Shown one piece after another: positions 1 through 64,000 of a stretch of DNA of 64,000 nt. Below the pieces are notes generated by a model, which saw only the letters and a program-made list of their open reading frames with translations, was not told where the DNA came from and did no database searches. Origin of the DNA: a virus; the IMG/VR virus record IMGVR_UViG_3300008450_000004, positions 52,882 to 116,881 of that record. The stretch is one strand, 5' to 3'. Both the position numbers and the translations under genes were made by a program. Position 1 is the first letter of the stretch. Every line of letters begins with the position of its first letter.

Positions 1-1
1 T

Positions 2-553
2 AATCAATCAAATGCTCTATTTTTAGCATTGATGTATGAAAATGTTAAAGGAAAAGAAATTACTATTCCTTGTCGTACATACCCCTCAGTACCTTGTGAA
101 ATAATTCATGCCGGTGCTAAAGTAAATTTCAAACCAGTTAAAGGCACTACAATCAAAGGAGCATACCAGTTAGAACCAACCAACGTTTGGGATTCAGCAT
201 TATCATTTACTGCGGATATGTACAAACCTGGTACTCATATGTGTGTTTCATTTACAGGTCCCTATAAACATTTTAAATTATCCAAAGGAGGAGCTATATT
301 GACTGATAATGAAGAAGCATATCTTTGGTTTAAAAGAGCAAGATACTCAGGACGTAGAGAGTGTTCATATCATGAAGATAATCTTGATATGATAGGTTGG
401 AATTTTTATATGATGCCTGAATTAGCTGCTAGAGGATTACTTTTAATTGGACAGTTTTATAATATGGATGGTACTAAAAAACATAATGCTGATTTAGAAT
501 TACCATACCCAGATTTATCACAATTTGAAGTTTATATAAAAGCTAATAGATGA
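2..553 (+). CDS. DegT/DnrJ/EryC1-family aminotransferase, 5' end cut off by window edge
   Basis: The reading frame is open to the left edge, so only the C-terminal part of the protein is visible. The first visible residues (NQSNALFLAL) and the following ITIPCRTYPSVP stretch match the helix and strand before the 'GA.vnF' segment of PLP-dependent sugar aminotransferases. The segment SFTGPYKHFKLSKGGA fits the PLP-lysine region (K in YKH) followed by the Gly-Gly motif. It overlaps the next gene by 4 bp, so it is part of the glycan operon. It probably aminates a keto-sugar nucleotide. The family assignment is fairly safe; the substrate is unknown. Confidence 0.75.
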   Translation, partial: NQSNALFLALMYENVKGKEITIPCRTYPSVPCEIIHAGAKVNFKPVKGTTIKGAYQLEPTNVWDSALSFTADMYKPGTHMCVSFTGPYKHFKLSKGGAILTDNEEAYLWFKRARYSGRRECSYHEDNLDMIGWNFYMMPELAARGLLLIGQFYNMDGTKKHNADLELPYPDLSQFEVYIKANR

Positions 554-1431
554 AAAATAAAGTAGTTATACAAATATTCCCTATGGTAAATGAAATAGAT
601 TACCTAGAACGAACTTTATTATTACTTAAACAATCGTCAGTATACGTAGACAAAGAAAAATTTCATATTATACTAGACATAACACTCCCCACATCAGATT
701 ATCTTACAAATTGGAATGATTCTATTTTAAAACAAGATTATTTTATTAATAAATTTAAAAATCTTGAAAAATACGCTGATTGGTGTGATGAATATTATTT
801 TAATGTAGATGATAAAGTAAAAGGATGTGTAGATTGTTGTATAAACAATATCTACAAGTATCCTAATGTAGATGATATGATATGGTTAGATATAGATATA
901 GTATTTAATCCTTATACGTTAAATTTAGTTTTAGAATCATCTTTAGAAGTTAAACAAATTCAACAAAATTATATTATTACTCCTGAGTATGTTAAATTAT
1001 GGGATAGTACCTGGGATTCTGTAGTTAGTGATACTTTTATGAATGAACCATATGGTTATGAAAAAACTAATGATTCTATAATTGATACTATTACTACCTA
1101 TGGTGATATAACCCTGGAATCATCTGGGGTGTATAAATGGGGTGGTTCTTGGTTTACTTTATATTCTAAAAAATTACTAGACTACATCCAGTTTCCTAGA
1201 GACATAGAAGGATACAGTCCTATAGATACTTTTATAATGGAGTGCTGCAAATACATTCCTAATACTACTCAATATAAAATAAAAAATCTTGTAGTAGCCG
1301 AAGATTATAAATACATTGATAGAACATTATATAGCACCTATTTAAAATCTATCAATAGAAAACAAGATCTATCTCAGATAGGATGGGATAAAATGGTTAA
1401 TCATCTAAAAAATAATATACTTAAACGATGA
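550..1431 (+). CDS. Glycosyltransferase-like protein (GT-A type)
   Basis: 293 aa. An N-terminal strand (KVVIQIFPMVNE) is followed near residues 113-117 by LDIDI, which resembles the DxD metal/nucleotide-sugar motif of GT-A glycosyltransferases. It ends in a 4-bp overlap with the NeuD-like gene. It would transfer a sugar during glycan assembly in the host cytoplasm. The call rests on one motif and on the operon context, so it is moderate; donor and acceptor cannot be told. Confidence 0.5.
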   Translation: MKNKVVIQIFPMVNEIDYLERTLLLLKQSSVYVDKEKFHIILDITLPTSDYLTNWNDSILKQDYFINKFKNLEKYADWCDEYYFNVDDKVKGCVDCCINNIYKYPNVDDMIWLDIDIVFNPYTLNLVLESSLEVKQIQQNYIITPEYVKLWDSTWDSVVSDTFMNEPYGYEKTNDSIIDTITTYGDITLESSGVYKWGGSWFTLYSKKLLDYIQFPRDIEGYSPIDTFIMECCKYIPNTTQYKIKNLVVAEDYKYIDRTLYSTYLKSINRKQDLSQIGWDKMVNHLKNNILKR

Positions 1432-2015
1432 AAAGAGCATTAATAGGAGCAGGAGGTCATGCACAAGAAGTAAGAGCACATATGGGTGATTTTACTATGA
1501 AATGCTTTGTAGATGATCAATATTGGGAATTAAATAAAGATTATATTTTTCCTTTATCTAAATTTGATCCTAATGAATATGAAGTACTAGTTGCTGTAAG
1601 TAATAGTAAAGATAGATATAACATAGTTAATAAATTACCCAAGGAAACAAAATACTTTACATACATTCACCCTTCAGCTCAAATATTATCTCCAGTTAGT
1701 ATAGGAGAAGGTTCATTTGTAGGAGCTAATTGTATTTTAACTTATAATATAACCATAGGTAAACATGCTATATTAAACAGAGCAATTCATGTTGGACATG
1801 ATTGTAAAATAGGTAATTACTTTAGCGCTATGCCTGGATCTATAGTATCAGGTAATGTAACAATACAAGATTATGTCTATTTAGGTACCAATTCATCAAT
1901 TAGAGAAAAATTATCAATCCATAATTCAGTAACAATAGGATTAAATTCCGGGGTAATAAAAAATATTGAAGAACCAGGGACATATGTTGGTGCTCCCGCT
2001 AAAAAAATAAAATAA
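1428..2015 (+). CDS. NeuD/PglD-like sugar O- or N-acyltransferase (left-handed beta-helix)
   Basis: 195 aa. The N-terminus has a small Rossmann-like motif (LIGAGGHAQEV) typical of the NeuD/PglD family. From about residue 80 there are hexapeptide repeats (SIGEGSFVGANC, TIGKHAILNRAIHVGHDCKIG, SVTIGLNSGV) and the usual end GTYVGAPAKKI. The His in VGHDC is in the position of the catalytic base of this family. It would acetylate an amino or hydroxyl sugar nucleotide, a partner role for the aminotransferase upstream. Family confidence is high. Confidence 0.85.
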   Translation: MKRALIGAGGHAQEVRAHMGDFTMKCFVDDQYWELNKDYIFPLSKFDPNEYEVLVAVSNSKDRYNIVNKLPKETKYFTYIHPSAQILSPVSIGEGSFVGANCILTYNITIGKHAILNRAIHVGHDCKIGNYFSAMPGSIVSGNVTIQDYVYLGTNSSIREKLSIHNSVTIGLNSGVIKNIEEPGTYVGAPAKKIK

Positions 2016-2911
2016 TGAAAATATTCGCTAATTTTCGATCAGCTGAAGAAGATGTAACATTTAATATACTAAAAGAAAAATTTAGTGATAAACCTATTAC
2101 TTTCTTTTATGATTATATCCCTCAAAATATATCTGAACTACAATTAAATCCTTATAATTTTATTATGGTTCATGAACCAAATGAATTTTTTGGAATGCAT
2201 AGTTGGGTAAAACAAAATCATCATTTGTTTAATATAATATTAACATGGAATAGAGATATATTAGACAATTGTGAAAATGCTTATACATTTACTTGTAATT
2301 ATCAACAAGATTCTCATGAATATTATAACTCACTATTAAATACTGAAAAAATCTTTGAAGTATCATTTTTAAGTGGTACCAAAACTATATCAGATGGACA
2401 TAAATTTAGAAATGAATTATATCAAATAAAAGATCAAATTCTTATACCTAAAAAATGGTTTTACGTACTAGAAGATTTTGATACAGAACATAATGTTAGA
2501 CCAGGATATAATGAATACTCCAAAGATCTATCTCATTTACCAGAACATCTAAAAAAGATTCCTCAAGTATATGGTAAAAGAATATGTTATGATAAACCAA
2601 TGTTTCATGTTTGCGTTGAAAATGTAAAACAAGATAATTGGTATACTGAAAAAATAGGAGAAGCTTTTTGTACTAAAACAGTCCCAATTTACTGGGGTTG
2701 TTCGAATATAGGGGATTATTATGATTCAAGAGGTATCATTACATTTGATACTAAAGAAGAATTAATAGACATAGTTAATAATTTAACTCCTGAAAAATAT
2801 TATAAAATGAAACCATATGTTGATTTTAATTTTGAAGTTGCATTACATGATTCATTTACAAGTAAACTAGTTATGTTTTTTGAAGAAATAACTAAAATTA
2901 ATAATATCTAA
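2015..2911 (+). CDS. Glycosyltransferase family 10 (fucosyltransferase-like)
   Basis: 298 aa. The C-terminal half carries the GT10 signature: FHVCVENVKQDNWYTEKIGE followed by TVPIYWGCSNI, matching the 'ENs..dYvTEK...g.vPVy.G' pattern of alpha-1,3/1,4-fucosyltransferases. The N-terminal half is less conserved, as usual in this family. It begins on the last base of the previous stop. It suggests that the phage adds fucose or a related 6-deoxy sugar to a glycan, possibly host LPS or its own virion. The acceptor is unknown. Confidence 0.8.
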   Translation: MKIFANFRSAEEDVTFNILKEKFSDKPITFFYDYIPQNISELQLNPYNFIMVHEPNEFFGMHSWVKQNHHLFNIILTWNRDILDNCENAYTFTCNYQQDSHEYYNSLLNTEKIFEVSFLSGTKTISDGHKFRNELYQIKDQILIPKKWFYVLEDFDTEHNVRPGYNEYSKDLSHLPEHLKKIPQVYGKRICYDKPMFHVCVENVKQDNWYTEKIGEAFCTKTVPIYWGCSNIGDYYDSRGIITFDTKEELIDIVNNLTPEKYYKMKPYVDFNFEVALHDSFTSKLVMFFEEITKINNI

Positions 2912-2924
2912 ACAATAAAAATAT

Positions 2925-3659
2925 ATGACCTCTATTAAAAAATTAACCATTGAAACTACAGAATCTACATCTGAATTATGCCATATAATGGCTTCTTATA
3001 AAACAGATAAGTCCCCATTAGTAAGTCCTCTTCTTGGGCGCCTTGAAAATGATAATCGAAACTTTATGGTTGACGATTACTTTTATCCATCTGCTGAATA
3101 TGCACACGCCTATACTGGTGTTTATGATTTCTTATTTTCTCCTTTTAGAAATAAAAAAATAAAATTAGGTGAAATAGGAGTTCATTTTAATCACTCAATA
3201 CGAGGATGGAGAGAATGGTTTCCTAATGCTGAAATTCACGGATTTGAATGGGTAGAACAGTTTATAACAAATGCTAGAGCTGAGAATATACCTAATGTTT
3301 ATTATCATTATACAAATGTATTTGAAAAAGATGCTATTGATAAATCAATGATTGAAGCTGGGGGTGGGTTTGATATTATTATTGAAGACAGTTGCCATCT
3401 TTTAGAAACTCAAGTAAATGTTGTAGAAACAGCACACAAATATCTCAATCCAGGAGGAATATTAATTATTGAAGACATCTACCCCATTATAAAAAATAAA
3501 GATGATAGAGGCCATGGAGATTACTTAGAAGAAGAATTCTCAGATGCTATAGAACCATTTAAACAATATTATTCTAATATTATATTTGTAAATGCTCAGC
3601 ATAAATACAAATATACTGGATTATATGGAGATGTTAGAATGTTAGTTTTGTACAAATAA
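2925..3659 (+). CDS. Class I SAM-dependent methyltransferase
   Basis: 244 aa. KLGEIGVHFNHSIRGW corresponds to motif I, EIHGFEW to the acidic end of strand 2, and GGFDIIIEDSCHLLETQ plus LNPGGILIIEDI to the later strands. This pattern resembles the Methyltransf_24/CmcI-like enzymes that methylate sugars in glycan clusters. It lies between a fucosyltransferase-like gene and an epimerase, so a sugar O-methyltransferase is the likely role. Confidence 0.7.
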   Translation: MTSIKKLTIETTESTSELCHIMASYKTDKSPLVSPLLGRLENDNRNFMVDDYFYPSAEYAHAYTGVYDFLFSPFRNKKIKLGEIGVHFNHSIRGWREWFPNAEIHGFEWVEQFITNARAENIPNVYYHYTNVFEKDAIDKSMIEAGGGFDIIIEDSCHLLETQVNVVETAHKYLNPGGILIIEDIYPIIKNKDDRGHGDYLEEEFSDAIEPFKQYYSNIIFVNAQHKYKYTGLYGDVRMLVLYK

Positions 3660-3672
3660 AAATAAATAAAAA

Positions 3673-4611
3673 ATGAAAAAAGTTTTAATTACAGGAGGAG
3701 CTGGTTATTTAGGCTCCGTATTAACAGAGGTATTATTAAATAAGGGATACCAAGTAACAGTAATAGATAATATTACATATAAACAAACATCAGTAGCACC
3801 TTTTACTTATAACAAAAATTTTAAATTTGTTTTAGGTGATGTTAGAGATGAAAATTTACTATCATCATTAGTAACAACACATGATATTATTATTCCATTA
3901 GCTGCTATTGTAGGAATGCCAGCGTGTGAAGCTAATCCTCAATTAACTATTGATGTTAATTACAAACAAGTAAAAAACATTACAAAATGGGTTACCAAAG
4001 ATCAAGTAGTATTAATCCCTAATACTAATAGTCAATACGGTTCATCAACTGAAATTATTACAGAAGATTCACCATTTAAACCACTTTCATTATATGCTGA
4101 AACTAAATGCGATGCTGAAAAAGCAGTATTAGATTCAGGTAATGGAATTGCTTTAAGATTAGCAACAGTATTTGGTATGTCATATAGAATGAGAATGGAT
4201 TTATTAGTCAATGATTTTGTTTATAAGGCAGTAACAGATGGTTATTTAGTATTATTTGAATCTCATTTTATTCGTAACTACATTCATATTAGAGATATTG
4301 CTAATACATTCTTATTTATGATTGAAAACTATGAAAAATGTAATAACAATGCCTTTAATGTTGGATTAACCTCAGCTAATTGTACTAAATTAGAATTAGC
4401 TCATAAAATCCAAAAATTCGTTCCTGATTTGGTTATTGTTGAAAATAATTTTAAGCAAGATTTTGATCAAAGAAATTATATGGTTTCAAATACTAAGTTG
4501 GAAAGTCAAGGTTGGGTACCTACATTTACACTTGAAGATGGTATTGAAGAACTTATTAGTGGATACAAATTAATTACTAAATTTAAAAACAAAGACTTTA
4601 CAAACTTATAA
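3673..4611 (+). CDS. NAD-dependent nucleotide-sugar epimerase/dehydratase (extended SDR)
   Basis: 312 aa. It begins with the classic Rossmann motif VLITGGAGYLGS, has NTNSQYGSS for the catalytic Ser strand and YAETKCDAEK as the YxxxK catalytic pair, and RNYIHIRDIA as in the GalE/RmlB/WcaG group. It would epimerise, dehydrate or reduce a nucleotide sugar. It overlaps the radical-SAM gene by 1 bp. The exact sugar cannot be read from the sequence. Confidence 0.85.
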   Translation: MKKVLITGGAGYLGSVLTEVLLNKGYQVTVIDNITYKQTSVAPFTYNKNFKFVLGDVRDENLLSSLVTTHDIIIPLAAIVGMPACEANPQLTIDVNYKQVKNITKWVTKDQVVLIPNTNSQYGSSTEIITEDSPFKPLSLYAETKCDAEKAVLDSGNGIALRLATVFGMSYRMRMDLLVNDFVYKAVTDGYLVLFESHFIRNYIHIRDIANTFLFMIENYEKCNNNAFNVGLTSANCTKLELAHKIQKFVPDLVIVENNFKQDFDQRNYMVSNTKLESQGWVPTFTLEDGIEELISGYKLITKFKNKDFTNL

Positions 4612-6152
4612 TGGATGTTTTATTTATAACCCCCGGAAACGCTAGTGGTATTTACCAAAATTTAGCAAATGATTATGCTGCTATTGAACCACCAACATGG
4701 GCTTTACTATTAGCCGAATCTTGCCGATCAGTAGGGTATAAAGTAGGGTTAATAGATATTAATGCTGAACAGTTAGATAAAGATGAGGTAATAAATAGAA
4801 TTAATACTTTTCAACCCCGTTTAATTTGTTTTGTAGTTTATGGACAGAATGTAAACGCAGGCACCGTAAATATGAGCGGTGCTACGTTTATGTCTAAGTA
4901 TATTAAAGAAAAAAACATTAATATTCCTATTAGTTACTTAGGATCTTATCTTCAAGCATTGCCTATTAAAGCTATGAATGATGAACAATCAATTGATTTT
5001 GCTTTTACTAATGAAGGTGTTTATGCATTACGTAATGTACTCTCTAGACCTAATTTCATGAATGAATTGAGTGATATTAAAGGTATAATATGGAGAGACA
5101 ATAATATTCCTAAAATAAATCTATCTGAAATAGTAGTACCTAATGGAAAAATGGATACTGATCTTCCAGGCTATGCTTGGGATTTATTACCATTTAAAGA
5201 AAAACCACTTGATTTATATAGAGCACCTATGTGGCATGCTGAGTATGATCAAAATAAGCGTTCACCATATGCTGCTATTCAAACCTCATTAGGGTGTCAA
5301 TTTGGATGTGATTTCTGTATGATTAATATATTAAATAGAAATAATGAAGATGAAATAGGTGTAGCTGGTAACTATAGTAATATGCGTCACTGGTCACCTG
5401 AGTTTATTATAAAAGAATTTGATAAATTAGTTGAATTAGGGGTACATACAATTAAAATAACAGATGAAATGTTTTTACTTAATAGGAAATATTATGTTCC
5501 TTTATGTGAAATGCTTCGAGATAGAGGATATGGTAAATTTTTAAGAATGTGGGCTTATTCACGTGTTGATACAATTAAACATCCTGATTTACTTAAATTA
5601 GTAAGAGAAGCTGGTATTAAGTGGTTGGCATTAGGGATTGAAAGTGGTGATAAAACAGTACGTTTGGAAGTATCTAAAGGTAGATTTGAAGATGTTGATA
5701 TTGATAAAGTAATCCAACATGTTCATGATGCTGATATTGAAGTAATGGCCAACTATATCTTTGGACTCCCAGGCGATAATAAAGAAAGCATGCAGAAAAC
5801 CTTGGATTTGTCAAAGGAATTATGTACATTCGGGTGGAATGCATATGCTGCTATGGCACTACCAGGAAGTAAATTATATAAAGAAGCTATTGATAAAGGA
5901 ATCCCATTACCTGATACCTATGAAGGATTCTCATTTCATGGTTACAATACATTCCCTTTACCTACAGAAACACTAACAGCAGCTGAAGTATTGGAATTTA
6001 GAGATAAAGCATTTGATGAATATCACTCATATCCTCCGTTTTTAGAAAAAATTAAAAATAAATTTGGTTCTATAGCAGTTGATAATATTAATAAAATGTT
6101 ACAAATTAAACTAACACGTAAAATTATAGAAAATGAAAAATCTTCTAACTAA
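4611..6152 (+). CDS. B12-binding-domain radical SAM protein
   Basis: 513 aa. The N-terminal half resembles a cobalamin-binding Rossmann domain (VLFITPGNASG, then CFVVYGQN). Near residue 229 it has the radical-SAM cluster motif CQFGCDFC (CxxxCxxC), followed by GVHTIKITDEMF and the ALGIESG strand typical of this class. Such enzymes catalyse radical methylations or rearrangements. Here it could modify a sugar or an alkyl group in the glycan pathway. The next gene overlaps its end by 20 bp. Family confidence is high, substrate unknown. Confidence 0.85.
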   Translation: MDVLFITPGNASGIYQNLANDYAAIEPPTWALLLAESCRSVGYKVGLIDINAEQLDKDEVINRINTFQPRLICFVVYGQNVNAGTVNMSGATFMSKYIKEKNINIPISYLGSYLQALPIKAMNDEQSIDFAFTNEGVYALRNVLSRPNFMNELSDIKGIIWRDNNIPKINLSEIVVPNGKMDTDLPGYAWDLLPFKEKPLDLYRAPMWHAEYDQNKRSPYAAIQTSLGCQFGCDFCMINILNRNNEDEIGVAGNYSNMRHWSPEFIIKEFDKLVELGVHTIKITDEMFLLNRKYYVPLCEMLRDRGYGKFLRMWAYSRVDTIKHPDLLKLVREAGIKWLALGIESGDKTVRLEVSKGRFEDVDIDKVIQHVHDADIEVMANYIFGLPGDNKESMQKTLDLSKELCTFGWNAYAAMALPGSKLYKEAIDKGIPLPDTYEGFSFHGYNTFPLPTETLTAAEVLEFRDKAFDEYHSYPPFLEKIKNKFGSIAVDNINKMLQIKLTRKIIENEKSSN

Positions 6153-6741
6153 AGAACAATTAATTGCTTTTGAAACAGATATAGCAGATTGTTTTAATAA
6201 TGCTATGATAAAAGCTCCTGTTCATCTATATGATGGAAATGAAGAACAAATGATTGATATTTTTAAAAAAGTCCAATCAGATGATTGGGTTTTTTGTACT
6301 TGGCGTTCACACTATCAATGTTTATTAAAAGGTGTACCTCAAGAACAAGTTAAAAAAGATATTATAGATGGAAAATCTATTACATTATGTTATCCTGAAT
6401 ATAATGTATATTCATCTGCTATAGTAACAGGAAATATTCCTATTGCTACTGGTGTTGCTTTAGATATTAAACGTAAAAAAGGAACTAATCATGTTTGGTG
6501 TTTTGTAGGAGACATGACATCTGAAACAGGTACTTTTTTTGAAAATTGGAAATATGCTGTTAATTATGATTTACCTATTACGTATGTAATTGAAGACAAC
6601 AGCAAATCAGTTTGTACTGAAACTAAAAAAACATGGAACTCAGATAACTTGTTTTTTTCTAATGAAACAAGAAAAATTATTTATTATCAATACGAAACAA
6701 AATACCCTCACGCAGGTGCTGGTAAAAGAATCCAATTTTAA
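6133..6741 (+). CDS. Thiamine-diphosphate enzyme, E1-alpha-like subunit
   Basis: 202 aa. GDMTSETGTFFENWKYAVN followed by LPITYVIEDNS matches the ThDP-binding motif (GDx...N region, then LPxxxVxEDN) of pyruvate dehydrogenase E1-alpha and related enzymes. It is shorter than a usual E1-alpha (about 330 aa), lacking much of the C-terminus. The E1-beta-like gene follows after 2 bp, so the pair probably forms one alpha2beta2-type enzyme that transfers a two- or three-carbon aldehyde unit, perhaps onto a sugar. Confidence 0.75.
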   Translation: MKNLLTKEQLIAFETDIADCFNNAMIKAPVHLYDGNEEQMIDIFKKVQSDDWVFCTWRSHYQCLLKGVPQEQVKKDIIDGKSITLCYPEYNVYSSAIVTGNIPIATGVALDIKRKKGTNHVWCFVGDMTSETGTFFENWKYAVNYDLPITYVIEDNSKSVCTETKKTWNSDNLFFSNETRKIIYYQYETKYPHAGAGKRIQF

Positions 6742-6743
6742 TT

Positions 6744-7280
6744 ATGAAATATTTTGATGAATTAAAGCGATCTATGGATTGGCTTAGTGAAAAACCAGAC
6801 ACCCTATTCTTAGGACAGGCTGTGGAATATGCTGGAACTGCAATTACTAATACATTAAAAGATGTAGACAGAAATAAAATGCTTGAAATGCCCGTAAATG
6901 AAGATATGCAAATGGGCATGACATTAGGTATGGCTTTAAATAACACAGTACCTATTTCTATTTACCCTAGATGGAATTTTTTATTATTAGCAGCTAACCA
7001 GTTAGTAAACCATATAGATAAAATTAAAATTATGTCTGATGGTGGGTATGCACCTAAAATCATTATTAGAACATCTATTGGTGCACAACGCCCACTTCAT
7101 CCTCAGCACCAACATATTGCTGATTTTACACCTGGTTTTAAAGCTATGTGTGATTGGGTTGATTTTATTAGATTAGATGAACCTTACCAAATTTTTGATG
7201 CATTTAAATATGCATATGAAAGAACAGATAACCGTCCAACTGTACTAGTTGAATGGGGAGATTACTACGGAGAAAAATAA
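6744..7280 (+). CDS. Thiamine-diphosphate enzyme, E1-beta-like (transketolase pyrimidine domain) subunit
   Basis: 178 aa. The segment NEDMQMGMTLGMALNNTVPI contains the conserved Glu region of the pyrimidine-binding domain, and SIGAQRPLHPQHQHIADF matches the loop after it. The C-terminal transketolase domain is absent, so this is a compact version. With the preceding E1-alpha-like gene it forms a split enzyme of the type sometimes found in sugar-modification clusters. Confidence 0.75.
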   Translation: MKYFDELKRSMDWLSEKPDTLFLGQAVEYAGTAITNTLKDVDRNKMLEMPVNEDMQMGMTLGMALNNTVPISIYPRWNFLLLAANQLVNHIDKIKIMSDGGYAPKIIIRTSIGAQRPLHPQHQHIADFTPGFKAMCDWVDFIRLDEPYQIFDAFKYAYERTDNRPTVLVEWGDYYGEK

Positions 7281-7283
7281 CAT

Positions 7284-8459
7284 ATGAATAACTTTTATTT
7301 ACCTTTAATGAGTGATAATATTGATAAAGAAGATATCAATTCACTAATTGACTTTTTAAGTCAAGATCAAATACCTAAATTAACCAACGGACCTAAAGTC
7401 ATTGAATTTGAAAACAAATGGGGTGAATGGTTAGGAACTAAATATAATCTAATGGTTAACTCAGGAGCATCTGCTAATGAATTAACAATGTTAGCTTTAA
7501 ATTACATACACGGCCAAGGTGAAATTATAGTACCACCACTTACTTGGATTTCAGATATTTCATCTGTTATTTTTAGTGGATTTAAACCTGTATTTTGTGA
7601 TATTAATTTAAAGAATTTCTCATTTGATATTGATAAATTAAAACAAACAATCACACCTGATACTAAAGCTATATTCTTAACTCATGTATTAGGTATTAAT
7701 GCTTTAACTGATGAGTTAATTCAGTTATGTAAAGATAACAATATATTATTGATTGAAGATGTTTGTGAATCACACGGTGTAACATTTAAAGGACAAAAAG
7801 CTGGTTCAATTGGTTTTGCTTCTAATTTTAGTTTTTATTTTGCACATCATATGTCTACTATTGAAGGTGGAATGATCTGTACTAATGATGAATATTTTTA
7901 TCAAGTATGTAGAGCATTACGTTCTCATGGTATGACTAGAGAAATGACTGATAATAATTTAAAACAAGAAATCATTGAAAACCACCCTGATTTAAATCCA
8001 GATTTTATTTTCCTACACCCAGCACATAATTTTAGAAGTACTGAAATCAATGCAGTAATTGGTTTATCTCAAATTAAAAAATTAGATTCAAATAACACAC
8101 ATAGAATAGATAATTTTAATTATTTTATGAGTAAACTAGATTCTAACAAATACCATACTGATATTGAATTAGAAGGTCAATGTAACTATGCTTTTATAAT
8201 TGTATTAAAAGATGGTTCATTTGAAATGAGAGATAAAGTAGAATCAACATTACGAGAAAAAGGTATTGAATTTAGAAGAGGCTTATCAGGTGGTGGTAAT
8301 CAATTAAGACAACCATATTTTAAGAAAAACTATAACATCAACTATGATGATTTTAAAAATATGGATCATGTTCATCATTTTGGTTGGTATGTTGGTAATT
8401 ACCCAACATTAGAAAGAGAAAAAATTGATACATTAATTAAAACACTAAACAATCTATGA
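7284..8459 (+). CDS. DegT-family PLP enzyme with His in place of the PLP lysine; candidate 4-keto-6-deoxysugar 3-dehydratase
   Basis: 391 aa, full-length for the fold-type I sugar aminotransferase family (NSGASANELTMLAL near residue 55, EDVCESHG near 160). At the PLP-lysine position, around residue 187, the sequence is SFYFAHHMSTIEGGM. His instead of Lys here is the known feature of ColD (GDP-4-keto-6-deoxymannose 3-dehydratase) and of the E1/DdhC 3-dehydrases. I infer a C3 dehydratase rather than an aminotransferase. It overlaps the RmlC-like gene by 4 bp. Confidence 0.8.
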   Translation: MNNFYLPLMSDNIDKEDINSLIDFLSQDQIPKLTNGPKVIEFENKWGEWLGTKYNLMVNSGASANELTMLALNYIHGQGEIIVPPLTWISDISSVIFSGFKPVFCDINLKNFSFDIDKLKQTITPDTKAIFLTHVLGINALTDELIQLCKDNNILLIEDVCESHGVTFKGQKAGSIGFASNFSFYFAHHMSTIEGGMICTNDEYFYQVCRALRSHGMTREMTDNNLKQEIIENHPDLNPDFIFLHPAHNFRSTEINAVIGLSQIKKLDSNNTHRIDNFNYFMSKLDSNKYHTDIELEGQCNYAFIIVLKDGSFEMRDKVESTLREKGIEFRRGLSGGGNQLRQPYFKKNYNINYDDFKNMDHVHHFGWYVGNYPTLEREKIDTLIKTLNNL

Positions 8460-8950
8460 GAATACCAGTACACCCAGATGTAAAGATTTATAACCACGAT
8501 GTCCATTATGATTTTAGAGGTGAATTATGGACATTATGGAAAGAAGGCGAATTTCCTAGAACTGATGTTAAATTCAATCATGATAAGATTTCTACCTCAA
8601 GAAAACATGTTTTAAGGGGAATCCATGGTGATTCTAAAGCATGGAAGTTAGTAGAATGTCTTTATGGTGAGCTATATTTTGTTGTTGTAGATAATAGACC
8701 TGAATCAAAAAACTACAAGAATTGGACAGGTATGATGCTCTCAGACAAAACAAGACAATCAGTATTACTCCCCCCAGGATTTGGAAACGGATTTTTAGTA
8801 ATGAGTGATCATTCAGTATTTCATTATAAATGGGCATATGAAGGAAAATACCCAGATGTTGATGAACAATTTACATTAAAATGGAATGATCCTGAATTAG
8901 ATATTGAATGGCCTATTGATAACCCAATTTTACAAAAAAGAGATAAATAA
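8456..8950 (+). CDS. dTDP-4-dehydrorhamnose 3,5-epimerase-like cupin (RmlC family)
   Basis: 164 aa. The cupin motifs VLRGIHGDSKAWKLVECLYGELYFVVVD and LLPPGFGNGFLVMSD match RmlC-type epimerases, including the His of RGIHGD that acts as the base. The family acts on 4-keto-6-deoxy sugars, which fits its position after a candidate 3-dehydratase. It overlaps the neighbour by 4 bp upstream and 1 bp downstream. Confidence 0.85.
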   Translation: MRIPVHPDVKIYNHDVHYDFRGELWTLWKEGEFPRTDVKFNHDKISTSRKHVLRGIHGDSKAWKLVECLYGELYFVVVDNRPESKNYKNWTGMMLSDKTRQSVLLPPGFGNGFLVMSDHSVFHYKWAYEGKYPDVDEQFTLKWNDPELDIEWPIDNPILQKRDK

Positions 8951-9429
8951 TGAATTTTAAAAATTTTATTAGAGAAGTTCCTGATTTCCCTAAACCAGGG
9001 GTTTCATTTAAGGATATATCGCCTTTATTGCAATCACCTATGTTTCCTTATATTATTGCACAAATAAAAGCACTATCATCTATTCCTAATTATTGGGTAG
9101 GTATTGATTCTAGAGGCTTTATATTCGCCTCAGCCTTATCTATGTCTAGTGGAGGTGGATTAGTAATGTGTAGGAAAAAAGGTAAATTACCTCCTCCAGT
9201 TGTAAGTGAAACATACAGTTTGGAATATGGTGAAGATACATTAGAAATGCAACCTGGTAGAGGTACTGTAGTAATAGTAGATGATGTTTATGCTACTGGT
9301 GGTACTATGGATGCTGTTGAAAAATTATGTATTAAAGCAGGGTATAATGTTATAGATAAATTAGTATTAATTGATTTAAAATTTCTTCATGAACCCACAA
9401 ATGTTAAGAGTTTAATACAGTATGAGTAA
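8950..9429 (+). CDS. apt: Adenine phosphoribosyltransferase
   Basis: 159 aa, close to the usual 170-180. FPKPGVSFKDISPLL is the Apt N-terminal signature, GIDSRGFIFASAL the second motif, and VVIVDDVYATGGTM the PRPP-binding motif. It converts adenine and PRPP to AMP. It lies directly before an MTA/SAH-type nucleosidase, which releases adenine, so the two could run in series to recycle by-products of the nearby methyltransferase and radical-SAM enzymes. Confidence 0.92.
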   Translation: MNFKNFIREVPDFPKPGVSFKDISPLLQSPMFPYIIAQIKALSSIPNYWVGIDSRGFIFASALSMSSGGGLVMCRKKGKLPPPVVSETYSLEYGEDTLEMQPGRGTVVIVDDVYATGGTMDAVEKLCIKAGYNVIDKLVLIDLKFLHEPTNVKSLIQYE

Positions 9430-9976
9430 AGTTTTTATAATAGCACTAACAGATGAAACAGGTGGTGTTGGAGAGATAGGAAATTATCCTATTATATATA
9501 GTGGTGTTGGTAAAATTAATGCTACTATGGCTGCTTATAATGCCTTTACTAAAGGATATACTGAGGTTATTAATATTGGGTCTTGTGGGTCATTAAAACA
9601 TAAACCAGGAACAATAATTAAAGTAGGATCTGTATTTCAAGATATAGATGCTAGACCTTTATGTGAATATGGAGAAACACCATTTGAACCACAATATAAA
9701 CAAGTAGTTTTAGATAGAACTACCCTTTCTACTTGTTTTTCTACAGATTATTTCATAGATTTATCTCAGAAAGAAAAATATTCTAAAGAATACATCAAAA
9801 TGGTAAATAATTGTGATATATTTGATATGGAATGTTTTGCTTTAGCTAAAGTATGTCATCGTTTCAACATTAAATTTAGCTCATATAAATGGGTTTCAGA
9901 TAATGGTGATGGTGGTGATTGGAAAGAAAATTGTAAAATAGGTTTTGAACAAGTAAAACGATTATTGAATGAGTAA
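9422..9976 (+). CDS. Nucleosidase of the MTA/SAH nucleosidase - purine phosphorylase superfamily
   Basis: 184 aa, shorter than Pfs/MtnN (about 230). VINIGSCGSLKHKPGTIIKVG is the nucleosidase core strand with the ribose-phosphate loop, and IFDMECFALAKVCHRF has the conserved DMEx(F/A)A motif. SDNGDG near the end matches the catalytic-Asp region. It probably hydrolyses 5'-methylthioadenosine, SAH or 5'-deoxyadenosine. It overlaps apt by 8 bp and the kinase gene by 8 bp. Confidence 0.75.
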   Translation: MSKVFIIALTDETGGVGEIGNYPIIYSGVGKINATMAAYNAFTKGYTEVINIGSCGSLKHKPGTIIKVGSVFQDIDARPLCEYGETPFEPQYKQVVLDRTTLSTCFSTDYFIDLSQKEKYSKEYIKMVNNCDIFDMECFALAKVCHRFNIKFSSYKWVSDNGDGGDWKENCKIGFEQVKRLLNE

Positions 9977-10751
9977 TCTAAAAAAAGAAGAATTTAAAAA
10001 TTTTAATGTATTAATTATAGGTGATACATGTATAGATCAATTTATTTATGGTTCTGCTGTTCGTTTAGCACCCGAAGCACCTGTACCTGTATTTAATCCG
10101 TTAAATGAAGAAACTAATGCAGGAATGGCAGGCAATGTTGTTGCTAATCTAAAAGCATTAGGCATCCATACTTATTTTATATGCAACCCAGAAATTGTTA
10201 CTAAAACAAGATATGTTGATGATAGATCCGGACAAATTTTATTACGTGTAGATAAAAATGATAAAATAGCTCCAATTGAACCTGGTACAATTAAATCTAT
10301 AAAAAACAATATGGTTAATGGTACTAAATTAGATGCTATTATTGTTAGTGATTATGATAAAGGTTTTCTAGGAGAAGAAGATATTCAATTTATTTGTGAA
10401 AATAATACTAATGTATTCATCGATACTAAAAAAATACTAGATAAATGGTGTGTTAATGCTTCATTTATTAAAATAAATCATGTTGAGTATGAACACACAG
10501 AATATTCTTTAAAAGACTTAAACATTGAAGACAAATTAATCATTACTTTATCAAACAAAGGATGCCAGTATAAAGGTAAATTATTTCCCGTTAATAAAGT
10601 TCAAATTAAAGACGTATCTGGAGCAGGAGATACTTTCCTTTCAGGATTAGTAGCAGAATATGTTTTAACTAAAAATATAGAAAAATCAATTAAATTTGCC
10701 CAAGAATGTGCTACTGTAGTAGTACAAAAACAAGGCGTAGCAACAGTATAA
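9969..10751 (+). CDS. PfkB-family kinase, D-glycero-D-manno-heptose-7-phosphate kinase-like (HldE N-domain)
   Basis: 260 aa. VLIIGDTCIDQFIYGSAVRLAPEAPVPVF is very close to the N-terminus of HldE/RfaE, and KDVSGAGDTFLSGLVAEY is the PfkB signature 2 with the catalytic Asp. The adenylyltransferase half of HldE is absent here. It would phosphorylate a heptose phosphate for ADP-heptose, an LPS core precursor, or a related sugar. It is shorter than the usual kinase domain (about 320 aa). Confidence 0.8.
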   Translation: MSNLKKEEFKNFNVLIIGDTCIDQFIYGSAVRLAPEAPVPVFNPLNEETNAGMAGNVVANLKALGIHTYFICNPEIVTKTRYVDDRSGQILLRVDKNDKIAPIEPGTIKSIKNNMVNGTKLDAIIVSDYDKGFLGEEDIQFICENNTNVFIDTKKILDKWCVNASFIKINHVEYEHTEYSLKDLNIEDKLIITLSNKGCQYKGKLFPVNKVQIKDVSGAGDTFLSGLVAEYVLTKNIEKSIKFAQECATVVVQKQGVATV

Positions 10752-10753
10752 TT

Positions 10754-12433
10754 ATGGTCACGTATAACATAGAATCAGTAGGCAATGTATCTTTTCATGA
10801 GCCACTCAATGCAGAAGCATTTAAATTTAAACATGAAAAATTTTCAGAATTAATTCCCAAAGGCTCAATTGTTTTAGATATTGGTGCTCACGTTGGTGGA
10901 TTTAGTATTGTATTTGGGAGTTGTGTAGGTGAAAATGGTAAAGTACTTGCTTTTGAACCTAATCCTAAAACGTATGGTGTGTTAGTAGAAAATGCAAAAA
11001 ATAACCCTACTTTTAATATCATTCCTCACAATTTAGCTAGCACCCCTGAAACCAAAAAATACACATTTAATTATTCAGATCCTACTTTATATAATAATGG
11101 AATGAATGGTGGTTATTTTGATGAACTAAAATATGGGGAACAAATAAAACAATTTCATGGTTATAAAGTAGAAGTAAATGGAGTAAATACTATTGATTTC
11201 TTAAAAGAAAAATATAGTGATTTAGTTGATAAAATTAACTTTATTAAAACCGATACTGAAGGGTTAGATAAAGAAGTGTTAAAAACATTAGCACCGCTTA
11301 TCAAGAAAAATAAACCTGTATTAATGGTTGAAGCATTTAGAAGTTTAAATGAGGAAGAAATTGAAGATTTTTATAATGTTTTAAAATCGTTTGATTATGA
11401 AATATATGATGTATCTCCTTTGGATAATAAAACAGATTGTACTGGTCCCTTAACTAAAGAAGAATTTGGACATTATGTTCATCACGTAGTAGATAATGGT
11501 AATTTTTTCTGTTTCCATAAAGATGAAGTTCATAAATATAATTTGCCTCTTACTAAACCTGGTAAAACAGCAGTTGTTGTTTTTGGTAGAAATGATGGAT
11601 ATAAAGAAAAAGAACGATTTGCCATTCACTTAACTACAATGTTGGAAACATTTGATGAAGTAATTTATGTAGATTGGAATTCACCAACTCATAGTTTTTT
11701 ATATGATGTTATGGATTTAATTCCTAAAACTGGTAGATTAAAACATTTTGCTATTCCACCTGAATATGCGGATATGATGACCATGAATGATCCTAAAGCC
11801 CAAGTATGTAATACAGTTTTAGCATTTAATCTAGGTATAAGGCGCACTGATGCTGAATGGATTGTATTATCTACTACTGATATTATTCCTCCAACTAAAG
11901 AAGCATTAAATGATTTTATTTTTAAAGCAAATAAAAATGCAATGTATTCGTTTAGTAGAAGAGATATTGAGTATGATGATGTAATTGCTAATCTAAATAA
12001 TTTAAATGAACATAGAAAACATCTAGATGCAACCACAGAACCAAGATATTTCCCAACTAAAGTAACCCCTAATGATAATTACAGTATGTTTAACTGCTGT
12101 GGTGATTTTCAATTAGCAACTAAGAATCTATGGTTTAAAATTAGAGGATATGAAGAACCTATGTTATATGCTTGTTTTGTAGATACAAATGCTCAAAAGA
12201 AAGCTGTTTTATACGGATTTGATTTAGTACCAGTATATGATGTTCCTTTGTATCATATGTCTCATAAAGGTATGGGGAATGATGGAGCATCACCTTCAAA
12301 ACAATTTTATAACGATGCTGGAGAATGGGTAGAATATTTTGACAAATACATAGAACATGATCATATTATGTTTTCACGTAATGCTGATACTTGGGGATTT
12401 TCAAATGTTGAAATTGAGTATGAGGTGATTTAA
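10754..12433 (+). CDS. Two-domain protein: FkbM-type methyltransferase plus glycosyltransferase-like domain
   Basis: 559 aa from the ATG at 10754; the reading frame continues upstream, but that part lies in the end of the kinase gene. Residues 30-230 are an FkbM methyltransferase: GSIVLDIGAHVGGFSIVFG is motif I, then FIKTDTEGLD. From about residue 270 (AVVVFGRNDGYKEK...VIYVDWNSP...WIVLSTTDIIPP) the sequence resembles a GT-A glycosyltransferase. The fusion suggests coupled sugar transfer and methylation. It is the last gene of the glycan block. Confidence 0.7.
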   Translation: MVTYNIESVGNVSFHEPLNAEAFKFKHEKFSELIPKGSIVLDIGAHVGGFSIVFGSCVGENGKVLAFEPNPKTYGVLVENAKNNPTFNIIPHNLASTPETKKYTFNYSDPTLYNNGMNGGYFDELKYGEQIKQFHGYKVEVNGVNTIDFLKEKYSDLVDKINFIKTDTEGLDKEVLKTLAPLIKKNKPVLMVEAFRSLNEEEIEDFYNVLKSFDYEIYDVSPLDNKTDCTGPLTKEEFGHYVHHVVDNGNFFCFHKDEVHKYNLPLTKPGKTAVVVFGRNDGYKEKERFAIHLTTMLETFDEVIYVDWNSPTHSFLYDVMDLIPKTGRLKHFAIPPEYADMMTMNDPKAQVCNTVLAFNLGIRRTDAEWIVLSTTDIIPPTKEALNDFIFKANKNAMYSFSRRDIEYDDVIANLNNLNEHRKHLDATTEPRYFPTKVTPNDNYSMFNCCGDFQLATKNLWFKIRGYEEPMLYACFVDTNAQKKAVLYGFDLVPVYDVPLYHMSHKGMGNDGASPSKQFYNDAGEWVEYFDKYIEHDHIMFSRNADTWGFSNVEIEYEVI

Positions 12434-12453
12434 TATTTATTTAAAATAAATTT

Positions 12454-12999
12454 ATGACAAAAAATAAACGTATTTTAGATAAATCAAGTAGAGTAATAAC
12501 TTTAGGTGATATAAACAACGATAATGCGTGTTCTGTAATAAATTTTATTTATGATATAAATAACGAAGATGAACCTAAAGAAGCAGACAAACGCAAACCA
12601 ATTCAATTAATTATAAACTCACAAGGAGGAAGTGTATATGATGGTATAGGAATAGTAGACGTTATTGAACAATCTATAACACCTATACATATATATGTTC
12701 ATGGTCAGGCACAATCAATGGCTTTTGCTATAGTTACATCAGGACATTATAGATATGCAGGAAAACGTGCAGTTTTTATGTATCATCAAGTAAGTTGGGA
12801 AATGGCTCAAGAAAAACTTATACAACATGAACAAGAAGTAAAAGAAGGAAAACGTTTGTGGAAAGTATATGATGATATTGTTTTAACTAATACTAAAATA
12901 CAATTAAAACAATTAAAACAAATCCATAAGGAACGTAAAGAATGGTATCTGACTGCAGAAGAAGCACTTAAATTAGGTGTAATTGACGAAATTCTTTAA
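12454..12999 (+). CDS. ClpP-like serine protease
   Basis: 181 aa. INSQGGSVYDGIGIVDVI is the ClpP oxyanion strand. HGQAQSMAF holds the nucleophilic Ser near residue 88, and AVFMYHQVSW the catalytic His near residue 111. At the position of the third catalytic residue (Asp171 in E. coli ClpP) there is Glu (RKEWYLTAEEALKLG). Phage ClpP homologues often process the prohead or degrade scaffold. The prohead genes are not in the window, so the role is open. Confidence 0.85.
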   Translation: MTKNKRILDKSSRVITLGDINNDNACSVINFIYDINNEDEPKEADKRKPIQLIINSQGGSVYDGIGIVDVIEQSITPIHIYVHGQAQSMAFAIVTSGHYRYAGKRAVFMYHQVSWEMAQEKLIQHEQEVKEGKRLWKVYDDIVLTNTKIQLKQLKQIHKERKEWYLTAEEALKLGVIDEIL

Positions 13000-13059
13000 T
13001 ATTATATATTTATTAATGTGTTAAAATAGGAAAACTAAATAACAATAAATACAAATAAT

Positions 13060-13344
13060 ATGAACCCAAAATTAATAGTAGATATAAACAAAAACGAAAC
13101 AAAAAAGGGTATTAAAGTACAATTCGTGTTTCCTGAGCAACTTCAAGGTGATCAAAAAGCTGAAATGACTCAAAAGATACAACAAAAGTTAACTCAAGGG
13201 TTAATGCCCTATAAATTAACTGTAAGTCAAGACACAGATGTACCTTATGAAAACATAATAGGATTTTTAATTCCTATATCAGACATAAAACTACTAATTA
13301 AAGATGCAATAATGGGTACCGATAAAGTACCAAATAATATGTAA
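13060..13344 (+). CDS. Hypothetical protein, 94 aa
   Basis: Not recognised. The N-terminal half has alternating charged and beta-like residues (KKGIKVQFVFPEQL), followed by a helical Gln-rich segment (QKIQQKLTQGL). It is preceded by an AT-rich stretch with a TATATTTATT box at about 13006-13015, so it may start a transcript. It is followed within 3 bp by another small gene. A soluble small protein seems likely. Confidence 0.7.
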   Translation: MNPKLIVDINKNETKKGIKVQFVFPEQLQGDQKAEMTQKIQQKLTQGLMPYKLTVSQDTDVPYENIIGFLIPISDIKLLIKDAIMGTDKVPNNM

Positions 13345-13347
13345 TAT

Positions 13348-13683
13348 ATGAAAAAAAGAAAAATACCAATTCTTAAATTATCTATATCTTCGGATACAGA
13401 TTATTCTGAAATGATAAATATCCCTGGTGTAAAAGACGTTGTGATAGATGAGTTGGTATTAGCTATTAAAGAAGGAGTACTAAATAAAAAGAAAAGTATA
13501 TCCTTATTTGCCTTAGCAAACACAGAATATTATATTAATGTAGATAAAGAGCAATGGAATGCTTCTTTAAACAATGCTTTAAATTATTATGTTAATATAG
13601 AAAATTACAATAAATGTATTGAATGTAGAGATATTATAAATCAATTAAGTTATGAACAACCATCCAGAAAATCAGACAAATAA
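13348..13683 (+). CDS. Hypothetical protein, 111 aa
   Basis: Not recognised. Helical C-terminal half with regularly spaced Asn, Tyr and Cys residues (NIENYNKCIECRDIINQL), possibly a helical-repeat or coiled segment. It overlaps the next gene by 32 bp in another frame, so translation of the two may be coupled. The C-terminal tail is polar (QPSRKSDK). Confidence 0.65.
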   Translation: MKKRKIPILKLSISSDTDYSEMINIPGVKDVVIDELVLAIKEGVLNKKKSISLFALANTEYYINVDKEQWNASLNNALNYYVNIENYNKCIECRDIINQLSYEQPSRKSDK

Positions 13684-14077
13684 AATTAAAAACACCATAG
13701 AGAATATTATAGGCGCTAATACTACTCTTAAACGCAAAAGAAAAACAGAAGAAGACGTTAATCGAGAATGCTTTGAAAAACTAATTACATCATTAGAAGA
13801 AATAGAAGTACGCTCAGTTTTATTAGAAGAAGAGTTTGAGTTAGGATTACATAAATATGAAGAAAACTTCTATTCAGTTATAAATTCTTTGTTACTTTTA
13901 TACCTAGGAAAAGAGGCTTTATCCGTAGTAAATTTTTATCTATTTGATAGATTTAATTTAGACGGTTCAGAAAATCATATTACTGATAAAGAAGGGAATA
14001 TAATACCCTTACAAAATCCTACTGATTTATGGGATGTTGTTCAGTTTATAAAAGGAAACGTATCTAAAAATGAGTAA
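13652..14077 (+). CDS. Hypothetical protein, 141 aa
   Basis: Not recognised. It begins inside the previous gene and ends 8 bp into the next, so it lies in a tightly coupled group. The N-terminus is basic (RKRKTEED). The middle (residues 45-85) is acidic and probably helical, with hydrophobic clusters (NSLLLLYLGKEALSVVNFYLF). No signal peptide is visible. Confidence 0.65.
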   Translation: MNNHPENQTNKIKNTIENIIGANTTLKRKRKTEEDVNRECFEKLITSLEEIEVRSVLLEEEFELGLHKYEENFYSVINSLLLLYLGKEALSVVNFYLFDRFNLDGSENHITDKEGNIIPLQNPTDLWDVVQFIKGNVSKNE

Positions 14078-14723
14078 ACCTAAGGGATCTAAAGGAGCAC
14101 CATCTAAACATTATTCAAAAGCAGATTTATTACGAGCAATGCGCTTTACTAAATCAATAAAAGCGGCTGCTCGTTATCTAGGGTGTAGTTATCAACATAT
14201 AAAACCATACTTTAAAATGTATAGGTTAGATGATAGTGATATAAATTCACCTACCTTATTTGAAGTACATAAAAATCAACAAGGTAAAGGTATACCTAAA
14301 TATTTACCTAATAGGCGTAAAGAACCAAATGTTAAAAATATTGTAACAACGGGTACTGGTTGGGAATCATTTAGTGAAAATAAAATAAAAGCAAGATTAA
14401 TTGCTGAGGGTTATGTTAAAGATGAGTGTTATAAATGTGGGTTTTGTGAAAAACGAATGACTGATTATAAAACACCACTATTACTAAATTTCAAAGATGG
14501 CAGTAAATTAAACTATCTATTAGATAATCTAGAATTAGTATGTTATAATTGCTATTTTCTATATGTAGCCGATCCTATGTCATCAGATCAAATTAGAGAT
14601 ATTGAAAGTAACCAACAAGTAAAAACAATATCGTTTGATTGGGAAACAGAAAAATATGTTCCTTCTACAATAATAGATGATGAACATCTTGAAAATATGA
14701 AAGCTTTAGGTTTATTAGTTTAG
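14070..14723 (+). CDS. HTH plus Cys-rich, HNH-like zinc protein
   Basis: 217 aa. Residues 17-50 form a helix-turn-helix-like segment (SIKAAARYLGCSYQHIKPYFK). Residues 120-175 have CYKCGFC, then LLLNFKDGSKLNYLLDNLELVCYNCYF, which follows the layout of HNH nucleases (two CxxC pairs around 'L.L.H.dG...n...NL..lC.nCH'). The catalytic His positions are not His here (N, Y), so it may be a DNA-binding relative that has lost nuclease activity. Confidence 0.6.
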   Translation: MSKPKGSKGAPSKHYSKADLLRAMRFTKSIKAAARYLGCSYQHIKPYFKMYRLDDSDINSPTLFEVHKNQQGKGIPKYLPNRRKEPNVKNIVTTGTGWESFSENKIKARLIAEGYVKDECYKCGFCEKRMTDYKTPLLLNFKDGSKLNYLLDNLELVCYNCYFLYVADPMSSDQIRDIESNQQVKTISFDWETEKYVPSTIIDDEHLENMKALGLLV

Positions 14724-14731
14724 TTTGGAAA

Positions 14732-14755
14732 AGCAAAGAAAAAATTTTATATTTA
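14732..14755 (+). promoter_or_regulatory. Predicted promoter, GKCAAR-N10-TATNTTTA class
   Basis: AGCAAA, 10 nt, TATATTTA, placed just after the HNH-like gene and 17 nt before the start of the next gene. It matches the repeated pattern seen about 20 times in the accessory regions. The first base is A instead of G. Confidence 0.6.
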
Positions 14756-14772
14756 ATTAAATAAAAAAAAAT

Positions 14773-15063
14773 ATGAGTTACGATTTATCAGAAAAATTTA
14801 ATGATTTTACAATTCCTAAAGAGGCACTTGAACAAATCAAAACAGGTTTAATTACAATCCCTAAAAATATGCTTAAAACAATATTATTTGCAGGAGAAAA
14901 TAAACTGACCAATTATGATATTGATTATTGGGTAGCAGTAAAACCTAAGCGTCAATCCGATGAAAATTTACCTACTTATAAAGCAAGACGTAAATTTCAA
15001 AATGCCTTAACAAAGTATAGACCATATCTTTACGATTACTCAGAAAACAATATAATAATATAA
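14773..15063 (+). CDS. Hypothetical protein, 96 aa
   Basis: Not recognised. Soluble, mixed composition with basic stretches (VKPKRQSDE, KARRKFQNALTKYRPY). It is the first gene after the promoter at 14732 and lies 5 bp before the next small gene. Together with the two following genes it forms a short operon ending in the structured segment at 15.46-15.6 kb. Confidence 0.65.
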   Translation: MSYDLSEKFNDFTIPKEALEQIKTGLITIPKNMLKTILFAGENKLTNYDIDYWVAVKPKRQSDENLPTYKARRKFQNALTKYRPYLYDYSENNIII

Positions 15064-15068
15064 TAAAC

Positions 15069-15293
15069 ATGAAATACTATCAAGTACAAGTACAATTTAC
15101 CTTAGATGAAGGTAAAAAACAAAAATTAGCATATTTAGTAGACGCTGAAAGTTGCATCGAAGCAGAAACAAATACTGTAAAACACTTAATGGGTGCTGGA
15201 GAGCATAATTTTGAAGTAAAATCAGTAGTAGAATCTAAAATAGTAGATGTAATATATGTATCAACAGTAACAGAAAATAAAGAAGAAGAATAA
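15069..15293 (+). CDS. Hypothetical protein, 74 aa
   Basis: Not recognised by name. MKYYQVQVQFTLDEGKKQK, then LVDAESCIEAETNTVKHL, followed by two beta-like strands, resembles small single-domain phage proteins with an alpha/beta fold. Acidic C-terminus. One base separates its stop from the start of the lipoprotein gene, so translation is probably coupled. Confidence 0.65.
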   Translation: MKYYQVQVQFTLDEGKKQKLAYLVDAESCIEAETNTVKHLMGAGEHNFEVKSVVESKIVDVIYVSTVTENKEEE

Positions 15294-15294
15294 A

Positions 15295-15459
15295 ATGAAA
15301 AAAGTAGCAATCTTAGTATTATTAGCGGCAACTATTGTTGCTTGCCAATCAACAGAAAATAAAACAGTATCAACAACCGATTCAACATTTATTGAAGTAG
15401 ATTCAATGGAATTTGAACCAATAGTTCAAGATACCTTCACTACAGAAGTAGTAAACTAA
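15295..15459 (+). CDS. Small predicted lipoprotein, 54 aa
   Basis: ATG at 15295, one base after the previous stop. MKKVAILVLLAATIVACQST is a lipoprotein signal peptide with Cys17 as the lipidation site. The mature part is about 38 aa, rich in Thr, Ser and acidic residues, and has no other Cys. Small phage lipoproteins act as superinfection-exclusion factors or as outer-membrane spanin subunits. Nothing in the sequence decides between these. Confidence 0.7.
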   Translation: MKKVAILVLLAATIVACQSTENKTVSTTDSTFIEVDSMEFEPIVQDTFTTEVVN

Positions 15460-15603
15460 CAATTAGGTACCACGATGCTTCCCGTAAGATCAGCACACTG
15501 TCAGTGGTCATTTAGTGACATAAACGAATAGCCCAAGGTATAAGTTACAGTCACATCCCCAACAAAGACTAGAAGACGTTCTAGAAACTGGTTGGGTTTT
15601 TTA
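15460..15603 (+). ncRNA. Candidate structured RNA ending in a terminator
   Basis: 144 bases without an ORF and with several small inverted repeats: TGCT/AGCA near 15475-15497, CACTG/CAGTG near 15499-15509, and GTCA/TGAC near 15508-15522. At the end, a CCAAC/GTTGG outer stem encloses a perfect CTAGAA-GACG-TTCTAG hairpin (15571-15586), followed by a T run at about 15596-15602. The last part looks like an intrinsic terminator. The rest could be a small RNA or the structured 3' end of the lipoprotein mRNA. Confidence 0.45.
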
Positions 15604-15613
15604 TTTTAAAACA

Positions 15614-15904
15614 ATGAATATAGGAAGTATAGTAGAATGTATAAATGATTCATTTGATTCAAAATCAATTGAATTAATACCCAATAGACCTAAAAAAGGA
15701 AAAATTTATACTATTAAAGGTATTAAAGATTATCCTGATAAAAATTCTACAGGGGTGTTATTAGAGGAAATAATCAATGAACCTTTAATGTTACCTAATT
15801 TAGAGGGATTATTTGAACCTACATTCAATATTGAACGATTCAGAGAATTACCAGAAGTAAATATTGAAGAATTAATTGAAGAATTAACATTAACTCATGA
15901 CTAA
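15614..15904 (+). CDS. Hypothetical protein, 96 aa
   Basis: Not recognised by name. The start MNIGSIVECINDSFDSKS and RPKKGKIYTIKGI resemble a small SH3-like beta-barrel family common in phages. The C-terminus (EVNIEELIEELTLTHD) is an acidic helix. It overlaps the phosphoesterase gene by 8 bp. Confidence 0.65.
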   Translation: MNIGSIVECINDSFDSKSIELIPNRPKKGKIYTIKGIKDYPDKNSTGVLLEEIINEPLMLPNLEGLFEPTFNIERFRELPEVNIEELIEELTLTHD

Positions 15905-16565
15905 AATAGTTTTTATAAGTGATACACATACAATGCATGAAGACTTAGTATTACCTCAAGGTGATATTTTAGTCCATGCTGGTGATTTTACCGGAAGAGG
16001 TAAACCACACGAGGTAGAAAATTTTTTTAGTTGGTTAGAAAAACAATCTAAATTCTTTAAACATATTATTTTTATTGCTGGTAACCATGATATATGCTTT
16101 GAATATAAAAGTACTTGGGTTGTAGATGCAATAAAATCTCTACCAGATAACATACATTACTTAGAAGATTCTGAGGTTATTATTGATGATATTAAATTTT
16201 ATGGTTCACCATGGCAACCTGAATTTTTTAATTGGGCATTCAACTTACCAAGAGGAAAAGCATTAGAAGAAAAATGGGATATGATTCCACAAGATGTTGA
16301 TGTATTAATCACTCATGGCCCTCCAATGTATATATTAGATTATACTATAAGAGATATGTGGAATGTAGGGTGTTTAGCTTTATACAACAAAGTATTACAA
16401 ATTAAACCAAAACTTCATGTATTTGGGCATATTCACGAAGGATATGGTGTAAAAGAGCATGAAGGTATTACATTTGTAAATGCAAGTAGTGCAACAATTG
16501 GATATTCTTTAACAAATAAACCCATTGAAATTAAATATACTAAAGAAAATATAGAATTTTTTTAA
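15897..16565 (+). CDS. Calcineurin-like metallophosphoesterase
   Basis: 222 aa with all five metallophosphoesterase motifs in order: SDTHTMH, GDFTGRG, GNHDI, THGPP and FGHIHEG. The residues that bind the two metal ions are all present. Such enzymes hydrolyse phosphodiesters or nucleotides; the substrate is unknown. A second, unrelated-length member lies at 20345-21148. Confidence 0.88.
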   Translation: MTKIVFISDTHTMHEDLVLPQGDILVHAGDFTGRGKPHEVENFFSWLEKQSKFFKHIIFIAGNHDICFEYKSTWVVDAIKSLPDNIHYLEDSEVIIDDIKFYGSPWQPEFFNWAFNLPRGKALEEKWDMIPQDVDVLITHGPPMYILDYTIRDMWNVGCLALYNKVLQIKPKLHVFGHIHEGYGVKEHEGITFVNASSATIGYSLTNKPIEIKYTKENIEFF

Positions 16566-16628
16566 TGATTTTAAATAGTTATTATATTTATTGACAATCA
16601 AGTTTGTAGATAATTAAAATATAAAACT

Positions 16629-16916
16629 ATGATTAAAATTTTTAAAGAATTATTTAACGATAACAACTCTATCAACGAAAAAGCGGTGGTAGGTTTTATC
16701 GCTTTTTTTATGCTTGTCGTGGCATTAGGGGTAGATCTTATTACAGGTTACTTTGGTTCACCCTTAGTATTAAATGAATTCATATTTGATGGATTTATGG
16801 TTATTGTTTTAGGTTCATTTGGTATAGCATCTGTGGATAAATGGATGAATAAAAAAGATAAACGTAATGGTGAAGAAAATAACAACAGCAACAACGATAA
16901 CAAAGGAGACGAGTAA
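16629..16916 (+). CDS. Small membrane protein, holin-like
   Basis: 95 aa. Two predicted membrane segments at about residues 19-40 (VVGFIAFFMLVVALGVDLITGY) and 52-68 (IFDGFMVIVLGSFGIA), then a basic and Asn-rich cytoplasmic tail. This is the usual form of a class II-like holin. It begins a group of four genes that could form a lysis block. The call is by topology and position only. Confidence 0.55.
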   Translation: MIKIFKELFNDNNSINEKAVVGFIAFFMLVVALGVDLITGYFGSPLVLNEFIFDGFMVIVLGSFGIASVDKWMNKKDKRNGEENNNSNNDNKGDE

Positions 16917-16926
16917 CATAGTGAAA

Positions 16927-17175
16927 ATGCCTATTTCATTTGAACAATTTTCAAAAGACCCAGTTAAAGGGTTATTATTTATAGTTCTTATTGCTATTGG
17001 TTACTTATATGTTGATGGTAAAATGAATTACCAATCACAAATAGAAAAACATGAAGCAAAAATAGTATTATTAGAAAATAAAACTGAACTATTATACACA
17101 GCCCTTAAACGTAGCGATAGTGCTCTAGCAGTAACTGTTACTAAATTAGAAATCTTAACTCAAATGTCTAAATAA
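16927..17175 (+). CDS. Membrane-anchored coiled-coil protein, possible inner-membrane spanin
   Basis: 82 aa from the ATG at 16927; a GTG at 16921 is also possible and an AAGGAG lies at 16903-16908. One membrane segment (GLLFIVLIAIGYLYV) at residues 14-28, then a periplasmic helix likely to form a coiled coil (QIEKHEAKIVLLENKTELL). It is the layout of an inner-membrane spanin (Rz-like). Its stop overlaps the next start by 1 bp. Confidence 0.5.
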   Translation: MPISFEQFSKDPVKGLLFIVLIAIGYLYVDGKMNYQSQIEKHEAKIVLLENKTELLYTALKRSDSALAVTVTKLEILTQMSK

Positions 17176-17510
17176 TGAAAATAATCTCAATCTTTTTTTT
17201 AATAGCTATATTAGCTATAACAACCTCCGAACCAGTAAGAAAAAAAGAATCGGAAGTTGATGTAGAAGCAATCTTAGTTAAATGCGATAAAAACTTAATT
17301 AAAGCATCAACAATAACTAAAAAAGCAGATCAACAACAAAAATCTAAAATGATTGAGTTACATGAAACTGTAACTAAATTAAAAGAAGAAAAAAAAGAAT
17401 TAGAAACTACATTAATTAAAACAAAACATGAACTACAAACTGTTAAAGAAGTTATCAATAACAATGTTGTTGATACTGGTGAGCGCTTCGACTTATTCCC
17501 AAAGGACTAG
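17175..17510 (+). CDS. Secreted or membrane-anchored coiled-coil protein
   Basis: 111 aa. MKIISIFFLIAILAITTS is a signal peptide or N-terminal anchor. Residues 50-95 are a strong predicted coiled coil (MIELHETVTKLKEEKKELE). The 3' end overlaps the beta-barrel gene by 83 bp in another frame. Overlapping genes of this sort are typical of Rz/Rz1 spanin pairs, which is why I suspect a lysis role. Confidence 0.55.
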   Translation: MKIISIFFLIAILAITTSEPVRKKESEVDVEAILVKCDKNLIKASTITKKADQQQKSKMIELHETVTKLKEEKKELETTLIKTKHELQTVKEVINNNVVDTGERFDLFPKD

Positions 17511-18243
17511 AACAATAGGCTCAGATACATTTGTAGTGTTTACTCGTGAGCAAGCAAAAGCTATTAGCGATACATTTGTATCTCAAAGACAAACCATAAA
17601 AAAATTAAAACAAACTGATAGTCTTTATATTATTAAAGAAAAACAATATAATACACAAGACAGTACTAAAAGAATAAAAGACAGCCTCACTTACTTTGAA
17701 CAAATAATCCCAACGCTAACTGAAATAAAAGAGTTATTAGCAATTCAAGTTGAGGTACCATTTAGAAATAATTTTGAAATTGGAGTTGGAGTTGGGGCAT
17801 CAACATATTTTGGAGCGTATCGATCATTTAATACCTTAATAAATACTAAATACTATATTCCGTTAAGTATAGGTATATTGAAATATAATTATCACAAACA
17901 TTTAACAACACGGTTTGAAATAATATCTACTCAAGTATCAACAGGTCCAATCAATAAACAAATAGTAGCGGGTGCATTACTCGCAGATTATAACATTGCC
18001 CCAAACATTTATAGTATTCGAGTAGGTATGATCCCCTTAATAAGTATTGGATATACAGTCTTTGGATTACCAAATGAATCACTGATTATTGGTGCTGGGT
18101 TGAAAGGGTATTTTACATCTAAAACAGCACTTGAATTAAATATCAGATACCAATTAACAGATTTAGATAATATAGGTAGTAATGATCATTTTATATGGGG
18201 TCATTTAATGATAACAAGAAAAATAAATCATAAAAATAAATAA
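17428..18243 (+). CDS. Secreted protein with periplasmic helix and predicted outer-membrane beta-barrel
   Basis: 271 aa. A signal peptide (LLKKLSITMLLILVSASTYSQ) is followed by a helical region (residues 35-90, rich in Lys, Asp and Gln). From about residue 105 there are alternating strands with aromatic and Gly residues (FEIGVGVGASTYFGAY, LIIGAGLKGYF, TALELNIRYQL), like a small OmpA-type barrel. It starts within the previous gene. A second ATG at 17464 would give a shorter signal peptide. The barrel is predicted by eye, not calculated. Confidence 0.6.
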   Translation: MNYKLLKKLSITMLLILVSASTYSQRTRTIGSDTFVVFTREQAKAISDTFVSQRQTIKKLKQTDSLYIIKEKQYNTQDSTKRIKDSLTYFEQIIPTLTEIKELLAIQVEVPFRNNFEIGVGVGASTYFGAYRSFNTLINTKYYIPLSIGILKYNYHKHLTTRFEIISTQVSTGPINKQIVAGALLADYNIAPNIYSIRVGMIPLISIGYTVFGLPNESLIIGAGLKGYFTSKTALELNIRYQLTDLDNIGSNDHFIWGHLMITRKINHKNK

Positions 18244-18273
18244 AAGTAAATTATTTAAAATATTTATTAAATT

Positions 18274-18299
18274 AAGCTTTGCTACGCAAGGCTTTTTTT
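18274..18299 (+). terminator. Intrinsic terminator overlapping a predicted promoter
   Basis: A 9-bp stem (AAGCTTTGC / GCAAGGCTT, loop TAC), with one G-T pair, followed by a T run. Its right arm contains CGCAAG, the upstream element of the promoter at 18285-18308. Confidence 0.7.
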
Positions 18300-18308
18300 G
18301 TATTATTA
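18285..18308 (+). promoter_or_regulatory. Predicted promoter inside the terminator hairpin
   Basis: CGCAAG, 10 nt, TATTATTA: a slightly imperfect copy of the GKCAAR-N10-TATNTTTA pattern. It lies 7 nt before the ATG of the thioesterase gene at 18315. Confidence 0.5.
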
Positions 18309-18314
18309 CATAAA

Positions 18315-18773
18315 ATGGAATTAATAAGCACACATATATGTAAAGCATCAGATATTGGTATACATAACAATATGTTTGGAGGTACATTAGTTGGCTGGGT
18401 AGATGAAGCCTCAGCAGTATATTCTGCTCAAATCTGTGATACACCTAGAATGATTACTATTAAAGTAGATGAATTTATCTTTAAAAAACCAATAAAGTTA
18501 GGAAATATTATAAAGATTTATGGGAAAGTAGCAGAGTTCGGAAATACATCTATAACATTATACATTGAAGCTAGAAAACATAATGTATATACAGGCATTC
18601 AAGAAGTCGTAACTCATACAAAAATGAAATTTGTAAGAATAGATGATGAAGGTAATCCTCTTCGTATATCTAACCGTGTAAAAGAACGATATTGGGGTCG
18701 TTTAAAAACTTTTGGTAAAGGACTTCTTTCTACAGAAGAAAAAGAATTAGAAATAATTCCAAAACTAAAATAA
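18315..18773 (+). CDS. Acyl-CoA thioesterase-like hotdog-fold protein
   Basis: 152 aa from the ATG at 18315; the frame is open upstream, but that part lies in the terminator and promoter. NNMFGGTLVGWVDEASAVYSAQ is the hotdog helix motif of YciA/acyl-CoA hydrolases, followed by ITIKVDEFIFKKPIKLGNIIKIYGKV. It would hydrolyse a fatty acyl-CoA. Its job in a phage is unclear. Confidence 0.75.
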   Translation: MELISTHICKASDIGIHNNMFGGTLVGWVDEASAVYSAQICDTPRMITIKVDEFIFKKPIKLGNIIKIYGKVAEFGNTSITLYIEARKHNVYTGIQEVVTHTKMKFVRIDDEGNPLRISNRVKERYWGRLKTFGKGLLSTEEKELEIIPKLK

Positions 18774-18786
18774 AATATTTAAAAAT

Positions 18787-18873
18787 ATGATGATAGTAAT
18801 TTTAACAATAATAATATGGGAAATAATAAAACCATATTTAATAAAAATGTTTTATAAAATATTAGGAGAATAA
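18787..18873 (+). CDS. Micro-protein, 28 aa, one membrane segment
   Basis: ATG at 18787. The sequence is almost entirely hydrophobic (MMIVILTIIIWEIIKPYLIK) with a basic end, so one membrane helix is likely. It lies between the thioesterase gene and a 194-aa gene. It could be a real micro-protein or a chance frame. Confidence 0.35.
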   Translation: MMIVILTIIIWEIIKPYLIKMFYKILGE

Positions 18874-18893
18874 TAAATTTTATATTTAAAAAT

Positions 18894-19478
18894 ATGATAA
18901 CATTAATTCAACAATTTAAAACTTGGCTTTGGAAAAACATTGGATGGAATATTCAGTGGATATATATGAGATTTTATAATCTATATAGATGGCTTCCAAT
19001 AATCTGGAAAGATCGTGATTGGGATGATTGGTATATATTTAATATACTTCAAATTAAATTAAAACATCAAGCAGAGTATATTGGAACTAAAGATCGTCAT
19101 ACTAGAGCTCAATATGATGCTCAACGTATGAGAACATGTGTGCGATTAATAGAAAAAATAAAAGAAGAATTTTATCAAGACGAATATATGGAATATCATG
19201 ACACTAAATTTTATTCTGAGCCAGTGGATGATCATCCTGGGTATCATAGTTTACAAATAGAAACTTTATCTGAAAACTTTGATGAATATTTCTTAGCATA
19301 TCCGTTAGACTATAAAAGAGTCCTTAATGGAGCTGGGTGGTTAGATATTAATGAATGTAAGGATGATGCTGACAAAAGACATCGAATTGCTATGAATATG
19401 TCTCATTTAAGAGGACAACGAGCAAAGAAAATATTATTCCAGCTCTTAGATAGACATATTGAAGGATGGTGGGATTAG
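18894..19478 (+). CDS. Hypothetical phage protein, 194 aa
   Basis: Not recognised by name. The N-terminus is rich in Trp and aromatic residues (WLWKNIGWNIQWIYMRFYNLYRWLPIIW), then a charged helical region with many Glu, Asp and Arg. The C-terminus HRIAMNMSHLRGQRAKKILFQLL is a basic helix. It looks like a conserved phage cytoplasmic protein. Confidence 0.65.
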   Translation: MITLIQQFKTWLWKNIGWNIQWIYMRFYNLYRWLPIIWKDRDWDDWYIFNILQIKLKHQAEYIGTKDRHTRAQYDAQRMRTCVRLIEKIKEEFYQDEYMEYHDTKFYSEPVDDHPGYHSLQIETLSENFDEYFLAYPLDYKRVLNGAGWLDINECKDDADKRHRIAMNMSHLRGQRAKKILFQLLDRHIEGWWD

Positions 19479-19485
19479 TTTAAAA

Positions 19486-19509
19486 GGCAAGGTAAAAATA
19501 TTATCTTCA
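19486..19509 (+). promoter_or_regulatory. Predicted promoter, GKCAAR-N10-TATNTTTA class
   Basis: GGCAAG, 10 nt, TATCTTCA (one base from consensus). The next ATG is 29 nt downstream. Confidence 0.6.
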
Positions 19510-19537
19510 CATAACTCATTACTAAATAAATAAAAAT

Positions 19538-19789
19538 ATGATTATAGCAATAACAATTTTATCTGTATTATTAGTTATTACAATATTATTTGTAATAGCA
19601 GGTATAATACACATTCTAAAAATTCAAAAAGAATTAAATTCAATAAGTGAAGAACAGTCACGCCAAAACGAGGACATCAGGAATTTAATGATTGCTCATA
19701 TGACATTAGTTCAAGCATTAAAAGATGCAACAGAAATAGAACAATTAAATAAAGTTTATAATTACAATAAAATAAAAGGAGAAGCATAG
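19538..19789 (+). CDS. Small membrane protein with coiled-coil tail, 83 aa
   Basis: One membrane segment (residues 2-27, ITILSVLLVITILFVIAG), then a charged helix (KIQKELNSISEEQSRQNED). It is the first gene after the promoter at 19486 and one base before the next gene. No family recognised. Confidence 0.6.
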   Translation: MIIAITILSVLLVITILFVIAGIIHILKIQKELNSISEEQSRQNEDIRNLMIAHMTLVQALKDATEIEQLNKVYNYNKIKGEA

Positions 19790-19790
19790 T

Positions 19791-20060
19791 ATGGTAAATA
19801 CCACAGTTGACATAGACATAGATGATATACTTTGGAGTATGTCTAAGTATAAAAAACAAAAAATGGCTGATGCACTATATGATGATGGAATTATACCTAC
19901 ATATCTTAATGCTGATGTTGCTGTTTGGGAAAGTAGAATACCTCAAACTAATCTAGAAAAAGAATTATCTGAAATACTTGATAAAGTATGGGATAACAAA
20001 AGATTTATTAATAATGATGATTTAGAGGTATTAAGATATCTTTCGAAAAAAGGATTATAA
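19791..20060 (+). CDS. Hypothetical protein, 89 aa
   Basis: Not recognised. An acidic N-terminus (TTVDIDIDDILWSM), then a helical body with ADALYDDGIIPTYL and, at the end, DDLEVLRYLSKKGL. It looks soluble and lies 2 bases from the membrane protein upstream. The promoter for the following gene begins 3 nt after its stop. Confidence 0.6.
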   Translation: MVNTTVDIDIDDILWSMSKYKKQKMADALYDDGIIPTYLNADVAVWESRIPQTNLEKELSEILDKVWDNKRFINNDDLEVLRYLSKKGL

Positions 20061-20062
20061 TA

Positions 20063-20086
20063 GGCAAAGCTCTTTAACTACATTTA
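20063..20086 (+). promoter_or_regulatory. Predicted promoter, GKCAAR-N10-TATNTTTA class
   Basis: GGCAAA, 10 nt, TACATTTA, with the ATG of the next gene 6 nt after the last base. The third base of the -7 box differs from consensus. Confidence 0.6.
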
Positions 20087-20092
20087 CCTCAA

Positions 20093-20296
20093 ATGGTAAA
20101 AAAACGTAAAAAATGGATTCCACCAAAAGAGTTTATTGTAATAAGTGACGATGGTTATTTTGTTGGGTTACATAAGGGGGGTAAGTTTAAATGGTCATTT
20201 GAATTATCTGAAGCTAAACCACTTACCAACATCGAGCAATTTGATACAATAAAAAAAGGTTACATTGGCAAGGAAGTTTTATTAGATTTCATTTAA
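20093..20296 (+). CDS. Hypothetical protein, 67 aa
   Basis: Not recognised. A basic N-terminus (MVKKRKKWIPPKEFIVI), then FVGLHKGGKFKWSFELSEAKP. It resembles a small beta-rich protein. It follows its own predicted promoter with only about 6 nt of leader, and a terminator hairpin follows at 20311. Confidence 0.6.
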   Translation: MVKKRKKWIPPKEFIVISDDGYFVGLHKGGKFKWSFELSEAKPLTNIEQFDTIKKGYIGKEVLLDFI

Positions 20297-20310
20297 GAAT
20301 AAAAAAGATT

Positions 20311-20340
20311 AGGATCGTCAAGATCCTTTTCTTATCTTTA
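20311..20340 (+). promoter_or_regulatory. Combined terminator hairpin and promoter
   Basis: AGGATC / GATCCT stem (20311-20316, 20322-20327) with GTCAA as its loop, then TTTT. GTCAAG is followed after 10 nt by TATCTTTA (20333-20340), and the next ATG is at 20345. The same bases can end the upstream transcript and start the next one. Confidence 0.7.
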
Positions 20341-20344
20341 CACT

Positions 20345-21148
20345 ATGATGAAGATCAAGTTAAATAAAGGTAGAATATTCTTTACAAGTGATACTCACTA
20401 CGGTCATACAAACATATGTCGTGGTGTGAGTAACTGGAGAGATGAAAACGGTAATGTACCTATTCATCAAACTCGTGATTTTAAATCACTTGACCATATG
20501 AATGACTATATCGTTAATTCTATTAACAGTAAAGTAGGAGAAGATGATATTTTGTTTCATTTAGGTGATTGGTCGTTTGGTGGGTTTGATAATGTAGCTA
20601 AATTTAGAAGTAGAGTTAAATGTAAAAATATTCATTTAATATTAGGTAACCACGATCATCACATTGAACGTAACAAACAATTATTAAACTACTACAAAAA
20701 TCCAGAAACATTAAATATAATAGAAGGAGATGCTTCCGAGAATTATTATGAGGAATATAAGTTTGGAGAATATTGGAATAATAAAGTATATGCTCAAGAC
20801 TTATTCAGCTCAGTAAACCAATATCTACGATTACAAGTATATGTTTACCCAAGTACTAAATTGTATGCTGGTGATGTTGATTTAGTATTAATGCATTACC
20901 CAATCGCAAGTTGGCACAACATGAATGATGGTGTTATACATCTTCACGGACACGTTCATTTGCCTCCAGATAAAAAATTATCACAAGGTAAAGCAATGGA
21001 TGTGGGTGTAGATGGAAATAATATGGTACCTTATTCATTAGGTGAGATTATGAATATAATGGATAAACAACCAATTGCTAAGTTATCATTACCTCAAGAC
21101 CATCATGAGGAGAGGTTGATGGGTAGTAAAGGAAGTTCAAGTTTTTAA
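20345..21148 (+). CDS. Calcineurin-like metallophosphoesterase
   Basis: 267 aa. Motifs SDTHYGH, LGDWS, GNHDH, MHYPI and HLHGHVH give the full set of metal ligands. It is longer than the enzyme at 15897 and has an insertion in the middle (residues 110-165) that I do not recognise. The -7 box of its promoter is 4 nt from the ATG, so the mRNA is expected to be almost leaderless. Confidence 0.88.
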   Translation: MMKIKLNKGRIFFTSDTHYGHTNICRGVSNWRDENGNVPIHQTRDFKSLDHMNDYIVNSINSKVGEDDILFHLGDWSFGGFDNVAKFRSRVKCKNIHLILGNHDHHIERNKQLLNYYKNPETLNIIEGDASENYYEEYKFGEYWNNKVYAQDLFSSVNQYLRLQVYVYPSTKLYAGDVDLVLMHYPIASWHNMNDGVIHLHGHVHLPPDKKLSQGKAMDVGVDGNNMVPYSLGEIMNIMDKQPIAKLSLPQDHHEERLMGSKGSSSF

Positions 21149-21150
21149 TT

Positions 21151-21435
21151 ATGAATATACTAACAAAAATATTATTTTTATTGTTTATAGTATTAAGTAG
21201 TTGCTCTACAGATGATAATGTTGATTACAATTGCACTCAAGGTACTATTAGAATATTAAATAAAGAAAAATATCCATGTGGTCGAGGTGGAGGATATTGT
21301 TCATTTATGTTTTATTTATATGATGGTAAAAAGGCTTATTGGTGTGATACTGATAGAGATACTTGGAATAAATATAATATAAACGATACATTACCTACAT
21401 TAGTAATAACTAAAACTGTATACAATGATAAATAA
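21151..21435 (+). CDS. Predicted lipoprotein, 94 aa
   Basis: MNILTKILFLLFIVLSSCSTDD is a lipoprotein signal peptide with Cys18 as the likely lipidation site. The mature part has several further Cys (CTQGTIRILNKEKYPCGRGGGYC, WCDTDRD), suggesting disulfides in the periplasm or at the cell surface. It overlaps the next gene by 11 bp. Confidence 0.7.
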   Translation: MNILTKILFLLFIVLSSCSTDDNVDYNCTQGTIRILNKEKYPCGRGGGYCSFMFYLYDGKKAYWCDTDRDTWNKYNINDTLPTLVITKTVYNDK

Positions 21436-21829
21436 AGAATTTACCCCTTACGAACAAGCATTAGCTTTAAAAGCAATTGGATTCAATGAACCTTGTTTAA
21501 AATATTGGAATGGTATTGGAGAATATTTTGACCAAAAAGATTGGTTTAATTGGAATCAATCTGAAAAGTTTGTTTCTATTCCTCTATACCAACAAGCATT
21601 TAGATGGTTTAGAGAGAAGTATAATATTCAAGGTTATATCTATTCAAGTACTGTCAGAGGTAATTCGGAAAAAACTAAACAGTTTACAGGGTACATTTGG
21701 AATATAAATGGTATTGATATGCCTTTTATTTCTACAGATGCTAGAGATGAATTACATGATACATACGAAGAAGCAGAACTCTATTGTCTTAGAAAATTAA
21801 TTGAAATAGTAAAAACAAAAATAAGATGA
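21425..21829 (+). CDS. Conserved accessory phage protein, paralogue of 40509-40907
   Basis: 134 aa. The start NKEFTPYEQALALKAIGFNEPC, the middle PLYQQAFRWFREKY and the end EEAELYCLRKLIEIVK are shared with the protein at 40509-40907. Similar small proteins occur in many Bacteroidota phages and prophages, but no function is known to me. It overlaps the downstream gene by 4 bp. Confidence 0.75.
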   Translation: MINKEFTPYEQALALKAIGFNEPCLKYWNGIGEYFDQKDWFNWNQSEKFVSIPLYQQAFRWFREKYNIQGYIYSSTVRGNSEKTKQFTGYIWNINGIDMPFISTDARDELHDTYEEAELYCLRKLIEIVKTKIR

Positions 21830-22260
21830 AACAAAGAATATATTTAGATGATATCAGAACACCGATCAACCCAAACAACGAATGGGTAGATGGTATTCCA
21901 AATTGGATTGTAGTAAGAAGCTATGATGAGTTCGTAACCAAAGTAAATGAAATTGGTTTAGATAACATTGAGTTTATTTCTCTCGACCATGACTTAGGTG
22001 ACAGCGCTATGAAAGAATGGCATACAAATGTATATCATAACTATAAATTAGATTACAATAACATAACTGAAAAAACAGGTTATGATTGTGCTAAATGGTT
22101 AGTTGAACAATGGTTAGATGGTAAACCAGTAGTTGATGTTTATACGCATTCAGCGAATGCTATCGGAAGTGCTAATATTATGGGTCTTATTAATAATTAC
22201 AGGCATATTAACAAATTGCCACAAAATTGTGTTAGAGTACAAATTGAACATACAGTATGA
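21826..22260 (+). CDS. Cyclic-phosphate-processing receiver-like domain protein
   Basis: 144 aa. RIYLDDIRTPIN at the N-terminus and FISLDHDLGDS in the middle match the small receiver-like family linked by others to cyclic-phosphate RNA/ribose processing. The LDD and LDHDLG acidic residues would bind a metal ion. A HAD-like RNA-repair-type protein lies nearby at 23701. Function here is inferred only. Confidence 0.6.
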   Translation: MKQRIYLDDIRTPINPNNEWVDGIPNWIVVRSYDEFVTKVNEIGLDNIEFISLDHDLGDSAMKEWHTNVYHNYKLDYNNITEKTGYDCAKWLVEQWLDGKPVVDVYTHSANAIGSANIMGLINNYRHINKLPQNCVRVQIEHTV

Positions 22261-22520
22261 TTTTAAGAAATAAATTATTGCAAGCACTAACATTAGTGCT
22301 AATAGTTATGGTAGCGGCTATGGTAATCTTTAAAATAGCTGATATGTTACCTGATCACCAAGTTAAAATAACTTATAGTGTAGGTGGTGCACAACGCGTT
22401 TATATTGTAAAATCTAGTTCAGTATCACATAAAACTAATAGTGAGTGTATTACATTTACAGATGATAATGGATGTAGTCATACAGTATGCGGAACATTTG
22501 AAACAGAAATAATAAAATAA
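22257..22520 (+). CDS. Small membrane-anchored protein, 87 aa
   Basis: One membrane segment (residues 8-27, QALTLVLIVMVAAMVIF), followed by a small polar domain with two conserved-looking Cys (SECITFTDDNGCSHTVCG). The start overlaps the previous stop (ATGA). The soluble part is probably periplasmic. No family recognised. Confidence 0.6.
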   Translation: MILRNKLLQALTLVLIVMVAAMVIFKIADMLPDHQVKITYSVGGAQRVYIVKSSSVSHKTNSECITFTDDNGCSHTVCGTFETEIIK

Positions 22521-22530
22521 AAGAATTAAT

Positions 22531-22692
22531 ATGAAAAAAACAGTTATAGATCTTTGCGTAACATTAATAGTCATTGGTAATATGACATACGCCTTACAAT
22601 GTTTTAGTATACTTACATTACCGTTATGGATATATACCCTTCCATATGCATTGTTTTTACTTTCATTATTATTTTTTTACATAAAAAAGTAA
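22531..22692 (+). CDS. Small membrane protein, 53 aa
   Basis: ATG at 22531, ten bases after the previous stop. Two hydrophobic stretches (residues 5-22 and 26-50) end in a basic IKK. It could be a small two-helix membrane protein. No family recognised. Confidence 0.5.
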   Translation: MKKTVIDLCVTLIVIGNMTYALQCFSILTLPLWIYTLPYALFLLSLLFFYIKK

Positions 22693-22716
22693 TTATTATA
22701 TCTAAAAATAGGGATT

Positions 22717-22740
22717 GTCAAAATTACTTTATTATCTTTA
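22717..22740 (+). promoter_or_regulatory. Predicted promoter, GKCAAR-N10-TATNTTTA class
   Basis: GTCAAA, 10 nt, TATCTTTA: an exact consensus match. The ATG of the glucosaminidase gene is at 22756. Confidence 0.65.
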
Positions 22741-22755
22741 TAAAAAATAAAGGTT

Positions 22756-23343
22756 ATGAAAAATATTTTTAAAATTGATCCAAAAACACTTGAACTAAAA
22801 CCATTTAATGTTGTTAAAAAAATATTAATAACAGCAACAATAATATCAACTATCCTGAGTTCAGTATTCTTATACTCAGGATATAAGTTAGGTAAAAGTA
22901 CTTTAATTAGTCTTTCAGAAGAAGAAAAATTAATTATTATTCAAGAACGTAATAAATTTTCAGAAGAAAAATTAATTGAGAAATTAAAAGAATTAAACAT
23001 TAAATTTCCTCATATAGTATTTGCTCAATCAAAACTTGAAACAGGTAATTTTACAAGTAAAATATTTCGAGAAGGAAATAATTTATTTGGTATGCGTGAA
23101 GCTAAACAACGAATAACAACTGCTAAAGGTACTGAAAATAATCATGCCTTTTATAATACATGGTATGAATCAGTTTTAGATTATTCCTTCTATCAATGTA
23201 AATATTTATCAAACATTACAACTGAGGAATTATATTTTGATTATTTATCTCAATCATATGCTGAAAATATTAACTATGTTAGTATATTAAAAAATATGAT
23301 TAATAAAGAAAATTTAAAAGCTAAATTTAGTTTATCAAAATAA
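22756..23343 (+). CDS. Membrane-anchored N-acetylglucosaminidase-like lytic enzyme (GH73-like)
   Basis: 195 aa. Residues 22-44 are one membrane segment (ILITATIISTILSSVFLYSG), then a linker, and a glucosaminidase-like domain from about residue 80: IVFAQSKLETGNFTSKIFREGNNLFGMREAK fits the FlgJ/GH73 pattern with Glu as catalytic acid. It would cut peptidoglycan. The N-terminal anchor resembles signal-anchor endolysins, in which the enzyme waits at the inner membrane. Confidence 0.75.
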   Translation: MKNIFKIDPKTLELKPFNVVKKILITATIISTILSSVFLYSGYKLGKSTLISLSEEEKLIIIQERNKFSEEKLIEKLKELNIKFPHIVFAQSKLETGNFTSKIFREGNNLFGMREAKQRITTAKGTENNHAFYNTWYESVLDYSFYQCKYLSNITTEELYFDYLSQSYAENINYVSILKNMINKENLKAKFSLSK

Positions 23344-23377
23344 AAATATTATATTTACAAAATTAAAATAAAATAAT

Positions 23378-23704
23378 ATGAGTGGAGGATACTTTGATTA
23401 TAAACAATGGCACATCCAACAAATTGCTGAGGATGTAGAAACTATTATTGAGAAAAATGGTAGGAAAAAAACAAATGAAGAAATCAAAAATGAAGGAAGG
23501 TATGACCCTGATTGGTATAAAAAATACCCTGAAGATCTCTATCATTATCAATACCCAGATGAAGTAATTGAAAAATTTAAGGAAGGTTTAGTTATACTTA
23601 AAGAAGCAGCTATATACGCTCAACGTATTGACTGGTTATTATCGGGTGATGATGGTGAGGAATCATTCCATAGACGACTAAAAGAAGATTTGGATAAAAT
23701 ATGA
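23378..23704 (+). CDS. Hypothetical protein, 108 aa
   Basis: MSGGYFDYKQWHIQQIAEDVETIIEKN, then DPDWYKKYPEDLYHYQYPDEVIEKFKEGL, resembles a small helical family found in bacteria and phages, with no known function. It overlaps the HAD-like gene by 4 bp. Only the general family resemblance is visible. Confidence 0.65.
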   Translation: MSGGYFDYKQWHIQQIAEDVETIIEKNGRKKTNEEIKNEGRYDPDWYKKYPEDLYHYQYPDEVIEKFKEGLVILKEAAIYAQRIDWLLSGDDGEESFHRRLKEDLDKI

Positions 23705-24306
23705 GTAAAAATTTAAAAATAATATTTTTGGATAACGATGGAGTAATATGCCTATCCAATAATTGGGGCAGTCGTGTTAAAAAACGAAATAGTTGGAGCG
23801 GTTTGAAACTTTCAATGAGTTCAAGAGAAATACCTGTTGAATATCGTTTCGATAACTTTGATGAAAAAGCTATCAAAGTATTAAATGAAATCTTAAAAGA
23901 AACTGGAGCAGAAATAGTAGTTAGTTCTGATTGGAGACATCATGCAACATTAGAAGAGTTAGGAGAATATTACTTATCTCAAGGAATAATAAAAGCACCT
24001 ATCTCTGTTACTTCCGTAACTAGTGATATTAATCCAGAGCTTTGGAAAGTATTAAGACACAGAGCTGATTTAGAATTAGAACGTTCTATTGAAATATTGA
24101 ATTGGCTAGATAAGCACCCAGAAGTAACGAATTGGGTTGCTGTTGATGATTTAAATATGTCTGTTAAGTATTTATCTGATCGTTTTACTCATAAAGATGG
24201 ATTAGATGAAAAGCCGGGCTTAACTAACTTCGTTCATACAGTAAAATCTAATGAAGGGATAAAGCAAAGTGGTATTAAAGAAAAAATAATAAAGTATTTG
24301 ATATGA
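23701..24306 (+). CDS. HAD-like hydrolase of the RNA-repair type
   Basis: 201 aa. IIFLDNDGVI is the DxDG nucleophile motif of HAD phosphatases. ETGAEIVVSSDWRHH has the conserved SSDWR, and NWVAVDDLN a later acidic motif. This layout matches HAD proteins associated with RNA-repair proteins (5'-kinase/phosphatase style). It would remove a phosphate from a nucleic-acid end or nucleotide. Confidence 0.7.
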   Translation: MSKNLKIIFLDNDGVICLSNNWGSRVKKRNSWSGLKLSMSSREIPVEYRFDNFDEKAIKVLNEILKETGAEIVVSSDWRHHATLEELGEYYLSQGIIKAPISVTSVTSDINPELWKVLRHRADLELERSIEILNWLDKHPEVTNWVAVDDLNMSVKYLSDRFTHKDGLDEKPGLTNFVHTVKSNEGIKQSGIKEKIIKYLI

Positions 24307-24342
24307 AAACAATAACGCAACAAATACAAATAAAAAAATAAC

Positions 24343-24516
24343 ATGAAAGAAACACATATCGCATTATTACAATTATCGTTTGGCAATGATATACTTAAAA
24401 CAATTGATTATATTAAAGAAGCTGGAGTAGAAACGATTATACTTTCTTCTGGAGAAGAAGTGGCTTCGGATAAATTTTGCAATAACATTAAAGAGTATTA
24501 TAATTTAACACACTAA
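24343..24516 (+). CDS. Hypothetical protein, 57 aa
   Basis: ATG at 24343. Soluble mixed alpha/beta composition (LLQLSFGNDILKTIDYIKEAG). It lies in a 220-bp gap between the HAD gene and a membrane protein gene. Not recognised. Confidence 0.5.
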   Translation: MKETHIALLQLSFGNDILKTIDYIKEAGVETIILSSGEEVASDKFCNNIKEYYNLTH

Positions 24517-24528
24517 AACAAAACAAAC

Positions 24529-25011
24529 ATGAATTTAAAATTAAACAGTTGGTATGTATGGTTATGGGATTATACATATTCAGAAAGAGTTCCAAACAAT
24601 CTTTGTCCTTTATTTTGGAAATTAGTAGTAGCAGTATTATTATTTATTCCAAATGTTATTTTTAGAATACCTACAGTAATAGTTAATTTATTTTATAGTA
24701 AAGGAAATAAAATAATTGAAGGTAGAACAGGTATAGGTATATTAATTTATATGTTTTTAATTGCTTCTGTATTTGTATTATATTCTATATATAACTATTT
24801 ATTATGGTTATTTGAAGCTTATAGTTATGATAAAGACTGTGCTACTTTTGGAGGGATTGGTTTATGTGTAGCTTTATTCTTTCTTATTAGATATTATTGG
24901 TTAAAGAAAGATGTAGGATATGCTATTAAAGAAACAACAACAGATAATATAATAGTAAATTATGCTTCATCTTGGTATAACAAACATTGCCCTAAAATAA
25001 ATTGGAAATAA
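24529..25011 (+). CDS. Membrane protein, 160 aa
   Basis: Three or four hydrophobic segments: residues 27-48 (LFWKLVVAVLLFIPNVI), 60-85 (IGILIYMFLIASVFVLYSIYN) and 105-122 (IGLCVALFFLIRYYW). The N-terminus is aromatic and polar. Not recognised; it may be an inner-membrane protein that affects host energetics or superinfection. Confidence 0.6.
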   Translation: MNLKLNSWYVWLWDYTYSERVPNNLCPLFWKLVVAVLLFIPNVIFRIPTVIVNLFYSKGNKIIEGRTGIGILIYMFLIASVFVLYSIYNYLLWLFEAYSYDKDCATFGGIGLCVALFFLIRYYWLKKDVGYAIKETTTDNIIVNYASSWYNKHCPKINWK

Positions 25012-25016
25012 ATAAC

Positions 25017-25241
25017 ATGAAAGGATTATTAAATAATAATGAAACATCGTTTGTTAATCCTGAACAAAAACAAACAGCAGTTGAATGGTTACATGAAATT
25101 GCAAAACAAAGAGAACCTGATAAGTTTGATTGGCAACAAGCCAAAGCAATGGAGAAAGAACAGATAATCAAAGCTATTGACTATTGTAGAGATAAATACA
25201 TTGATTCGGAAAATTACTACAACGAAACCTATGGAAAATAA
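25017..25241 (+). CDS. Small accessory protein of the KQTAVEWL family
   Basis: 74 aa from the ATG at 25017; an in-frame ATG five codons earlier lies inside the previous gene. The core QKQTAVEWLHEIAKQ and the end QAKAMEKEQIIKAI match a short helical protein family seen in many Bacteroidota phages. A relative is at 35171-35401. It overlaps the next gene by 11 bp. Confidence 0.65.
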   Translation: MKGLLNNNETSFVNPEQKQTAVEWLHEIAKQREPDKFDWQQAKAMEKEQIIKAIDYCRDKYIDSENYYNETYGK

Positions 25242-25491
25242 AATAACAGCAATGCAACAACTACTTACTCAACTAAAAGACGAAAGAGCAAAACTTCCAA
25301 TACTTATTGAATGGGATAGATGTTATCAAGCTATTGAGATGGTAATACAAAATACTTATTTACCAATCGAGAAGAAGCAAATAATGTGTGCTTATGTTGA
25401 AGGATGTAGTGATTCTATTTTAGACGAATCAACAGATAAAACACGGTCAGAAGATTATTATAATGAAACATTTGAAAAAGAAGTAAGATGA
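25231..25491 (+). CDS. Hypothetical accessory protein, 86 aa
   Basis: ATG at 25231, inside the end of the previous gene. Helical, charged, with YNETFEKEVR at the end, which resembles the end of the previous protein (YYNETYGK). The two may be relatives of one family. It overlaps the next gene by 4 bp. Confidence 0.6.
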   Translation: MENKITAMQQLLTQLKDERAKLPILIEWDRCYQAIEMVIQNTYLPIEKKQIMCAYVEGCSDSILDESTDKTRSEDYYNETFEKEVR

Positions 25492-26042
25492 AGAGAAATG
25501 AATTAAGAATTGGTAATTTAGTTGATTTAGGTAATAGAATTGCTAAAATTATTGAAATAAGTAATTTATCTTGTGTAGTTGTTGATTTAGAAGAAACACA
25601 AGATACAATAGAGGATTATGAACGAACAAAACCAATACCATTAACCGAAGAGTGGTTGTATAAATTTGGGTTTAAGGATATAGATAAAGGTGATCATGAT
25701 TATAATACATATACCGATTCAAACCACGACTACTATTTACAAATTGATGTTAGGAAAAAAGATGGTAAATATAGTATTTTAGATAATTCTTTTGATGATT
25801 TAAGGGATTTTTCAATGGTAGATATTAGTTATGTTCATCAACTTCAAAACCTTTATTTTGCTTTAACAGGTGAAGAATTAATTATGAATAATAATACATA
25901 CTCAATACCCATTTACGAAAACGGAATAAAAACAGAATGGAGTGTTGATGGTATTGTAGGTGATGAAAAATATTATCAACTATTAGAATTAGGTAATGGA
26001 AAAGATTTACCTGATATGATTAACACAACAATAAAAGGATAG
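25488..26042 (+). CDS. Conserved Bacteroidota prophage protein, 184 aa
   Basis: KRNELRIGNLVDLGNRIAKI, PIPLTEEWLYKFGF and VHQLQNLYFALTGEEL are the recurrent blocks of a small family that, from memory, is common in Bacteroidota prophages. No function is known to me. Soluble. It ends 6 bp before the next ATG, with a TAGAAAGTT(ATG) junction. Confidence 0.7.
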   Translation: MKRNELRIGNLVDLGNRIAKIIEISNLSCVVVDLEETQDTIEDYERTKPIPLTEEWLYKFGFKDIDKGDHDYNTYTDSNHDYYLQIDVRKKDGKYSILDNSFDDLRDFSMVDISYVHQLQNLYFALTGEELIMNNNTYSIPIYENGIKTEWSVDGIVGDEKYYQLLELGNGKDLPDMINTTIKG

Positions 26043-26048
26043 AAAGTT

Positions 26049-26399
26049 ATGAATAAAGAACAAGAAGGTATTATTGAGTTGGTTGGTCAAGAATATACTA
26101 AATGGTTTTATGATAATGCGGTTCCATCTGTTAGTGGTAAGCCTATATTAAATGGGGAATGGATATTAACTAGATGTGAATTCATCAACAAATGTAAAAA
26201 CGATTCTGAGTTCTCTGAAAAGTGGGGATTAAAGATTGAGGAACGAGAGTTAGATATGATGGAAAGATGGGTGATAGCAGATTTAACACCTAATATGGAA
26301 GAATTTGATTTTGCTAATTATATGTGCGATAAACATAATGTCCCAACCAAACTAATCACAATAACATATAAAAACGAAAGGATAGAAAGTTATGAATAA
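26049..26399 (+). CDS. Hypothetical protein, 116 aa
   Basis: Not recognised. Helical with several Trp and charged residues (EYTKWFYDNAVPSVSGK, MMERWVIADLTPNMEEFDF). The same TAGAAAGTTATGAATAA-type junction precedes it, as before the genes at 26392 and 26572. It overlaps the next gene by 8 bp. Confidence 0.6.
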   Translation: MNKEQEGIIELVGQEYTKWFYDNAVPSVSGKPILNGEWILTRCEFINKCKNDSEFSEKWGLKIEERELDMMERWVIADLTPNMEEFDFANYMCDKHNVPTKLITITYKNERIESYE

Positions 26400-26565
26400 T
26401 AAAATCAAAAAAGGAAATCTGAATTATGACCAATCAGGTAGAGCATACCCCGATAATCCACAAATAAAAGAAAATTGGAATTGTATTTGGGAAAAAGATG
26501 GTAAACATTATAAGTTAGTTAGTGATAATGAGCATAAAGAATGGGAAGAAATAGAAAAACAATAG
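26392..26565 (+). CDS. Hypothetical protein, 57 aa
   Basis: ATG at 26392. Soluble, with a basic start (NNKIKKGNLNYDQSGRAYP) and WEEIEKQ at the end. It overlaps the previous gene by 8 bp and is followed by a further TAGAAAGTT(ATG) junction. Not recognised. Confidence 0.55.
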   Translation: MNNKIKKGNLNYDQSGRAYPDNPQIKENWNCIWEKDGKHYKLVSDNEHKEWEEIEKQ

Positions 26566-26571
26566 AAAGTT

Positions 26572-26790
26572 ATGAATAATCTTAGAACTATAACTCTTAC
26601 AAATCCATCATATACTTTTGTTGGAATATATCCTAAACTTATAATAAATTTTGATACAGATAAAAATGATACTGAATTAGATGGGATGATTGTTGATGGT
26701 ACTGAAACTACACTTAATAAAGTATCTACAACCGTTAAATGTAAATTATCATATAAAGATGGTAAATTAACTGGAGAAAAAATAAAATAA
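26572..26790 (+). CDS. Hypothetical protein, 72 aa
   Basis: Not recognised. Beta-rich pattern (RTITLTNPSYTFVGIYPKLIINF), probably a small all-beta domain. Its last base is the first base of the next gene. Confidence 0.55.
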   Translation: MNNLRTITLTNPSYTFVGIYPKLIINFDTDKNDTELDGMIVDGTETTLNKVSTTVKCKLSYKDGKLTGEKIK

Positions 26791-27008
26791 TGAATAAAAG
26801 AAGAGACCAAATAGAATCACTATTAAATATGGAAGACCCAATAACAAAACAAAATTGGATGGGTTGGGATAAAAAAGACTGTTCAGAAGTAGGGTTGTGC
26901 GAAATCCTATTAGCACAACTTATCAGAGAACATAAACAAGAGAATGGTGAGTGGTATGATACCGATTACGATAAAATAAAATTAAGATACAATGAACAAC
27001 CTAGATAA
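26790..27008 (+). CDS. Hypothetical protein, 72 aa
   Basis: Not recognised. DQIESLLNMEDPITKQNWMGWDKK, then CEILLAQLIREHKQ, suggests a small helical protein. Its 3' end overlaps the thymidylate synthase remnant by 17 bp. Confidence 0.55.
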   Translation: MNKRRDQIESLLNMEDPITKQNWMGWDKKDCSEVGLCEILLAQLIREHKQENGEWYDTDYDKIKLRYNEQPR

Positions 27009-27063
27009 AACATACACAGCACTCCTTCAAGACATTCTTGATAATGGATTTTTCCGAAGATAG
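26992..27063 (+). pseudogene. 5' remnant of a thymidylate synthase gene
   Basis: ATG at 26992, 23 codons, then TAG. The peptide NNLDKTYTALLQDILDNG aligns with the N-terminus of the complete enzyme downstream (NKLDLDYQNLLKDILENG), with matching LD, Y, LL, DIL and NG. It stops soon after the NG. It lies directly before the GIY-YIG endonuclease, as expected when a homing endonuclease inserts near the start of a gene and leaves the old 5' end behind. Confidence 0.6.
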
Positions 27064-27106
27064 ATAATGTTCCTGTATTTTATAATATTTATAATAAAAA
27101 AATATT

Positions 27107-27826
27107 ATGAAAGCATACATTTATAAAAAGACACTACTTCTAACTGGAAGATCATATATAGGTCAACATAATGGAAATGATCCTAACTATTATGGAAGTG
27201 GAGTAGATTGGAAAAAAGATATTAAAAAATACAATATAGACTGGAATCAGGATATTATAACTGAAATTTTAGAATACGTTGAAGATATTAATCAATTAGA
27301 TGAAAGAGAAGAATATTGGTTAAAACATTTTGATGTAGTCAATAACCCGTTATATTACAATAAAACAACAAAACCATTTGGTCCTATTACTCATTCTGAA
27401 GAAACAAGAATAATAATATCTAATAAAAATAAAGGGAAAAAAAGAGAAGGAGAAGCATTAGATAATTTAAGAAAAGGACATAAAAAACGTATTTTAAATA
27501 TAAATAGAGAGAAGATATCTCAAACTAAAAAAGGACATGAGTGTTATAAAAATCCTGAAAGAGCAGAGAAAATAAAAAAAGCTAATTTAGGAAAAAAAAG
27601 AACAGAAGAAACTAAACAAAAAATGAGCAAAGCTCTTCTAGGTAAAAGTACAAAACCTAAAAAACAAATAAAAGAATATGATTTAGAACAAAATTTCATC
27701 CAAACTTGGAATTCAGTAAATGAATTAATATCTTATTATAAAGAAAATAATTTAGGTTTTGATTATACTACATTTTTAAAAAAACAAAAAGAAAATAAAC
27801 CTTATAAAAACCGTTATTGGTTATGA
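27107..27826 (+). CDS. GIY-YIG homing endonuclease with NUMOD repeats
   Basis: 239 aa. N-terminal GIY-YIG domain: the Tyr of MKAYIYKKTLLL, then SYIGQHNG and NYYGSG. Then NUMOD3-like DNA-binding repeats (HSEETRIIISNKNKGKK, RTEETKQKMSKALLGKS), and a NUMOD1-like block (IKEYDLEQNFIQTWNSVNEL). It would cut DNA at a site in a thymidylate synthase gene lacking this insertion. It overlaps the complete thyA gene by 4 bp. Confidence 0.85.
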   Translation: MKAYIYKKTLLLTGRSYIGQHNGNDPNYYGSGVDWKKDIKKYNIDWNQDIITEILEYVEDINQLDEREEYWLKHFDVVNNPLYYNKTTKPFGPITHSEETRIIISNKNKGKKREGEALDNLRKGHKKRILNINREKISQTKKGHECYKNPERAEKIKKANLGKKRTEETKQKMSKALLGKSTKPKKQIKEYDLEQNFIQTWNSVNELISYYKENNLGFDYTTFLKKQKENKPYKNRYWL

Positions 27827-28941
27827 ATAAATTAGATTTAGATTACCAAAATTTACTAAAAGATATTTTAGAAAATGGCATAAAAAAAGAAACTAGAAAT
27901 GGTGGTACCATTAGTGTATTTGGTAGACAAATACGTCATAAAATGAGTGAAGGATTTCCACTTCTTACAACCAAGAAGATGAGTTGGAAATCAATTGTAA
28001 CAGAGTTATTATGGTTCTTACGTGGTGAGACATCAATAGAATATCTCTTAAAAAACGATTGCAATATCTGGACAGGAGATGCGTATAAGAATTATTGTGA
28101 AAATATAAATCTTCCACCAACACGAACATTACCATTGGGAACTAAGGTAATTCCTACATTATACACACAAGAAGAATTCATCAACAAAATCAAAACAGAT
28201 GATGAGTTTGCTAAACAGTGGGGTGAATTAGGTCCGATTTATGGTAAGCAATGGAGAAGATGGAAAGGTAAGTTAGTTGATAAATCAATAGAGTTTGATG
28301 CACATACTGCCTGGGTACCTGAGCAAATAGATCAAATTGCAAACTTAATCAACGACCTAAAAACAAACCCAGACTCAAGACGATTAATGGTTAATGCTTG
28401 GAATGTAGGTGAATTAGACCAAATGGTACTTCCTCCTTGTCATTATAGCTTTCAAGTTTATACAAGAGAGTTGAGTAAAGATGAACGATTAGAATGTCTA
28501 AATAAGATAAAGGATAAAGATGGTTTGTTTATCACAAAGTTACCACATAAACATTTACGTGAGCTGTTTGAAAAACATAACATTCCAACCAGAGCAATCT
28601 CTTTAATGTGGAATCAACGTTCAGTAGATACATTCTTAGGTTTACCATTCAATATTGCTTCTTATGGATTGTTATTAGAAATCATTGCTAAAGAAGTTAA
28701 TATGGTTCCTGATGAACTTATAGGTAACTTAGGCGATACACATCTTTATTCTAATCATATTGAACAAGCTAAAGAACAAATTGGTAGAGAACCATATCCA
28801 TTACCAACATTAAATATTTTTGAACCAACAATTGGTAAAAAAATATCTATACTTGATAATTTACATATATGGTCACCTAATTGTTTTATTATAGAAAACT
28901 ACCAATCACACCCAACAATTAAAGCACCTTTATCAAATTGA
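27823..28941 (+). CDS. thyA: Thymidylate synthase
   Basis: 372 aa, longer than E. coli ThyA (264 aa); the extra length lies in a middle insertion. Clear motifs: RTGGT-like NGGTISVFGRQ, FPLLTTKK, ELLWFLRGET, PPCHYSFQVY with the catalytic Cys, NQRSVDTFLGLPFNIASYG and LGDTHLYSNHIEQ. It makes dTMP from dUMP. Start at ATG 27823 overlaps the endonuclease stop (ATGA). Confidence 0.92.
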   Translation: MNKLDLDYQNLLKDILENGIKKETRNGGTISVFGRQIRHKMSEGFPLLTTKKMSWKSIVTELLWFLRGETSIEYLLKNDCNIWTGDAYKNYCENINLPPTRTLPLGTKVIPTLYTQEEFINKIKTDDEFAKQWGELGPIYGKQWRRWKGKLVDKSIEFDAHTAWVPEQIDQIANLINDLKTNPDSRRLMVNAWNVGELDQMVLPPCHYSFQVYTRELSKDERLECLNKIKDKDGLFITKLPHKHLRELFEKHNIPTRAISLMWNQRSVDTFLGLPFNIASYGLLLEIIAKEVNMVPDELIGNLGDTHLYSNHIEQAKEQIGREPYPLPTLNIFEPTIGKKISILDNLHIWSPNCFIIENYQSHPTIKAPLSN

Positions 28942-28969
28942 TCGATATTTATATTAAATAACAAACATA

Positions 28970-29281
28970 ATGAAAAAATCAGAGCTAAAACAAATTATTA
29001 AAGAAGAAATTAGTAAGATAATAAACGAATTTAAATACGAAATAATTGATCCTCAACAATCAAAATAATCATTAAATAATATATTAGACGCAATAAAATT
29101 ACTAAATAACAATGGATTGAAATTAACTCCTGAAGATAAAAGTGGTCATTATTCAGGCGGATATAATCATATCAATTCAATGTATGTAAATAGCCCCGTT
29201 CCTTTTGATGTATTAATAAGAAAGGCTAATGATATATTAGCTCAAAACGACATGGAGCACTTAAAGATTATTGAAGTATAA
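28970..29281 (+). pseudogene. Small gene interrupted by one in-frame stop
   Basis: The frame from ATG 28970 has 103 sense codons and one TAA at 29066-29068, then continues in the same frame to TAA at 29281. The N-terminus KKSELKQIIKEEISKIINE is the same kind of short amphipathic helix as in other proteins of this phage (virion-type tags). It is either a nonsense mutation or two short genes. The downstream part begins SLNNILDAIKLLNN. Confidence 0.5.
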
Positions 29282-29284
29282 TAA

Positions 29285-29716
29285 ATGAATAAAACTCCTC
29301 CTTACATATCAGATGATTTTCAAATAGGACCAGATGGTGCGTTTGAATACATTGAAGATGATATTGTTAGAAATAGAGGAAATAAAAATATGAGTAATAA
29401 AGAAGATAAAATATTAAGGGAAATATACAAACGTGCTTATGCTGCTGCTACACCACCAGCCGATTTTGATATATTAATAGCTAATGCTACCTTAGACGAA
29501 TATAATAGAAAAGTAATACCATATAACGATTATGAGTTAGAAGATGGTATTGCCCAACAAATAATAGATGATGTAATGAAGGAATTTAAAGTAGCGAAAT
29601 GGAAACGTCAATTGTTTAATAATACATATTGGTTAGGTTGTTCACCTAAGAGTAAACAAGATGATTTATCAGATTGGAATGTTACACTTAATGATGGAAT
29701 CTCTATAATAAATTAA
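29285..29716 (+). CDS. Hypothetical protein, 143 aa
   Basis: Not recognised. Acidic N-terminal part (DDFQIGPDGAFEYIEDDI), then a helical charged region and FNNTYWLGCSPKSKQ. Soluble. It ends at the terminator/promoter element at 29716. Confidence 0.6.
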   Translation: MNKTPPYISDDFQIGPDGAFEYIEDDIVRNRGNKNMSNKEDKILREIYKRAYAAATPPADFDILIANATLDEYNRKVIPYNDYELEDGIAQQIIDDVMKEFKVAKWKRQLFNNTYWLGCSPKSKQDDLSDWNVTLNDGISIIN

Positions 29717-29745
29717 GGCTTGGCAGAGTCTTTTTTGTATATTTA
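29716..29745 (+). promoter_or_regulatory. Combined terminator hairpin and promoter
   Basis: AGGCT / AGTCT stem with TGGCAG loop, then a T run. GGCAGA is followed after 10 nt by TATATTTA (29738-29745). The next ATG is at 29762. The upstream element differs from consensus at one base (GGCAGA). Confidence 0.5.
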
Positions 29746-29761
29746 TAAAAATAAATTTAAC

Positions 29762-29944
29762 ATGGATGATATTGAAGAAAAAAATTATCGAATGGAGTTA
29801 TTTAGGAATTCACCTAATTACAAATGGCCTAAAGTAGATTCAGAGGAAATGATTAAACCTCATTCAAAAAAAGGTCGTAAACCAAAACCCTCTAAACGTA
29901 TTATAAATAAATCATCTGAACATTATAAATGGTGGAGAGATTAA
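29762..29944 (+). CDS. Hypothetical protein, 60 aa
   Basis: ATG at 29762; the open frame upstream lies in the terminator/promoter. Basic middle (KKGRKPKPSKRIINK). Not recognised; may bind nucleic acid. Confidence 0.55.
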   Translation: MDDIEEKNYRMELFRNSPNYKWPKVDSEEMIKPHSKKGRKPKPSKRIINKSSEHYKWWRD

Positions 29945-29945
29945 T

Positions 29946-30116
29946 ATGATAGTAACAAATAAAACACAAGAAGTTATAGAAGAATTTGGTGTAGACCTGG
30001 TTTATGAAGTAATTGAAATAGTGTCAATGTCAGATGCTGATGGTGCATATACAATGTTTGGGGATATGGGTATGTTTGATCATCAGGCCTGTGTTGAAAT
30101 GTTGTATTTCGAATAA
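29946..30116 (+). CDS. Hypothetical protein, 56 aa
   Basis: ATG at 29946. Acidic, with hydrophobic segments (GVDLVYEVIEIVSM). Not recognised. It ends just before the terminator/promoter of the cassette array. Confidence 0.5.
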   Translation: MIVTNKTQEVIEEFGVDLVYEVIEIVSMSDADGAYTMFGDMGMFDHQACVEMLYFE

Positions 30117-30144
30117 AAAATTATATTTTTAATTGTATAAGATT

Positions 30145-30174
30145 GGGACTGTCAAAGTCCCTTTTTTATCTTTA
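30145..30174 (+). promoter_or_regulatory. Combined terminator hairpin and promoter at the head of the cassette array
   Basis: GGGACT / AGTCCC stem with GTCAA in the loop, then T's. GTCAAA is followed after 10 nt by TATCTTTA (30167-30174). It lies just before the first attC-like site, so it would transcribe the cassettes, like the Pc promoter of an integron. Confidence 0.7.
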
Positions 30175-30179
30175 CACCT

Positions 30180-30233
30180 GTTAAACGTCCGATGATAAAC
30201 AATCGTTTTAATGTTGTTTATCATTTGTTATAT
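30180..30233 (+). repeat. attC-like site 0 (short loop)
   Basis: Left arm GTTAAACG, 4 nt, ATGATAAACAA; right arm TTGTTTATCAT then TTGTTATA. The 11-bp inner stem is perfect and the loop is 11 nt. The outer TAAAC / GTTA boxes are separated from the stem by unequal spacers, as in the later sites. It is the first site after the promoter, an attI-like position. Confidence 0.65.
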
Positions 30234-30267
30234 TTAGTTTTCGTTTAATTTACAAAATAATAAAAAT

Positions 30268-30516
30268 ATGGAAAAAGAAAAATTTATTGATGATAATGGT
30301 AAAGAAATATATGAGATTTCTTGTAAGACCGTATATAAGGAAGAGGATTTATCACCACATATTGTGTGTAATTTCACCTTAAAAAATATTGATGAAAATT
30401 GGGTAGTCAATATGAAAGAAGAAGATAGAGAAGAATTCATAACTGATGCTTTTTATAAGTTAAAATATTTTTTAAGGGGTGAAATTGGTAGTATTAAAAA
30501 ATTAAACGAAAATTGA
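30268..30516 (+). CDS. Cassette 1: hypothetical protein, 82 aa
   Basis: Starts 31 nt after site 0 and ends 2 nt before site 1. Composition: EKEKFIDDNGKEIYEISCKTVYK, then VCNFTLKNIDENWVVN; soluble, not recognised. The cassette begins GTTATATT and ends AATATAAC, which are complementary. Confidence 0.7.
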   Translation: MEKEKFIDDNGKEIYEISCKTVYKEEDLSPHIVCNFTLKNIDENWVVNMKEEDREEFITDAFYKLKYFLRGEIGSIKKLNEN

Positions 30517-30638
30517 ATATAACGATTCGCAGGTATGAAACGTGCCAACACAAATGATAATTGAAACAATGAATTTGAAATTAACATAAATACTAACTTA
30601 GATGCACCAAGGGCATGTTTTATACTTGCTGTTAGGCA
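30516..30638 (+). repeat. attC-like site 1
   Basis: Left arm AATATAACG, then GCAGGTATGAAACGTGCC; right arm GGCATGTTTTATACTTGC, then TGTTAGGC. The arms pair over about 18 bp, with two G-T pairs and only the outer box spacers unequal. The right box GTTAGGC fits the attC R' consensus GTTRRRY. About 65 nt of loop. Confidence 0.75.
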
Positions 30639-30650
30639 TCTGTAAAAATT

Positions 30651-30818
30651 ATGGATATGAAAACGAAAAATTACATTAAAACTTATTATAAGTTATACTT
30701 TACTGAGTGGAAATGGGTAATACTTGGAGTTGGTGCATTACCAATATTTGTACTGATATTGTTATCAGGGATACTACATGACATTACACACCCACTTAGT
30801 AATTTTTATTGTGCATAA
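30651..30818 (+). CDS. Cassette 2: small membrane protein, 55 aa
   Basis: ATG at 30651, 14 nt after site 1. One membrane segment (WKWVILGVGALPIFVLILLSG), then a short polar tail. The stop codon TAA lies within the left box of site 2. The cassette begins GTTAGGCA and ends TGCATAAC (7 of 8 complementary). Confidence 0.6.
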   Translation: MDMKTKNYIKTYYKLYFTEWKWVILGVGALPIFVLILLSGILHDITHPLSNFYCA

Positions 30819-30904
30819 CGGCTGCGTGTATGAAACGTAGCCACACACAACACTTGATATAAACCACAGACCTTAATTGGCTATGTTTTATACACGTTGT
30901 TATA
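30812..30904 (+). repeat. attC-like site 2
   Basis: Left arm TGCATAACG, then CGTGTATGAAACGTAGCCA; right arm TGGCTATGTTTTATACACG, then TTGTTATA. The stem is about 19 bp with two G-T pairs; the left arm has unpaired bases next to the box. Same layout as sites 1, 3 and 4 with different sequence. Confidence 0.75.
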
Positions 30905-30907
30905 AAT

Positions 30908-30997
30908 ATGGTTTTAGGTGGCGAAAGCAGTAGCACCATCTATTTGAATGTATTTGATTTAGTACTGGCGAGGGAAAAGTTAGTCATTCACACCTAA
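30908..30997 (+). CDS. Cassette 3: possible 29-aa peptide
   Basis: The only frame in this 100-bp cassette that begins with ATG (30908) codes for MVLGGESSSTIYLNVFDL and ends at TAA 30997. It may be a real micro-protein or the cassette may be noncoding. The cassette begins GTTATAAA and ends TTTATAAC (8 of 8 complementary). Confidence 0.3.
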   Translation: MVLGGESSSTIYLNVFDLVLAREKLVIHT

Positions 30998-31002
30998 AAC
31001 TT

Positions 31003-31127
31003 GTTTATAACGTTTTGCGTATTGGCGTTGTTGCCAACACTAATGTTAAATTGAAAAAATAAATTTGAAATATATGGAAAATATTGATTTGAAACAAGAA
31101 AGCAATAATGCTAATACGCTGTTATCG
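31003..31127 (+). repeat. attC-like site 3
   Basis: Left arm TTTATAACG, then GCGTATTGGCGTTGTTGC; right arm GCAATAATGCTAATACGC, then TGTTATCG. The stem is about 18 bp with three G-T pairs. The start of the next gene (ATG 31074) lies in the loop, so that gene reads through the right arm. Confidence 0.75.
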
Positions 31128-31295
31128 GCAGTTTCTCGTCCTGTTGCTAAAATGAAAGTACAATGGCATGGGTATGATTGTATTATACAGAAACTACGAT
31201 ACAGAGATAAGGTTGCTAAACTCAAACCTGATTATAGTGGTAAACCCATGCCATACGATTATTTTTGGGTAGATTTTAATGAAATCGGTTTTTGA
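31074..31295 (+). CDS. Cassette 4: hypothetical protein, 73 aa
   Basis: ATG at 31074 within the loop of site 3; TTG at 31065 would give three extra residues. The right arm of site 3 codes for ANTLLSAVSRP. The rest (MKVQWHGYDCIIQKLRYRDK) is soluble and not recognised. The cassette begins GTTATCGGCA and ends TGCCGATAAC (10 of 10 complementary). Confidence 0.65.
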   Translation: MENIDLKQESNNANTLLSAVSRPVAKMKVQWHGYDCIIQKLRYRDKVAKLKPDYSGKPMPYDYFWVDFNEIGF

Positions 31296-31298
31296 AAT

Positions 31299-31435
31299 TG
31301 CCGATAACGGTTTGCGTGTTTATTTAGTTGCGATTTAAAAATACAAAATTATGATAAAAGAAAAAGAATACTTAGAAGCAAAAAAGATTGTTGAAACCTA
31401 CGAAAGCGAGCAATTGAATAAACACGCTGTTAGTG
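31299..31435 (+). repeat. attC-like site 4
   Basis: Left arm GATAACG, then GCGTGTTTATTTAGTTGC; right arm CAATTGAATAAACACGC, then TGTTAGTG. About 17-18 bp of stem with G-T pairs. The right box GTTAGTG is one base from GTTRRRY. The start of the next gene lies in the loop. Confidence 0.75.
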
Positions 31436-31545
31436 GGCAAAGCGAACAGTTACCAAACTCTTGCGAATGTGATAATGTAGAAACATTCAATGGCTGGGGT
31501 AACGAAAAATGTATTAGATGTATAGACTGTGGCAGAGTTTGGTAA
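31351..31545 (+). CDS. Cassette 5: small Cys-rich protein, 64 aa
   Basis: ATG at 31351 in the loop of site 4. Residues 27-33 (HAVSGQS) are encoded by the right arm. The second half has NSCECDNVETFNGWGNEKCIRCIDCGRVW, a probable zinc ribbon (two Cys pairs). The cassette begins GTTAGTGGGCAA and ends TTGCCACTAAC, a match with one base deleted. Confidence 0.65.
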   Translation: MIKEKEYLEAKKIVETYESEQLNKHAVSGQSEQLPNSCECDNVETFNGWGNEKCIRCIDCGRVW

Positions 31546-31556
31546 TTGCCACTAAC
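31546..31556 (+). repeat. Half-site: end box of cassette 5
   Basis: TTGCCACTAAC, complementary to the first bases of cassette 5 except for one missing C. No matching right arm was found between it and the recombinase gene, so the array ends in a half-site or a decayed site. Confidence 0.55.
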
Positions 31557-31608
31557 TATTATATATACTTAACCATATTTTCTTACCAATAAAATCAATA
31601 ATTTAAAT

Positions 31609-32406
31609 ATGAAAATTCTTAAAGTATTTGAAGAAAAATTAAGATACAAAAACTATTCTAATAACAGTATCAAGTTATATATTTCTTATTTAAAACTTTT
31701 TTTAGAAACGGAAAAAATTAAAGACCCATATCAAGTAAGAACTCAACAGATAGTCTCATTCCTTGAAAATTACCCATATACTTCTTGTAGCCAACAAAAT
31801 CAATATATAGGTGCTCTTAAACTATTTGCTAAATATATCTTAAATAAAAAGGATATTCATTTAAGTAAAATAGAAAGACCTAAATCAGAAAAGAAATTGC
31901 CGAAAGTGGTAGATGGAGAGCTTATCAAAACACAACTACAAAAAATAGAAAATATTAAACATAAAGCAATTCTTAGTTTAACCTATTCAGTTGGACTAAG
32001 AGTATCTGAAATAGTTAATCTTAAAATCGAAAGTATCGATTCTAAACGAATGTTGATTCACATTAAAAACGCTAAAGGTAAAAAAGATAGAATTGTACCC
32101 TTATCACCAACTGTTTTGAATCTACTTAGAGAATATTATATAGAATATAAACCAAAAGAATACTTATTTAATGGTCAAAACTCAAATCAATATTCAATAG
32201 GTAGTTGTCAAAAAATCTATAAAAAATACATTGATGAGAATAGTTCAATACATAATCTTCGACATTCTTCATTTACCGGCTTATTAGAAAACGGAACTGA
32301 TTTAAGAATAATTCAAAAAATAGCAGGACATTCTAATATCAAAACTACTGAAATATATACTCACGTATCAAATCAACTCTTAGGTAAAGTGAATTTAGTT
32401 ATTTAG
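31609..32406 (+). CDS. Tyrosine recombinase next to the cassette array
   Basis: 265 aa. N-terminal SAM-like DNA-binding half (KNYSNNSIKLYISYLKLFLE). The catalytic half has SVGLRVSEIVNLK (first Arg), GKKDRIVPLS (Lys), HNLRHSSFTGLLENG (H-x-x-R), AGHSNIKTT and IYTHVS (Tyr). The length and spacing look Xer-like; I see no room for the extra helix that marks integron integrases. It is on the same strand as the cassettes and downstream of them, an unusual order. It is the best candidate enzyme for the array. Confidence 0.9.
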   Translation: MKILKVFEEKLRYKNYSNNSIKLYISYLKLFLETEKIKDPYQVRTQQIVSFLENYPYTSCSQQNQYIGALKLFAKYILNKKDIHLSKIERPKSEKKLPKVVDGELIKTQLQKIENIKHKAILSLTYSVGLRVSEIVNLKIESIDSKRMLIHIKNAKGKKDRIVPLSPTVLNLLREYYIEYKPKEYLFNGQNSNQYSIGSCQKIYKKYIDENSSIHNLRHSSFTGLLENGTDLRIIQKIAGHSNIKTTEIYTHVSNQLLGKVNLVI

Positions 32407-32409
32407 AAA

Positions 32410-32433
32410 GTCAAATCTTCTTTATTATCTTTA
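32410..32433 (+). promoter_or_regulatory. Predicted promoter, exact consensus
   Basis: GTCAAA, 10 nt, TATCTTTA, and the ATG at 32438 only 4 nt later. An almost leaderless transcript is expected. Confidence 0.65.
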
Positions 32434-32437
32434 CAAT

Positions 32438-32995
32438 ATGAAAAAAATTTTAGTAATACATCCTGATGATAGGTCAACCGATTTTTTAAAACCAATATAT
32501 GAAAATCTACCTAATATAACTGTTATTACAGGGGGTATTTCATATATGAATGTTAGACAATTAATAAAAGAGCATGATAGAGTAATAGCCATGGGTCATG
32601 GTTCACCTTACGGTTTGTTTTCAATGGGTAAATTTCCTAATTCAGGTGGTATGATTATTGATTCAATGATGGTAGATGTCTTAAGTGAAAAAAATAACAA
32701 CATATATATTTGGTGCAATGCAGATCTGTTTGTTGATAGATATAAATTAAATGGTATATACTCAGGTATGTTTATTTCTGAAGTAAGTGAATCAATTTAC
32801 TGTGGAATACCTTCAACTCAAGAACAAATAAATGAATCAAATAATACATTTGCTAAAGCATTAGGAGAACAATTATTAATTGAATCATCACTTGAACGAG
32901 TATATGATAATACAAATCAAGCTTATCGCTTATTATCTGAATTAAATCAAGTTGCTAAATATAATCAACAACGATTTTATTACGCTTTAGATTAG
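32438..32995 (+). CDS. Possible caspase-like protein
   Basis: 185 aa. VIAMGHGSPYGLF and, about 40 residues later, IYIWCNADLFVDRY resemble the His-Gly and Cys motifs of the caspase/CHAT clan (H near 54, C near 94). The beta-strand and helix order around them fits. If active it would be a cysteine protease, of a type found in host immune systems. The match is weak and no other clan motif is clear. Confidence 0.45.
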   Translation: MKKILVIHPDDRSTDFLKPIYENLPNITVITGGISYMNVRQLIKEHDRVIAMGHGSPYGLFSMGKFPNSGGMIIDSMMVDVLSEKNNNIYIWCNADLFVDRYKLNGIYSGMFISEVSESIYCGIPSTQEQINESNNTFAKALGEQLLIESSLERVYDNTNQAYRLLSELNQVAKYNQQRFYYALD

Positions 32996-32999
32996 AAAA

Positions 33000-33023
33000 G
33001 GCAAAACAATTTTATTATATTTA
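33000..33023 (+). promoter_or_regulatory. Predicted promoter, GKCAAR-N10-TATNTTTA class
   Basis: GGCAAA, 10 nt, TATATTTA. The next ATG is at 33040. Confidence 0.6.
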
Positions 33024-33039
33024 AATAAATAAAAAGATT

Positions 33040-33195
33040 ATGTATAAATGGAAAGTTACATTCACTACACCAACAGCAGGTGGACGTTCACTCACAGAAA
33101 TAATAGAAGCACAACAATGGTTTTATGCTAAAGCCATGTTAGAGTCAAAGTATGATAAAATTAAAATTCTTCAATATACACCTATTAATAAATAA
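33040..33195 (+). CDS. Hypothetical protein, 51 aa
   Basis: ATG at 33040, 16 nt after the promoter box. MYKWKVTFTTPTAGGRSLTE, then a helix with QQWFYAKAMLESKYD. It resembles small phage proteins of mixed fold. Not recognised. Confidence 0.55.
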   Translation: MYKWKVTFTTPTAGGRSLTEIIEAQQWFYAKAMLESKYDKIKILQYTPINK

Positions 33196-33196
33196 T

Positions 33197-33421
33197 ATGA
33201 ACGCAATAAAAATAGTATATTACTCAGAGGTTATAAATAATATGGGTAGAACAGAAAGCTCTGCTAAAGGACATAATATATTTTCCGTTCTGAACAACCC
33301 ATATGAGTGGACTGATGATATGGAGTTTTATGATGAAGGAGGGCAAAAGTACTTTATTGATGACCTTATAGGTAAAGAAGTATCAGTACCGGATATTGGA
33401 ATATTTACTGTAGAAGAATAA
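33197..33421 (+). CDS. Hypothetical protein, 74 aa
   Basis: ATG at 33197; the open frame before it lies in the previous gene. MNAIKIVYYSEVINNMGRTE, then acidic (EWTDDMEFYDEGGQK) and a short strand-rich end (GKEVSVPDIGIFTVEE). Not recognised. Confidence 0.6.
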   Translation: MNAIKIVYYSEVINNMGRTESSAKGHNIFSVLNNPYEWTDDMEFYDEGGQKYFIDDLIGKEVSVPDIGIFTVEE

Positions 33422-33442
33422 AAATTTAAAATAAAAATAAAT

Positions 33443-33763
33443 ATGACAACAATAGCACAGCAATTAAAAATTAAAGAATTTCCATTTTTTATTAAAGACT
33501 CTAAAGGAAATTTAATCTACTATGAAAATTCATATGGTTCTTGGAGTAAATATGAATATGATTCAAATGGAAACGAAATCTACCGTGAAATATCAAACGG
33601 ATATTGGAGTAAACGTGAATTTGATTCTAATGGAAACGAAATCTATCGTGAAAATTCATATGGAACAATCATAGATAACAGACCTAAAACAGTTGAATTA
33701 ACAATGGATGATATTGCTAAGATGTTAAGAATTGACGTTAATAATTTAAAAATAAAAAAGTAA
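33443..33763 (+). CDS. Protein with two YD-like repeats, 106 aa
   Basis: Two near-identical blocks, each with the pattern SKYEYDSNGNEIYREIS (residues about 33-72), preceded by a shorter related block (DSKGNLIYYENSYGSW). They resemble the DSNGNE repeat of Bacteroidota proteins. The C-terminus has a charged helix (TMDDIAKMLRIDVNN). No function known. Confidence 0.6.
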   Translation: MTTIAQQLKIKEFPFFIKDSKGNLIYYENSYGSWSKYEYDSNGNEIYREISNGYWSKREFDSNGNEIYRENSYGTIIDNRPKTVELTMDDIAKMLRIDVNNLKIKK

Positions 33764-33768
33764 ATAAT

Positions 33769-34089
33769 ATGAGCACATTTAAAACATTACCAAGTAATCA
33801 AATCAATGATGGTATCCAGTATTTAGCATTTTATCCTAATGGGTATGGCGCATCAATCGTTCAACATAGATTTTCATACGGGTACGATCAAGGCTTGTGG
33901 GAATTGGCGGTAGCTAAAGGTACTGAAGAAGATTGGAATATATGTTATGATACTCCAATTACGTCAGATGTGTTAGGTTACTTGTCTGAGGCTGAAGTAG
34001 AAGATGTACTTCTTCAAATAGAAGCTTTAGAGGCTAATCCTAAAATAGTACCTTATAGTGAAGGCACAGTAATATTAGATAAAATATAA
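33769..34089 (+). CDS. Hypothetical protein, 106 aa
   Basis: NQINDGIQYLAFYPNGYGASIVQ, then FSYGYDQGLWELAVAKG, suggests a small alpha/beta domain with aromatic strands, common in flavobacterial phages by my recollection. Acidic second half. Not recognised by function. Confidence 0.6.
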   Translation: MSTFKTLPSNQINDGIQYLAFYPNGYGASIVQHRFSYGYDQGLWELAVAKGTEEDWNICYDTPITSDVLGYLSEAEVEDVLLQIEALEANPKIVPYSEGTVILDKI

Positions 34090-34099
34090 AATATAAAAT

Positions 34100-34255
34100 A
34101 TGTCAATAATGAGTTTATTAGGTATGTTATTTTTAATATTAGCATCTATACCAAAAAATAAAATTACCAAAACACCCCATAACGAAAATCTTATTAATTT
34201 GGTTTTATCTATTTTGTGTTTTGTATCATTTATATTATCAATGACGTTACATTAG
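34100..34255 (+). CDS. Small membrane protein, 51 aa
   Basis: ATG at 34100. Two hydrophobic segments (residues 3-18 and 31-49) with a basic loop between. Not recognised. Confidence 0.5.
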   Translation: MSIMSLLGMLFLILASIPKNKITKTPHNENLINLVLSILCFVSFILSMTLH

Positions 34256-34262
34256 TTTGTAT

Positions 34263-34286
34263 AGCAAAATTATTTTTATATATTTA
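34263..34286 (+). promoter_or_regulatory. Predicted promoter, GKCAAR-N10-TATNTTTA class
   Basis: AGCAAA, 10 nt, TATATTTA, and the next ATG only 2 nt after the last base. The leader would be absent or a few nucleotides long. Confidence 0.6.
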
Positions 34287-34288
34287 AC

Positions 34289-35056
34289 ATGAAAAACATA
34301 CATTTATTACCAACATCAAAACCAAGTAGGTTAGTATATTCAGGTAACAATAAAAATTTGTTATTTTCAAAAGAACCTATTTCATTTAGAACATTTGAAA
34401 GAAGTCCACAAAACATCTACATCACTTCTGATGAAGAAATTAAAGAAGGAGATTATATTATTTCCTTAGTTGATGATGAATCATTTGAAATGGTATGGAA
34501 ATGTGATAAATCTCAAATCAAAAATATGATTGATTTTGATTTAGAGTTTAAAAAAATAATACTAACAACAGACCAAGACTTAATTAAAGATAATGTACAA
34601 TCTATTGATGATGAGTTCCTTGAATGGTTTGTAAAGAATCCAAGTTGTGAGAGTGTTGAGGTGAAAATTGATTGTGATATATGTGCTTTAGAGTGTACAA
34701 CAATTAAATGTCCTAATTTGTTTTACAAAATCATCATTCCACAAGAAGAACGTAAACAAATTAAATGTTATTGTGGTCATACTATAACTTGTGATTGTGA
34801 ACCTTTACAAGAAACACTTGAAAAAGCTGCTGAAAAATTTTGGGATAAGTTAAGTTTTGACGATGCTTTTAAAGCAGGTGCTAAATGGCAAGCAGAAAGA
34901 ATGTATAGTGAGGAAGATATGATTGAGTTTGCAGAGTTTGTAGCCACTTATCCTGATAAAAATAAAAATATAAATGGTCAAATATTACATGCTAAATCAA
35001 AATATGATGGCTCTGAAAGAACAGTTGATTTATTAGAACAATTTAAAAAAAAATAA
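34289..35056 (+). CDS. Conserved mosaic phage protein, 255 aa
   Basis: MKNIHLLPTSKPSRLVYSGN, then NIYITSDEEIKEGDYIISL, IILTTDQDLIKDNVQSIDDEFLEWFVKNPSCESVEV, match a mosaic protein common in flavobacterial phages. The C-terminal half contains a zinc-like Cys group (CYCGHTITCDC) and KAGAKWQAERMY. No function known to me. A small membrane ORF follows it after 1 base. Confidence 0.75.
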   Translation: MKNIHLLPTSKPSRLVYSGNNKNLLFSKEPISFRTFERSPQNIYITSDEEIKEGDYIISLVDDESFEMVWKCDKSQIKNMIDFDLEFKKIILTTDQDLIKDNVQSIDDEFLEWFVKNPSCESVEVKIDCDICALECTTIKCPNLFYKIIIPQEERKQIKCYCGHTITCDCEPLQETLEKAAEKFWDKLSFDDAFKAGAKWQAERMYSEEDMIEFAEFVATYPDKNKNINGQILHAKSKYDGSERTVDLLEQFKKK

Positions 35057-35057
35057 T

Positions 35058-35141
35058 ATGAATAAATATGACACTCAACAACATATAATAGTATGGATAA
35101 TGATACTAATACCTTTATTATGTTTGTTTTTATGTGATTAA
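35058..35141 (+). CDS. Micro-protein, 27 aa, membrane segment
   Basis: ATG at 35058, 1 base after the previous stop. IIVWIMILIPLLCLFLCD is one hydrophobic segment. It may be real or a chance frame. Confidence 0.35.
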   Translation: MNKYDTQQHIIVWIMILIPLLCLFLCD

Positions 35142-35170
35142 GGTTTGAACAATTTAAAAAAATAAGACTT

Positions 35171-35401
35171 ATGGAATCAGTAAAACAAACAGCAGTAGAA
35201 TGGTTAATAGAACAATTAACCCCTTCAATATCATTGCAACAAAAACATATTGATGAATTAAAAGAACAAGCCAAAGAAATGGAGAAACAGAGAACAATTT
35301 CATTTGCTTTACTTTGTATGCTTAGTAAACAAGACGTACACATTAATTTAAGAAATGACCTTGTTAGAAAGTACAACGAACAATACGGAGGTAACAAATG
35401 A
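35171..35401 (+). CDS. Small accessory protein of the KQTAVEWL family
   Basis: 76 aa. VKQTAVEWLIEQLTPSISLQQ, then ELKEQAKEMEKQR, is the same family as the protein at 25017-25241. It is helical. It overlaps the short following frame by 4 bp. No function known. Confidence 0.7.
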   Translation: MESVKQTAVEWLIEQLTPSISLQQKHIDELKEQAKEMEKQRTISFALLCMLSKQDVHINLRNDLVRKYNEQYGGNK

Positions 35402-35460
35402 CACCAAAAGAAAAAGCTAAAGAATTACTTGATAAGTTTGATTGGCAACAATCGCATTAA
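35398..35460 (+). pseudogene. Truncated small gene, 20 codons
   Basis: ATG at 35398 (ATGA overlap), MTPKEKAKELLDKFDWQQSH, then TAA. From memory the MTPKEKAKELxDKF start is a conserved start of longer phage proteins, so this is probably a remnant. Confidence 0.45.
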
Positions 35461-35544
35461 AAAAGATGCTAAAAGAAGGACAGCCTACATCCTTTGTAGT
35501 AATCAGGCTTATGATTTTAAAATTACATTTAAATAAAATAAATT

Positions 35545-35625
35545 ATGAGTAAACCTAGTTATGAAAAATTATTTGAAGAAAATTGGAAATTAATAAAAGA
35601 AAATGTTTGGATTAAAAATAAGTAA
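35545..35625 (+). CDS. Possible micro-protein, 26 aa
   Basis: ATG at 35545: MSKPSYEKLFEENWKLIKEN, then VWIKNK and stop. Its frame overlaps the next gene by 23 bp. It could be real or chance. Confidence 0.3.
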   Translation: MSKPSYEKLFEENWKLIKENVWIKNK

Positions 35626-35866
35626 TAAAATAGATACTAATACCGGTATATTTCCAATAACACAATTTAAGTTTGATGAAAAAACCGGTTGTCATTGGGC
35701 TAGTTTAGGTAAAATTTGTGATTTAAACTATGGTGAGCGAGAATGGTTAATTTCCTGTCCTGAAGATGAGGGTTGTTGGATAAAATCTAAATGGAAAAAA
35801 TTACATAAAATGGAAGATAAAATTACGAGCACAGTAAATGCGCTAAAGAAGCAAATAAATGAATAA
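35603..35866 (+). CDS. Hypothetical protein, 87 aa
   Basis: Not recognised. GLKISNKIDTNTGIFPITQF, DEKTGCHWASLGKICDLNYG, then CPEDEGCWIKSKW suggests a small Cys-containing domain, perhaps zinc-binding. Basic C-terminus. It begins inside the previous short frame. Confidence 0.6.
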   Translation: MFGLKISNKIDTNTGIFPITQFKFDEKTGCHWASLGKICDLNYGEREWLISCPEDEGCWIKSKWKKLHKMEDKITSTVNALKKQINE

Positions 35867-36135
35867 AGTTAGGTAGCACGAAAATGTAGTTAAGGGTGAC
35901 AAAAACGATAGTGTAGGGAAACCGAAAAGAAAGTTTCGGGCGCCCGAAAAATAAGGTTAGGGTGACGGGTGGAATGAGTTTAGGTGATTGGTGGGGGTGT
36001 GGTGGTGCAGGACGAGAAAATTATGCACAACACCACACCAATTCACAACGACTCATATATCAATATATATTATTCGCACATTTTGTACCAATTTTTTATG
36101 TTCTTTTGTATTTTTTGTATGTTTTTGTTTGTTTT
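35867..36135 (+). other. Noncoding region with a long hairpin and a palindrome
   Basis: 269 bases without a gene. At 35934-35949 there is a perfect 16-bp palindrome (TTTCGGGC / GCCCGAAA). At 35974-36056 there is a long imperfect hairpin: ATGAGT / ACTCAT at the base, GTGATTGG / CCAATTCAC in the middle, and GGTGTGGTG, GTGCA / TGCAC, CACCACACC near the tip. It could be an RNA, an operator or an origin element. Local G content is high. Confidence 0.55.
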
Positions 36136-36159
36136 GTCAAGGCTTTTTACTTATTTTTA
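36136..36159 (+). promoter_or_regulatory. Predicted promoter, GKCAAR-N10-TATNTTTA class
   Basis: GTCAAG, 10 nt, TATTTTTA, 20 nt before the start of the next gene at 36180. Confidence 0.6.
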
Positions 36160-36179
36160 CCTAAACAATAAAACCAACC

Positions 36180-36443
36180 ATGTCAAACGTAAAAATTAAG
36201 TCTATTTTTGAACAAATCTCAGAAATAGCATTCAACACAGCCGATTTAGGCTTTGCAAAACAACACACAATTGAATTTGTTTCATCAAAAAACATCAACG
36301 ACAAAGACAAACAATCAATTTTGTTCAATATTAATGAATGTAAAACCCTCTACAAATTTCAAAACTACATTGCTAATGCATTACTTAAATATGAAGGGTT
36401 AGGGGCAGACAGGATGGCGAATGAATATAAACAACACAGATAA
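36180..36443 (+). CDS. Hypothetical protein, 87 aa
   Basis: Not recognised. Helical, with a basic start (SNVKIKSIFEQISEIAFNTADLG) and AKQHTIEFVSSKNIN. It is the last gene before a 643-bp noncoding region. Confidence 0.6.
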   Translation: MSNVKIKSIFEQISEIAFNTADLGFAKQHTIEFVSSKNINDKDKQSILFNINECKTLYKFQNYIANALLKYEGLGADRMANEYKQHR

Positions 36444-36468
36444 CGCAAAGTAAACGCGCAAAAACACT

Positions 36469-36590
36469 ATATACGAATAACTACAACATCCGTAAACCAG
36501 CAACATAAGTGGAGAAAAATAATATTAATTAAGATATACCATACATGGTAATATCAGGCGTTATTAATATGCTGTTTCGTATATTTTTTT
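36469..36590 (+). ncRNA. Candidate structured RNA 1
   Basis: ATATACGAA (36469-36477) pairs with TTCGTATAT (36576-36584), which is followed by a T run. Inside there is an ATACCAT / ATGGTAAT hairpin at 36533-36555. No ORF covers the region. A compact RNA of about 120 nt is possible; not tested. Confidence 0.4.
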
Positions 36591-36600
36591 ACCTAAATTA

Positions 36601-36624
36601 GACAACCACTCCGGTTGTCTTTTT
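36601..36624 (+). terminator. Intrinsic terminator
   Basis: GACAACC / GGTTGTC stem (7 bp, loop ACTCC), followed by five T's. Confidence 0.75.
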
Positions 36625-36633
36625 GTGTCCTCA

Positions 36634-36935
36634 TATATTTATTGTTGTTCAAGGATGAATTCGTCTCAGTAGCCAGTGAGTTACTCAACCTAGTAGCACA
36701 GCCCTTTGTGGCACCGCCAACAGTTATAGTCTAGAGAACAAAACAACTAATGGAACTGTATGATATCCAGATAACGCATATCAAAAACAAAATGTAGCAA
36801 CTGTGGGAACTCCAAAAAATGAATCCAGCACGTATGGCTCAGCAGTAGTGTAAAACTGAGATAAGACATAGAATAATTTTTGAAAACCTAGTACTTTTGT
36901 GCAGGCTATCTTTGTGCTCGGCACAGCTTTTTTTC
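36634..36935 (+). ncRNA. Candidate structured RNA 2
   Basis: 300 bases without an ORF. A TATATTTA box lies at 36634 and a terminator-like hairpin (TGTGC-TCG-GCACA, then a T run) at 36909-36928. Internal pairings include TTGTTGTTC (36643) with GAAC-AAAACAA (36736), GAGT/ACTC and CACA/TGTG. It has the shape of a transcription unit for a noncoding RNA. Known families were not recognised. Confidence 0.4.
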
Positions 36936-37038
36936 GTATCTTTCCACCAATTTTATTTTAAAATTTTTACTAATTGGAAGGCACAATTATTTTTTGTATC
37001 TTGTAGCTAATGCTTTTTTACCACGAATTTTTTGTCAA

Positions 37039-37142
37039 TTGGTAGGCATTATTCTTTTTACTATATTTATATAAAATATTTTTACAATGACAAAACAATT
37101 AATAAACGAAGCCAAGCGATTCCAGGAATTAGCAGGCATTAA
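37039..37142 (+). repeat. 104-bp direct repeat, copy 1 (promoter plus N-terminal tag)
   Basis: Identical to 37625-37728. It covers a TATATTTA-type promoter region (GGCATT ... TATATTTA at 37045-37069) and the first codons of the gene at 37087, including the tag MTKQLINEAKRFQELAGI. Confidence 0.85.
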
Positions 37143-37476
37143 CGAAGTTAAAATTCAACTATCACCTCTTAGTATAATTAGATTTTTGGAAGAATATGAT
37201 GATGAGGTTTCTAAGAAAATATTCGAACCCCTTATGCAGCAATATGGTATACCTAAAGAAATAGCTACATATTATGCGTGGACTCCAGCAGATTATATGT
37301 ATGGTGAGAATACAGCTGAGTGCTCTATTGAGAGTGAAGATGGGCAAGTATCTATTGTGGCTAGTCTTAAACCTTACGATACGGAACTTGAAGAGTTAGA
37401 TCCTGAATATTCTAATAGTCACCCATACAATATAGCAGGAAAAAATGTTTATATTATTGATACTGATAATTTTTAA
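37087..37476 (+). CDS. Tagged protein A, 129 aa
   Basis: The N-terminal 18 residues MTKQLINEAKRFQELAGI are identical in the next gene. The rest (VKIQLSPLSIIRFLEEYDDE...) differs. The tag is an amphipathic helix like the capsid-targeting sequences of T4 internal proteins and Alt; proteins with it could be packed into the head and injected. The terminator at 37501 follows. Body not recognised. Confidence 0.65.
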   Translation: MTKQLINEAKRFQELAGINEVKIQLSPLSIIRFLEEYDDEVSKKIFEPLMQQYGIPKEIATYYAWTPADYMYGENTAECSIESEDGQVSIVASLKPYDTELEELDPEYSNSHPYNIAGKNVYIIDTDNF

Positions 37477-37500
37477 TTAAAAATAAACACATTTTAAATT

Positions 37501-37529
37501 AAAGCGCTCACTACGAGCGCTTTTTTTTT
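37501..37529 (+). terminator. Intrinsic terminator (AAAGCGCTC family), copy 1
   Basis: AAAGCGCTC / GAGCGCTTT stem (9 bp, loop ACTAC), then a T run. Near-identical copies at 38234 and 38950. Confidence 0.85.
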
Positions 37530-37553
37530 GCCTCACAACAGCACTTGTTGCCT

Positions 37554-37577
37554 GGCAAAACCTAAATCGTATATTTA
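37554..37577 (+). promoter_or_regulatory. Predicted promoter, GKCAAR-N10-TATNTTTA class
   Basis: GGCAAA, 10 nt, TATATTTA. Near-identical copy at 38286-38309. Here it is about 95 nt before the next gene, which also has its own closer box at 37643. Confidence 0.55.
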
Positions 37578-37624
37578 CACCAATTTCTTTTTATCACAAA
37601 TTTTTTTTGAAATTTGTATTCTTC

Positions 37625-37728
37625 TTGGTAGGCATTATTCTTTTTACTATATTTATATAAAATATTTTTACAATGACAAAACAATTAATAAACGAAGCCA
37701 AGCGATTCCAGGAATTAGCAGGCATTAA
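37625..37728 (+). repeat. 104-bp direct repeat, copy 2
   Basis: Identical to 37039-37142. It again covers the promoter region and the N-terminal tag of the gene at 37673. Confidence 0.85.
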
Positions 37729-38230
37729 AAAACTAAATGAAAATATCTCCCCTAGTGGTAGAGCAGTTTGGATGCTCCAAAATCCAGGTAACCCAAATGA
37801 CACAATCCGAGAATTAGAATACGATGATAATACGGGTGAATTTGAGGTTTCTGACGATGGTTTTAAAAAAGGACCAATATGGGAAGCTGAAAGTGGGTTA
37901 TTTGATGATGTTACAGCTATTGGAAAATCTGATGGTAATACTTGGATATTAAAATTTGGGAATGCTGATGGTGAACCAATACTAGATGGATTTAAAGAAG
38001 GAGAGGATTTTATTTTTGTACCAAAAAGTAAATTACAACCATTAGAAACTGCATATTCTGGATTTTCTGGTGATGATATGGAGGGTATTCATGGGTATTT
38101 GAAAAATAACGACTGGGAATTAGAAACAGGCACAGAAGAATGGATGGATTTAGCCGATATAATAGGTGAAGAAAACATGTCTGAATATATAGATTTTATC
38201 GAGAATACATTAAAAATAAACATATTTTAA
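37673..38230 (+). CDS. Tagged protein B, 185 aa
   Basis: Same N-terminal tag as protein A (identical DNA), then a different acidic body (SPSGRAVWMLQNPGNPNDTI, DDNTGEFEVSDDGFKKGPIW). It appears to have obtained its promoter and tag by recombination with its neighbour. Not recognised otherwise. The AAAGCGCTC-type terminator follows at 38234. Confidence 0.65.
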   Translation: MTKQLINEAKRFQELAGIKKLNENISPSGRAVWMLQNPGNPNDTIRELEYDDNTGEFEVSDDGFKKGPIWEAESGLFDDVTAIGKSDGNTWILKFGNADGEPILDGFKEGEDFIFVPKSKLQPLETAYSGFSGDDMEGIHGYLKNNDWELETGTEEWMDLADIIGEENMSEYIDFIENTLKINIF

Positions 38231-38233
38231 TTT

Positions 38234-38262
38234 AAAGCGCTCAATACGAGCGCTTTTTTTTA
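38234..38262 (+). terminator. Intrinsic terminator (AAAGCGCTC family), copy 2
   Basis: AAAGCGCTC / GAGCGCTTT stem with loop AATAC, then T's. Confidence 0.85.
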
Positions 38263-38285
38263 CCTCACAACAGCACTTGTTGCTA

Positions 38286-38309
38286 GGCAAAACCTAAATC
38301 GTATATTTA
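38286..38309 (+). promoter_or_regulatory. Predicted promoter, GKCAAR-N10-TATNTTTA class
   Basis: GGCAAA, 10 nt, TATATTTA, 28 nt before the start of the AT-hook gene at 38337. Confidence 0.6.
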
Positions 38310-38336
38310 CACCACAATAAAATAAAAATAAAGGTT

Positions 38337-38615
38337 ATGGAAAATCAATTAGAAAAATTAGACGGATTTATGGGCACAGAAAGTGGTAAATCCTCAAAAC
38401 GTAGGGGCCGTCCAGCAGTTGAAGGCTCAAAACGCCAAGCTGTATTAGCTGCTCGCGCAGAGCGAGCTGCAAACGGAGCAGAAATTAAACGTGGTCGTCC
38501 GGCTTCAGAAACATCAAAGAACAACATCAAATTGCAAGAACGTGCTGAACGTATTGCTCGTGGTGAGGTAATTAAACCCGGTCGTCCAAAAATTAAAGCT
38601 GAGGTTACTGCTTAA
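38337..38615 (+). CDS. AT-hook-like DNA-binding protein 1, 92 aa
   Basis: Three basic GRP blocks: RRGRPAVEGSKRQ (about residues 22-34), KRGRPASETSKNN and KPGRPKIK. These are the core of AT-hook motifs, which bind the minor groove of AT-rich DNA. The spacers are Ala- and Arg-rich helices (AARAERAANG, LQERAERIARG). A paralogue is at 39190. Role may be DNA compaction or control of transcription. Confidence 0.75.
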   Translation: MENQLEKLDGFMGTESGKSSKRRGRPAVEGSKRQAVLAARAERAANGAEIKRGRPASETSKNNIKLQERAERIARGEVIKPGRPKIKAEVTA

Positions 38616-38629
38616 GGCAGTAACTTTTT
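38604..38629 (+). terminator. Intrinsic terminator at the stop codon
   Basis: GTTACTGC / GCAGTAAC stem (8 bp) with the stop codon in the loop, then a T run. Confidence 0.65.
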
Positions 38630-38635
38630 ACTAAA

Positions 38636-38672
38636 GGACCTGCGAATTTTTTGTTTGCAGGTTCTTTTTTTT
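38636..38672 (+). terminator. Intrinsic terminator, long stem
   Basis: GGACCTGCGAA / TTTGCAGGTTC stem (11 bp with two G-T pairs), then eight T's. A TATATTTA box begins at 38674, so a promoter may start at the terminator's end. Confidence 0.75.
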
Positions 38673-38698
38673 GTATATTTATCTAAAAATTTTTAACC

Positions 38699-38938
38699 AT
38701 GAATAAAGAAAAAATACTAAAACATTTACGCAAGGCTGAAGAAGAAGTAAATAATATCTTAGATGATGCTATGAGCAATAATACTAGCATTACCAACATT
38801 GATTTAGAATACATGAGTCAGCAAATTAATAACCTTATTTCCGAACTAGAGGAAATTGATGAATTAGAGTCTGACCTAGAGGAGGACCCGTGGGAGGATA
38901 TTGAGGATGAGGATGATAAGCTGTTTGATGATTATTAA
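38699..38938 (+). CDS. Acidic helical protein, 79 aa
   Basis: Basic N-terminal helix (NKEKILKHLRKAEEEV), then a very acidic C-terminal half (ELESDLEEDPWEDIEDEDD). It lies between the two AT-hook genes. It could bind a basic partner or mimic DNA charge; not recognised. Confidence 0.6.
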   Translation: MNKEKILKHLRKAEEEVNNILDDAMSNNTSITNIDLEYMSQQINNLISELEEIDELESDLEEDPWEDIEDEDDKLFDDY

Positions 38939-38949
38939 TGTATTAAATT

Positions 38950-38976
38950 AAAGCGCTCAATACGAGCGCTTTTTTG
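38950..38976 (+). terminator. Intrinsic terminator (AAAGCGCTC family), copy 3
   Basis: AAAGCGCTC / GAGCGCTTT stem (loop AATAC), then six T's. It is the third copy of the same terminator. Confidence 0.8.
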
Positions 38977-39100
38977 TGCGGGAGGGAGGGGGGGGGAAGG
39001 GAGGATCTGGAGCCCCAGAGCCTGAAACCTCAGACACCCGACACCCTAGAGGGAGGATCTGGAGCTCCAGGCTTTCATCTACTAAAGGCGCTATTCTTTT
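38977..39100 (+). repeat. G-rich stretch and 20-bp direct repeat in noncoding DNA
   Basis: A run of G tracts at about 38980-39001 (several GGG, one of nine G's) is followed by two near-identical 20-bp segments, 38999-39018 and 39051-39070 (start GGGAGGATCTGGAGC; one base differs). GC content is far above the surroundings, which suggests recent acquisition or a special role such as a G-quadruplex. Confidence 0.6.
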
Positions 39101-39129
39101 TTAAATATTATTACATAAAAATATTGGAA

Positions 39130-39154
39130 GGCAAGATTATTTGTATTATATTTA
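39130..39154 (+). promoter_or_regulatory. Predicted promoter (11-nt spacer)
   Basis: GGCAAG, 11 nt, TATATTTA, followed by the common leader CATCACAATTAATAA, 36 nt before the start at 39190. Confidence 0.55.
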
Positions 39155-39189
39155 CATCACAATTAATAAAAAACAAAAAAATAAAGGTT

Positions 39190-39618
39190 ATGAAAAATCA
39201 AAATGGATTAGCGTTATTTAACGCAATGAAAGAAGAAGCCAAATCATTAGGTATTGATGTTACAGGAATGAAAAAGGCTGAAATCGAAGCAGCAATCGTA
39301 GCTAAACAAGAAGAGTTTGTTACTCAAAACACAGATGATGTAGACCCTCAAACGGATGATGTTGTAATTAACATTACAAATGAGGGAGTAATCAAATCAA
39401 CTAGACCAGGTAGACCAGTAAATTTAGACAGTGTAAGACAAAAGACGCTTGCTGAAAAGCAAAAGTTACGTGAGGAGGGTTTATTGAGAAGAGGTAGACC
39501 GGCTGTAGAAAATTCAGCTCGCCAACAGAGAATGCAGGCGCGTGCTGAAAAGTTAGCCGCAGGTATTCAGGTTAAACCAGGACGTCCTAAGGCTGTTAAA
39601 ATAGAAGTTGTTTCATAG
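39190..39618 (+). CDS. AT-hook-like protein 2 with possible SAP-like segment
   Basis: 142 aa from ATG 39190; a longer frame starts in the noncoding repeat region upstream and is not used. Residues 15-35 (EEAKSLGIDVTGMKKAEIEAA) resemble a SAP-type DNA-binding helix pair. The C-terminal part has TRPGRPVN, RRGRPAVENSARQQ and KPGRPKA, three AT-hook cores as in protein 1. Probably a DNA-binding architectural protein. Confidence 0.7.
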   Translation: MKNQNGLALFNAMKEEAKSLGIDVTGMKKAEIEAAIVAKQEEFVTQNTDDVDPQTDDVVINITNEGVIKSTRPGRPVNLDSVRQKTLAEKQKLREEGLLRRGRPAVENSARQQRMQARAEKLAAGIQVKPGRPKAVKIEVVS

Positions 39619-39641
39619 TTAATAGTTGTTTTATTTAACAT

Positions 39642-39668
39642 AGCGTCTCAGAAATGAGGCGCTTTTGT
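39642..39668 (+). terminator. Intrinsic terminator
   Basis: AGCGTCTCA / TGAGGCGCT stem (9 bp, one G-T), GAAA loop, then TTTT. Confidence 0.75.
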
Positions 39669-39675
39669 TTTGTAC

Positions 39676-39699
39676 GTCAAAGTAATTTTGTTATTTTTA
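39676..39699 (+). promoter_or_regulatory. Predicted promoter, GKCAAR-N10-TATNTTTA class
   Basis: GTCAAA, 10 nt, TATTTTTA, followed by a leader ATCACAATTAATAATTAAAC shared with other genes. Confidence 0.6.
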
Positions 39700-39721
39700 T
39701 ATCACAATTAATAATTAAACA

Positions 39722-39955
39722 ATGAAAAGACAAGTATCAGACATTTTAGAGGCAGGATTAGGACCTGTATCTTTTTTACAAATTAATCACAATAAAGGTA
39801 CATATATGGGAGTTTGTCCTTGGTGTACAAAGGATTTGAATAAAGTAAAAGCAATTAATTTTGGTGATTTATATATCAATTTAGTGACTATCCAAACTGA
39901 TCATATGGGTGTTTGTAAAGAAAGAAGAGCAACTAAAATGAAAGTATTTATTTAA
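39722..39955 (+). CDS. Small zinc-like protein, 77 aa
   Basis: GVCPWCTKDLNKVK gives a CxxC pair, and a further Cys lies near the C-terminus (HMGVCKERRATKMK). It is probably a small zinc-binding, nucleic-acid-binding protein. It is transcribed from the promoter at 39676 and ends at the combined terminator/promoter at 39962. Confidence 0.6.
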   Translation: MKRQVSDILEAGLGPVSFLQINHNKGTYMGVCPWCTKDLNKVKAINFGDLYINLVTIQTDHMGVCKERRATKMKVFI

Positions 39956-39961
39956 TTTTAT

Positions 39962-39992
39962 GTGGCGAGTCAAGGCTCGCCACTTATCTTTA
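39962..39992 (+). promoter_or_regulatory. Combined terminator hairpin and promoter
   Basis: GTGGCGAG / CTCGCCAC perfect 8-bp stem with TCAAGG loop. GTCAAG is followed after 10 nt by TATCTTTA (39985-39992). No T run directly after the stem. A second copy of the same element is at 40253. Confidence 0.65.
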
Positions 39993-40014
39993 TATCACAA
40001 TTAATAATTAAACA

Positions 40015-40242
40015 ATGAAAGATTTATTAAAAAAATTTTTACATGGTGAAAAAGAAACACCAATTATTTACAAATCAAGACCAAACAGAATTTTAGCTCG
40101 TTATGAACGCGTGCAACGACTTAGAAATATTGCATTAGACGAAAACACTTTTTGCAAAGTTTATCAAGCTAATAGGTTACTTAGAGAGTTAACAGCACAA
40201 TTAAATCAAATCAATTCTTATCAAATTTTGAGTATAAACTAA
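40015..40242 (+). CDS. Hypothetical basic protein, 75 aa
   Basis: Not recognised. Basic and helical (RPNRILARYERVQRLRNIAL), likely a small nucleic-acid-associated protein. Preceded by the conserved leader sequence. Confidence 0.55.
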   Translation: MKDLLKKFLHGEKETPIIYKSRPNRILARYERVQRLRNIALDENTFCKVYQANRLLRELTAQLNQINSYQILSIN

Positions 40243-40252
40243 AAACACTTTT

Positions 40253-40283
40253 GTGGCGAGTCAAGGCTCGCCACTTATCTTTA
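40253..40283 (+). promoter_or_regulatory. Combined terminator hairpin and promoter, second copy
   Basis: Same GTGGCGAG / CTCGCCAC element. GTCAAG, 10 nt, TATCTTTA (40276-40283); ATG at 40288, 4 nt later. Confidence 0.65.
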
Positions 40284-40287
40284 CATC

Positions 40288-40455
40288 ATGAAAACAATTA
40301 TTATAAAATTATTCGTAGTATTATGCTGTAGTGAATATAGCGATGGAAATTATTATTATGAGACTAAATCATTAAATGATAAACCAATAACATATGCTGT
40401 ATATAGCACGTTAAAATATAATATTGGGGATACAATTCAATATAAACTGAAATAA
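40288..40455 (+). CDS. Small predicted lipoprotein or secreted protein, 55 aa
   Basis: ATG at 40288. A short hydrophobic start (KTIIIKLFVVLCC) is followed by SEYSDGNYYYE; Cys13 or Cys14 could be a lipidation site. The signal is short, so the lipoprotein call is uncertain. The leader is only about 4 nt. Confidence 0.5.
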   Translation: MKTIIIKLFVVLCCSEYSDGNYYYETKSLNDKPITYAVYSTLKYNIGDTIQYKLK

Positions 40456-40464
40456 TTTTGTTTA

Positions 40465-40488
40465 GTCAGAATTTGTTGTTTATATTTA
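40465..40488 (+). promoter_or_regulatory. Predicted promoter, GKCAAR-N10-TATNTTTA class
   Basis: GTCAGA, 10 nt, TATATTTA, then the CATCACAATTAA leader and the ATG at 40509. Confidence 0.55.
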
Positions 40489-40508
40489 CATCACAATTAA
40501 ATAAAATT

Positions 40509-40907
40509 ATGAATAAAGAATTTGTGCCTTACGAACAAGCATTAGTTTTAAAAGAATTAGGATTTGACGAGCCTTGTTTTAGGTGGTATGATGAGAGATG
40601 GGGTGATGATTTACAACAAGATAAATTTAACACTAATAAGGATTTATTTATGACTGATTTAGATTGTTCAGCCCCACTCTATCAACAAGCCTTTAGATGG
40701 TTTAGAGAGAAGTATGACTTACATTGTTGGCCTGAACCAACTGGTTCTAATAGGTACTGTTGTAAATATGATGGGAATGATGAAACGGGATATAGATGGG
40801 TCGGGTATTTAAGAAATGATAACAAAGAAATTTTATTTTACCTAACTTACGAAGAAGCAGAACTCCATTGTCTTAAAAAATTAATCGAAATAGTAAAAAA
40901 CAAATAA
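40509..40907 (+). CDS. Conserved accessory phage protein, paralogue of 21425-21829
   Basis: 132 aa from ATG 40509; an upstream in-frame extension lies in the promoter. NKEFVPYEQALVLKELGFDEPC, APLYQQAFRWFREKY and EEAELHCLKKLIEIVK are shared with the protein at 21425. Function unknown. It is followed 6 bp later by another gene. Confidence 0.75.
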   Translation: MNKEFVPYEQALVLKELGFDEPCFRWYDERWGDDLQQDKFNTNKDLFMTDLDCSAPLYQQAFRWFREKYDLHCWPEPTGSNRYCCKYDGNDETGYRWVGYLRNDNKEILFYLTYEEAELHCLKKLIEIVKNK

Positions 40908-40913
40908 ATAATC

Positions 40914-41270
40914 ATGAAATATATAGTAATAGATCACGAAGTAAATGTTAGTATTATATGTAATACTCAGAAAGAAGTTATTGAGTATTGTGGGTATGAT
41001 GTCCACGAAATTACATTTGAGCAACTAGTGGAGGATATAAAAGGCATTTATGAGGTAATTGAAATAGAGGGTGATATAAAATGCTTAAATAGTGTGGGGG
41101 AAGATGAATTAATAATGGTCTTAGATGATATAGACGGGGAAACAATGGAATGTGTTATTAGAGATGTCGGAATGGAAGATCAAATGCTCCGCCAACTAAT
41201 AATGACAATGCCTTTAAATCAAATTGAGGAATTAATAATTGAACGAAAAGAACTTGATTGTCAAAATTAA
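40914..41270 (+). CDS. Hypothetical acidic protein, 118 aa
   Basis: Not recognised. Rich in Glu, Asp and Ile, likely a soluble alpha/beta domain. A promoter for the next gene overlaps its last codons (GTCAAA at 41260). Confidence 0.6.
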   Translation: MKYIVIDHEVNVSIICNTQKEVIEYCGYDVHEITFEQLVEDIKGIYEVIEIEGDIKCLNSVGEDELIMVLDDIDGETMECVIRDVGMEDQMLRQLIMTMPLNQIEELIIERKELDCQN

Positions 41271-41283
41271 TTACTTATATTTA
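41260..41283 (+). promoter_or_regulatory. Predicted promoter, exact consensus, inside the previous gene's end
   Basis: GTCAAA, 10 nt, TATATTTA, followed by the CATCACAATTAATAA leader. Confidence 0.6.
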
Positions 41284-41308
41284 CATCACAATTAATAAAT
41301 AAAACGAT

Positions 41309-41521
41309 ATGAAAATTTTTAACGGAATCATCAGTGTATTATTAGGATTAGTATCACTGTATTTAATGTTTGTTAAGTCACAAACCGATCAAGACCTTAT
41401 TTTAGGATTTACTGTGTTGTTAATGTCAATTATATTCATGTGTTTCATGATTATGGGTGAACAAAAAGAAGACATTGAAAAACTAAGACATCATATCCTG
41501 AAGGTAAAAGGGATAAATTAA
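41309..41521 (+). CDS. Small membrane protein, 70 aa
   Basis: Two predicted membrane segments (residues 5-22 and 30-49), then a charged helix (EDIEKLRHHILKVKG). Not recognised. Confidence 0.6.
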   Translation: MKIFNGIISVLLGLVSLYLMFVKSQTDQDLILGFTVLLMSIIFMCFMIMGEQKEDIEKLRHHILKVKGIN

Positions 41522-41553
41522 GATAATTAATTTGGTTTTAATTGTTTAAGTAT

Positions 41554-41584
41554 GTGGATGGGCAAAGCTCATCCACTATTTTTA
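41554..41584 (+). promoter_or_regulatory. Combined terminator hairpin and promoter
   Basis: GTGGATGGGC / GCTCATCCAC stem (10 bp, one G-T) with AAA loop. GGCAAA is followed after 10 nt by TATTTTTA (41577-41584). The next ATG is at 41604. Confidence 0.65.
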
Positions 41585-41603
41585 TCTCATAATAATTAAA
41601 ACA

Positions 41604-41999
41604 ATGAAAATAATTTTAGAACCACAAGAATCAGAAGAAATGTTCCACACTGCATTATGCAACGGATTGTCTTACATTTCAAGTCACGGCTTAACTTTAG
41701 AAGCAGATGAGCAAGACTATCAAGCCGCTAAGCAGAGCCTAAACTCAAAGAACCCCGATCGAGGAATCTGCTACGAGGATGTCTTATTAGAAGTACTCCG
41801 TATAGGTAAATCATTAACCCTAATCGATGAAGAAGGAGATGGCGATAATAATAGCACAATTAGTCTCTCAGATGTTCACGAGCGAGTATCTCAAACACCG
41901 ATAGACCATCTGACAAACATGATCACTGAAAACGATGATGCTGAAACTGCAGACGTAATTATTCAAACCGTATTTTATCAGGACATTATATTCGGATAA
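41604..41999 (+). CDS. Conserved phage protein, 131 aa
   Basis: MKIILEPQESEEMFHTALCNGL, then DRGICYEDVLLEVLRIGKSL and HERVSQTPIDHLTNMI, fits a small conserved phage protein family as I recall it. Higher GC and different codon use than neighbouring genes. No function known. Confidence 0.6.
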   Translation: MKIILEPQESEEMFHTALCNGLSYISSHGLTLEADEQDYQAAKQSLNSKNPDRGICYEDVLLEVLRIGKSLTLIDEEGDGDNNSTISLSDVHERVSQTPIDHLTNMITENDDAETADVIIQTVFYQDIIFG

Positions 42000-42023
42000 T
42001 TAAAACCTGCGATTTAAACGCTC

Positions 42024-42057
42024 GAGCGCATGCAAATACATAAGCATGCGCTCTTTT
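42024..42057 (+). terminator. Intrinsic terminator, perfect 10-bp stem
   Basis: GAGCGCATGC / GCATGCGCTC with a 10-nt loop, then TTTT. It ends the + strand block before the - strand RNA genes. Confidence 0.8.
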
Positions 42058-42480
42058 GTCTCTAGCGCATATGATCGCATGTATGCTAATGTAAAGCGAC
42101 ATTTACGCGAGCTAGCGCGAGCGATAAAAAAGAAACACCCGGATGTGAGGGAGTGAGGGGAGTACAGGCCCTAGCGGCCCGCTAGCGGATTGACAGCGGA
42201 ATGATCCCATACCACCCGCGATCCATGTGCGTGGCGGGATTGGCGCAAAATAAAATGTGACATATTCACAACTCGCACACGTCTTTTCGCCATCGACAAT
42301 ATATACATATATCCCAACTTTTTGCGTTTACATTTTCGGAATAACCCCTTTTGAGAAAACTTGCAGAATATCAAAGAACACTTTTAAACGAATTTTTTGC
42401 GTCGACAAAAGTATATACTAATATATTGGCATACCAGAGCAAGTTGGATTGATAGTATGCCCATTATAAAGATGACTATC
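42058..42480. other. GC-rich noncoding region with palindromes
   Basis: 423 bases without a convincing gene. It holds several palindromic GC segments (CTAGCG-GCC-CGCTAG near 42171-42185, GCGAGCTAGCGCGAGC near 42108-42123), in contrast to the AT-rich surroundings. The last 150 bases become AT-rich. It could be an origin, a packaging-type site or a recent insertion. No function can be assigned. Confidence 0.4.
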
Positions 42481-42485
42481 TTTTG

Positions 42486-42559
42486 CACGCCTGGGTGGAT
42501 TCGAACCACCAACACTCGGATTTGGAGTCCGATGCTCTACCAATTGGAGCTACAGACGC
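42486..42559 (-). tRNA. tRNA-Trp (CCA)
   Basis: Canonical cloverleaf on the - strand: acceptor GCGTCTG / CAGGCGT, D stem GCTC / GAGC, anticodon stem TCGGA / TCCGA with loop CTCCAAA (anticodon CCA), T stem GGTGG / CCACC. Variable loop of 5 nt. No encoded CCA end visible. Confidence 0.9.
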
Positions 42560-42676
42560 ATGTACGGGTCTTTCCCCGTTAGTCACCGCTCGCATTTTGC
42601 GCATCAACTTGGACTTGCTTCCAAAAAGCTTTTCCTCATATCTATTATAGCTGCAACCGCGGTTCTCACTACTCGT
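42560..42676. other. Spacer between RNA genes
   Basis: 117 bases with one clear hairpin (ACGGG / CCCGT at about 42563-42578) and no ORF. Likely leader or processing sequence of the RNA cluster. Confidence 0.3.
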
Positions 42677-42802
42677 AGTCAGGACAGGATTCGAACCTGT
42701 AACGCTTCCGCACTTCTGCGTTGATACCTTTTTTGTTTAATGTGAGGTTCGGACATACCTCATTACAGTTTTTTAGTGTCTAACCAATTCCACCACCTGA
42801 CT
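42677..42802 (-). ncRNA. tRNA-like gene 2, enlarged (126 nt)
   Basis: Minus-strand acceptor AGTCAGG / CCTGACT, T arm ACAGG-TTCGAAT-CCTGT, and a class II-like D arm (GTG-GAATTGGTTAGA-CAC). Between D and T arms lie about 76 nt instead of 33-36, with a TGAGGT / ACCTCA hairpin (loop ATGTCCGA) and a CGC / GCG stem. No normal anticodon arm with T at position 33 could be found. May be a tRNA with an insertion, or a tRNA mimic. Confidence 0.5.
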
Positions 42803-43087
42803 AACCATTAACTATACTCCTCAAGACATCATTTCTGATTTACTGCTAGAAGCCAGTCATTCATAGTTAATATTTACCCCACCTTGAGATTACTGGTAAG
42901 TAGTTATTTGGGTTTTCTATTTCTTAAAAACCTCCGAGGCATCCCTCATAAAAACATCCAACACTACTGGGAGAGATTGTGTCAGTCCCTTTATCCCAAG
43001 ACGTCCCACTCGCGCCGTAGACATTCTGCGAGTTCATTGTTTAAGTCTTGAACCAAAGACTCTGAGTACCTCTTACTCAATACGATT
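42803..43087. other. Noncoding spacer with hairpins
   Basis: 285 bases, no ORF. Small inverted repeats such as GAGG-GATG-CCTC (about 42936-42947) and GTCTT / AAGAC. Probably part of the transcribed tRNA-like region. Nothing more can be assigned. Confidence 0.3.
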
Positions 43088-43231
43088 TTAATCTACTTTG
43101 TGTATTTCATTAACTAATTGAATGAACATAGATTTTGTTATATATTCTTGTTTAACCCACATAAAAATTAAAGACATTTTTTCTTCATATGTTTTTTTAG
43201 ATTTTAATTTTTCAATGAGTTCTTTTATCAT
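43088..43231 (-). CDS. Small helical protein, 47 aa
   Basis: Minus strand, ATG at 43231. MIKELIEKLKSKKTYEEKMSL, then FMWVKQEYITKSMFIQLV: a charged two-helix protein. It begins 10 bp after the end of the secreted-protein gene, so it is the last of three minus-strand genes. Not recognised. Confidence 0.55.
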   Translation of the reverse strand: MIKELIEKLKSKKTYEEKMSLIFMWVKQEYITKSMFIQLVNEIHKVD

Positions 43232-43240
43232 AATATATTA

Positions 43241-43627
43241 TTATCTTAACCCCATAGTAACATACCAACAACCAAATTGGGAATCATACTCAATTTTGGC
43301 TATATACTTATCGTTGTAATACTTACCATCAGAGTATTTAGTATAACCAATTTTATATAAACTTTGTTCATAATCACTAAAACTAACATTTTTTAATGTA
43401 TATACATAAGCAGAGCAAATATTGTTTTTTGTAAAGTAATATACCTTATATTCTGACAATGTTGTTGCTGATAGATAATAATCACCATCTTTGTCATATC
43501 CTTCAGTAAGAATATAACCCCTTTTATCCATTTCACCTTTAATATCCCTAAAAGAATAACCAACAAAGTTCTGTGCTTGAGTTGATAATCCAATTACCAA
43601 CATCAAAAATAATAATAGTTTTTTCAT
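43241..43627 (-). CDS. Secreted protein, 128 aa
   Basis: Minus strand, ATG at 43627. Signal peptide LLLFLMLVIGLSTQA with probable cleavage before QNFVGYS. The mature part is aromatic and Lys-rich (GEMDKRGYILTEGYDKDGDYYLSAT). Bacteroidota-style secreted protein, not recognised. It lies in the tRNA region, away from the main gene direction. Confidence 0.7.
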   Translation of the reverse strand: MKKLLLFLMLVIGLSTQAQNFVGYSFRDIKGEMDKRGYILTEGYDKDGDYYLSATTLSEYKVYYFTKNNICSAYVYTLKNVSFSDYEQSLYKIGYTKYSDGKYYNDKYIAKIEYDSQFGCWYVTMGLR

Positions 43628-43644
43628 AATTTTAATTTTTTGTA

Positions 43645-43755
43645 TTATATTTTAATTAATTTACCACACTTATTACATTTATAATAGTCCATACCGATAA
43701 ACCATCCGATATGATTTTCATGCTTACAAAATAGCTGTTTAATAAACTTTATCAT
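43645..43755 (-). CDS. Small zinc-ribbon-like protein, 36 aa
   Basis: Minus strand, ATG at 43755. LFCKHENHIGWFIGMDYYKCNKCG has a Cys-x-His and a CxxC pair, as in small zinc ribbons. It is upstream of the secreted-protein gene. Confidence 0.6.
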   Translation of the reverse strand: MIKFIKQLFCKHENHIGWFIGMDYYKCNKCGKLIKI

Positions 43756-43768
43756 TTTACTTTTTCGA

Positions 43769-43856
43769 ACTCAGAGCGGGATTCGAACCCGCATCTCCTA
43801 TACCAATATAGGGCGTTACCAATTGTGGTATTCATTTCCACTTACGCCATCTGAGT
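43769..43856 (-). ncRNA. tRNA-like gene 3 with D-loop hairpin and abnormal anticodon loop (88 nt)
   Basis: Minus strand. Acceptor ACTCAGA / TCTGAGT, D stem GCGT / ACGC, T arm GCGGG-TTCGAAT-CCCGC. The D loop holds an extra hairpin (GTGG-AAATGAATA-CCAC). In place of the anticodon arm there is a perfect CCTATA-TTGG-TATAGG stem with a 4-nt loop, so no normal anticodon loop exists. Confidence 0.6.
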
Positions 43857-43976
43857 TTTTTACACCTTATTCTAATACCCTTTTATATCGGTGCAAACCT
43901 GCTTATCTATCAGGGACTAATAGGAATTTACTACTAGTTTGAATAATACGAGTTTTTCAAGGGTACAGGTTATTAT
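43857..43976. other. Spacer between RNA genes
   Basis: 120 bases, AT-rich, no ORF and no strong structure. Nothing to assign. Confidence 0.3.
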
Positions 43977-44063
43977 AGTCAGGACAGGATTCGAACCTGT
44001 ATTCAGGGACTTGGAGTAAATTCCCCCTCCGAGTTTGTATGGTAACCAACACACCACCTGACT
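43977..44063 (-). ncRNA. tRNA-like gene 4 (87 nt)
   Basis: Minus strand, same acceptor and T arm as gene 2. The D arm is short. In the anticodon position, AACTC-GGAGGGG-GAATT has one C-A mismatch and G at position 33 instead of T, so it should not decode normally. A variable arm of class II size follows. Confidence 0.5.
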
Positions 44064-44145
44064 GTAACACCGACGCCTTTACTTTCACGAGGACTTGCAT
44101 ATCTTTTTCAACATTTCTGTTTTAGGACTCCATCGGTATTTTTGC

Positions 44146-44240
44146 AGTCAGGACAGGATTCGAACCTGTACACTCCATTACAGAGTAACCCCATAGGTGA
44201 GTTATGTCCTCGAAAGCGTCTACCATTCCGCCACCTGACT
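44146..44240 (-). ncRNA. tRNA-like gene 5 (95 nt), possible CUA loop
   Basis: Minus strand, same acceptor and T arm. D stem GCG / CGC. A 12-nt segment separates the D arm from AACTC-ACCTATG-GGGTT, whose loop would place CUA at the anticodon but has C at position 33. Then a variable arm ACTC-TGTAATG-GAGT. Normal decoding is doubtful; an amber-reading role is only a possibility. Confidence 0.45.
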
Positions 44241-44378
44241 ATTTGATGAGGTTGGAGGTCTTAAAAATTTACCCATAAGTACTCATCACCTATTCTGCCC
44301 GATAGGACTTAACATTCATGAGAAGCCAAATTTCTCCAATGTCTGTTACTTTATTATTTGACATCAAGTAACCGCTGT
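44241..44378. other. Spacer between RNA genes
   Basis: 138 bases with a CCTAT / ATAGG hairpin near 44292-44309, no ORF. Probably part of the RNA transcript. Confidence 0.3.
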
Positions 44379-44538
44379 AGTTAGGACAGGATTCGAACCT
44401 GTACCACTTTCAGAGGAGCTGGCTTGCCTTTGGCTTCCCATGTTCTAGACCATGTTGCTCTGTGGTGTACTGTATCCAGCGTTTACCATTGTAAGCACAT
44501 ACTATTACTCTTTGTACTTGACATTCCGCTACCTAACT
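44379..44538 (-). ncRNA. tRNA-like gene 6, very enlarged (160 nt)
   Basis: Minus strand. Acceptor AGTTAGG / CCTAACT and the same T arm. D stem GCG / CGC, with an AAGTAC / GTGCTT hairpin inserted in the D loop. About 76 nt lie between the D and T arms, with a CATG / CATG hairpin and a CCAC..AGAG / CTCT..GTGG outer pairing. No recognisable anticodon. Confidence 0.5.
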
Positions 44539-44585
44539 TTTATAAACATAATATATTTTCTTTGACCTCCCAAATATTTATTAAT

Positions 44586-45530
44586 ATGAAAAACTATTAC
44601 GAAGAATTGTTCCAATATATGTCAAATAATCCTGATTTAGTTGGTCCATTTAAAAAACTCCAACAAATTAAAGATAATCCAATTGAAGTTATTAAAATGT
44701 ATAATAAATATAAGGAGGAAGTTATTAATTATACAACTCAAAAGAAACAACATGATAAAATGAGGTTACGTGAGGTAAAAAAATTTACAATTAAATCTGA
44801 AGATAAAGCAGCATTTATTAATCGTCTTGAAAAATTAGGGATAGCTATTGATAGTTATGATGTTGTAGATGATAAATTAAATAGTTCATTTTCAATTGAA
44901 TTTAATGATCCTGAAGTTATTAATATGGTTAATCAAGTATTAAAACGTTCCTCTAAAATAAATCAAGTTAAATCATCTAAAAAAGTATATACGGATAAAA
45001 AATCAAAAAGTAAGGACACTTTAGGAGAAAATAAAAATCCTATAGATGTCATAAAAATGGATGTACCTTTATTTATTCGTTTGCTTGAATATGCTCGTGA
45101 AGATGCTAAAACAGATATGGATCTTCATGATGTGGCTGAAAATATAATTAATATGTCTTCTAAAGGACGAACATTAAGTATGAACGATTATAGTAAAATT
45201 GTACTTAAAAAAGTAATGGAGAATTTTAATCCTAGTGATTATGAATGGGAAAGTGATCCTGAATTTTTAAAAGTAATGCCTGAAGAATTATATAAGGGTA
45301 GCTCTGTTAAGTGTAAAATATTAACTGTAGATGGAGAGGAAGAAATATTATATTTTAGTTTAGAGGATATAGGAGAAGAAGTAGGTATAAATGAAGAGGC
45401 AGAAGGTATTTGTAGGGCTAGAGATAGCAAAGGCGTTATTTATGAAATGGAATGTGCTGTAATGAATACAGGAGGTGATGGTTATTATATTGTTGATGTT
45501 AATGGTGATACACTTACTACAGCTGATTAA
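44586..45530 (+). CDS. Hypothetical protein, 314 aa
   Basis: ATG at 44586, 13 nt after an AATATTTATT box (late-type); the longer frame upstream covers the minus-strand RNA gene and is not used. Long charged helices (residues 1-90), a basic middle (SSKKVYTDKKSKSKD) and an acidic C-terminal domain (CKILTVDGEEEILYFSLEDIGEE). It might be a virion or transcription-related protein. Not recognised. Confidence 0.65.
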   Translation: MKNYYEELFQYMSNNPDLVGPFKKLQQIKDNPIEVIKMYNKYKEEVINYTTQKKQHDKMRLREVKKFTIKSEDKAAFINRLEKLGIAIDSYDVVDDKLNSSFSIEFNDPEVINMVNQVLKRSSKINQVKSSKKVYTDKKSKSKDTLGENKNPIDVIKMDVPLFIRLLEYAREDAKTDMDLHDVAENIINMSSKGRTLSMNDYSKIVLKKVMENFNPSDYEWESDPEFLKVMPEELYKGSSVKCKILTVDGEEEILYFSLEDIGEEVGINEEAEGICRARDSKGVIYEMECAVMNTGGDGYYIVDVNGDTLTTAD

Positions 45531-45660
45531 AATAAAATTAAATTTTGTAAAAAGTTTGGATATTTAAAAGAATTTTTGTATCTTTAACCTACGGGTTTAG
45601 TTAAAAAGGTAGAGAGAGAAAAGGAAGAATGGTAGGAAGAGGGAATGGGGATATAAAACG

Positions 45661-45690
45661 TCGTATATTTATATATAAACATATACAATT
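45661..45690 (+). promoter_or_regulatory. Late-type promoter candidate (TATATTTATA)
   Basis: GTATATTTATATA at 45666, without an upstream GKCAAR element, about 16 nt before the next start. Similar boxes precede 44586, 46948, 49796, 53228, 58430 and, less strictly, 52405 and 60178. Confidence 0.45.
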
Positions 45691-45900
45691 ATGAGATTTA
45701 AAAATCAAATTATAGATGGCTTAACACAAGCCCAAAACATAGGACAAAAATTACAAGTTCAAGTTAATCGCGGTATATCTCAAGAAGAACTTATTGAAAC
45801 TGTAGATCATTTAAAAGAACATTTAGAAAGAATTAAAGAATTGGTTAACATCGAACATGAAGATTTTGACTTTACTTTTAACCAAACATACAACGGATAG
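45691..45900 (+). CDS. Hypothetical protein, 69 aa
   Basis: Not recognised. One long helix (GLTQAQNIGQKLQVQVNRGI, then LIETVDHLKEHLERIKELV), likely a coiled coil. The next gene follows after 2 bases. May be a chaperone or structural partner of virion assembly. Confidence 0.6.
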   Translation: MRFKNQIIDGLTQAQNIGQKLQVQVNRGISQEELIETVDHLKEHLERIKELVNIEHEDFDFTFNQTYNG

Positions 45901-45902
45901 TT

Positions 45903-46175
45903 ATGGAAATGTTTTTATGGATTTTAGGAGTACACCTAATTGAATTAATAGGAATAGGAATATTCTTTTTAATTAAAAAAAATTCTAACTTAGAAAAAGT
46001 TGTTAATCAACAACAACAACATATAGAAAATTTAGACTTTATTACATCTCAGTTAATATCTAATTTATCTAAAATAGATGAACGTGCTCACGTTGAGGGT
46101 GATGCTGAGTTAGAAGAAATATTTAGAAATACAATTGAATTAAGAGAACTGTTGAAAACAATTTCTGACAAATAA
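45903..46175 (+). CDS. Small membrane-anchored coiled-coil protein, 90 aa
   Basis: One membrane segment (residues 4-24, LWILGVHLIELIGIGIFFLI) and a long charged helix (EKVVNQQQQHIENLDF). Not recognised; could be a spanin or a virion-assembly partner. Confidence 0.55.
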   Translation: MEMFLWILGVHLIELIGIGIFFLIKKNSNLEKVVNQQQQHIENLDFITSQLISNLSKIDERAHVEGDAELEEIFRNTIELRELLKTISDK

Positions 46176-46213
46176 TTTGTTTCCCCCATTTTTCTTTATT
46201 ACCGTCGTAATTG

Positions 46214-46918
46214 ATGGAAAATAATCAAGACAAAACAGGTCCTAGTGTGTACTTTACCCAAGAAACTGAGGATGCTATCGTAGAATACTTACAAACTTCA
46301 GACGAATCTAATAGAAATAAAATTTATAATAGTAAGATTAAATATGCTTTTTACAAACTAGCAGAAAATATCATACATACATTTAAATTTTACTATACAG
46401 ATATTAATACTATTGAAGATTTAAAACATGAAGTAGTTACATTTTTATTAGAAAAATTACATTTATACTCTCCTGGAAAGGGTAAAGCATATTCTTATTT
46501 TGGAACTATTGCTAAGAGATACTTAATTATCTATAATAACAATAATTATAAAAAACTTCAGAGACATGGGGAGATGGATGAAATTGAAGAGGATAAGTCA
46601 TATTTAGATAAAACTATAAAAGAATCTGAAGAAGATATTAATTTGAATTTGTTTATAACTTTATATATAAGATATATAGACAAACATCTTTATAAATTAT
46701 TCCCTAAACCACAAGATGCTAAAACGGCAGATGCTATTATAGAATTATTTCGAAAAAGAGAATCATTAGAAATATTCAATAAAAAAGCTTTATATATATA
46801 CATTCGTGAAATAACAGATGTTTCTACTCCTCAAATAACTAAGATAACTAAAAAACTGAATAATTTAAGGGTTAAGTTATATAACGAGTATTATTCTACA
46901 GGATACGTAAAATTTTAA
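46214..46918 (+). CDS. gp55-like late sigma factor
   Basis: 234 aa. A sigma-type layout: SKIKYAFYKLAENIIHTFKFYY, then TIEDLKHEVVTFLLEKLHLYSPGKGKAYSYFGTIAKRYLI (region 2-like), as in T4 gp55 and its relatives. No region 4 is apparent. It would direct RNA polymerase to short TATTTAT-type boxes that precede the structural genes. Start at ATG 46214; a TTG precedes it. Confidence 0.7.
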   Translation: MENNQDKTGPSVYFTQETEDAIVEYLQTSDESNRNKIYNSKIKYAFYKLAENIIHTFKFYYTDINTIEDLKHEVVTFLLEKLHLYSPGKGKAYSYFGTIAKRYLIIYNNNNYKKLQRHGEMDEIEEDKSYLDKTIKESEEDINLNLFITLYIRYIDKHLYKLFPKPQDAKTADAIIELFRKRESLEIFNKKALYIYIREITDVSTPQITKITKKLNNLRVKLYNEYYSTGYVKF

Positions 46919-46947
46919 ATCCTTTATATTTATATTAAATAATAATT

Positions 46948-47334
46948 ATGATCAATTTTAATGACGTAACACTTTTTGGTAATACATCATTATCAGATAT
47001 ATTTAAACAGATACATAAAAATAATAAATCTGTTGATAATCAAATTAATGAACTTATTGGAGCCCTTAAACCCCTTGCTTCATCTAATGCTGGTTCAGCA
47101 GTAATGTTGATGCCTACCGTTAAAGATTTAATTGACGTTAACGTAAAAAATAATGATCAATTAATTAAAATGGCAGGTATAGCCCAGCGAGCTACTAATA
47201 CACATTCAGCTAATGAACCCTTATTTGATATGAGTGAAATTCAGTTATTATTAGAAGAACAAAACGCTATTAAAGAAGAAGGTACAAAACTGTTAGAAAC
47301 AGCTCAAAAAGATTTACAAAAACGCTTAGAATAA
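46948..47334 (+). CDS. Hypothetical virion-associated protein, 128 aa
   Basis: A TATATTTATA box (46923-46932) is about 16 nt upstream. Helical, with NNKSVDNQINELIGALKPLASS, then KMAGIAQRATNTHS. It lies directly before the spike-like gene, so it may be a baseplate or tail chaperone. Not recognised. Confidence 0.6.
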   Translation: MINFNDVTLFGNTSLSDIFKQIHKNNKSVDNQINELIGALKPLASSNAGSAVMLMPTVKDLIDVNVKNNDQLIKMAGIAQRATNTHSANEPLFDMSEIQLLLEEQNAIKEEGTKLLETAQKDLQKRLE

Positions 47335-47335
47335 A

Positions 47336-48556
47336 ATGGCTTTAAAATACGGTTTAAAAGGTAGTAATCAAATAAGTAACCCCATAAAGAAAAAAACCAC
47401 AGGACAAGGTAATTCTTTTGCTTTATCTTACGGAAAGGTTTTTGGAGTAGTTACAGGTATTAATTTACCTACCGTTAAAATGTATGAAAAAGCAAATAAA
47501 AGAATAGGAGCTATATTTTATAAAGACTATTATGTTAGTCGAACTGAAGACGGAAATTTAACAGACAGTTTTTTAGATACATGCGCTATTGCTTATCCTT
47601 TCTATAGTAGTGTCCAAGATTATCCTTTATTAAATGAAATAATACTTACATTACCTGGGGTATCTATAGGATCTCAAACAAAAAACGATATTAAAGGTAA
47701 TATAAATTATTGGTTATGTACTATTAATCTTTGGGGAAACAGTGAACAAAATGCTCAATCTTCTAATAATGGTTCTCCTTTAGGAAAAACATATAATGAA
47801 AATGGAAATATAAAAAATTTAATAACATATGAAGGAGACTATATATTATCTGGCCGAACAGGTCAATCTATTCGTTTTGGTAGTACCGTTGGATTGTATA
47901 GCAATCCTGCTAGTTTAAATTATAATGAATGGAGTAAAATAGGAAATAATGGAAGTCCAATATTGATACTTTCTAATGGGTTAAATTTTAATAGTACCCC
48001 ACAACTTTTATATTCAGAACAAATAAACAAAGATGCTTCTTCTATTTATTTAACTTCAACTCAAGCTTTACCTATAGAAATAGATTCTACTGGTTTAAAA
48101 TCTCCATTAATAGGAGAGCCAGTATCACCTGAATCTTATAATAACTCACAAGTTATATTAAATGGTGATAGAATATTAATTAATTCTAAAAAGGATGAAG
48201 TAATGTTATTTTCTAAAACAAATACTATATTAAAAGGAAATGGAATTAATTTAATAGGAAGTTCTATTGAATTATCTTCAAATGATATATATTTAGGTAA
48301 AACATCAAACGGAGAGTTACCAAATGAACCTATTTTATTAGGTCAAAAAACATTAAATATGCTTAGTGAATTGTTATCATCTATGCAAACGTTTTTAAAT
48401 AGTATTTCGTCTGCAACTGATAGTAATGGTGTTCCTATAGCTGCTATAAAAATAGCTGCTGATAAATTTAACCAAAGCTTAGAAAAAATATCAGAACAAT
48501 TAGATCCTGATAATACAGATAAATTTATAGCATCTAACCAAGTATTTGTATCATAA
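47336..48556 (+). CDS. Baseplate central spike-like protein
   Basis: 406 aa. SGRTGQSIRFGSTVGLYSN and a C-terminal region of short repeated strands (NGDRILINSKKDEVMLFSK, GNGINLIGSSIELSSNDIYLGK) resemble the beta-helix of gp5/VgrG-type spikes. The lysozyme domain of T4 gp5 is not seen. It is followed by the coiled-coil protein and the gp25 and gp6 genes, in baseplate-like order. Confidence 0.6.
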   Translation: MALKYGLKGSNQISNPIKKKTTGQGNSFALSYGKVFGVVTGINLPTVKMYEKANKRIGAIFYKDYYVSRTEDGNLTDSFLDTCAIAYPFYSSVQDYPLLNEIILTLPGVSIGSQTKNDIKGNINYWLCTINLWGNSEQNAQSSNNGSPLGKTYNENGNIKNLITYEGDYILSGRTGQSIRFGSTVGLYSNPASLNYNEWSKIGNNGSPILILSNGLNFNSTPQLLYSEQINKDASSIYLTSTQALPIEIDSTGLKSPLIGEPVSPESYNNSQVILNGDRILINSKKDEVMLFSKTNTILKGNGINLIGSSIELSSNDIYLGKTSNGELPNEPILLGQKTLNMLSELLSSMQTFLNSISSATDSNGVPIAAIKIAADKFNQSLEKISEQLDPDNTDKFIASNQVFVS

Positions 48557-49782
48557 TGAGTAATGTATCTTCATTAATATCACCAGGAATAACTAAAACT
48601 TTAAATAGTACAGGTTTACCTAGTGCTTTTGGTAACCAAGTTAAAGAATCGGCAAAGAAAAAAATAATATCAGCTGCTTTAGGACAAACCCAAATACTTC
48701 AACAAAAATTAGAAGATGTAATAAAGAAAAAATTAGAATTAGAAATAACTCATACTTTTAATTTAAAAAAATTAGATTCACAATATATTCCTAATAAACC
48801 AGAGAAATCAGTTTTAACTGAAGAAGAATATAATGTTGCTGTAATAATTGAGAACGCTAGATATACGGTTGAAAAAGAATTATTAGATAAACAACAAAAA
48901 GATATTGAGATTCAAATACAAAGTATAGTTAAGGATCCTAAAATTAAAAGAACAATAAAACAAAAAGCATACAAATTAAAGGTTAAAAAAAATAAAGCTA
49001 AAAATAAAGCAGAAAAAACTAAAGCATTTAAAGCATTACTTTTAAGTACTGCTAAATCTGTAGCTCCTTTATTAATGTATTCTAGTCTTAGGATAATAGC
49101 TAGGTTAGCTGTTCAAAATAGTAATCTTAAAGACTTAGTAGACCAAACTAATGCTATAATTGAGGCGGCAACTACTCCAGAACAATTAGAACAAGCTAGA
49201 GTAAGTAGAAATACGGCGTATAATGTATTAAATAATAATGAAAGAAATTTAATAGATATTAAAGATAAGTTAGAATTAATTACTTTAATAACAAGTACTC
49301 TAACAATATTAAGTGATGTATTAATTACGTCATTATCACCTCCTGGTACTCCTGCATCTGCTTATAAACCATATGAAACTATATTAAAAACATTAGAAAT
49401 ATTAAATAACAGTTTACTTGTTTTAGTACCTATTTTAGATATATTAATATCTGAATTATCTGATTTAAAAAAACAATTACGAGAAATCGACAATAGATTA
49501 GATTTACAAACTATAGATAGTGGTAATTTAGAAGCAGTAAATGTATTATTAAATAATATTAAACAACCAAAAGACGAAACTTATAAAGGATTTAAATTAA
49601 AAATTAAAGAAGATCAAGATCCTCGTACTTTTGTTAAAGATAGTATTAAACGTCATTATGCCGTTGCTTTTGATAAAGATAATGTAGAAGTAATTAAAAG
49701 TGAATATTCATATACATTAGAACCACAGATATTAATAGATCAATTAAAAATAATTATAGATCAACGAAATTTACAAGCTTAA
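48556..49782 (+). CDS. Tail or baseplate coiled-coil protein, 408 aa
   Basis: Long charged helices (residues 40-160, with repeats of Lys and Glu), a hydrophobic segment (SVAPLLMYSSLRIIARLAV) and a second helical region. It starts on the last base of the spike gene. It could be a hub or tape-measure-associated protein. No closer family recognised. Confidence 0.55.
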   Translation: MSNVSSLISPGITKTLNSTGLPSAFGNQVKESAKKKIISAALGQTQILQQKLEDVIKKKLELEITHTFNLKKLDSQYIPNKPEKSVLTEEEYNVAVIIENARYTVEKELLDKQQKDIEIQIQSIVKDPKIKRTIKQKAYKLKVKKNKAKNKAEKTKAFKALLLSTAKSVAPLLMYSSLRIIARLAVQNSNLKDLVDQTNAIIEAATTPEQLEQARVSRNTAYNVLNNNERNLIDIKDKLELITLITSTLTILSDVLITSLSPPGTPASAYKPYETILKTLEILNNSLLVLVPILDILISELSDLKKQLREIDNRLDLQTIDSGNLEAVNVLLNNIKQPKDETYKGFKLKIKEDQDPRTFVKDSIKRHYAVAFDKDNVEVIKSEYSYTLEPQILIDQLKIIIDQRNLQA

Positions 49783-49795
49783 AATATTTATACAC

Positions 49796-50137
49796 ATGAA
49801 TGTAAAAACATTTAAAAATTTAATAAAAGAAGCGGTAGCTGAAGCAGTTCGCGAAGAGTTACATGCTATTCTAAATGAAAGTAAACCAACAAAATCATTA
49901 CAAGAAAATAAAACATTTAATTTTACTAGTAATGATGTATCAACTGTAGGTGACGTAAGAGCTCAACTAAGAAACAAAATGGGAACTATGTTTGGTTTTG
50001 AACAACCTACTATATCTAATAATGGAGTACCATTAGTTGTCGATTCAGCTAATGAAAACCCATTTGCTAACTTTATAATGGATGCTGCTCTTAACATGAC
50101 GGCTCAAGATAAAGCAGGATTAAACAATTTAGGATAA
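49796..50137 (+). CDS. Virion protein with helical N-terminal tag, 113 aa
   Basis: Starts NVKTFKNLIKEAVAEAVREELHAILNES, an amphipathic helix similar to the tags of the proteins at 28970 and 37087. Preceded by a TATTTATA box at 49785. The body is polar (NFTSNDVSTVGDVRAQ). It is probably a baseplate or capsid-associated protein. Confidence 0.6.
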   Translation: MNVKTFKNLIKEAVAEAVREELHAILNESKPTKSLQENKTFNFTSNDVSTVGDVRAQLRNKMGTMFGFEQPTISNNGVPLVVDSANENPFANFIMDAALNMTAQDKAGLNNLG

Positions 50138-50138
50138 A

Positions 50139-50549
50139 ATGCCAATACCTCAAGTAACACGTGTAAATCCTTTAGATTTGCAAAAAAATATTGCAATTGG
50201 GATATCTTTACCATTTAACGGACCTGGAGTATTTAATGAAACACATAGTACTAAAGAACAAACAAAATCTAATGTTATTAATCTTTTACTTACAAATAAA
50301 AAAGAAAGAATAATGAATCCTGATTTTGGAGCCGATATTAAAGATTTATTATTTGAAGGAATGACAGAAAATCTTAAAAATATTATTCAAGATAGAATAG
50401 CTACTTCATTTTCAACTTATATTCCACAAGCAAGTCTAGATAAAGTTGATGTAGTTTTTAGTGAAGATACTAATACTATAAATATAACAGTCAATTATAC
50501 ATTAAATATTTCAGGTACTCCAGATCAAGTTACTATAGAATTTCAATAA
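50139..50549 (+). CDS. Baseplate wedge protein gp25-like
   Basis: 136 aa, normal for the family. NLLLTNKKERIMNPDFGADIKDLLFE is the gp25/GPW signature (ER...P.FG..l...lFE), with the later ITVNYTLNISG strand. It joins the wedge to the tail sheath. It starts 2 bp after the previous gene and 3 bp before gp6. Confidence 0.88.
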   Translation: MPIPQVTRVNPLDLQKNIAIGISLPFNGPGVFNETHSTKEQTKSNVINLLLTNKKERIMNPDFGADIKDLLFEGMTENLKNIIQDRIATSFSTYIPQASLDKVDVVFSEDTNTINITVNYTLNISGTPDQVTIEFQ

Positions 50550-50551
50550 AA

Positions 50552-52375
50552 ATGGCAAATAACGTATCATATATAAATAAAAGTTTTAGTGATTTTAAAT
50601 CAAATCTAATAAATTATGCTAAAACATATTTTCCTAACACATATAACGATTTTTCGGATGCCTCTCCAGGTAATATGTTTATTGAATTAGCTTCTTATGT
50701 AGGTGATGTAATGTCATTTTATTTAGATACTCAAATTCAAGAAAATTTTTTATTATACGCTAAAGAAAAAGAAAATTTATATGCTATGTCTTATGTTATG
50801 GGATATAGACCTAAAGCATCTTATGCTGCATCTGTTGACTTAGATATATATCAAATAATGCCCTCTACAATAAATGTAGTAACAGGTGAAACAATACCTA
50901 ATAATGTAATATATGGTTTAATAGTTCCCGCTAATACTAATATAGTTTCAACATCCACCGGAGAAAATTTTATAACAACAGATGTTGTAGATTTTACAGA
51001 TTTATCAGGAGCTGAGGTAAATTTTATAGATAGTAACTTTTTTTTAATTAAAAAAACAATTAAAGCTATATCAGCTGAAATAAAAACATCTACTTTTACT
51101 TTTACTACTCCACAAAAATTTCAAACTATTACTTTAAATGATACTAATATATTACAAATTTTAGATATAACAGGAAGCGATAGTAACCAATGGTATGAAG
51201 TACCTTATTTAGCTCAAGGAACCATATATCAAAAAACAACTAATACAAATTCTGACTCTTCTCAAGTACCTTATTTATTACAATTACAAAGAACTCCAAG
51301 AAGATTTGTATCTAGATTATTATCTAATAATACACTACAATTAGAATTTGGTGCTGGAGTATCTAATACTTCAGATACTAATATTATTCCTACTCCAGAT
51401 AATATTCAATTAGGATTAGTTCCAGGAATTTCAGATTTATCTAATAATTATAATAAAGCATCCGTATTTTTTACTAGAGAGTATGGATTAGCTCCCTCTA
51501 ATACAACACTACAAGTTAGATATTTAGTTGGGGGAGGTATATTATCTAATGTACCATCAAACGATTTAACACGAATAGACACATCTGGAATATATTTTAA
51601 AAATGGAACTCCACCTGGTATAGGTTTACCTACTCAAGTATTACAAAGTGTAGTTAGTAATAATCCTATTCCTGCTACGGGAGGTAGAGACGGAGATCAA
51701 GTTGAAGAAGTTAGAAATAATGCGTTATATGCTTATTCGTCTCAAATGAGAGCTGTAACTAAAACAGATTATATAGTAAGAGCATTATCTTTACCATCAG
51801 AATATGGAAGTATTGCTAAAGTATATGCAACTCAACCATTAGCTTCAGATAACAGTAGTAAAACTTCTAATACATTAGCATTAGATATGTATATTTTAGC
51901 ATATAATTCTAGTAAACAATTAATCAATGCTACTAATAATTTAAAAAATAATTTATCTACTTATATTAATGAATATAAAATAGCTACAGATGCTATTAAC
52001 ATTAAAGATGCATTTTATATTAATATAGGTATTAATTTTGATATTACTACTGCTGTTGGGTTTAATAATAATGAAGTAATTAGTAATTGTATATTGTCTT
52101 TAAAAGATTATTTTGATATAAATAAATGGCAAATAAATCAACCTATTATATTATCTGATATAACATCTAAACTATTAAAAATAAAAGGAGTACAATCAGT
52201 AGTAAAGATTGAAATAATAAATAAACAAGATTCAACTGGAAATACTTATTCTTTATATGGTTATGATATTTTAGGAGCTACTAGTAATGGAGTTATTTAT
52301 CCTTCATTAGATCCTTCTATTTTTGAAGTTAGATATCCTAATACTGATATTTCCGGGAGGGTAGTTGTTTTTTAA
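50552..52375 (+). CDS. Baseplate wedge protein gp6/J-like
   Basis: 607 aa. ASPGNMFIELASYVGDVMSFYLDTQIQENFLLYAKEKENLYAMSYVMGYRPK is typical of gp6-like baseplate J proteins, and GGRDGDQVEEVRNNALYAYSSQMRAVTKTDYIVRAL of their middle domain. It forms the wedge ring of the baseplate. Follows gp25 as in T4-like gene order. Confidence 0.88.
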   Translation: MANNVSYINKSFSDFKSNLINYAKTYFPNTYNDFSDASPGNMFIELASYVGDVMSFYLDTQIQENFLLYAKEKENLYAMSYVMGYRPKASYAASVDLDIYQIMPSTINVVTGETIPNNVIYGLIVPANTNIVSTSTGENFITTDVVDFTDLSGAEVNFIDSNFFLIKKTIKAISAEIKTSTFTFTTPQKFQTITLNDTNILQILDITGSDSNQWYEVPYLAQGTIYQKTTNTNSDSSQVPYLLQLQRTPRRFVSRLLSNNTLQLEFGAGVSNTSDTNIIPTPDNIQLGLVPGISDLSNNYNKASVFFTREYGLAPSNTTLQVRYLVGGGILSNVPSNDLTRIDTSGIYFKNGTPPGIGLPTQVLQSVVSNNPIPATGGRDGDQVEEVRNNALYAYSSQMRAVTKTDYIVRALSLPSEYGSIAKVYATQPLASDNSSKTSNTLALDMYILAYNSSKQLINATNNLKNNLSTYINEYKIATDAINIKDAFYINIGINFDITTAVGFNNNEVISNCILSLKDYFDINKWQINQPIILSDITSKLLKIKGVQSVVKIEIINKQDSTGNTYSLYGYDILGATSNGVIYPSLDPSIFEVRYPNTDISGRVVVF

Positions 52376-52404
52376 TATATTTATTATAAAGTAAAAATAT
52401 AATT

Positions 52405-52995
52405 ATGACATTTACAAGAGAACAAATTGAAGCAGCAGTTAAATTAAAAGGATATGTTTGGTTTGAAGGTGCAAAAGACTACGATTTAAATATTGTTGGA
52501 GTTAGAAACTCGGCAACTGGTAACAAAGTTACTAATGTTTTTGATGATACTATGACAGTGTCTTATAAACTAAATGGACAGTGGGTTTTTAAACAATGGA
52601 TGTGTACAACTGACCCCGGTACTAAAGGTGTTAAAGAATTTCATAACGCAGCTGGGGTTGCTCGTTTAGTAGAAGGACAATACAGAGGTTCACATTCTAT
52701 CGGATTACATCAGGGTAAATATGAAGCTTTAAAACAAGCTAAACCCGTTAAGGTATATCGTGATGCTAATAAAGACATGACCTATGATGAAAGTAAAACC
52801 GAAACTGGTGTTTTTGGTATTAATATTCATAAAGCGGGTGCTGATTCAACTTATGTTGAAAATTGGTCAGAAGGATGTCAAGTATTTAAAAAATCTGCTG
52901 ATTTTGATTCATTCATGATAATCGCTAAAGAAGCAGCAAAAATACATGGCGCTTCGTTTACTTATACATTAATTGAAAGTGCTGATATAAAATAG
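52405..52995 (+). CDS. Peptidoglycan-active protein of LD-transpeptidase/endolysin-like type
   Basis: 196 aa. GINIHKAGADSTYVENWSEGCQVFKKS resembles the H...S.GC motif of YkuD-type or related virion lysozymes, with the His and Cys of the active site. TGTDPGTKGVKEFHNAAG-like stretches are not repeated elsewhere. It lies in the baseplate block, so it could open the cell wall during infection. Call is moderate. Confidence 0.6.
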   Translation: MTFTREQIEAAVKLKGYVWFEGAKDYDLNIVGVRNSATGNKVTNVFDDTMTVSYKLNGQWVFKQWMCTTDPGTKGVKEFHNAAGVARLVEGQYRGSHSIGLHQGKYEALKQAKPVKVYRDANKDMTYDESKTETGVFGINIHKAGADSTYVENWSEGCQVFKKSADFDSFMIIAKEAAKIHGASFTYTLIESADIK

Positions 52996-53171
52996 TGAGA
53001 GGAGCTTCAGACATAACTAAGTTGAAATTTGAGTATAATAATAAAAAAATAGTACCTATTTCAACTTGGTTATCTGAACTTAATATTATTTATATAAAAT
53101 TTCAAAAAACAGATAATACAACAATAAACATTGCTTATAATGATTTAACTAAATATATTAAATTAAATAAT
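52995..53171 (+). CDS. Possible small protein, 58 aa, GTG start
   Basis: The GTG at 52995 overlaps the previous TAG stop (TAGTG). VRGASDITKLKFEYNNKKIV, then TWLSELNIIYIKFQ. There is no ATG in frame. Coupled translation is possible; it could also be a chance frame. Confidence 0.35.
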
Positions 53172-53227
53172 TAAGTTAAAATAGTAAAAATATATAATTA
53201 CCATATTTATATGTATAAACTATATCT

Positions 53228-54316
53228 ATGGCAATTTATAAAATATTCCCAGAAAAAAGCGCTACTTTATATTCATATTCCTCTAGTCTTAATTCAGGAT
53301 TAGATGAAATACTAGAATTAAGCACATTTTACACAGTGACTAATGAAGTATCACGTGTATTATTAAAATTTCCACAAAGTGAAATCACAGATATAATAAA
53401 TAATAAAGTATCAGGAAGTACTTATGATGCTTATTTAAAGTTATATTTAGCTAATGCTACTGAAATTCCATTAGATTACACTATATTTAGTCACCCTATA
53501 TCAGGAAGTTGGAATATGGGTACAGGAAGAGCAACTAATTTGCCTATTACAACAGACGGAGTTAGTTGGAAATTTAAAGATCAATTAAGTGGTAGTGCAT
53601 GGACAACAGGAACATTTCCAGGAAATACAACCGGATCATATACTGGTTCAAATGTTGGTGGTGGTGTGTGGAACATTACTGCTTCTTATGCTTCTAGTCA
53701 ATCATTCACTTATATAACTCCAAAAGATATTGAGTTAAAAGTTACAAATGTTGTGTCCGCCTGGAACAGTGGTTCCATTAGCAATGATGGATTTATATTA
53801 AAACATAGCTCATCATTAGAATTTACATCAGCCTCTAAATTTGAATTAAAATATTTTTCAGGTAATACTCATACTATATATCCCCCATGTCTAGAAATTA
53901 GGTGGAATGATTCTATTTATAATAGTTCTTTAACTCAAGTAACATCCGATTTAATAGTAGCTACTATAACAAATAATCAAAGCAAATATCAACAAGATTC
54001 AGTACAACGTTTTAGAGTAAATATAAGAGATAAATATCCTACTAGGATTTTCCAAACTGCTTCATTATATTTAAATAATAAAATATTACCCTCTTCTTCA
54101 TATTGGTCAATAAAAGATTTAGATACTGAGGAAATTGTTATAGATTTTGACACTAATTATACAAAGATAAGTGCCGATTCACAAGGTAATTATTTTGATG
54201 TATATCTATCAGGGATGCAACCCGAAAGATATTATCAAATTTTAATTAAAACCATATTAAGTAATGGTGAGGTATTAATATTTAATGATAATTATTATTT
54301 TAAAGTAGTAAGATAA
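53228..54316 (+). CDS. Tail or fibre protein with DNRLRE-like beta domain
   Basis: 362 aa. It begins AIYKIFPEKSATLYSYSSSLNSGLDEILELSTF, then strand-rich repeats, LLKFPQSEI and VVSAWNSGSISNDGFILKHSSS, as in DNRLRE-type carbohydrate-binding modules. Preceded by a TATTTATA box at 53205. It is likely a receptor- or baseplate-associated protein. Confidence 0.6.
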   Translation: MAIYKIFPEKSATLYSYSSSLNSGLDEILELSTFYTVTNEVSRVLLKFPQSEITDIINNKVSGSTYDAYLKLYLANATEIPLDYTIFSHPISGSWNMGTGRATNLPITTDGVSWKFKDQLSGSAWTTGTFPGNTTGSYTGSNVGGGVWNITASYASSQSFTYITPKDIELKVTNVVSAWNSGSISNDGFILKHSSSLEFTSASKFELKYFSGNTHTIYPPCLEIRWNDSIYNSSLTQVTSDLIVATITNNQSKYQQDSVQRFRVNIRDKYPTRIFQTASLYLNNKILPSSSYWSIKDLDTEEIVIDFDTNYTKISADSQGNYFDVYLSGMQPERYYQILIKTILSNGEVLIFNDNYYFKVVR

Positions 54317-54660
54317 TGTCAAAAATAGCTATACAAAAACGAATATTTGATAAAAATAATTTCCCTAAAGTAGTAGACACTCAGTTTTCTCAATTGATTA
54401 ATACCACACAAGGAGAAGATACTCTTAGTTTTACTTTAGAGGATTTTTTTACATTATATGAACAACTATTTTTTCAAATTCCTAAAGAAGGAGATACTAA
54501 TTCTCATAGATATATTCTAGAAAAAGAAGCAGAATATTTAGGAATTAATTTAAATACAGATGATATTCAAGCTTTGTTATCCGAAATAACTACATTAAGA
54601 CAAGAAATATTAACAACACAACAAACAATAAAAACATTAACTTCAGGTTCAAATGGCTAA
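54316..54660 (+). CDS. Small tail-associated protein, 114 aa
   Basis: Acidic helical protein (DFFTLYEQLFFQIPKEGDTN...EITTLRQEILTTQQTIKTL), probably a coiled-coil connector. It overlaps the gene before by 1 bp and the large protein after by 8 bp. Not recognised. Confidence 0.6.
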   Translation: MSKIAIQKRIFDKNNFPKVVDTQFSQLINTTQGEDTLSFTLEDFFTLYEQLFFQIPKEGDTNSHRYILEKEAEYLGINLNTDDIQALLSEITTLRQEILTTQQTIKTLTSGSNG

Positions 54661-57600
54661 TAATATTCAAATAGTAGGAAATATAATAGATACTAATGTT
54701 GTTAGTAGATATTCGTTAGATGATATTAGGTTAATAGGAACAAATGAAATTCAAAATTATTTTGACCCTAATACAGACTATGTAGAATATTTTATATACG
54801 ATATTAGTGGAGTTTCTTTATTAGGATTAGATTATTCTTATCAAAATTTTAAACTTCCCGTAGATTCGGGTTTAACTCCATCTGTTATTCCTGCTCCTAA
54901 TATACAAAATCAAATAACTAATAGTGATTTAGGAACATTAAATTATAACACACCAAGTACAGGTTCATCGTTTACCTCTATTGAAATTGACCCTATAAAA
55001 GATCTACAAAACTCAGGGTATAGTTCAGGTGAGTTTAAAATACAATATAATTTCTTTAAAAATAAAGCAGGTTCGCCAAATGATACATTCTTTTTAAAAA
55101 GAATATCAGCTGACCGAACAGAAATTAGTATAGCTTCTACTTCTAAATCAAATGATGAAATAGAAAACATTGCTAATAATTTAATAAATGAAATAAATTC
55201 ATCTTTTTATTTTGTTAATTATCTTGTTAATTTTGGTTTAAATACTCAAATAATAACAGTAAACGTAGCTTTAGATAAAATAAATTCTGGATATGAAATA
55301 TTATTTAAACTTTACAATCCATTACCAGATAATATTATTGAAAAAGCAGATTTATGGGTAGTTGAAGAAAAAGTAAACCCATATATTTTTAACATTAATT
55401 TAGATACTTTAGTTTTACCTCCGGCACCATTAATGCTAAAAGGAGCTAATTTTAATATTCCTGTTTCTAAAGAAATAAATACTATATCTACTCAATATAC
55501 TGGGTATAATGATTTATTTTCATCCTTACAACTTACTCAATCTAATACTTATAATAAATTATCAAATACATTAACTTCAAATAGTATTAATATTAATGTT
55601 GATTATACTGATTATAATAATTTTAGTTTTTTTGGTTCTGTAGAACAACGATTAAATGGATTTTACAATAAAGTAAAAGATATAGAAGACTATAATAATA
55701 CTATTTTAAATTATTCGTCTAGTGCTTCTTTTAATCCTTATCTTAAATTAGAAATTAACAAATACTCAGCTAGTATAAATAATATTATTTCTAATTTCGA
55801 TGGATATGAAACATATCTTTATTTTGAATCTACCTCATATGCTTGGCCTAAATCAACTTCAACATTACCCTATACTTTATTTCCGACAGGATCAACGTCT
55901 GCTTCGGTATGGTTTGCTAATAATACTATTTCTGCTTCTACATATGATGAGTTAAATTCAAATAATTTAATTAATGGAATACCAACATATTTAAGAGATG
56001 ATCCTAATAATAACCAATATTTACTTTTTTTAAATATGATAGGTCATTATTTTGATAATATATGGATTTTATTAAAATCAGTAACCGATATTAATTTAGC
56101 TAATAATAATTCAAATAAAGGAATATCTAATGATTTAGTTTATCAAATTTTAAAATCATTTGGAATAGAATTATTTAATAGTAATGAAGGTAATAATATA
56201 GAACAATACTTAGTAGGTAATAATACAGGTAGTTTTACATATAGTGGATCATTAACTGACTTTTCAGCTACTAGTAGTTATTTAAATAATATTCCTAAAA
56301 AAGATTTAACATATGAATTATATAAACGAATATATCATAATTTACCTTTATTAGTTAAAACTAAAGGAACAACAACAGGTTTACAAAATATTGTAACTAT
56401 GTTTGGTATTACTAGTAGTATTTTAAATGTTAAAGAATATGGAGGAGAATTAAAAACTGAATATTTAAAAGGATATAGTACAAACAAGGTTAGAGTTTTA
56501 GACATAATAAGTACAGGAAGTGTTTTATCTCCTTTAACTACTATTCAACAAAACCCAACATCATCTGCAGATTATTTAGATAATGATTTACAATTTGTAG
56601 ATATATCGTTTTCACCCCAAACACAAATAGATTTATATATTTCTCAATCTATATCTTCTGTTAATACATCCTGGGATATGGATGAATATATAGGAGATCC
56701 TAGACAACAATATTATAGTAATTATCCTAATTTAGATATTCAACGTAAAATATATTTTGAACAAGGAACAGGTTCATATTCTGGATTTGTTTCATCTTAT
56801 TTAGATTATAATGGGTTTATACGTCTAATCCAGTTTTTTGATAATTCATTATTTAAAACATTAGAAAGTTTCACACCAGCTCGTGCAAGTCTATCTACAG
56901 GTATTACAATTAATTCACCTGTTTTAGAAAGAAATAAATTTGCCTATGCTAATCCTACTACAAGTACAACAGAAAGCATACATGAAGGTGAAATTAATAG
57001 TGGAAGTATAGGATCAGAATATGGATTTTTATATAATAATCTATCAGATGATAAAGTAGCATATTATAATGGAGAAATAAGTGGTAGTGAAGTTAATTTA
57101 TATAATACTTATTTTATACCAAGTAACGAAAATCCATATTTAATAGATATAGATGTTTGGAATTCACAACATAATATTACAGAAAGTATAAGTCTTGAAA
57201 AATTTAACTTATCTGATCATAATGTATTATTTAATAATGTGTCTAGTAGTGTAACATCTAGTACTAGAAGAATAATAGAAAATCCTGGTCTACCTGATAT
57301 TGTTTTGGAACAAAAAACAAGCTCTATATCGTCATCAGCTGAATTACAAGATTCATATTTATCTTTAACTTCATATAAAAATTCTAGGTATGATGGTAGC
57401 AAAATAATATCTTCTAAATATAATGAATTTACATCAGGTGATTCAGGTTCTTTTGGTAAAACATCAGCTATAGATAAATTTCAAACATATTTTTTAACCT
57501 TTAAAGAAATTAGAGGTGCTTATCCTGAATTAGTAGGTAAATCTACATTATGGATTAATAGTTTAGTAGACAAAGACGGAAATCAATTAGCAACAACAGA

Positions 57601-58402
57601 TAACACCAGTTCGAATTATTATAATAATTTAATTGATAATTTTGGAAAAGATAGCGCTGTTAATTTACAAATAACTACATTTTTAACAGGTTCATCTCAA
57701 ATAGATTTAAATCAATCAACAACTGTTTATAGACCTGCTTTATTATGGCCTAAAGTTATACTAACTAATGAATCCGGAAGCCAAACAAATTTTGCTGGAC
57801 AAGGTACATTTATAAAAGAAAATATATATCTTATATATAACTTTGAAAACCCTAATTTTAATCAGATTCAAACATTATCACTAAAAATGTTTACGTCATC
57901 TTTATCTGACCCCAGATTATTAACCTGTAGTGCTGATTTATCTCCACTTTGGTTTGATGCTAATAAATCTAGTCCAACTAATTCTAGACAAGACAACACT
58001 AGAGCAGGAACTGGCGGATATGGTGGGTACGATCCAGCAATTAATTTTAATCTTAAACCAGGATATGAAATAAGATTTAATCAAGACGAAAATGAAGTAT
58101 ATACAATGACTAATATATACCAAAATTCTTCTGGACGTAATAACCCAGTATATATAACACTTGATAGAGATTTAAATTCAGCTTTACAAAGCTCAATGAG
58201 TCTCAGTACTCCAACCGGTTCTTTCCCTGGAGTATTAATTAGAGAAAATCAAATAGATCCATCTAAACTAGTGATAAATACTATTAAATCTGAATTAGTA
58301 GGAGGATCGCCAGGATATTTAACACCACAATATATGACACCTGAACTATCTACTAATTTAGATGGCGTTGTTAAAACTTTAAAAGAAAACGGAATATTAT
58401 AA
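54653..58402 (+). CDS. Large tail/baseplate structural protein, 1249 aa
   Basis: A very large, Asn-, Ser- and Tyr-rich protein with many repeated strands and no signal peptide. Segments such as HNLPLLVKTKGTTTGLQNIVTMFGI resemble a conserved block of tail proteins of T4-like marine phages. Probably a large baseplate or tail-fibre protein. No enzymatic motif seen. Confidence 0.65.
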   Translation: MANNIQIVGNIIDTNVVSRYSLDDIRLIGTNEIQNYFDPNTDYVEYFIYDISGVSLLGLDYSYQNFKLPVDSGLTPSVIPAPNIQNQITNSDLGTLNYNTPSTGSSFTSIEIDPIKDLQNSGYSSGEFKIQYNFFKNKAGSPNDTFFLKRISADRTEISIASTSKSNDEIENIANNLINEINSSFYFVNYLVNFGLNTQIITVNVALDKINSGYEILFKLYNPLPDNIIEKADLWVVEEKVNPYIFNINLDTLVLPPAPLMLKGANFNIPVSKEINTISTQYTGYNDLFSSLQLTQSNTYNKLSNTLTSNSININVDYTDYNNFSFFGSVEQRLNGFYNKVKDIEDYNNTILNYSSSASFNPYLKLEINKYSASINNIISNFDGYETYLYFESTSYAWPKSTSTLPYTLFPTGSTSASVWFANNTISASTYDELNSNNLINGIPTYLRDDPNNNQYLLFLNMIGHYFDNIWILLKSVTDINLANNNSNKGISNDLVYQILKSFGIELFNSNEGNNIEQYLVGNNTGSFTYSGSLTDFSATSSYLNNIPKKDLTYELYKRIYHNLPLLVKTKGTTTGLQNIVTMFGITSSILNVKEYGGELKTEYLKGYSTNKVRVLDIISTGSVLSPLTTIQQNPTSSADYLDNDLQFVDISFSPQTQIDLYISQSISSVNTSWDMDEYIGDPRQQYYSNYPNLDIQRKIYFEQGTGSYSGFVSSYLDYNGFIRLIQFFDNSLFKTLESFTPARASLSTGITINSPVLERNKFAYANPTTSTTESIHEGEINSGSIGSEYGFLYNNLSDDKVAYYNGEISGSEVNLYNTYFIPSNENPYLIDIDVWNSQHNITESISLEKFNLSDHNVLFNNVSSSVTSSTRRIIENPGLPDIVLEQKTSSISSSAELQDSYLSLTSYKNSRYDGSKIISSKYNEFTSGDSGSFGKTSAIDKFQTYFLTFKEIRGAYPELVGKSTLWINSLVDKDGNQLATTDNTSSNYYNNLIDNFGKDSAVNLQITTFLTGSSQIDLNQSTTVYRPALLWPKVILTNESGSQTNFAGQGTFIKENIYLIYNFENPNFNQIQTLSLKMFTSSLSDPRLLTCSADLSPLWFDANKSSPTNSRQDNTRAGTGGYGGYDPAINFNLKPGYEIRFNQDENEVYTMTNIYQNSSGRNNPVYITLDRDLNSALQSSMSLSTPTGSFPGVLIRENQIDPSKLVINTIKSELVGGSPGYLTPQYMTPELSTNLDGVVKTLKENGIL

Positions 58403-58429
58403 TATTTATAACAGTAAAATTAAACACAA

Positions 58430-59083
58430 ATGGCTATATTAAATCCTACAACTATAACAGTAGACGCAATTTTAACCACAAAAGGACGCCAATTATTAGC
58501 GCGTAATGATGGTTCATTTCAAATAACTCAATTTGCTTTAGCAGATGACGAAATTGATTATACATTATATAATCCTAATCACCCTTCAGGTTCAGCATAT
58601 TACGGACAAGCTATTGAAGCTACTCCTGTATTAGAAGCTATACCTAACGATACTCAGATGATGAGATATAAATTAGTAACACTTCCTCGTGGAACTGCTA
58701 AGTTACCTGTAATTAATATTGGATATAATAGTATTATTATTAAACAAGGATCATCATTAACTATTACTCCTCAAACATTAAATTATTTAGGAGCCACTAG
58801 TACTTTTGAAAGTAGTGGATATACCGTTATGGTAGCAGATGGAAGATTATTATCATCATTTCAAGGTACTGGTATAACAACAACGACTCCTAGTACTAAT
58901 TTAAACACAACAACAGGAGCTACATTATCTATAACTCAAATAGGAACCTCATTTAGCATTACAGGTACAACAATTAATACATTATACGGTACAACACTAA
59001 CATCATTAACTACAACTATTACAGTAATAGGTAGAGACAGTGGTGCTAGAATTACTATTCCTTTAGTTGTAAATAAAATTTAA
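58430..59083 (+). CDS. Virion structural protein, 217 aa
   Basis: Thr- and Ser-rich beta-like protein. The start (NPTTITVDAILTTKGRQLLARN) is typical of a short N-terminal domain of tail-fibre or decoration proteins. Preceded by a TATTTATAA box at 58404. Confidence 0.6.
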   Translation: MAILNPTTITVDAILTTKGRQLLARNDGSFQITQFALADDEIDYTLYNPNHPSGSAYYGQAIEATPVLEAIPNDTQMMRYKLVTLPRGTAKLPVINIGYNSIIIKQGSSLTITPQTLNYLGATSTFESSGYTVMVADGRLLSSFQGTGITTTTPSTNLNTTTGATLSITQIGTSFSITGTTINTLYGTTLTSLTTTITVIGRDSGARITIPLVVNKI

Positions 59084-59095
59084 AAACAATAAAAT

Positions 59096-60082
59096 ATGTC
59101 ATTTATAAGATACGCACAAGACGACTCAGTAGTAAGTTCAGAAACCGTAGTAAGAGGTTTATTTAGCGGTGATACCAATACATTATCTACATTTTTTACA
59201 GCAAGTAGTAATACAGAATATTACTTAAATGTATATGATTCTATTACCTCTAATCCTTCATCATCCGTTCAGTTTACTGTACAATACGGTAATTTATATG
59301 GATCTGGATCAGCTTTAATTAATTCATTAGTAACAAGTTCATCTCCTAGTCGTATTGTTTACGGACAATATAGAAATTTAGTTTATGGTACTGAAACTGT
59401 AAATTTTAGCTTTGATGGAATTACAACAGCCGAAGATATATATGTTATTAATTATTCAAGAGCTAGATATAAAGAATCATTACTTCCTGGGGCTTTAAAC
59501 ATAAAACTTAGATCAGGAAGTGCTCAAATATTATTAACAGACGATAGTAATGTATCTAGTACAGCTAATTTTATTGGTGAAAATAGATATTACAATATAG
59601 TTAGTGGTAGTGATGGATCCGCTTATACTTCAAGTGCATCTTCAATCTATTATGGGTTTGTGTTTCCTGATCTTAATATTGTAGTTTTGAAAGCAAGTGG
59701 TTCTAATTCAGTATCATCTTTTGTTGCTCCACTTGTAAAAACATTTGCTAATAACAATAATCAAGGAAAAATATATAATTCTATTTCAGCCTCAGGAGCA
59801 GCAGGAAATTCAATGACTGCTAAATCAGCAGAAACTGTATCTTCTCGTTACTTTTTTACACGAGTAAAAAACAATGAATTTAATTATACTACTAATCCTT
59901 CTATTATTGATTCAAACGGTAATTTACTTTATACTAGTTTAGTTAATAATCCACAAACCTATGTTACAACTGTAGGATTGTATAACGATAATAATGAATT
60001 ATTAGCTATAGCTAAATTATCTAAACCTTTAGTTAAAGACTTTACCAAAGAAGCATTAGTGAGGATTAAGCTCGACTATTAA
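59096..60082 (+). CDS. Virion structural protein, 328 aa
   Basis: Ser- and Tyr-rich. Its C-terminal part (TTVGLYNDNNELLAIAKLSKPLVKDF) is shared with the protein at 60178. Probably a decoration, fibre or adhesion protein. The paralogue pair suggests duplication. Confidence 0.6.
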   Translation: MSFIRYAQDDSVVSSETVVRGLFSGDTNTLSTFFTASSNTEYYLNVYDSITSNPSSSVQFTVQYGNLYGSGSALINSLVTSSSPSRIVYGQYRNLVYGTETVNFSFDGITTAEDIYVINYSRARYKESLLPGALNIKLRSGSAQILLTDDSNVSSTANFIGENRYYNIVSGSDGSAYTSSASSIYYGFVFPDLNIVVLKASGSNSVSSFVAPLVKTFANNNNQGKIYNSISASGAAGNSMTAKSAETVSSRYFFTRVKNNEFNYTTNPSIIDSNGNLLYTSLVNNPQTYVTTVGLYNDNNELLAIAKLSKPLVKDFTKEALVRIKLDY

Positions 60083-60177
60083 TTTTCTTACGGTTTTAAT
60101 TATAGCTTAATATTTATTATCGTATCTTTAGTAAAATAAAATATATCAAAACCCAGAAATAATAATTGATAAAATAA

Positions 60178-61197
60178 ATGGGAGCATTTAAACAACTCCA
60201 TACTTCGGATACTACTGTAATACCATATACAGCTAATAAGTTATGGTCATTTTCTTATAATAGTACTCCTAACGATGGGTACATTACCTATTATACAGGT
60301 ACTAATACTTTTTTTTCAATTGATGGATTAACTACAACTAATGGAGAATATCAATCTTTAGTTTATGCATTAACTAATCAACTTTATTATCAATCTTATA
60401 CTAGCTCACTAAATACACAATCATTAGCTACATCAGTATATTATGAATCAGCATCTTCACAAAGACCTACTTCATCTTATTACAAATATGAAGAAAAAAA
60501 TATAATAAAAAATTTCCCTTCAGGTTCTGGAGATAGAATAGGTTTATTAGGTATTAGTAGTGATTTATATGGTAATAATATTTTACCGTATAGTTTTAAA
60601 GTATCTTCATCTTTAATAATAATGATTGATGATGGTAATGGTAATTTATATGATGTTACTTATATTCCTACATTATATGTAGATGATTCATACGTAAATC
60701 CATATTATGCTCTATCTACAGGTTATATATCTTCTAGTTATCTTACTTCATCATATTTAATGGAAAATGGAAGTAATTTTACACCTATCCATATAGGTAA
60801 TATATTTTATGGACACGGAATGTGTGTTATAACAAATAATGACTATATTGATTTTTTAACTTCTCCTGTATTTCCTATTAATATTAAATTTCAAAATAAC
60901 TATAATATTTACGAAACTGAAGTAAAATGTATAGTTAAAGAAAGCGAATTTAATACTAGTTATAATCCTTCAATACAAAATGGAATAGTTACTAGCGCTA
61001 GTATATCTAGTTCTGTATTTTATTATAATGATGGAGTACTAAAAGATTTTGCTACAGGATCAGATTTTTCTCCTTATGTAACCTCTATCGGATTATATAA
61101 TGGAGATGATACTTTATTAGCTATAGCTAAATTAGCTAAACCTATTCTTATATCACCTAATACAGATATGACATTTATAGTTAAATATGATATTTAA
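60178..61197 (+). CDS. Virion structural protein, 339 aa (paralogue of the previous)
   Basis: C-terminal VTSIGLYNGDDTLLAIAKLAKP matches the neighbour's end; the N-terminal two thirds differ. Ser/Tyr-rich beta protein. A TATTTATT box lies about 70 nt upstream (60109). It overlaps the kinase-like gene by 11 bp. Confidence 0.6.
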   Translation: MGAFKQLHTSDTTVIPYTANKLWSFSYNSTPNDGYITYYTGTNTFFSIDGLTTTNGEYQSLVYALTNQLYYQSYTSSLNTQSLATSVYYESASSQRPTSSYYKYEEKNIIKNFPSGSGDRIGLLGISSDLYGNNILPYSFKVSSSLIIMIDDGNGNLYDVTYIPTLYVDDSYVNPYYALSTGYISSSYLTSSYLMENGSNFTPIHIGNIFYGHGMCVITNNDYIDFLTSPVFPINIKFQNNYNIYETEVKCIVKESEFNTSYNPSIQNGIVTSASISSSVFYYNDGVLKDFATGSDFSPYVTSIGLYNGDDTLLAIAKLAKPILISPNTDMTFIVKYDI

Positions 61198-61726
61198 AGA
61201 ATTAAATATAAAGCAAAAACTAAGAACAGGTAGTGGTACTTATAAAGATGTATATGATTTATCAACTCGTCCTAATTTAATTGTAAAAGTATTTGATACA
61301 TTAGGTAATGAAAGTGTATATGATGTTCAAGAAGAAGAAGAATTAGGTAAAAAACATCCTGATTTGTTTGCTAAAATAGAAAAAGTAAACTATAAAAAAG
61401 GATATATGATTCAAGAAAAATTAGATAAAGATAAATTTTTAAAAGATGTTGATAATCTTGAAAAAGAAATAATAGCTGAAACTCCTAGTTTTAACTCAAT
61501 AGATATAGTATCTTATTTGTTTGATCATTTATTAAATAATAATAAAGATGCTATTAAAGTTATAAAAAATATATTACAAGATAATAATAATAAAAAATTC
61601 TATAATAAATTAATTACGTATTTATCTAAATTATCTAAAGTCAAAAGAGATGTACATAGGTTAGATGTTCATAAAAAAAATTTTGGATATGATAAACAGG
61701 GTAATATAAAAATGTTTGATATATAA
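61187..61726 (+). CDS. Small protein-kinase-like or APH-like protein
   Basis: 179 aa, minimal. A Gly-rich loop (RTGSGTYKDVYDL), IVKVFDT for the nucleotide-binding Lys, and HRLDVHKKNFGYD then IKMFDI for the catalytic loop (D...N) and the metal-binding DxD-like Asp at the very end. The C-lobe ends at the metal loop, so the fold is truncated. It may phosphorylate host proteins, like phage kinases, or be inactive. Confidence 0.5.
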   Translation: MIFKELNIKQKLRTGSGTYKDVYDLSTRPNLIVKVFDTLGNESVYDVQEEEELGKKHPDLFAKIEKVNYKKGYMIQEKLDKDKFLKDVDNLEKEIIAETPSFNSIDIVSYLFDHLLNNNKDAIKVIKNILQDNNNKKFYNKLITYLSKLSKVKRDVHRLDVHKKNFGYDKQGNIKMFDI

Positions 61727-61727
61727 T

Positions 61728-62189
61728 ATGTTATACACACAGCCAGCTTTAACAGTTGAAGATTTAATTAATGATGAATTATTTGATCCATCACAATATG
61801 AAGGTTATATTTATATGACTACTAATTTAGAAACAAGTCGTAGTTATATTGGAAAGAAAAATTTCTTTCACAAAACTAATAAAAAACTTAGTAAAAAAGA
61901 AGTAATAGCTTTACCTGTAACACGTGGTAGAACTAAACAAACTAAACTTGTAATAAAACCAAGTGATTGGAAGACATACTATGGCTCAGCTCAAGAAATA
62001 AAAGAAAATCTTAAAAATTACCCTAAAGATAAATTTGTACGAGTAATATTAAAACTATGCAAATCAAAAAAAGAATTAACTTATTATGAAAATAAGTATT
62101 TGTTTCAATACGGGGTATTAGAAGATTCAACTAAATGGATTAACGATAATATTCAAGGACGTTTTTTTACTAAAGATTTGATGGGCTAA
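61728..62189 (+). CDS. GIY-YIG-like endonuclease-related protein
   Basis: 153 aa from ATG 61728; a TTG four codons earlier lies in the kinase-like gene. EGYIYMTTNLETSRSYIGKK and WKTYYGSAQEIKENLKNYP match the Y..Y-I-G strand layout of Seg-type nucleases, and YYENKYLFQYGVL supplies the catalytic Glu. It is probably a free-standing homing-type endonuclease. Confidence 0.6.
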   Translation: MLYTQPALTVEDLINDELFDPSQYEGYIYMTTNLETSRSYIGKKNFFHKTNKKLSKKEVIALPVTRGRTKQTKLVIKPSDWKTYYGSAQEIKENLKNYPKDKFVRVILKLCKSKKELTYYENKYLFQYGVLEDSTKWINDNIQGRFFTKDLMG

Positions 62190-62212
62190 ATAAAGTTTGT
62201 ATATTCCCTAAA

Positions 62213-63166
62213 ATGGAAAATCAAGCTTTATTAGTATTATTAGAATCTATATTAGGTAAAGGACACTCTACTAGTAAGGGCAATGTAGCATTTCATTGTC
62301 CTTTTTGTAACCACCATAAACGTAAACTAGAAGTTCAACTTGAAACTAATGAAAAAAATGAAAATCCATGGAATTGTTGGACATGCCCTCCTACCAATAA
62401 TTCTAAAGGTAAAACTATAAAATCTCTATTAAAAAAGATAGAGGCGCCTGATGATAAAGTAAAAGAATTAAACTTAATAATTAGACCAGGCAAAGCTAAA
62501 CAGATTATTGAACAAACCGTAAAACTACCAGAAGAATTTATTCCTCTTTATAATGTCAACACAACCGATAAATCCATAAAATTAGCCGCAAGACATGCGA
62601 TTAAATACATTAAAAATAGGGGATTGACGGATCTTGATATTTTAAAATATAACATTGGATTTTGCGCGGAAGGTAAGTATTATAATAGAATAATTATACC
62701 TTCTTATAATGAATTAGGACGTCTAAATTATTTTATAGCACGTGATTTTTCAGATACTTTAGGTCGTAAATATGATAACCCAACTATACCTGTTAAAGAC
62801 ATTATTGGTATGGAATTATACGTTAATTGGGAAGCACCTATAGTATTAGTTGAAGGTATGTTTGATTTCTTAACAATTAAACGTAATTGTATTCCTTTAT
62901 TTGGTAAAGTAATTCATGATATATTAATGAAGAAATTAGTATCATCTGATGTAGAAAAAATATACATAGCATTAGATAAAGATGCAATTAAAGATGCTCT
63001 GAAACATTGTGAGATATTAATGTCTTATGGTAAAGAAGTATACCTAGTAGAATTAGATGGTAAAGACGCAAATACAATAGGTTTTGAGAATTTTCTTAAT
63101 ATTATAGAAAATACATTACCTATTACATTCCAAAGCTTATTAGCAAAAAAATTAAATAATATATGA
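62213..63166 (+). CDS. DNA primase
   Basis: 317 aa. A zinc-binding N-terminus (HCPFCNHHKRK, then NCWTC) and a TOPRIM core: IVLVEGMFDFLTI holds the conserved Glu, and IYIALDKDA the later DxD. The enzyme synthesises RNA primers for replication. Shorter than bacterial DnaG, as usual for T4-type phage primases. It overlaps the nuclease gene by 4 bp. Confidence 0.85.
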   Translation: MENQALLVLLESILGKGHSTSKGNVAFHCPFCNHHKRKLEVQLETNEKNENPWNCWTCPPTNNSKGKTIKSLLKKIEAPDDKVKELNLIIRPGKAKQIIEQTVKLPEEFIPLYNVNTTDKSIKLAARHAIKYIKNRGLTDLDILKYNIGFCAEGKYYNRIIIPSYNELGRLNYFIARDFSDTLGRKYDNPTIPVKDIIGMELYVNWEAPIVLVEGMFDFLTIKRNCIPLFGKVIHDILMKKLVSSDVEKIYIALDKDAIKDALKHCEILMSYGKEVYLVELDGKDANTIGFENFLNIIENTLPITFQSLLAKKLNNI

Positions 63167-63948
63167 TAGATAAAAACACAAATGTAATTAAGGATCCTAC
63201 AATTAAACGTATTATACAATACAGTGAAGACAACAAACAAATTAATATCTTAGATCAACGTTTTTATAAACGTAATAGTAAATATTATCCTTCTGTATCT
63301 AGTATATTAAATTATTTTCCTAAAAATCAATTTTTTCATTCTTGGTTAAAAGATGTAGGTCACAATAGCGATATTATAGCATCTAAAGCCGCTGCTGAAG
63401 GTACACAAGTCCACAACGCCGCTGAAAAATTTCTAAATGGTGAAGAAATTGTCTGGATAGAGGAAAACGGCTATGTTAACTATAATTTAGATGTTTGGAA
63501 AATGATTTTAAAATTCACTGAGTTTTGGAATCGTGAAAAACCAGAATTAGTAGCAGCCGAATACCATCTATTTTCAGACCAATATGAATATGCTGGTACT
63601 GCGGATTTAATAGTAAGACTACGTAATAAATTATGGTTACTTGATATTAAAACATCTAACTCATTGCATACTAGCTACGATTTACAACTATCAGCATATG
63701 CTAAAGCATGGAATGAAACCCATGATGAAAAAATAACAGATATAGGAATCATATGGTTAAAAGCAGCTACTCGTGGCGAAGATAAAAAAGGTGAAAAAAT
63801 ACAAGGAGCAGGATGGCAACTAAAAATAATAGATAATATTGAGAAAAACTTTGAAATGTTTACTAAAGTATATGATATATACAAACTAGAAAATCCTGAT
63901 AATATGCCTTATAGCCAAGTATTACCAACATCCGTTAAATTAATATAA
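63163..63948 (+). CDS. PD-(D/E)XK nuclease, RecB/Cas4-like
   Basis: 261 aa. AAAEGTQVHNAAEKFL has the His motif I, AAEYHLFSDQYEYAGTADLIVRL the E and D motifs, and LWLLDIKTSNS the core D-x-K strand. YDLQLSAYAKAW is the usual later Gln motif. It is likely a single-strand exonuclease in recombination or replication, next to primase. Confidence 0.85.
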   Translation: MIDKNTNVIKDPTIKRIIQYSEDNKQINILDQRFYKRNSKYYPSVSSILNYFPKNQFFHSWLKDVGHNSDIIASKAAAEGTQVHNAAEKFLNGEEIVWIEENGYVNYNLDVWKMILKFTEFWNREKPELVAAEYHLFSDQYEYAGTADLIVRLRNKLWLLDIKTSNSLHTSYDLQLSAYAKAWNETHDEKITDIGIIWLKAATRGEDKKGEKIQGAGWQLKIIDNIEKNFEMFTKVYDIYKLENPDNMPYSQVLPTSVKLI

Positions 63949-63984
63949 TTTATATATTTATAATATATAACATTATGTTTAGAT

Positions 63985-64000
63985 ATGAATAAAATACAAG
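63985..64000 (+). CDS. Start of a further gene, cut off by window edge
   Basis: ATG at 63985, preceded by a TATATTTATA box at about 63951. Only the first codons (MNKIQ) are visible. A nearer ATG at 63975 is followed by an early stop. Confidence 0.3.

Follow-up and report, generated by a model that had tools for sequence, protein, structure and literature searches.

A tyrosine recombinase with its own attC-like cassette array in a Bacteroidota phage: a probable integron-type platform

The cassette array, its recombinase and its flanks

The window, by which we mean the whole 64,000-nucleotide stretch analyzed here from a viral record of 116,881 bases, belongs to a phage of the large contractile-tailed type with a baseplate protein whose nearest counterpart is from Flavobacterium phage immuto (46%). 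Its + strand displays five long inverted repeats, noticed in an earlier note made from the letters of this DNA alone, which take the form AACG-(3-4 nt)-stem-loop-stem-(1 nt)-GTTA and proved to be real, as they score above the chance level set by 20 shuffles of the 64-kb window (best stem score 11). The distal one, site 0 (30183-30231; motif 30184-30230), is a 49-nt attC-like hairpin of a short-loop type (AAACG...TGTTAT) with a stem score of 12. The other four attC-like hairpins span 88-129 nt: site 1 (30520-30635; motif 30521-30634; stem score 16.5), site 2 (30816-30903; motif 30817-30902; 18.5), site 3 (31008-31125; motif 31009-31124; 16.5) and site 4 (31305-31433; motif 31306-31432; 17). The covariance-model check proposed in the earlier note bore this out: a model with 39 training sites, of which this window contributed a single one, recovered the other three long sites at E-values of 3e-7 (sites 1 and 3) to 1e-6 (site 4). 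In the entire 116,881-base record it found nothing above background besides the sites of the window, and a comparison with Rfam gave no match.

These sites punctuate five cassettes on the + strand, with cuts predicted after 30185 (site 0), 30522 (site 1) and 30818 (site 2). Cassette 1 (30186-30522) combines a hairpin with an 82-aa ORF (30268-30516) and has the ends GTTATATT/AATATAAC. Cassette 2 (30523-30818) contains a 55-aa ORF (30651-30818), the TAA stop codon of which is part of the recombination box, with gene and site overlapping; cassette 3 (30819-31010; 192 nt) shows no + strand ORF of at least 40 aa. Cassette 4 (31011-31307) codes for 76 aa (31065-31295) from a start inside the hairpin, and the integrase-proximal cassette 5 (31308-31555), with the ends GTTAGTGG/CCACTAAC, codes for 64 aa (31351-31545) from a start in the hairpin loop; two cassette ORFs in the stretch 30651-31545 start within their own attC hairpin. 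None of the four small ORFs of the array matches a known function, and the search for relatives of the cassette 1 gene among viral contigs found no clear one, with one 13-residue match. Each segment had been said to begin with bases complementary to its own end, and this was confirmed. The exact complementary prefixes of the five segments are 8, 4, 8, 10 and 8 bases, the second becoming 7 of 8 when counted past one mismatch, and prefixes of at least 8 bases occur in ~4% of mismatched cassette pairs. On average, own-end complementarity extends over 8.1 bases, as against 4.85 in mismatched pairs. These figures support the circular-cassette signatures that the earlier note ascribed to a phage-borne array, and its small genes and recombinase are as it described them.

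The last box of the array, TTGCCACTAAC, lacks a hairpin, and is explained by the conservation of an attI-like site, TAA^CTATTATATATA (31553-31567, + strand), where a cut is expected after 31555. It lies about 53 nt 5' of the recombinase start codon (about 35-75 nt across the related loci described below). AAC followed by at least 8 of the 11 bases of TATTATATATA occurs upstream of the recombinase in 62 of 67 phage loci as opposed to 6 of 201 control stretches. As judged by sequence, there is thus a conserved attI-like element, TAACTATTATATATA, beside the integrase gene. The recombinase itself (31609-32406, + strand; 265 aa) contains the PF00589 (Phage_integrase) and PF13495 domains, and its catalytic residues R131, H215, R218, H241 and Y250 are intact, showing no change in an alignment of 27 sequences. 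Taken as a whole, the segment from 30177 to 32424 is very probably a full integron-type platform in a phage of Bacteroidota, combining a dedicated tyrosine recombinase, an attI-like site and five cassettes with attC-like hairpins.

The module is flanked by an 11-bp direct repeat, TTATCTTTACA, of which the left copy (30166-30176) is promoter-like and the right copy (32425-32435) lies where the following phage gene has its promoter region. Directly 5' of the module, on the + strand, is a terminator-like hairpin, GGGACTGTCAAAGTCCC, with a T run (30145-30167), which alignment also recovers in relatives without the module. In five such phages (L259-L263), the flanking genes are the same on both sides with neither sites nor recombinase between them, the downstream protein showing 72-79% identity; a single copy of TTATCTTTACA is present in empty-site relatives, exactly in L259 and with one change in L261. 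The comparison shows gain or loss of the entire platform at this position; in the other compared members of the family it sits between other genes. Two more copies of TTATCTTTACA lie outside the module, at 20332 and 40275, and fit a recurrent promoter-like element of this phage. Elsewhere in the window, neighboring ORFs at 37087-37476 and 37673-38230 share a near-identical N-terminus, MTKQLINEAKRFQELAGI, and diverge thereafter. ARAGORN further reported two minus-strand tRNA-like genes with a two-base anticodon 'aa' (43767-43856 and 44144-44240), which are probably spurious, near a normal tRNA-Trp (42485-42559).

Fold, strand and junction of the sites

Among 39 diverse sites, compensatory changes were found in 15 of 21 stem pairs; pairing is kept while the sequence varies, and the comparison shows conservation of the fold by covariation. 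The stems extend for 14-20 bp beyond the boxes and enclose loops of 11 to more than 60 nt. As in attC sites, we see imperfect inverted repeats with R'' and R' boxes, a variable sequence and a conserved fold. Because G-T wobble pairs (370, 322 of them with G in the left arm) far outnumber A-C pairs (33), the + strand is the better-folding one. It is also the more stable strand in 224 of 238 sites, though both counts are biased towards it by the score used in collecting sites, which tolerates G-T pairs. The earlier note had rightly read the G-T excess as favoring the top strand; its addition that this is unlike classical attC was a labeling error. By comparison with the aadA7 and VCR sites, TAACG...TTTGTTA is the bottom strand of classical attC read 5' to 3'. 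Hence, the arms had been swapped, and the better-folding strand corresponds to the classical recombinogenic one.

A further expectation had been that relatives would gain or lose whole segments with breaks at the TGTTA box. Whole-segment gain and loss is indeed seen, but the breaks fall at the AACG box. Homology between arrays starts 2-6 bases before the AACG-box cut in 32 of 138 cases and ends 1-3 bases after it in 11 of 86, as against 2 starts and 1 end at the same distances from the GTTA-box cut, all these counts taking in near-copies. On these alignments, the recombination junction is the AACG box, with the cut placed at AA^CG and essentially never at the TGTTA box.

Distribution, movement and direction of the cassettes

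At least 60 viral loci share this recombinase (41 and 80 loci in two scans of viral contigs, some of the contigs being common to both), and nearly all have 1-17 sites immediately 5' of it, with different small genes between them. In nearly all loci with enough sequence, the array is directly upstream and on the same strand. A motif scan of 1.94 Mb from these loci assigned 338 sites to the + strand and 80 to the opposite one, as against two in one shuffle, with 0-17 sites per phage locus within about 8 kb. In the motif scan, 46 of the 50 phage loci that extend 1.5 kb or more upstream of the recombinase have a site within that distance (in L197, one of the other four, the covariance model finds one), and 0 of 65 have one within 1.5 kb downstream. 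The association of array and recombinase is thereby shown by comparison across loci. Classification as a CALIN (an attC cluster without an adjacent integrase) was rejected, given that a recombinase, though not of the IntI family, adjoins the array in 46 of 50 loci.

The loci have almost entirely different genes, with 202 singleton cassettes and 35 shared clusters, several of the latter between near-copies of one phage. A comparison of 129 cassette proteins with Pfam, PHROG and PADLOC found few known families, the recognizable cargo comprising DNA methyltransferases (about 5), an RNA ligase, an exonuclease and a phosphatase. Comparison across loci shows that cassettes move as discrete units with the break in the R' box. 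A 311-nt unit of hairpin and gene occurs with 100% identity in L127 and L140, two distantly related phages with recombinases 79% and 65% identical to that of the window, and the flanks differ from AA^CG outward. A 956-nt cassette (99.9%) is found mid-array in L155 and attI-proximal in L159 and L160; among these three, which come from three samples and are 94-100% identical where aligned, whole cassettes are present, absent or moved. Many 49-nt sites are near-identical and could have caused mis-joining in the short metagenomic contigs (L155 and L159); hence, the L127/L140 case weighs more.

The longest ORF lies on the hairpin strand and runs towards the recombinase in 257 of 264 phage cassettes. 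A classical Pc at the integrase end, driving the cassettes outwards, was thereby ruled out, as it could not drive genes that run towards the recombinase. The simplest guess is that the cassettes are transcribed from the promoter-like element at the far end of the array (30166-30176), after the terminator, i.e. presumably by the phage's own promoter. On neither strand of the cassettes is the Bacteroidota -7 motif more frequent than in shuffles; hence, a promoter in every cassette is unsupported.

Related systems also occur on bacterial chromosomes and plasmids. Arrays with recombinases of the same clade in Flavobacterium, Chryseobacterium and other Bacteroidota (L052, L110, L112, L115 and L204) have genes running in the classical direction and, past the stop codon of the recombinase, a conserved attI; current tools probably list them as CALINs. 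In these chromosomal relatives, the site GCGnATATAAACnA^GTTA lies 3' of the recombinase gene and its reverse complement resembles the phage attI. The chromosomal and plasmid versions (L052, L110, L112 and L204) share the recombinase clade, the site type and a related attI with the phage platforms, but differ in the classical direction of their cassette genes (44 of 44 in the chromosomal arrays with that layout) and in an integrase that is co-directional with them. Of 148 genomes sampled from the phylum of the Flavobacterium locus L052 (genome G001), at least 38 contain sites of the same type. In a sample of 297 genomes of this phylum, 84 have an IntI scoring over the curated cut-off, a share higher than the literature on complete Bacteroidetes genomes suggests.

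Nature of the recombinase and its implications

The platform is integron-like in its working; by the defining test, that of the recombinase, it is not an IntI integron. The earlier note had suspected that the enzyme is too short for the IntI insertion (I2), and it indeed lacks it: the spacing between the conserved boxes is 58-65 residues in this clade, as opposed to 106-108 in IntI and 67-73 in Xer. The integron-integrase model TIGR02249 matches with 142.9 bits against a cut-off of 265, in two pieces with a gap of ~48 positions (model ~206-254), and the match to IntI4 is likewise split around a gap. In a tree with a small reference set, the phage and Bacteroidota array-associated enzymes form one clade (100/99), IntI another (100/99) and the Xer enzymes a third (100/98). 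IntI identity was rejected on the sub-threshold TIGR02249 score, the I2 gap and the separate clade. Xer identity, implied in the note's term 'Xer-like', was likewise discarded, XerC, XerD and XerA grouping apart and the XerC/XerD models scoring far below their cut-offs. The predicted structure (mean pLDDT 87.5) best matches IntI4 (2a3v) and XerA.

We posit that the + strand of a cassette site, equivalent to the classical bottom strand, most likely folds when single-stranded, for instance during phage replication. The recombinase would cut the folded site at TAA^CG and join it to attI or another site, such that cassettes would leave as circles and insert beside the recombinase, and phages could trade small accessory genes by cassette exchange. 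That recombination takes place at these sites, with cutting by the phage recombinase, is what we infer from the comparisons, and single-strand folding of the site is presumably needed. In IntI, the I2 helix holds the attC bases protruding from the hairpin, and its absence here therefore counts against this reading. We considered whether the recombinase might act in the manner of Xer enzymes, which are double-strand recombinases, on double-stranded DNA, with the hairpin symmetry being merely that of inverted binding boxes. The lack of I2 would suit this well. However, double-strand binding needs neither the 14-20 bp of stem beyond the boxes, in which pairing is kept despite variable sequence, nor the one-strand G-T bias and the variably long loops, and we consider this explanation unlikely, though not negligible.

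Slightly less credible to us is the proposal that the array is an orphan attC cluster from host integrons, moved by host IntI beside an unrelated phage integrase. In its favor, integrase-free CALINs do occur in phages (PMC9892861), and the IntI genes of the phylum mean that host enzymes could do the work instead. Moreover, Polaribacter phage P12002L (38034-39245) carries attC-like sites of this type on the strand of its genes, adjoining methyltransferase genes, and the search for a related recombinase in that phage was negative; we regard these sites as an orphan version of the phage integron system. Nevertheless, array, attI and recombinase are tightly associated in about 60 divergent loci, chromosomal relatives of the clade also adjoin arrays with matching attI, and the site model fits poorly to the DNA next to true IntI genes of the same phylum. 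That the enzyme is simply a lysogeny integrase, as temperate phages commonly carry tyrosine recombinases, beside unrelated terminators or repeats, is extremely improbable in view of the contractile-tailed phage type, the shared boxes, complementary ends and unit-wise movement of the repeats, and the lack of such sites near the integrases of phages Ingeline, Freya and Leef.

The favored reading, an integron-type platform with its own recombinase, can be set against several known systems. The earlier note knew of no described phage integron of this design, but phage integrons and orphan attC clusters, with IntI or without an integrase, have been published: Qi et al. (2023) reported integrons or parts thereof in 21 phages and activity of IntI1 on 5 of 6 tested phage attC, including a verified product for attC2 of P12002L (PMC9892861). 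The P12002L sites that match our model, with genes on the hairpin strand, may differ from that attC2. Those systems resemble the present one in their phage-borne attC cassettes and, in P12002L, in site type and gene strand; they differ in having IntI (Vibrio, Shewanella, P1) or no integrase, whereas the present platform, recurring in dozens of phages, has a dedicated integrase without I2 and an attI of its own. With bacterial integrons, the platform shares folded attC-type sites with R boxes (TAAC/GTTA), complementary cassette ends, an attI that adjoins the integrase at the corresponding array end, a polarity of insertion and a predicted recombinogenic strand equivalent to the classical bottom strand. 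It departs from them in its non-IntI recombinase lacking I2, in stems without obvious protruding bases and in cassette genes that face the integrase, opposite to the classical direction. XerC/XerD in the single-strand integration of CTX-phi likewise offer an I2-less tyrosine recombinase acting on a folded single-stranded site (PMC7790495), but the Xer clade is separate, no dif-type site was recognized here, and many cassettes rather than one genome are involved.

Single-strand recombination has been attributed to the I2 helix, with direct proof of causality unavailable because I2 deletion kills IntI1, although a folded single-stranded phage site can serve as substrate for tyrosine recombinases without I2 (PMC7790495). 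In the literature covered, which did not extend to bioRxiv and most subscription journals, we found neither an I2-less integron integrase with attC arrays nor a description of reversed gene direction in phage cassettes. We give even chances to the idea that a second, independent lineage of integron integrases recombines folded single-stranded attC without I2, this capacity having either evolved twice or been preserved from a pre-I2 stage in the phage and Bacteroidota enzymes; the latter would fit the viral origin that has been proposed for integrons. The role of I2 in single-strand recombination becomes testable with an enzyme that naturally lacks it and has attC arrays and an attI of its own. 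If our reading is true, phages own gene-capture platforms, and not only borrowed fragments of integrons. Given the methyltransferases, RNA ligase and exonuclease that they carry alongside many small genes of unknown function, their cassettes probably form a reservoir of genes for host takeover and counter-defence.

Follow-up and report, generated by a model that had tools for sequence, protein, structure and literature searches.

Phage RNAs with the top half of a tRNA and no anticodon arm in a probable stable-RNA cluster of a T4-like Bacteroidota phage

The minus strand of the window, as we call the whole 64,000-nt stretch of viral DNA that was analysed, carries five tRNA-like RNA genes (E1–E5) beside a canonical tRNA-Trp gene, which is the 3′ member of the cluster (Table 1). 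In each of the five the 7-bp acceptor is paired throughout and is accompanied by a D arm and by a 5-bp T arm whose loop is TTCGAAT, and E1–E5 and their relatives thus possess the upper half of a canonical tRNA (7-bp acceptor, 5-bp T arm with a TTCRANY loop, D arm with GG). A canonical anticodon arm, with a 5-bp stem, a 7-nt loop and U33 at the usual place, is present in none of the five. These observations bear out the original prediction of five minus-strand RNAs with normal ends and abnormal centres adjoining a normal tRNA-Trp, along with its details: the T arm and near-identical acceptor of E1, E2, E3 and E5, the hairpins in the D loops of E1 and E4 and the 4-nt central loop of E4. E5 exceeds a tRNA in length by about 50 nt.

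Table 1. Features of the RNA cluster, in window coordinates
Feature	Position	Strand	Description
Promoter, Bacteroidota-type	44543..44574	-	TTTG-N20-TATGTTTA; stops 4 nt short of the E1 5′ end
E1	44378..44538	-	tRNA-like RNA, 161 nt
Spacer, E1-E2	44241..44377	-	no relative found outside this phage
E2	44145..44240	-	tRNA-like RNA, 96 nt; acceptor AGTCAGG/CCTGACT; no anticodon arm
Recurring spacer RNA, E2-E3	44064..44144	-	closing helix AATACCGA/TCGGTGTT, AAGTCCT; homologues L050, L160, L165
E3	43976..44063	-	tRNA-like RNA, 88 nt; E2-type shell; centre rich in hairpins, contains AAGTCC
Recurring spacer RNA, E3-E4	43858..43975	-	homologues L017, L062, L087, L115, L154
E4	43768..43857	-	tRNA-like RNA, 90 nt
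RNA class of about 210 nt without tRNA ends	42870..43082	-	starts GAGTAAGAGRTACTC; 22 loci (iterated nhmmer), next to tRNA-like elements
E5	42676..42802	-	tRNA-like RNA, 127 nt; E2-type shell; centre with hairpins
Recurring spacer RNA, E5-tRNA-Trp	42560..42675	-	homologue L105
tRNA-Trp (CCA), canonical	42486..42559	-	ARAGORN and Rfam (61 bits); 3′ member of the cluster

E2, E3 and E5 have in common the acceptor AGTCAGG...CCTGACT and the T arm ACAGG-TTCGAAT-CCTGT, to which E2 adds a D arm of the tRNA-Leu type (GGCGGAATGGTAGACGC) and G at position 73. In E1, the same T arm accompanies a compensated acceptor, AGTTAGG/CCTAACT, together with A73, a long centre and a D-loop hairpin (GTACAAAGAGTAATAGTATGTGC). 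The centre of E5 is homologous to L091:1231-1317 (79% identity) and that of E2 is weakly similar to locus L041. E4 is built differently: its acceptor ACTCAGA...TCTGAGT extends to 8 bp with an outer A-T pair (AACTCAGA/TCTGAGTT) and is followed by a D-loop hairpin GUGG-(A/G)AAUGAAUA-CCAC, a 6-bp central hairpin with a short loop, a GAGAU linker and a T arm GCGGG/CCCGC. On the same strand, the interval separating E4 from E5 contains an ORF of 128 aa (window 43241-43627) that has a signal-peptide-like start and matches no Pfam family. Besides tRNA-Trp, the Rfam tRNA search places E2 (40 bits), E5 (33.8 bits) and E3 (32.8 bits) above cut-off and does not call E1 or E4; ARAGORN returns 'tRNA-???' for E2 and E4.

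Chance resemblance is excluded, as a detector for acceptor, D arm and T arm gave 840 matches in the real loci and none in 40 shuffled loci. An assembly error is unlikely, since the same sequence is found without a difference in another IMG/VR record (L195), and a record from a different data set (L161) has E4 at 98% identity. In an Rfam search of the window stretch and 22 related loci, nothing but tRNA, tmRNA and a single group I intron scored above cut-off.

The 20-nt 3′ end common to E1–E3 and E5 (GTTCGAATCCTGTCCTRACT) recurs in at least 120 IMG/VR stretches, with up to seven copies per stretch (L013). A matching 5′ end (AGTCAGGTGGCGGAATTGGTAGACGC) lies upstream of it, and the centre enclosed by this shell differs from copy to copy. 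Counts of family members from such pattern scans are lower bounds; as each class was collected with exact patterns, conservation within the pattern follows from the way the copies were chosen, and evidence comes only from the positions beyond it. Shell elements have a total length of 42 to 181 nt, and the 179 centres tested fall into 141 sequence clusters; no strong motif shared by every centre emerged from a k-mer search. A canonical anticodon arm is found in 1 of 195 distinct shell copies, compared with 277 of the 350 canonical tRNAs that these loci contain and with 0.3% of centres after shuffling. The single exception is a canonical tRNA-Lys(UUU) at L044:13031-13101 (minus strand), whose acceptor (AGTCAGG/CCTGACT) and T stem are those of the shells. 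A test for a split anticodon stem was failed by canonical tRNAs, its positive control, and was set aside.

This diversity of centres and lengths, together with the near-universal loss of the anticodon arm, tells against the earlier suggestion that the elements are tRNAs carrying removable insertions. Intron-interrupted genes spliced into ordinary tRNAs would explain the abnormal distance between D and T arms, and one related locus (L012) indeed contains a group I intron. However, some elements (42-71 nt) are shorter than a tRNA, 194 of 195 are without a canonical anticodon arm, the window has no Rfam intron-family match and intact canonical tRNAs adjoin the elements, and we consider splicing an extremely improbable explanation.

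Because the shell search had fixed the acceptor, a second one used the D arm alone (TGGCGGAATGGTAGACGCTA). The anticodon arm is absent from 84 of its 86 distinct matches, all 84 having a closed 7-bp acceptor, and the two normal matches are tRNA-Leu(UAA). The acceptor is AGTCAGG in 58 of the 86; in the other 28 its sequence differs and still pairs. A73 is present in 180 of the 195 shells and in 72 of the 86 elements of the D-arm set, and A15-U48 is kept in 156 of 195 shells, 48 of 49 E4 copies and 44 of 44 class B copies (both classes are described below); U8, A14, A15-U48, G18G19 and A73 occur all together in 116 of 195 shells. When the whole collection was scanned for the shell 3′ end, the bacterial side yielded six bacterial species contigs, all of them MAG contigs and mostly of Bacteroidota, so the shell was not copied from a common host tRNA. 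The AGTCAGG shell is a tRNA-Leu derivative: it shares the D arm, A15-U48, A73 and the T arm with tRNA-Leu and differs from it in having no anticodon arm and a centre unrelated in sequence and length.

One reading of this likeness is that the RNAs are leucylated mimics of tRNA-Leu, the shell being charged by LeuRS and the Leu-RNA used outside decoding to donate the amino acid, to deplete leucine or EF-Tu, or to signal. Leucine identity in E. coli depends on A73 and the D/T core, whereas neither the anticodon nor the variable arm sets it, and charging can proceed without an anticodon arm (PMC9976931). Since the shells keep A73, A14, A15-U48 and G18G19, their leucylation has to be taken seriously, whether as a competing explanation or as an additional feature of this subset. 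It is also favoured by U8, the remaining leucine-acceptor feature of the shell family, by the identity of both canonical matches of the D-arm search and by the 27 canonical tRNAs of the same loci that have the shell D arm, of which the 12 listed carry leucine anticodons. Against it stand the four bases at position 73 and 35 acceptors of the E4 class and the G73 of every class B copy; G73 is a LeuRS antideterminant in E. coli tRNA-Ser (PMC9976931). The variety in E4 and the G73 of class B imply that leucylation cannot cover the whole family. A73 and A15-U48 are, moreover, common in other tRNAs, and as the explanation of these RNAs leucylation seems to us rather unlikely.

At least 67 contigs have the E4 D-loop motif (GTAAGTGGRAATGAATACCAC), nearly always within a closed tRNA-like element. 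Members of this class have an 8-bp acceptor, a D-loop hairpin, a short central hairpin, GAGAU and a T arm; the 49 distinct copies comprise 35 different acceptors, with A, T, G and C at position 73 in 25, 12, 7 and 5 copies, respectively. In 29 aligned copies, 95.6% of cells are paired (71.4% when shuffled) and both sides change in 19 of 27 pairs. Covariation across relatives, which the original prediction had named as a check, is strong, with a score of 0.718 compared with 0.230 for shuffled and at most 0.162 for slid alignments, and it sits in the acceptor, the T arm and the central hairpin. The eighth, outer acceptor pair shows 13 double changes and is thereby supported, giving a stack of 8 + 5 bp. 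The D-loop hairpin does not vary among copies, an invariance due in part to selection of the copies, as the search pattern fixed most of the hairpin.

The class has a divergent member in a cultured phage. With a model of the E4 class built here (R1; its E-values are rough), window E4 scores 100.3 bits and positions 20246-20331 of Flavobacterium phage immuto (NC_055915.1), annotated as tRNA-Cys, score 52.1 bits. The immuto element has an 8-bp acceptor, a D-loop hairpin, a GAUG linker and a T arm, and it is the differing sequence of its D-loop hairpin that makes it divergent. Among 296 Bacteroidota genomes the model matched only stretches of 73-76 nt, the best at 46.3 bits, which we read as host tRNAs. 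A blastn search of 50,697 GenBank phages with E4 gave short T-arm matches only.

A further class, B, of which no copy was seen in the window, is a tRNA-like RNA of about 157 nt in at least about 50 contigs (e.g. L091:835-992 and L197:5587-5744). It has a nearly invariant core (GGGTTGACCACAAAGCCGGC), a giant variable arm and, at the place of the anticodon arm, a 5-bp hairpin with a 7-nt loop, TCGTCTM, without U33; base 73 is G throughout and double changes are found in 24 of 43 pairs. Neither an Rfam match nor a blastn match among the 50,697 GenBank phages was seen for this class. Its D-loop hairpins (e.g. in L091, L200, L211, L219 and L226) have self-complementary tetraloops (GTAC, TATA, CTAG, AGCT) in 13 of 24 distinct cases, most of these being whole palindromes, which hints at kissing-loop homodimers; the count weakens the idea of a palindrome in every hairpin of the class.

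The loss of the anticodon arm might suggest decaying tRNA pseudogenes, but decay would erase both the strong covariation and the invariant motifs that persist in dozens of diverged contigs. For E4 and class B this reading is refuted by the covariation, and we give it hardly any credence for the family, although individual singletons could still be pseudogenes.

Comparison of the loci indicates that D-loop hairpins and centres combine freely. The E1 hairpin (CAAAGAGTAATRGTATGTG) is found in at least 26 viral contigs, always at the same D-loop site and with different centres, and the centres joined to it in L253, L254, L258 and L263 recur hairpin-free in L013. Some centres are found with different acceptors. 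Near-identical ends around so many unrelated centres, and the occurrence of one centre with and without the D-loop hairpin, would also be expected of DNA cassettes, in which the identical ends are recombination sites, the centres swapped cargo and the RNA secondary. This is very improbable given that acceptors vary freely so long as they remain paired, both in E4 and in the D-arm set, which shows that pairing in the RNA, rather than a site in the DNA, is under selection.

Several spacers recur as well (Table 1), which brings the number of RNA genes in the cluster to about ten. The 210-nt class has a weak consensus fold, for which RNAalifold supports short helices only. Beyond tRNA-Trp, at window 41995-42430 on the minus strand, lies a conserved, non-coding-looking region with G+C-rich inverted repeats and homologous DNA in L100, L155 and L129, whose GTTCTTTGA resembles a leader box ahead of the L013 array. 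Phage tmRNA genes are present in related RNA arrays (L012, L015, L078 and L140), and the group I intron of L012 adjoins its tmRNA.

The genome is that of a T4-like myovirus, with tail sheath, baseplate wedge, DnaB, PolB, RNR and GroEL genes, and the nearest cultured relative of its tail sheath is that of Flavobacterium phage immuto (47% over the full length). A promoter of the type found in front of E1 lies 2-12 nt upstream of 11 of 260 elements across the relatives, where 1.4 would be expected; these are a minority of elements. A canonical tRNA lies within 1 kb of 89 of 210 elements, in all 89 cases on the same strand, and only 13 of 326 elements fall mostly within an ORF of at least 80 aa. 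No genes for CCA enzymes were found in the phage records, and a search of these records for RNA ligase genes, run without a positive control, found none.

Selection keeps the tRNA top half and the class-specific lower domains of these RNAs: the top half is conserved and base-paired, the anticodon arm has been lost, and the domains recur in modular arrangement among tRNAs, some with promoters at the 5′ end. We think it probable that the window contains a cluster of stable RNAs belonging to a T4-like Bacteroidota phage and that E1–E5 are non-decoding RNAs in which the tRNA top half serves as a chassis for maturation and stability and the lower domains are the working part. RNase P, RNase Z and CCA-adding enzymes recognise the acceptor and elbow (PMC4810234), and RNase P also cleaves phage M3 RNA, the phage C4 antisense RNA and pre-tmRNA (PMC11143913), from which we infer that the top half is probably the chassis and the lower half the effector. 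In such a mechanism the acceptor stem, T arm and D arm would form the top half, with an elbow held by A15-U48 and contacts between G18G19 and the T loop. Host RNase P, tRNase Z or exonucleases, and the CCA-adding enzyme would excise each RNA from a common transcript and protect its ends, and the replaced lower half, with the D-loop hairpin in some classes, would act as an effector that differs by class. Transcription, processing and stability of the elements would follow by analogy from the action of enzymes that read the elbow, and the conservation of the lower domains suggests their effector role. In E4, where the acceptor and base 73 vary freely, charging would seem not to be required. Three points go against the chassis proposal: RNase P and other enzymes that read the elbow could be hindered by the D-loop hairpins of E1 and E4, a recognisable promoter precedes only a minority of elements, and the bias to one acceptor, AGTCAGG, exceeds the needs of a pure processing module.

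The term tRNA mimics, as used in the original prediction, thus holds structurally, the top half being intact and selected, but not for the decoding half, which is gone. Decoys for nucleases that cut tRNA anticodons, which had also been proposed, are unlikely because no anticodon loop is left to attack. Decoys could instead be directed at toxins or defence proteins that hit the acceptor/CCA end or the elbow, such as tRNA-pyrophosphorylating or nucleotidyl-transferring toxins: the attacked half is kept and the decoding half lost, and the many copies per phage and their rapid turnover fit an arms race. Such decoys require no conserved lower domain, however, and there is almost no variation in the D-loop hairpin of E4 or in the core of class B, which leaves this explanation improbable. 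Similarly, the elements may sequester processing enzymes, as had been suggested, but this would need no conserved, class-specific lower domains. Under the chassis proposal, the diversity and cassette-like swapping of the lower domains suggest an arms race with the host, waged by regulatory or counter-defence RNAs.

The statement in the original prediction that no such tRNAs were among those known was nearly right, the precedent in kind being species 1 RNA of T4 (RNA C, rnaC). This closest precedent is a stable phage RNA inside a tRNA cluster; it has a perfect 3′ T arm (CCGGG-TTCGAAT-CCCGG), and big hairpins replace the cloverleaf. To judge from the comparison, the likeness is one of kind and anatomy and not of homology: RNA C is present in a single copy per phage (710 phage records), its acceptor is imperfectly paired in the predicted fold, and it has neither sequence relation to the window RNAs nor a multi-class modular family. 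Among the matches listed, a blastn search of phages with the window cluster gave tRNA matches only, and the rnaC search gave enterobacterial T4-like phages only. We know of no function for the T4 stable RNAs C and D. The passage of PMC11143913 that cites Moen et al. refers to a 1978 catalogue of tRNA-like molecules of T-even phages.

Other known RNAs resemble the elements in part. The skipping-rope RNA (RF02924) shares with E4 an 8-bp closing stem, 2 nt, a D-like region, a hairpin, AGAU and a stacked 5-bp hairpin, but its model consensus lacks the TTCGAAT T loop and has only 17 nt at the D position, and E4 scores 21.5 bits against a gathering score of 36.7. GOLLD and ROOL, large RNAs of phages for which no function is known, are likewise located close to tRNA islands (PMC12286853), but are much longer and without a tRNA chassis, and neither has an Rfam match in the window. 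tmRNA has tRNA-like ends around a non-tRNA body; in the window the Rfam tmRNA model matched only a 17-nt fragment of the E4 T arm, at 15.8 bits against a cut-off of 47. An analogy for the chassis idea is provided by Murid herpesvirus 4 (MHV-68), in which the tRNA part serves the processing of attached small RNAs. This virus is eukaryotic and unrelated, and its payload lies outside the tRNA and not inside. Its viral tRNA-like sequences are mentioned, with reference to Bowden (1997), in a passage of PMC6409571.

The relatives across hundreds of other uncultured viruses point to a large, essentially undescribed viral RNA family that borrows the tRNA shape for another job; no description of such a family was found in open-access papers. 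In immuto and at many IMG/VR loci, annotations or gene calls label members of the family as tRNA-Cys, Leu, Tyr, Glu, Pyl and others. Since ARAGORN gives many of them spurious amino-acid names, the counts and types of tRNAs reported for uncultured phages are partly wrong. What was an oddity of the 1970s, the T4 RNAs C and D, becomes a problem open to wide comparison, for which there are sequences in the hundreds, invariant motifs, strong covariation and, in phage vB_FspM_immuto_2-6A with Flavobacterium sp. LMO8, a cultured phage-host pair. Tentatively, and with considerable doubt, one may imagine in phages of Bacteroidota a modular RNA effector system, in which a tRNA-Leu-derived chassis, matured and possibly leucylated, carries dozens of swapped domains deployed in arrays against the host. 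If true, this would be akin to an RNA counterpart of the anti-defence protein islands of phages, and if the lower domains act on the host, they would constitute an unexplored class of phage RNA effectors.
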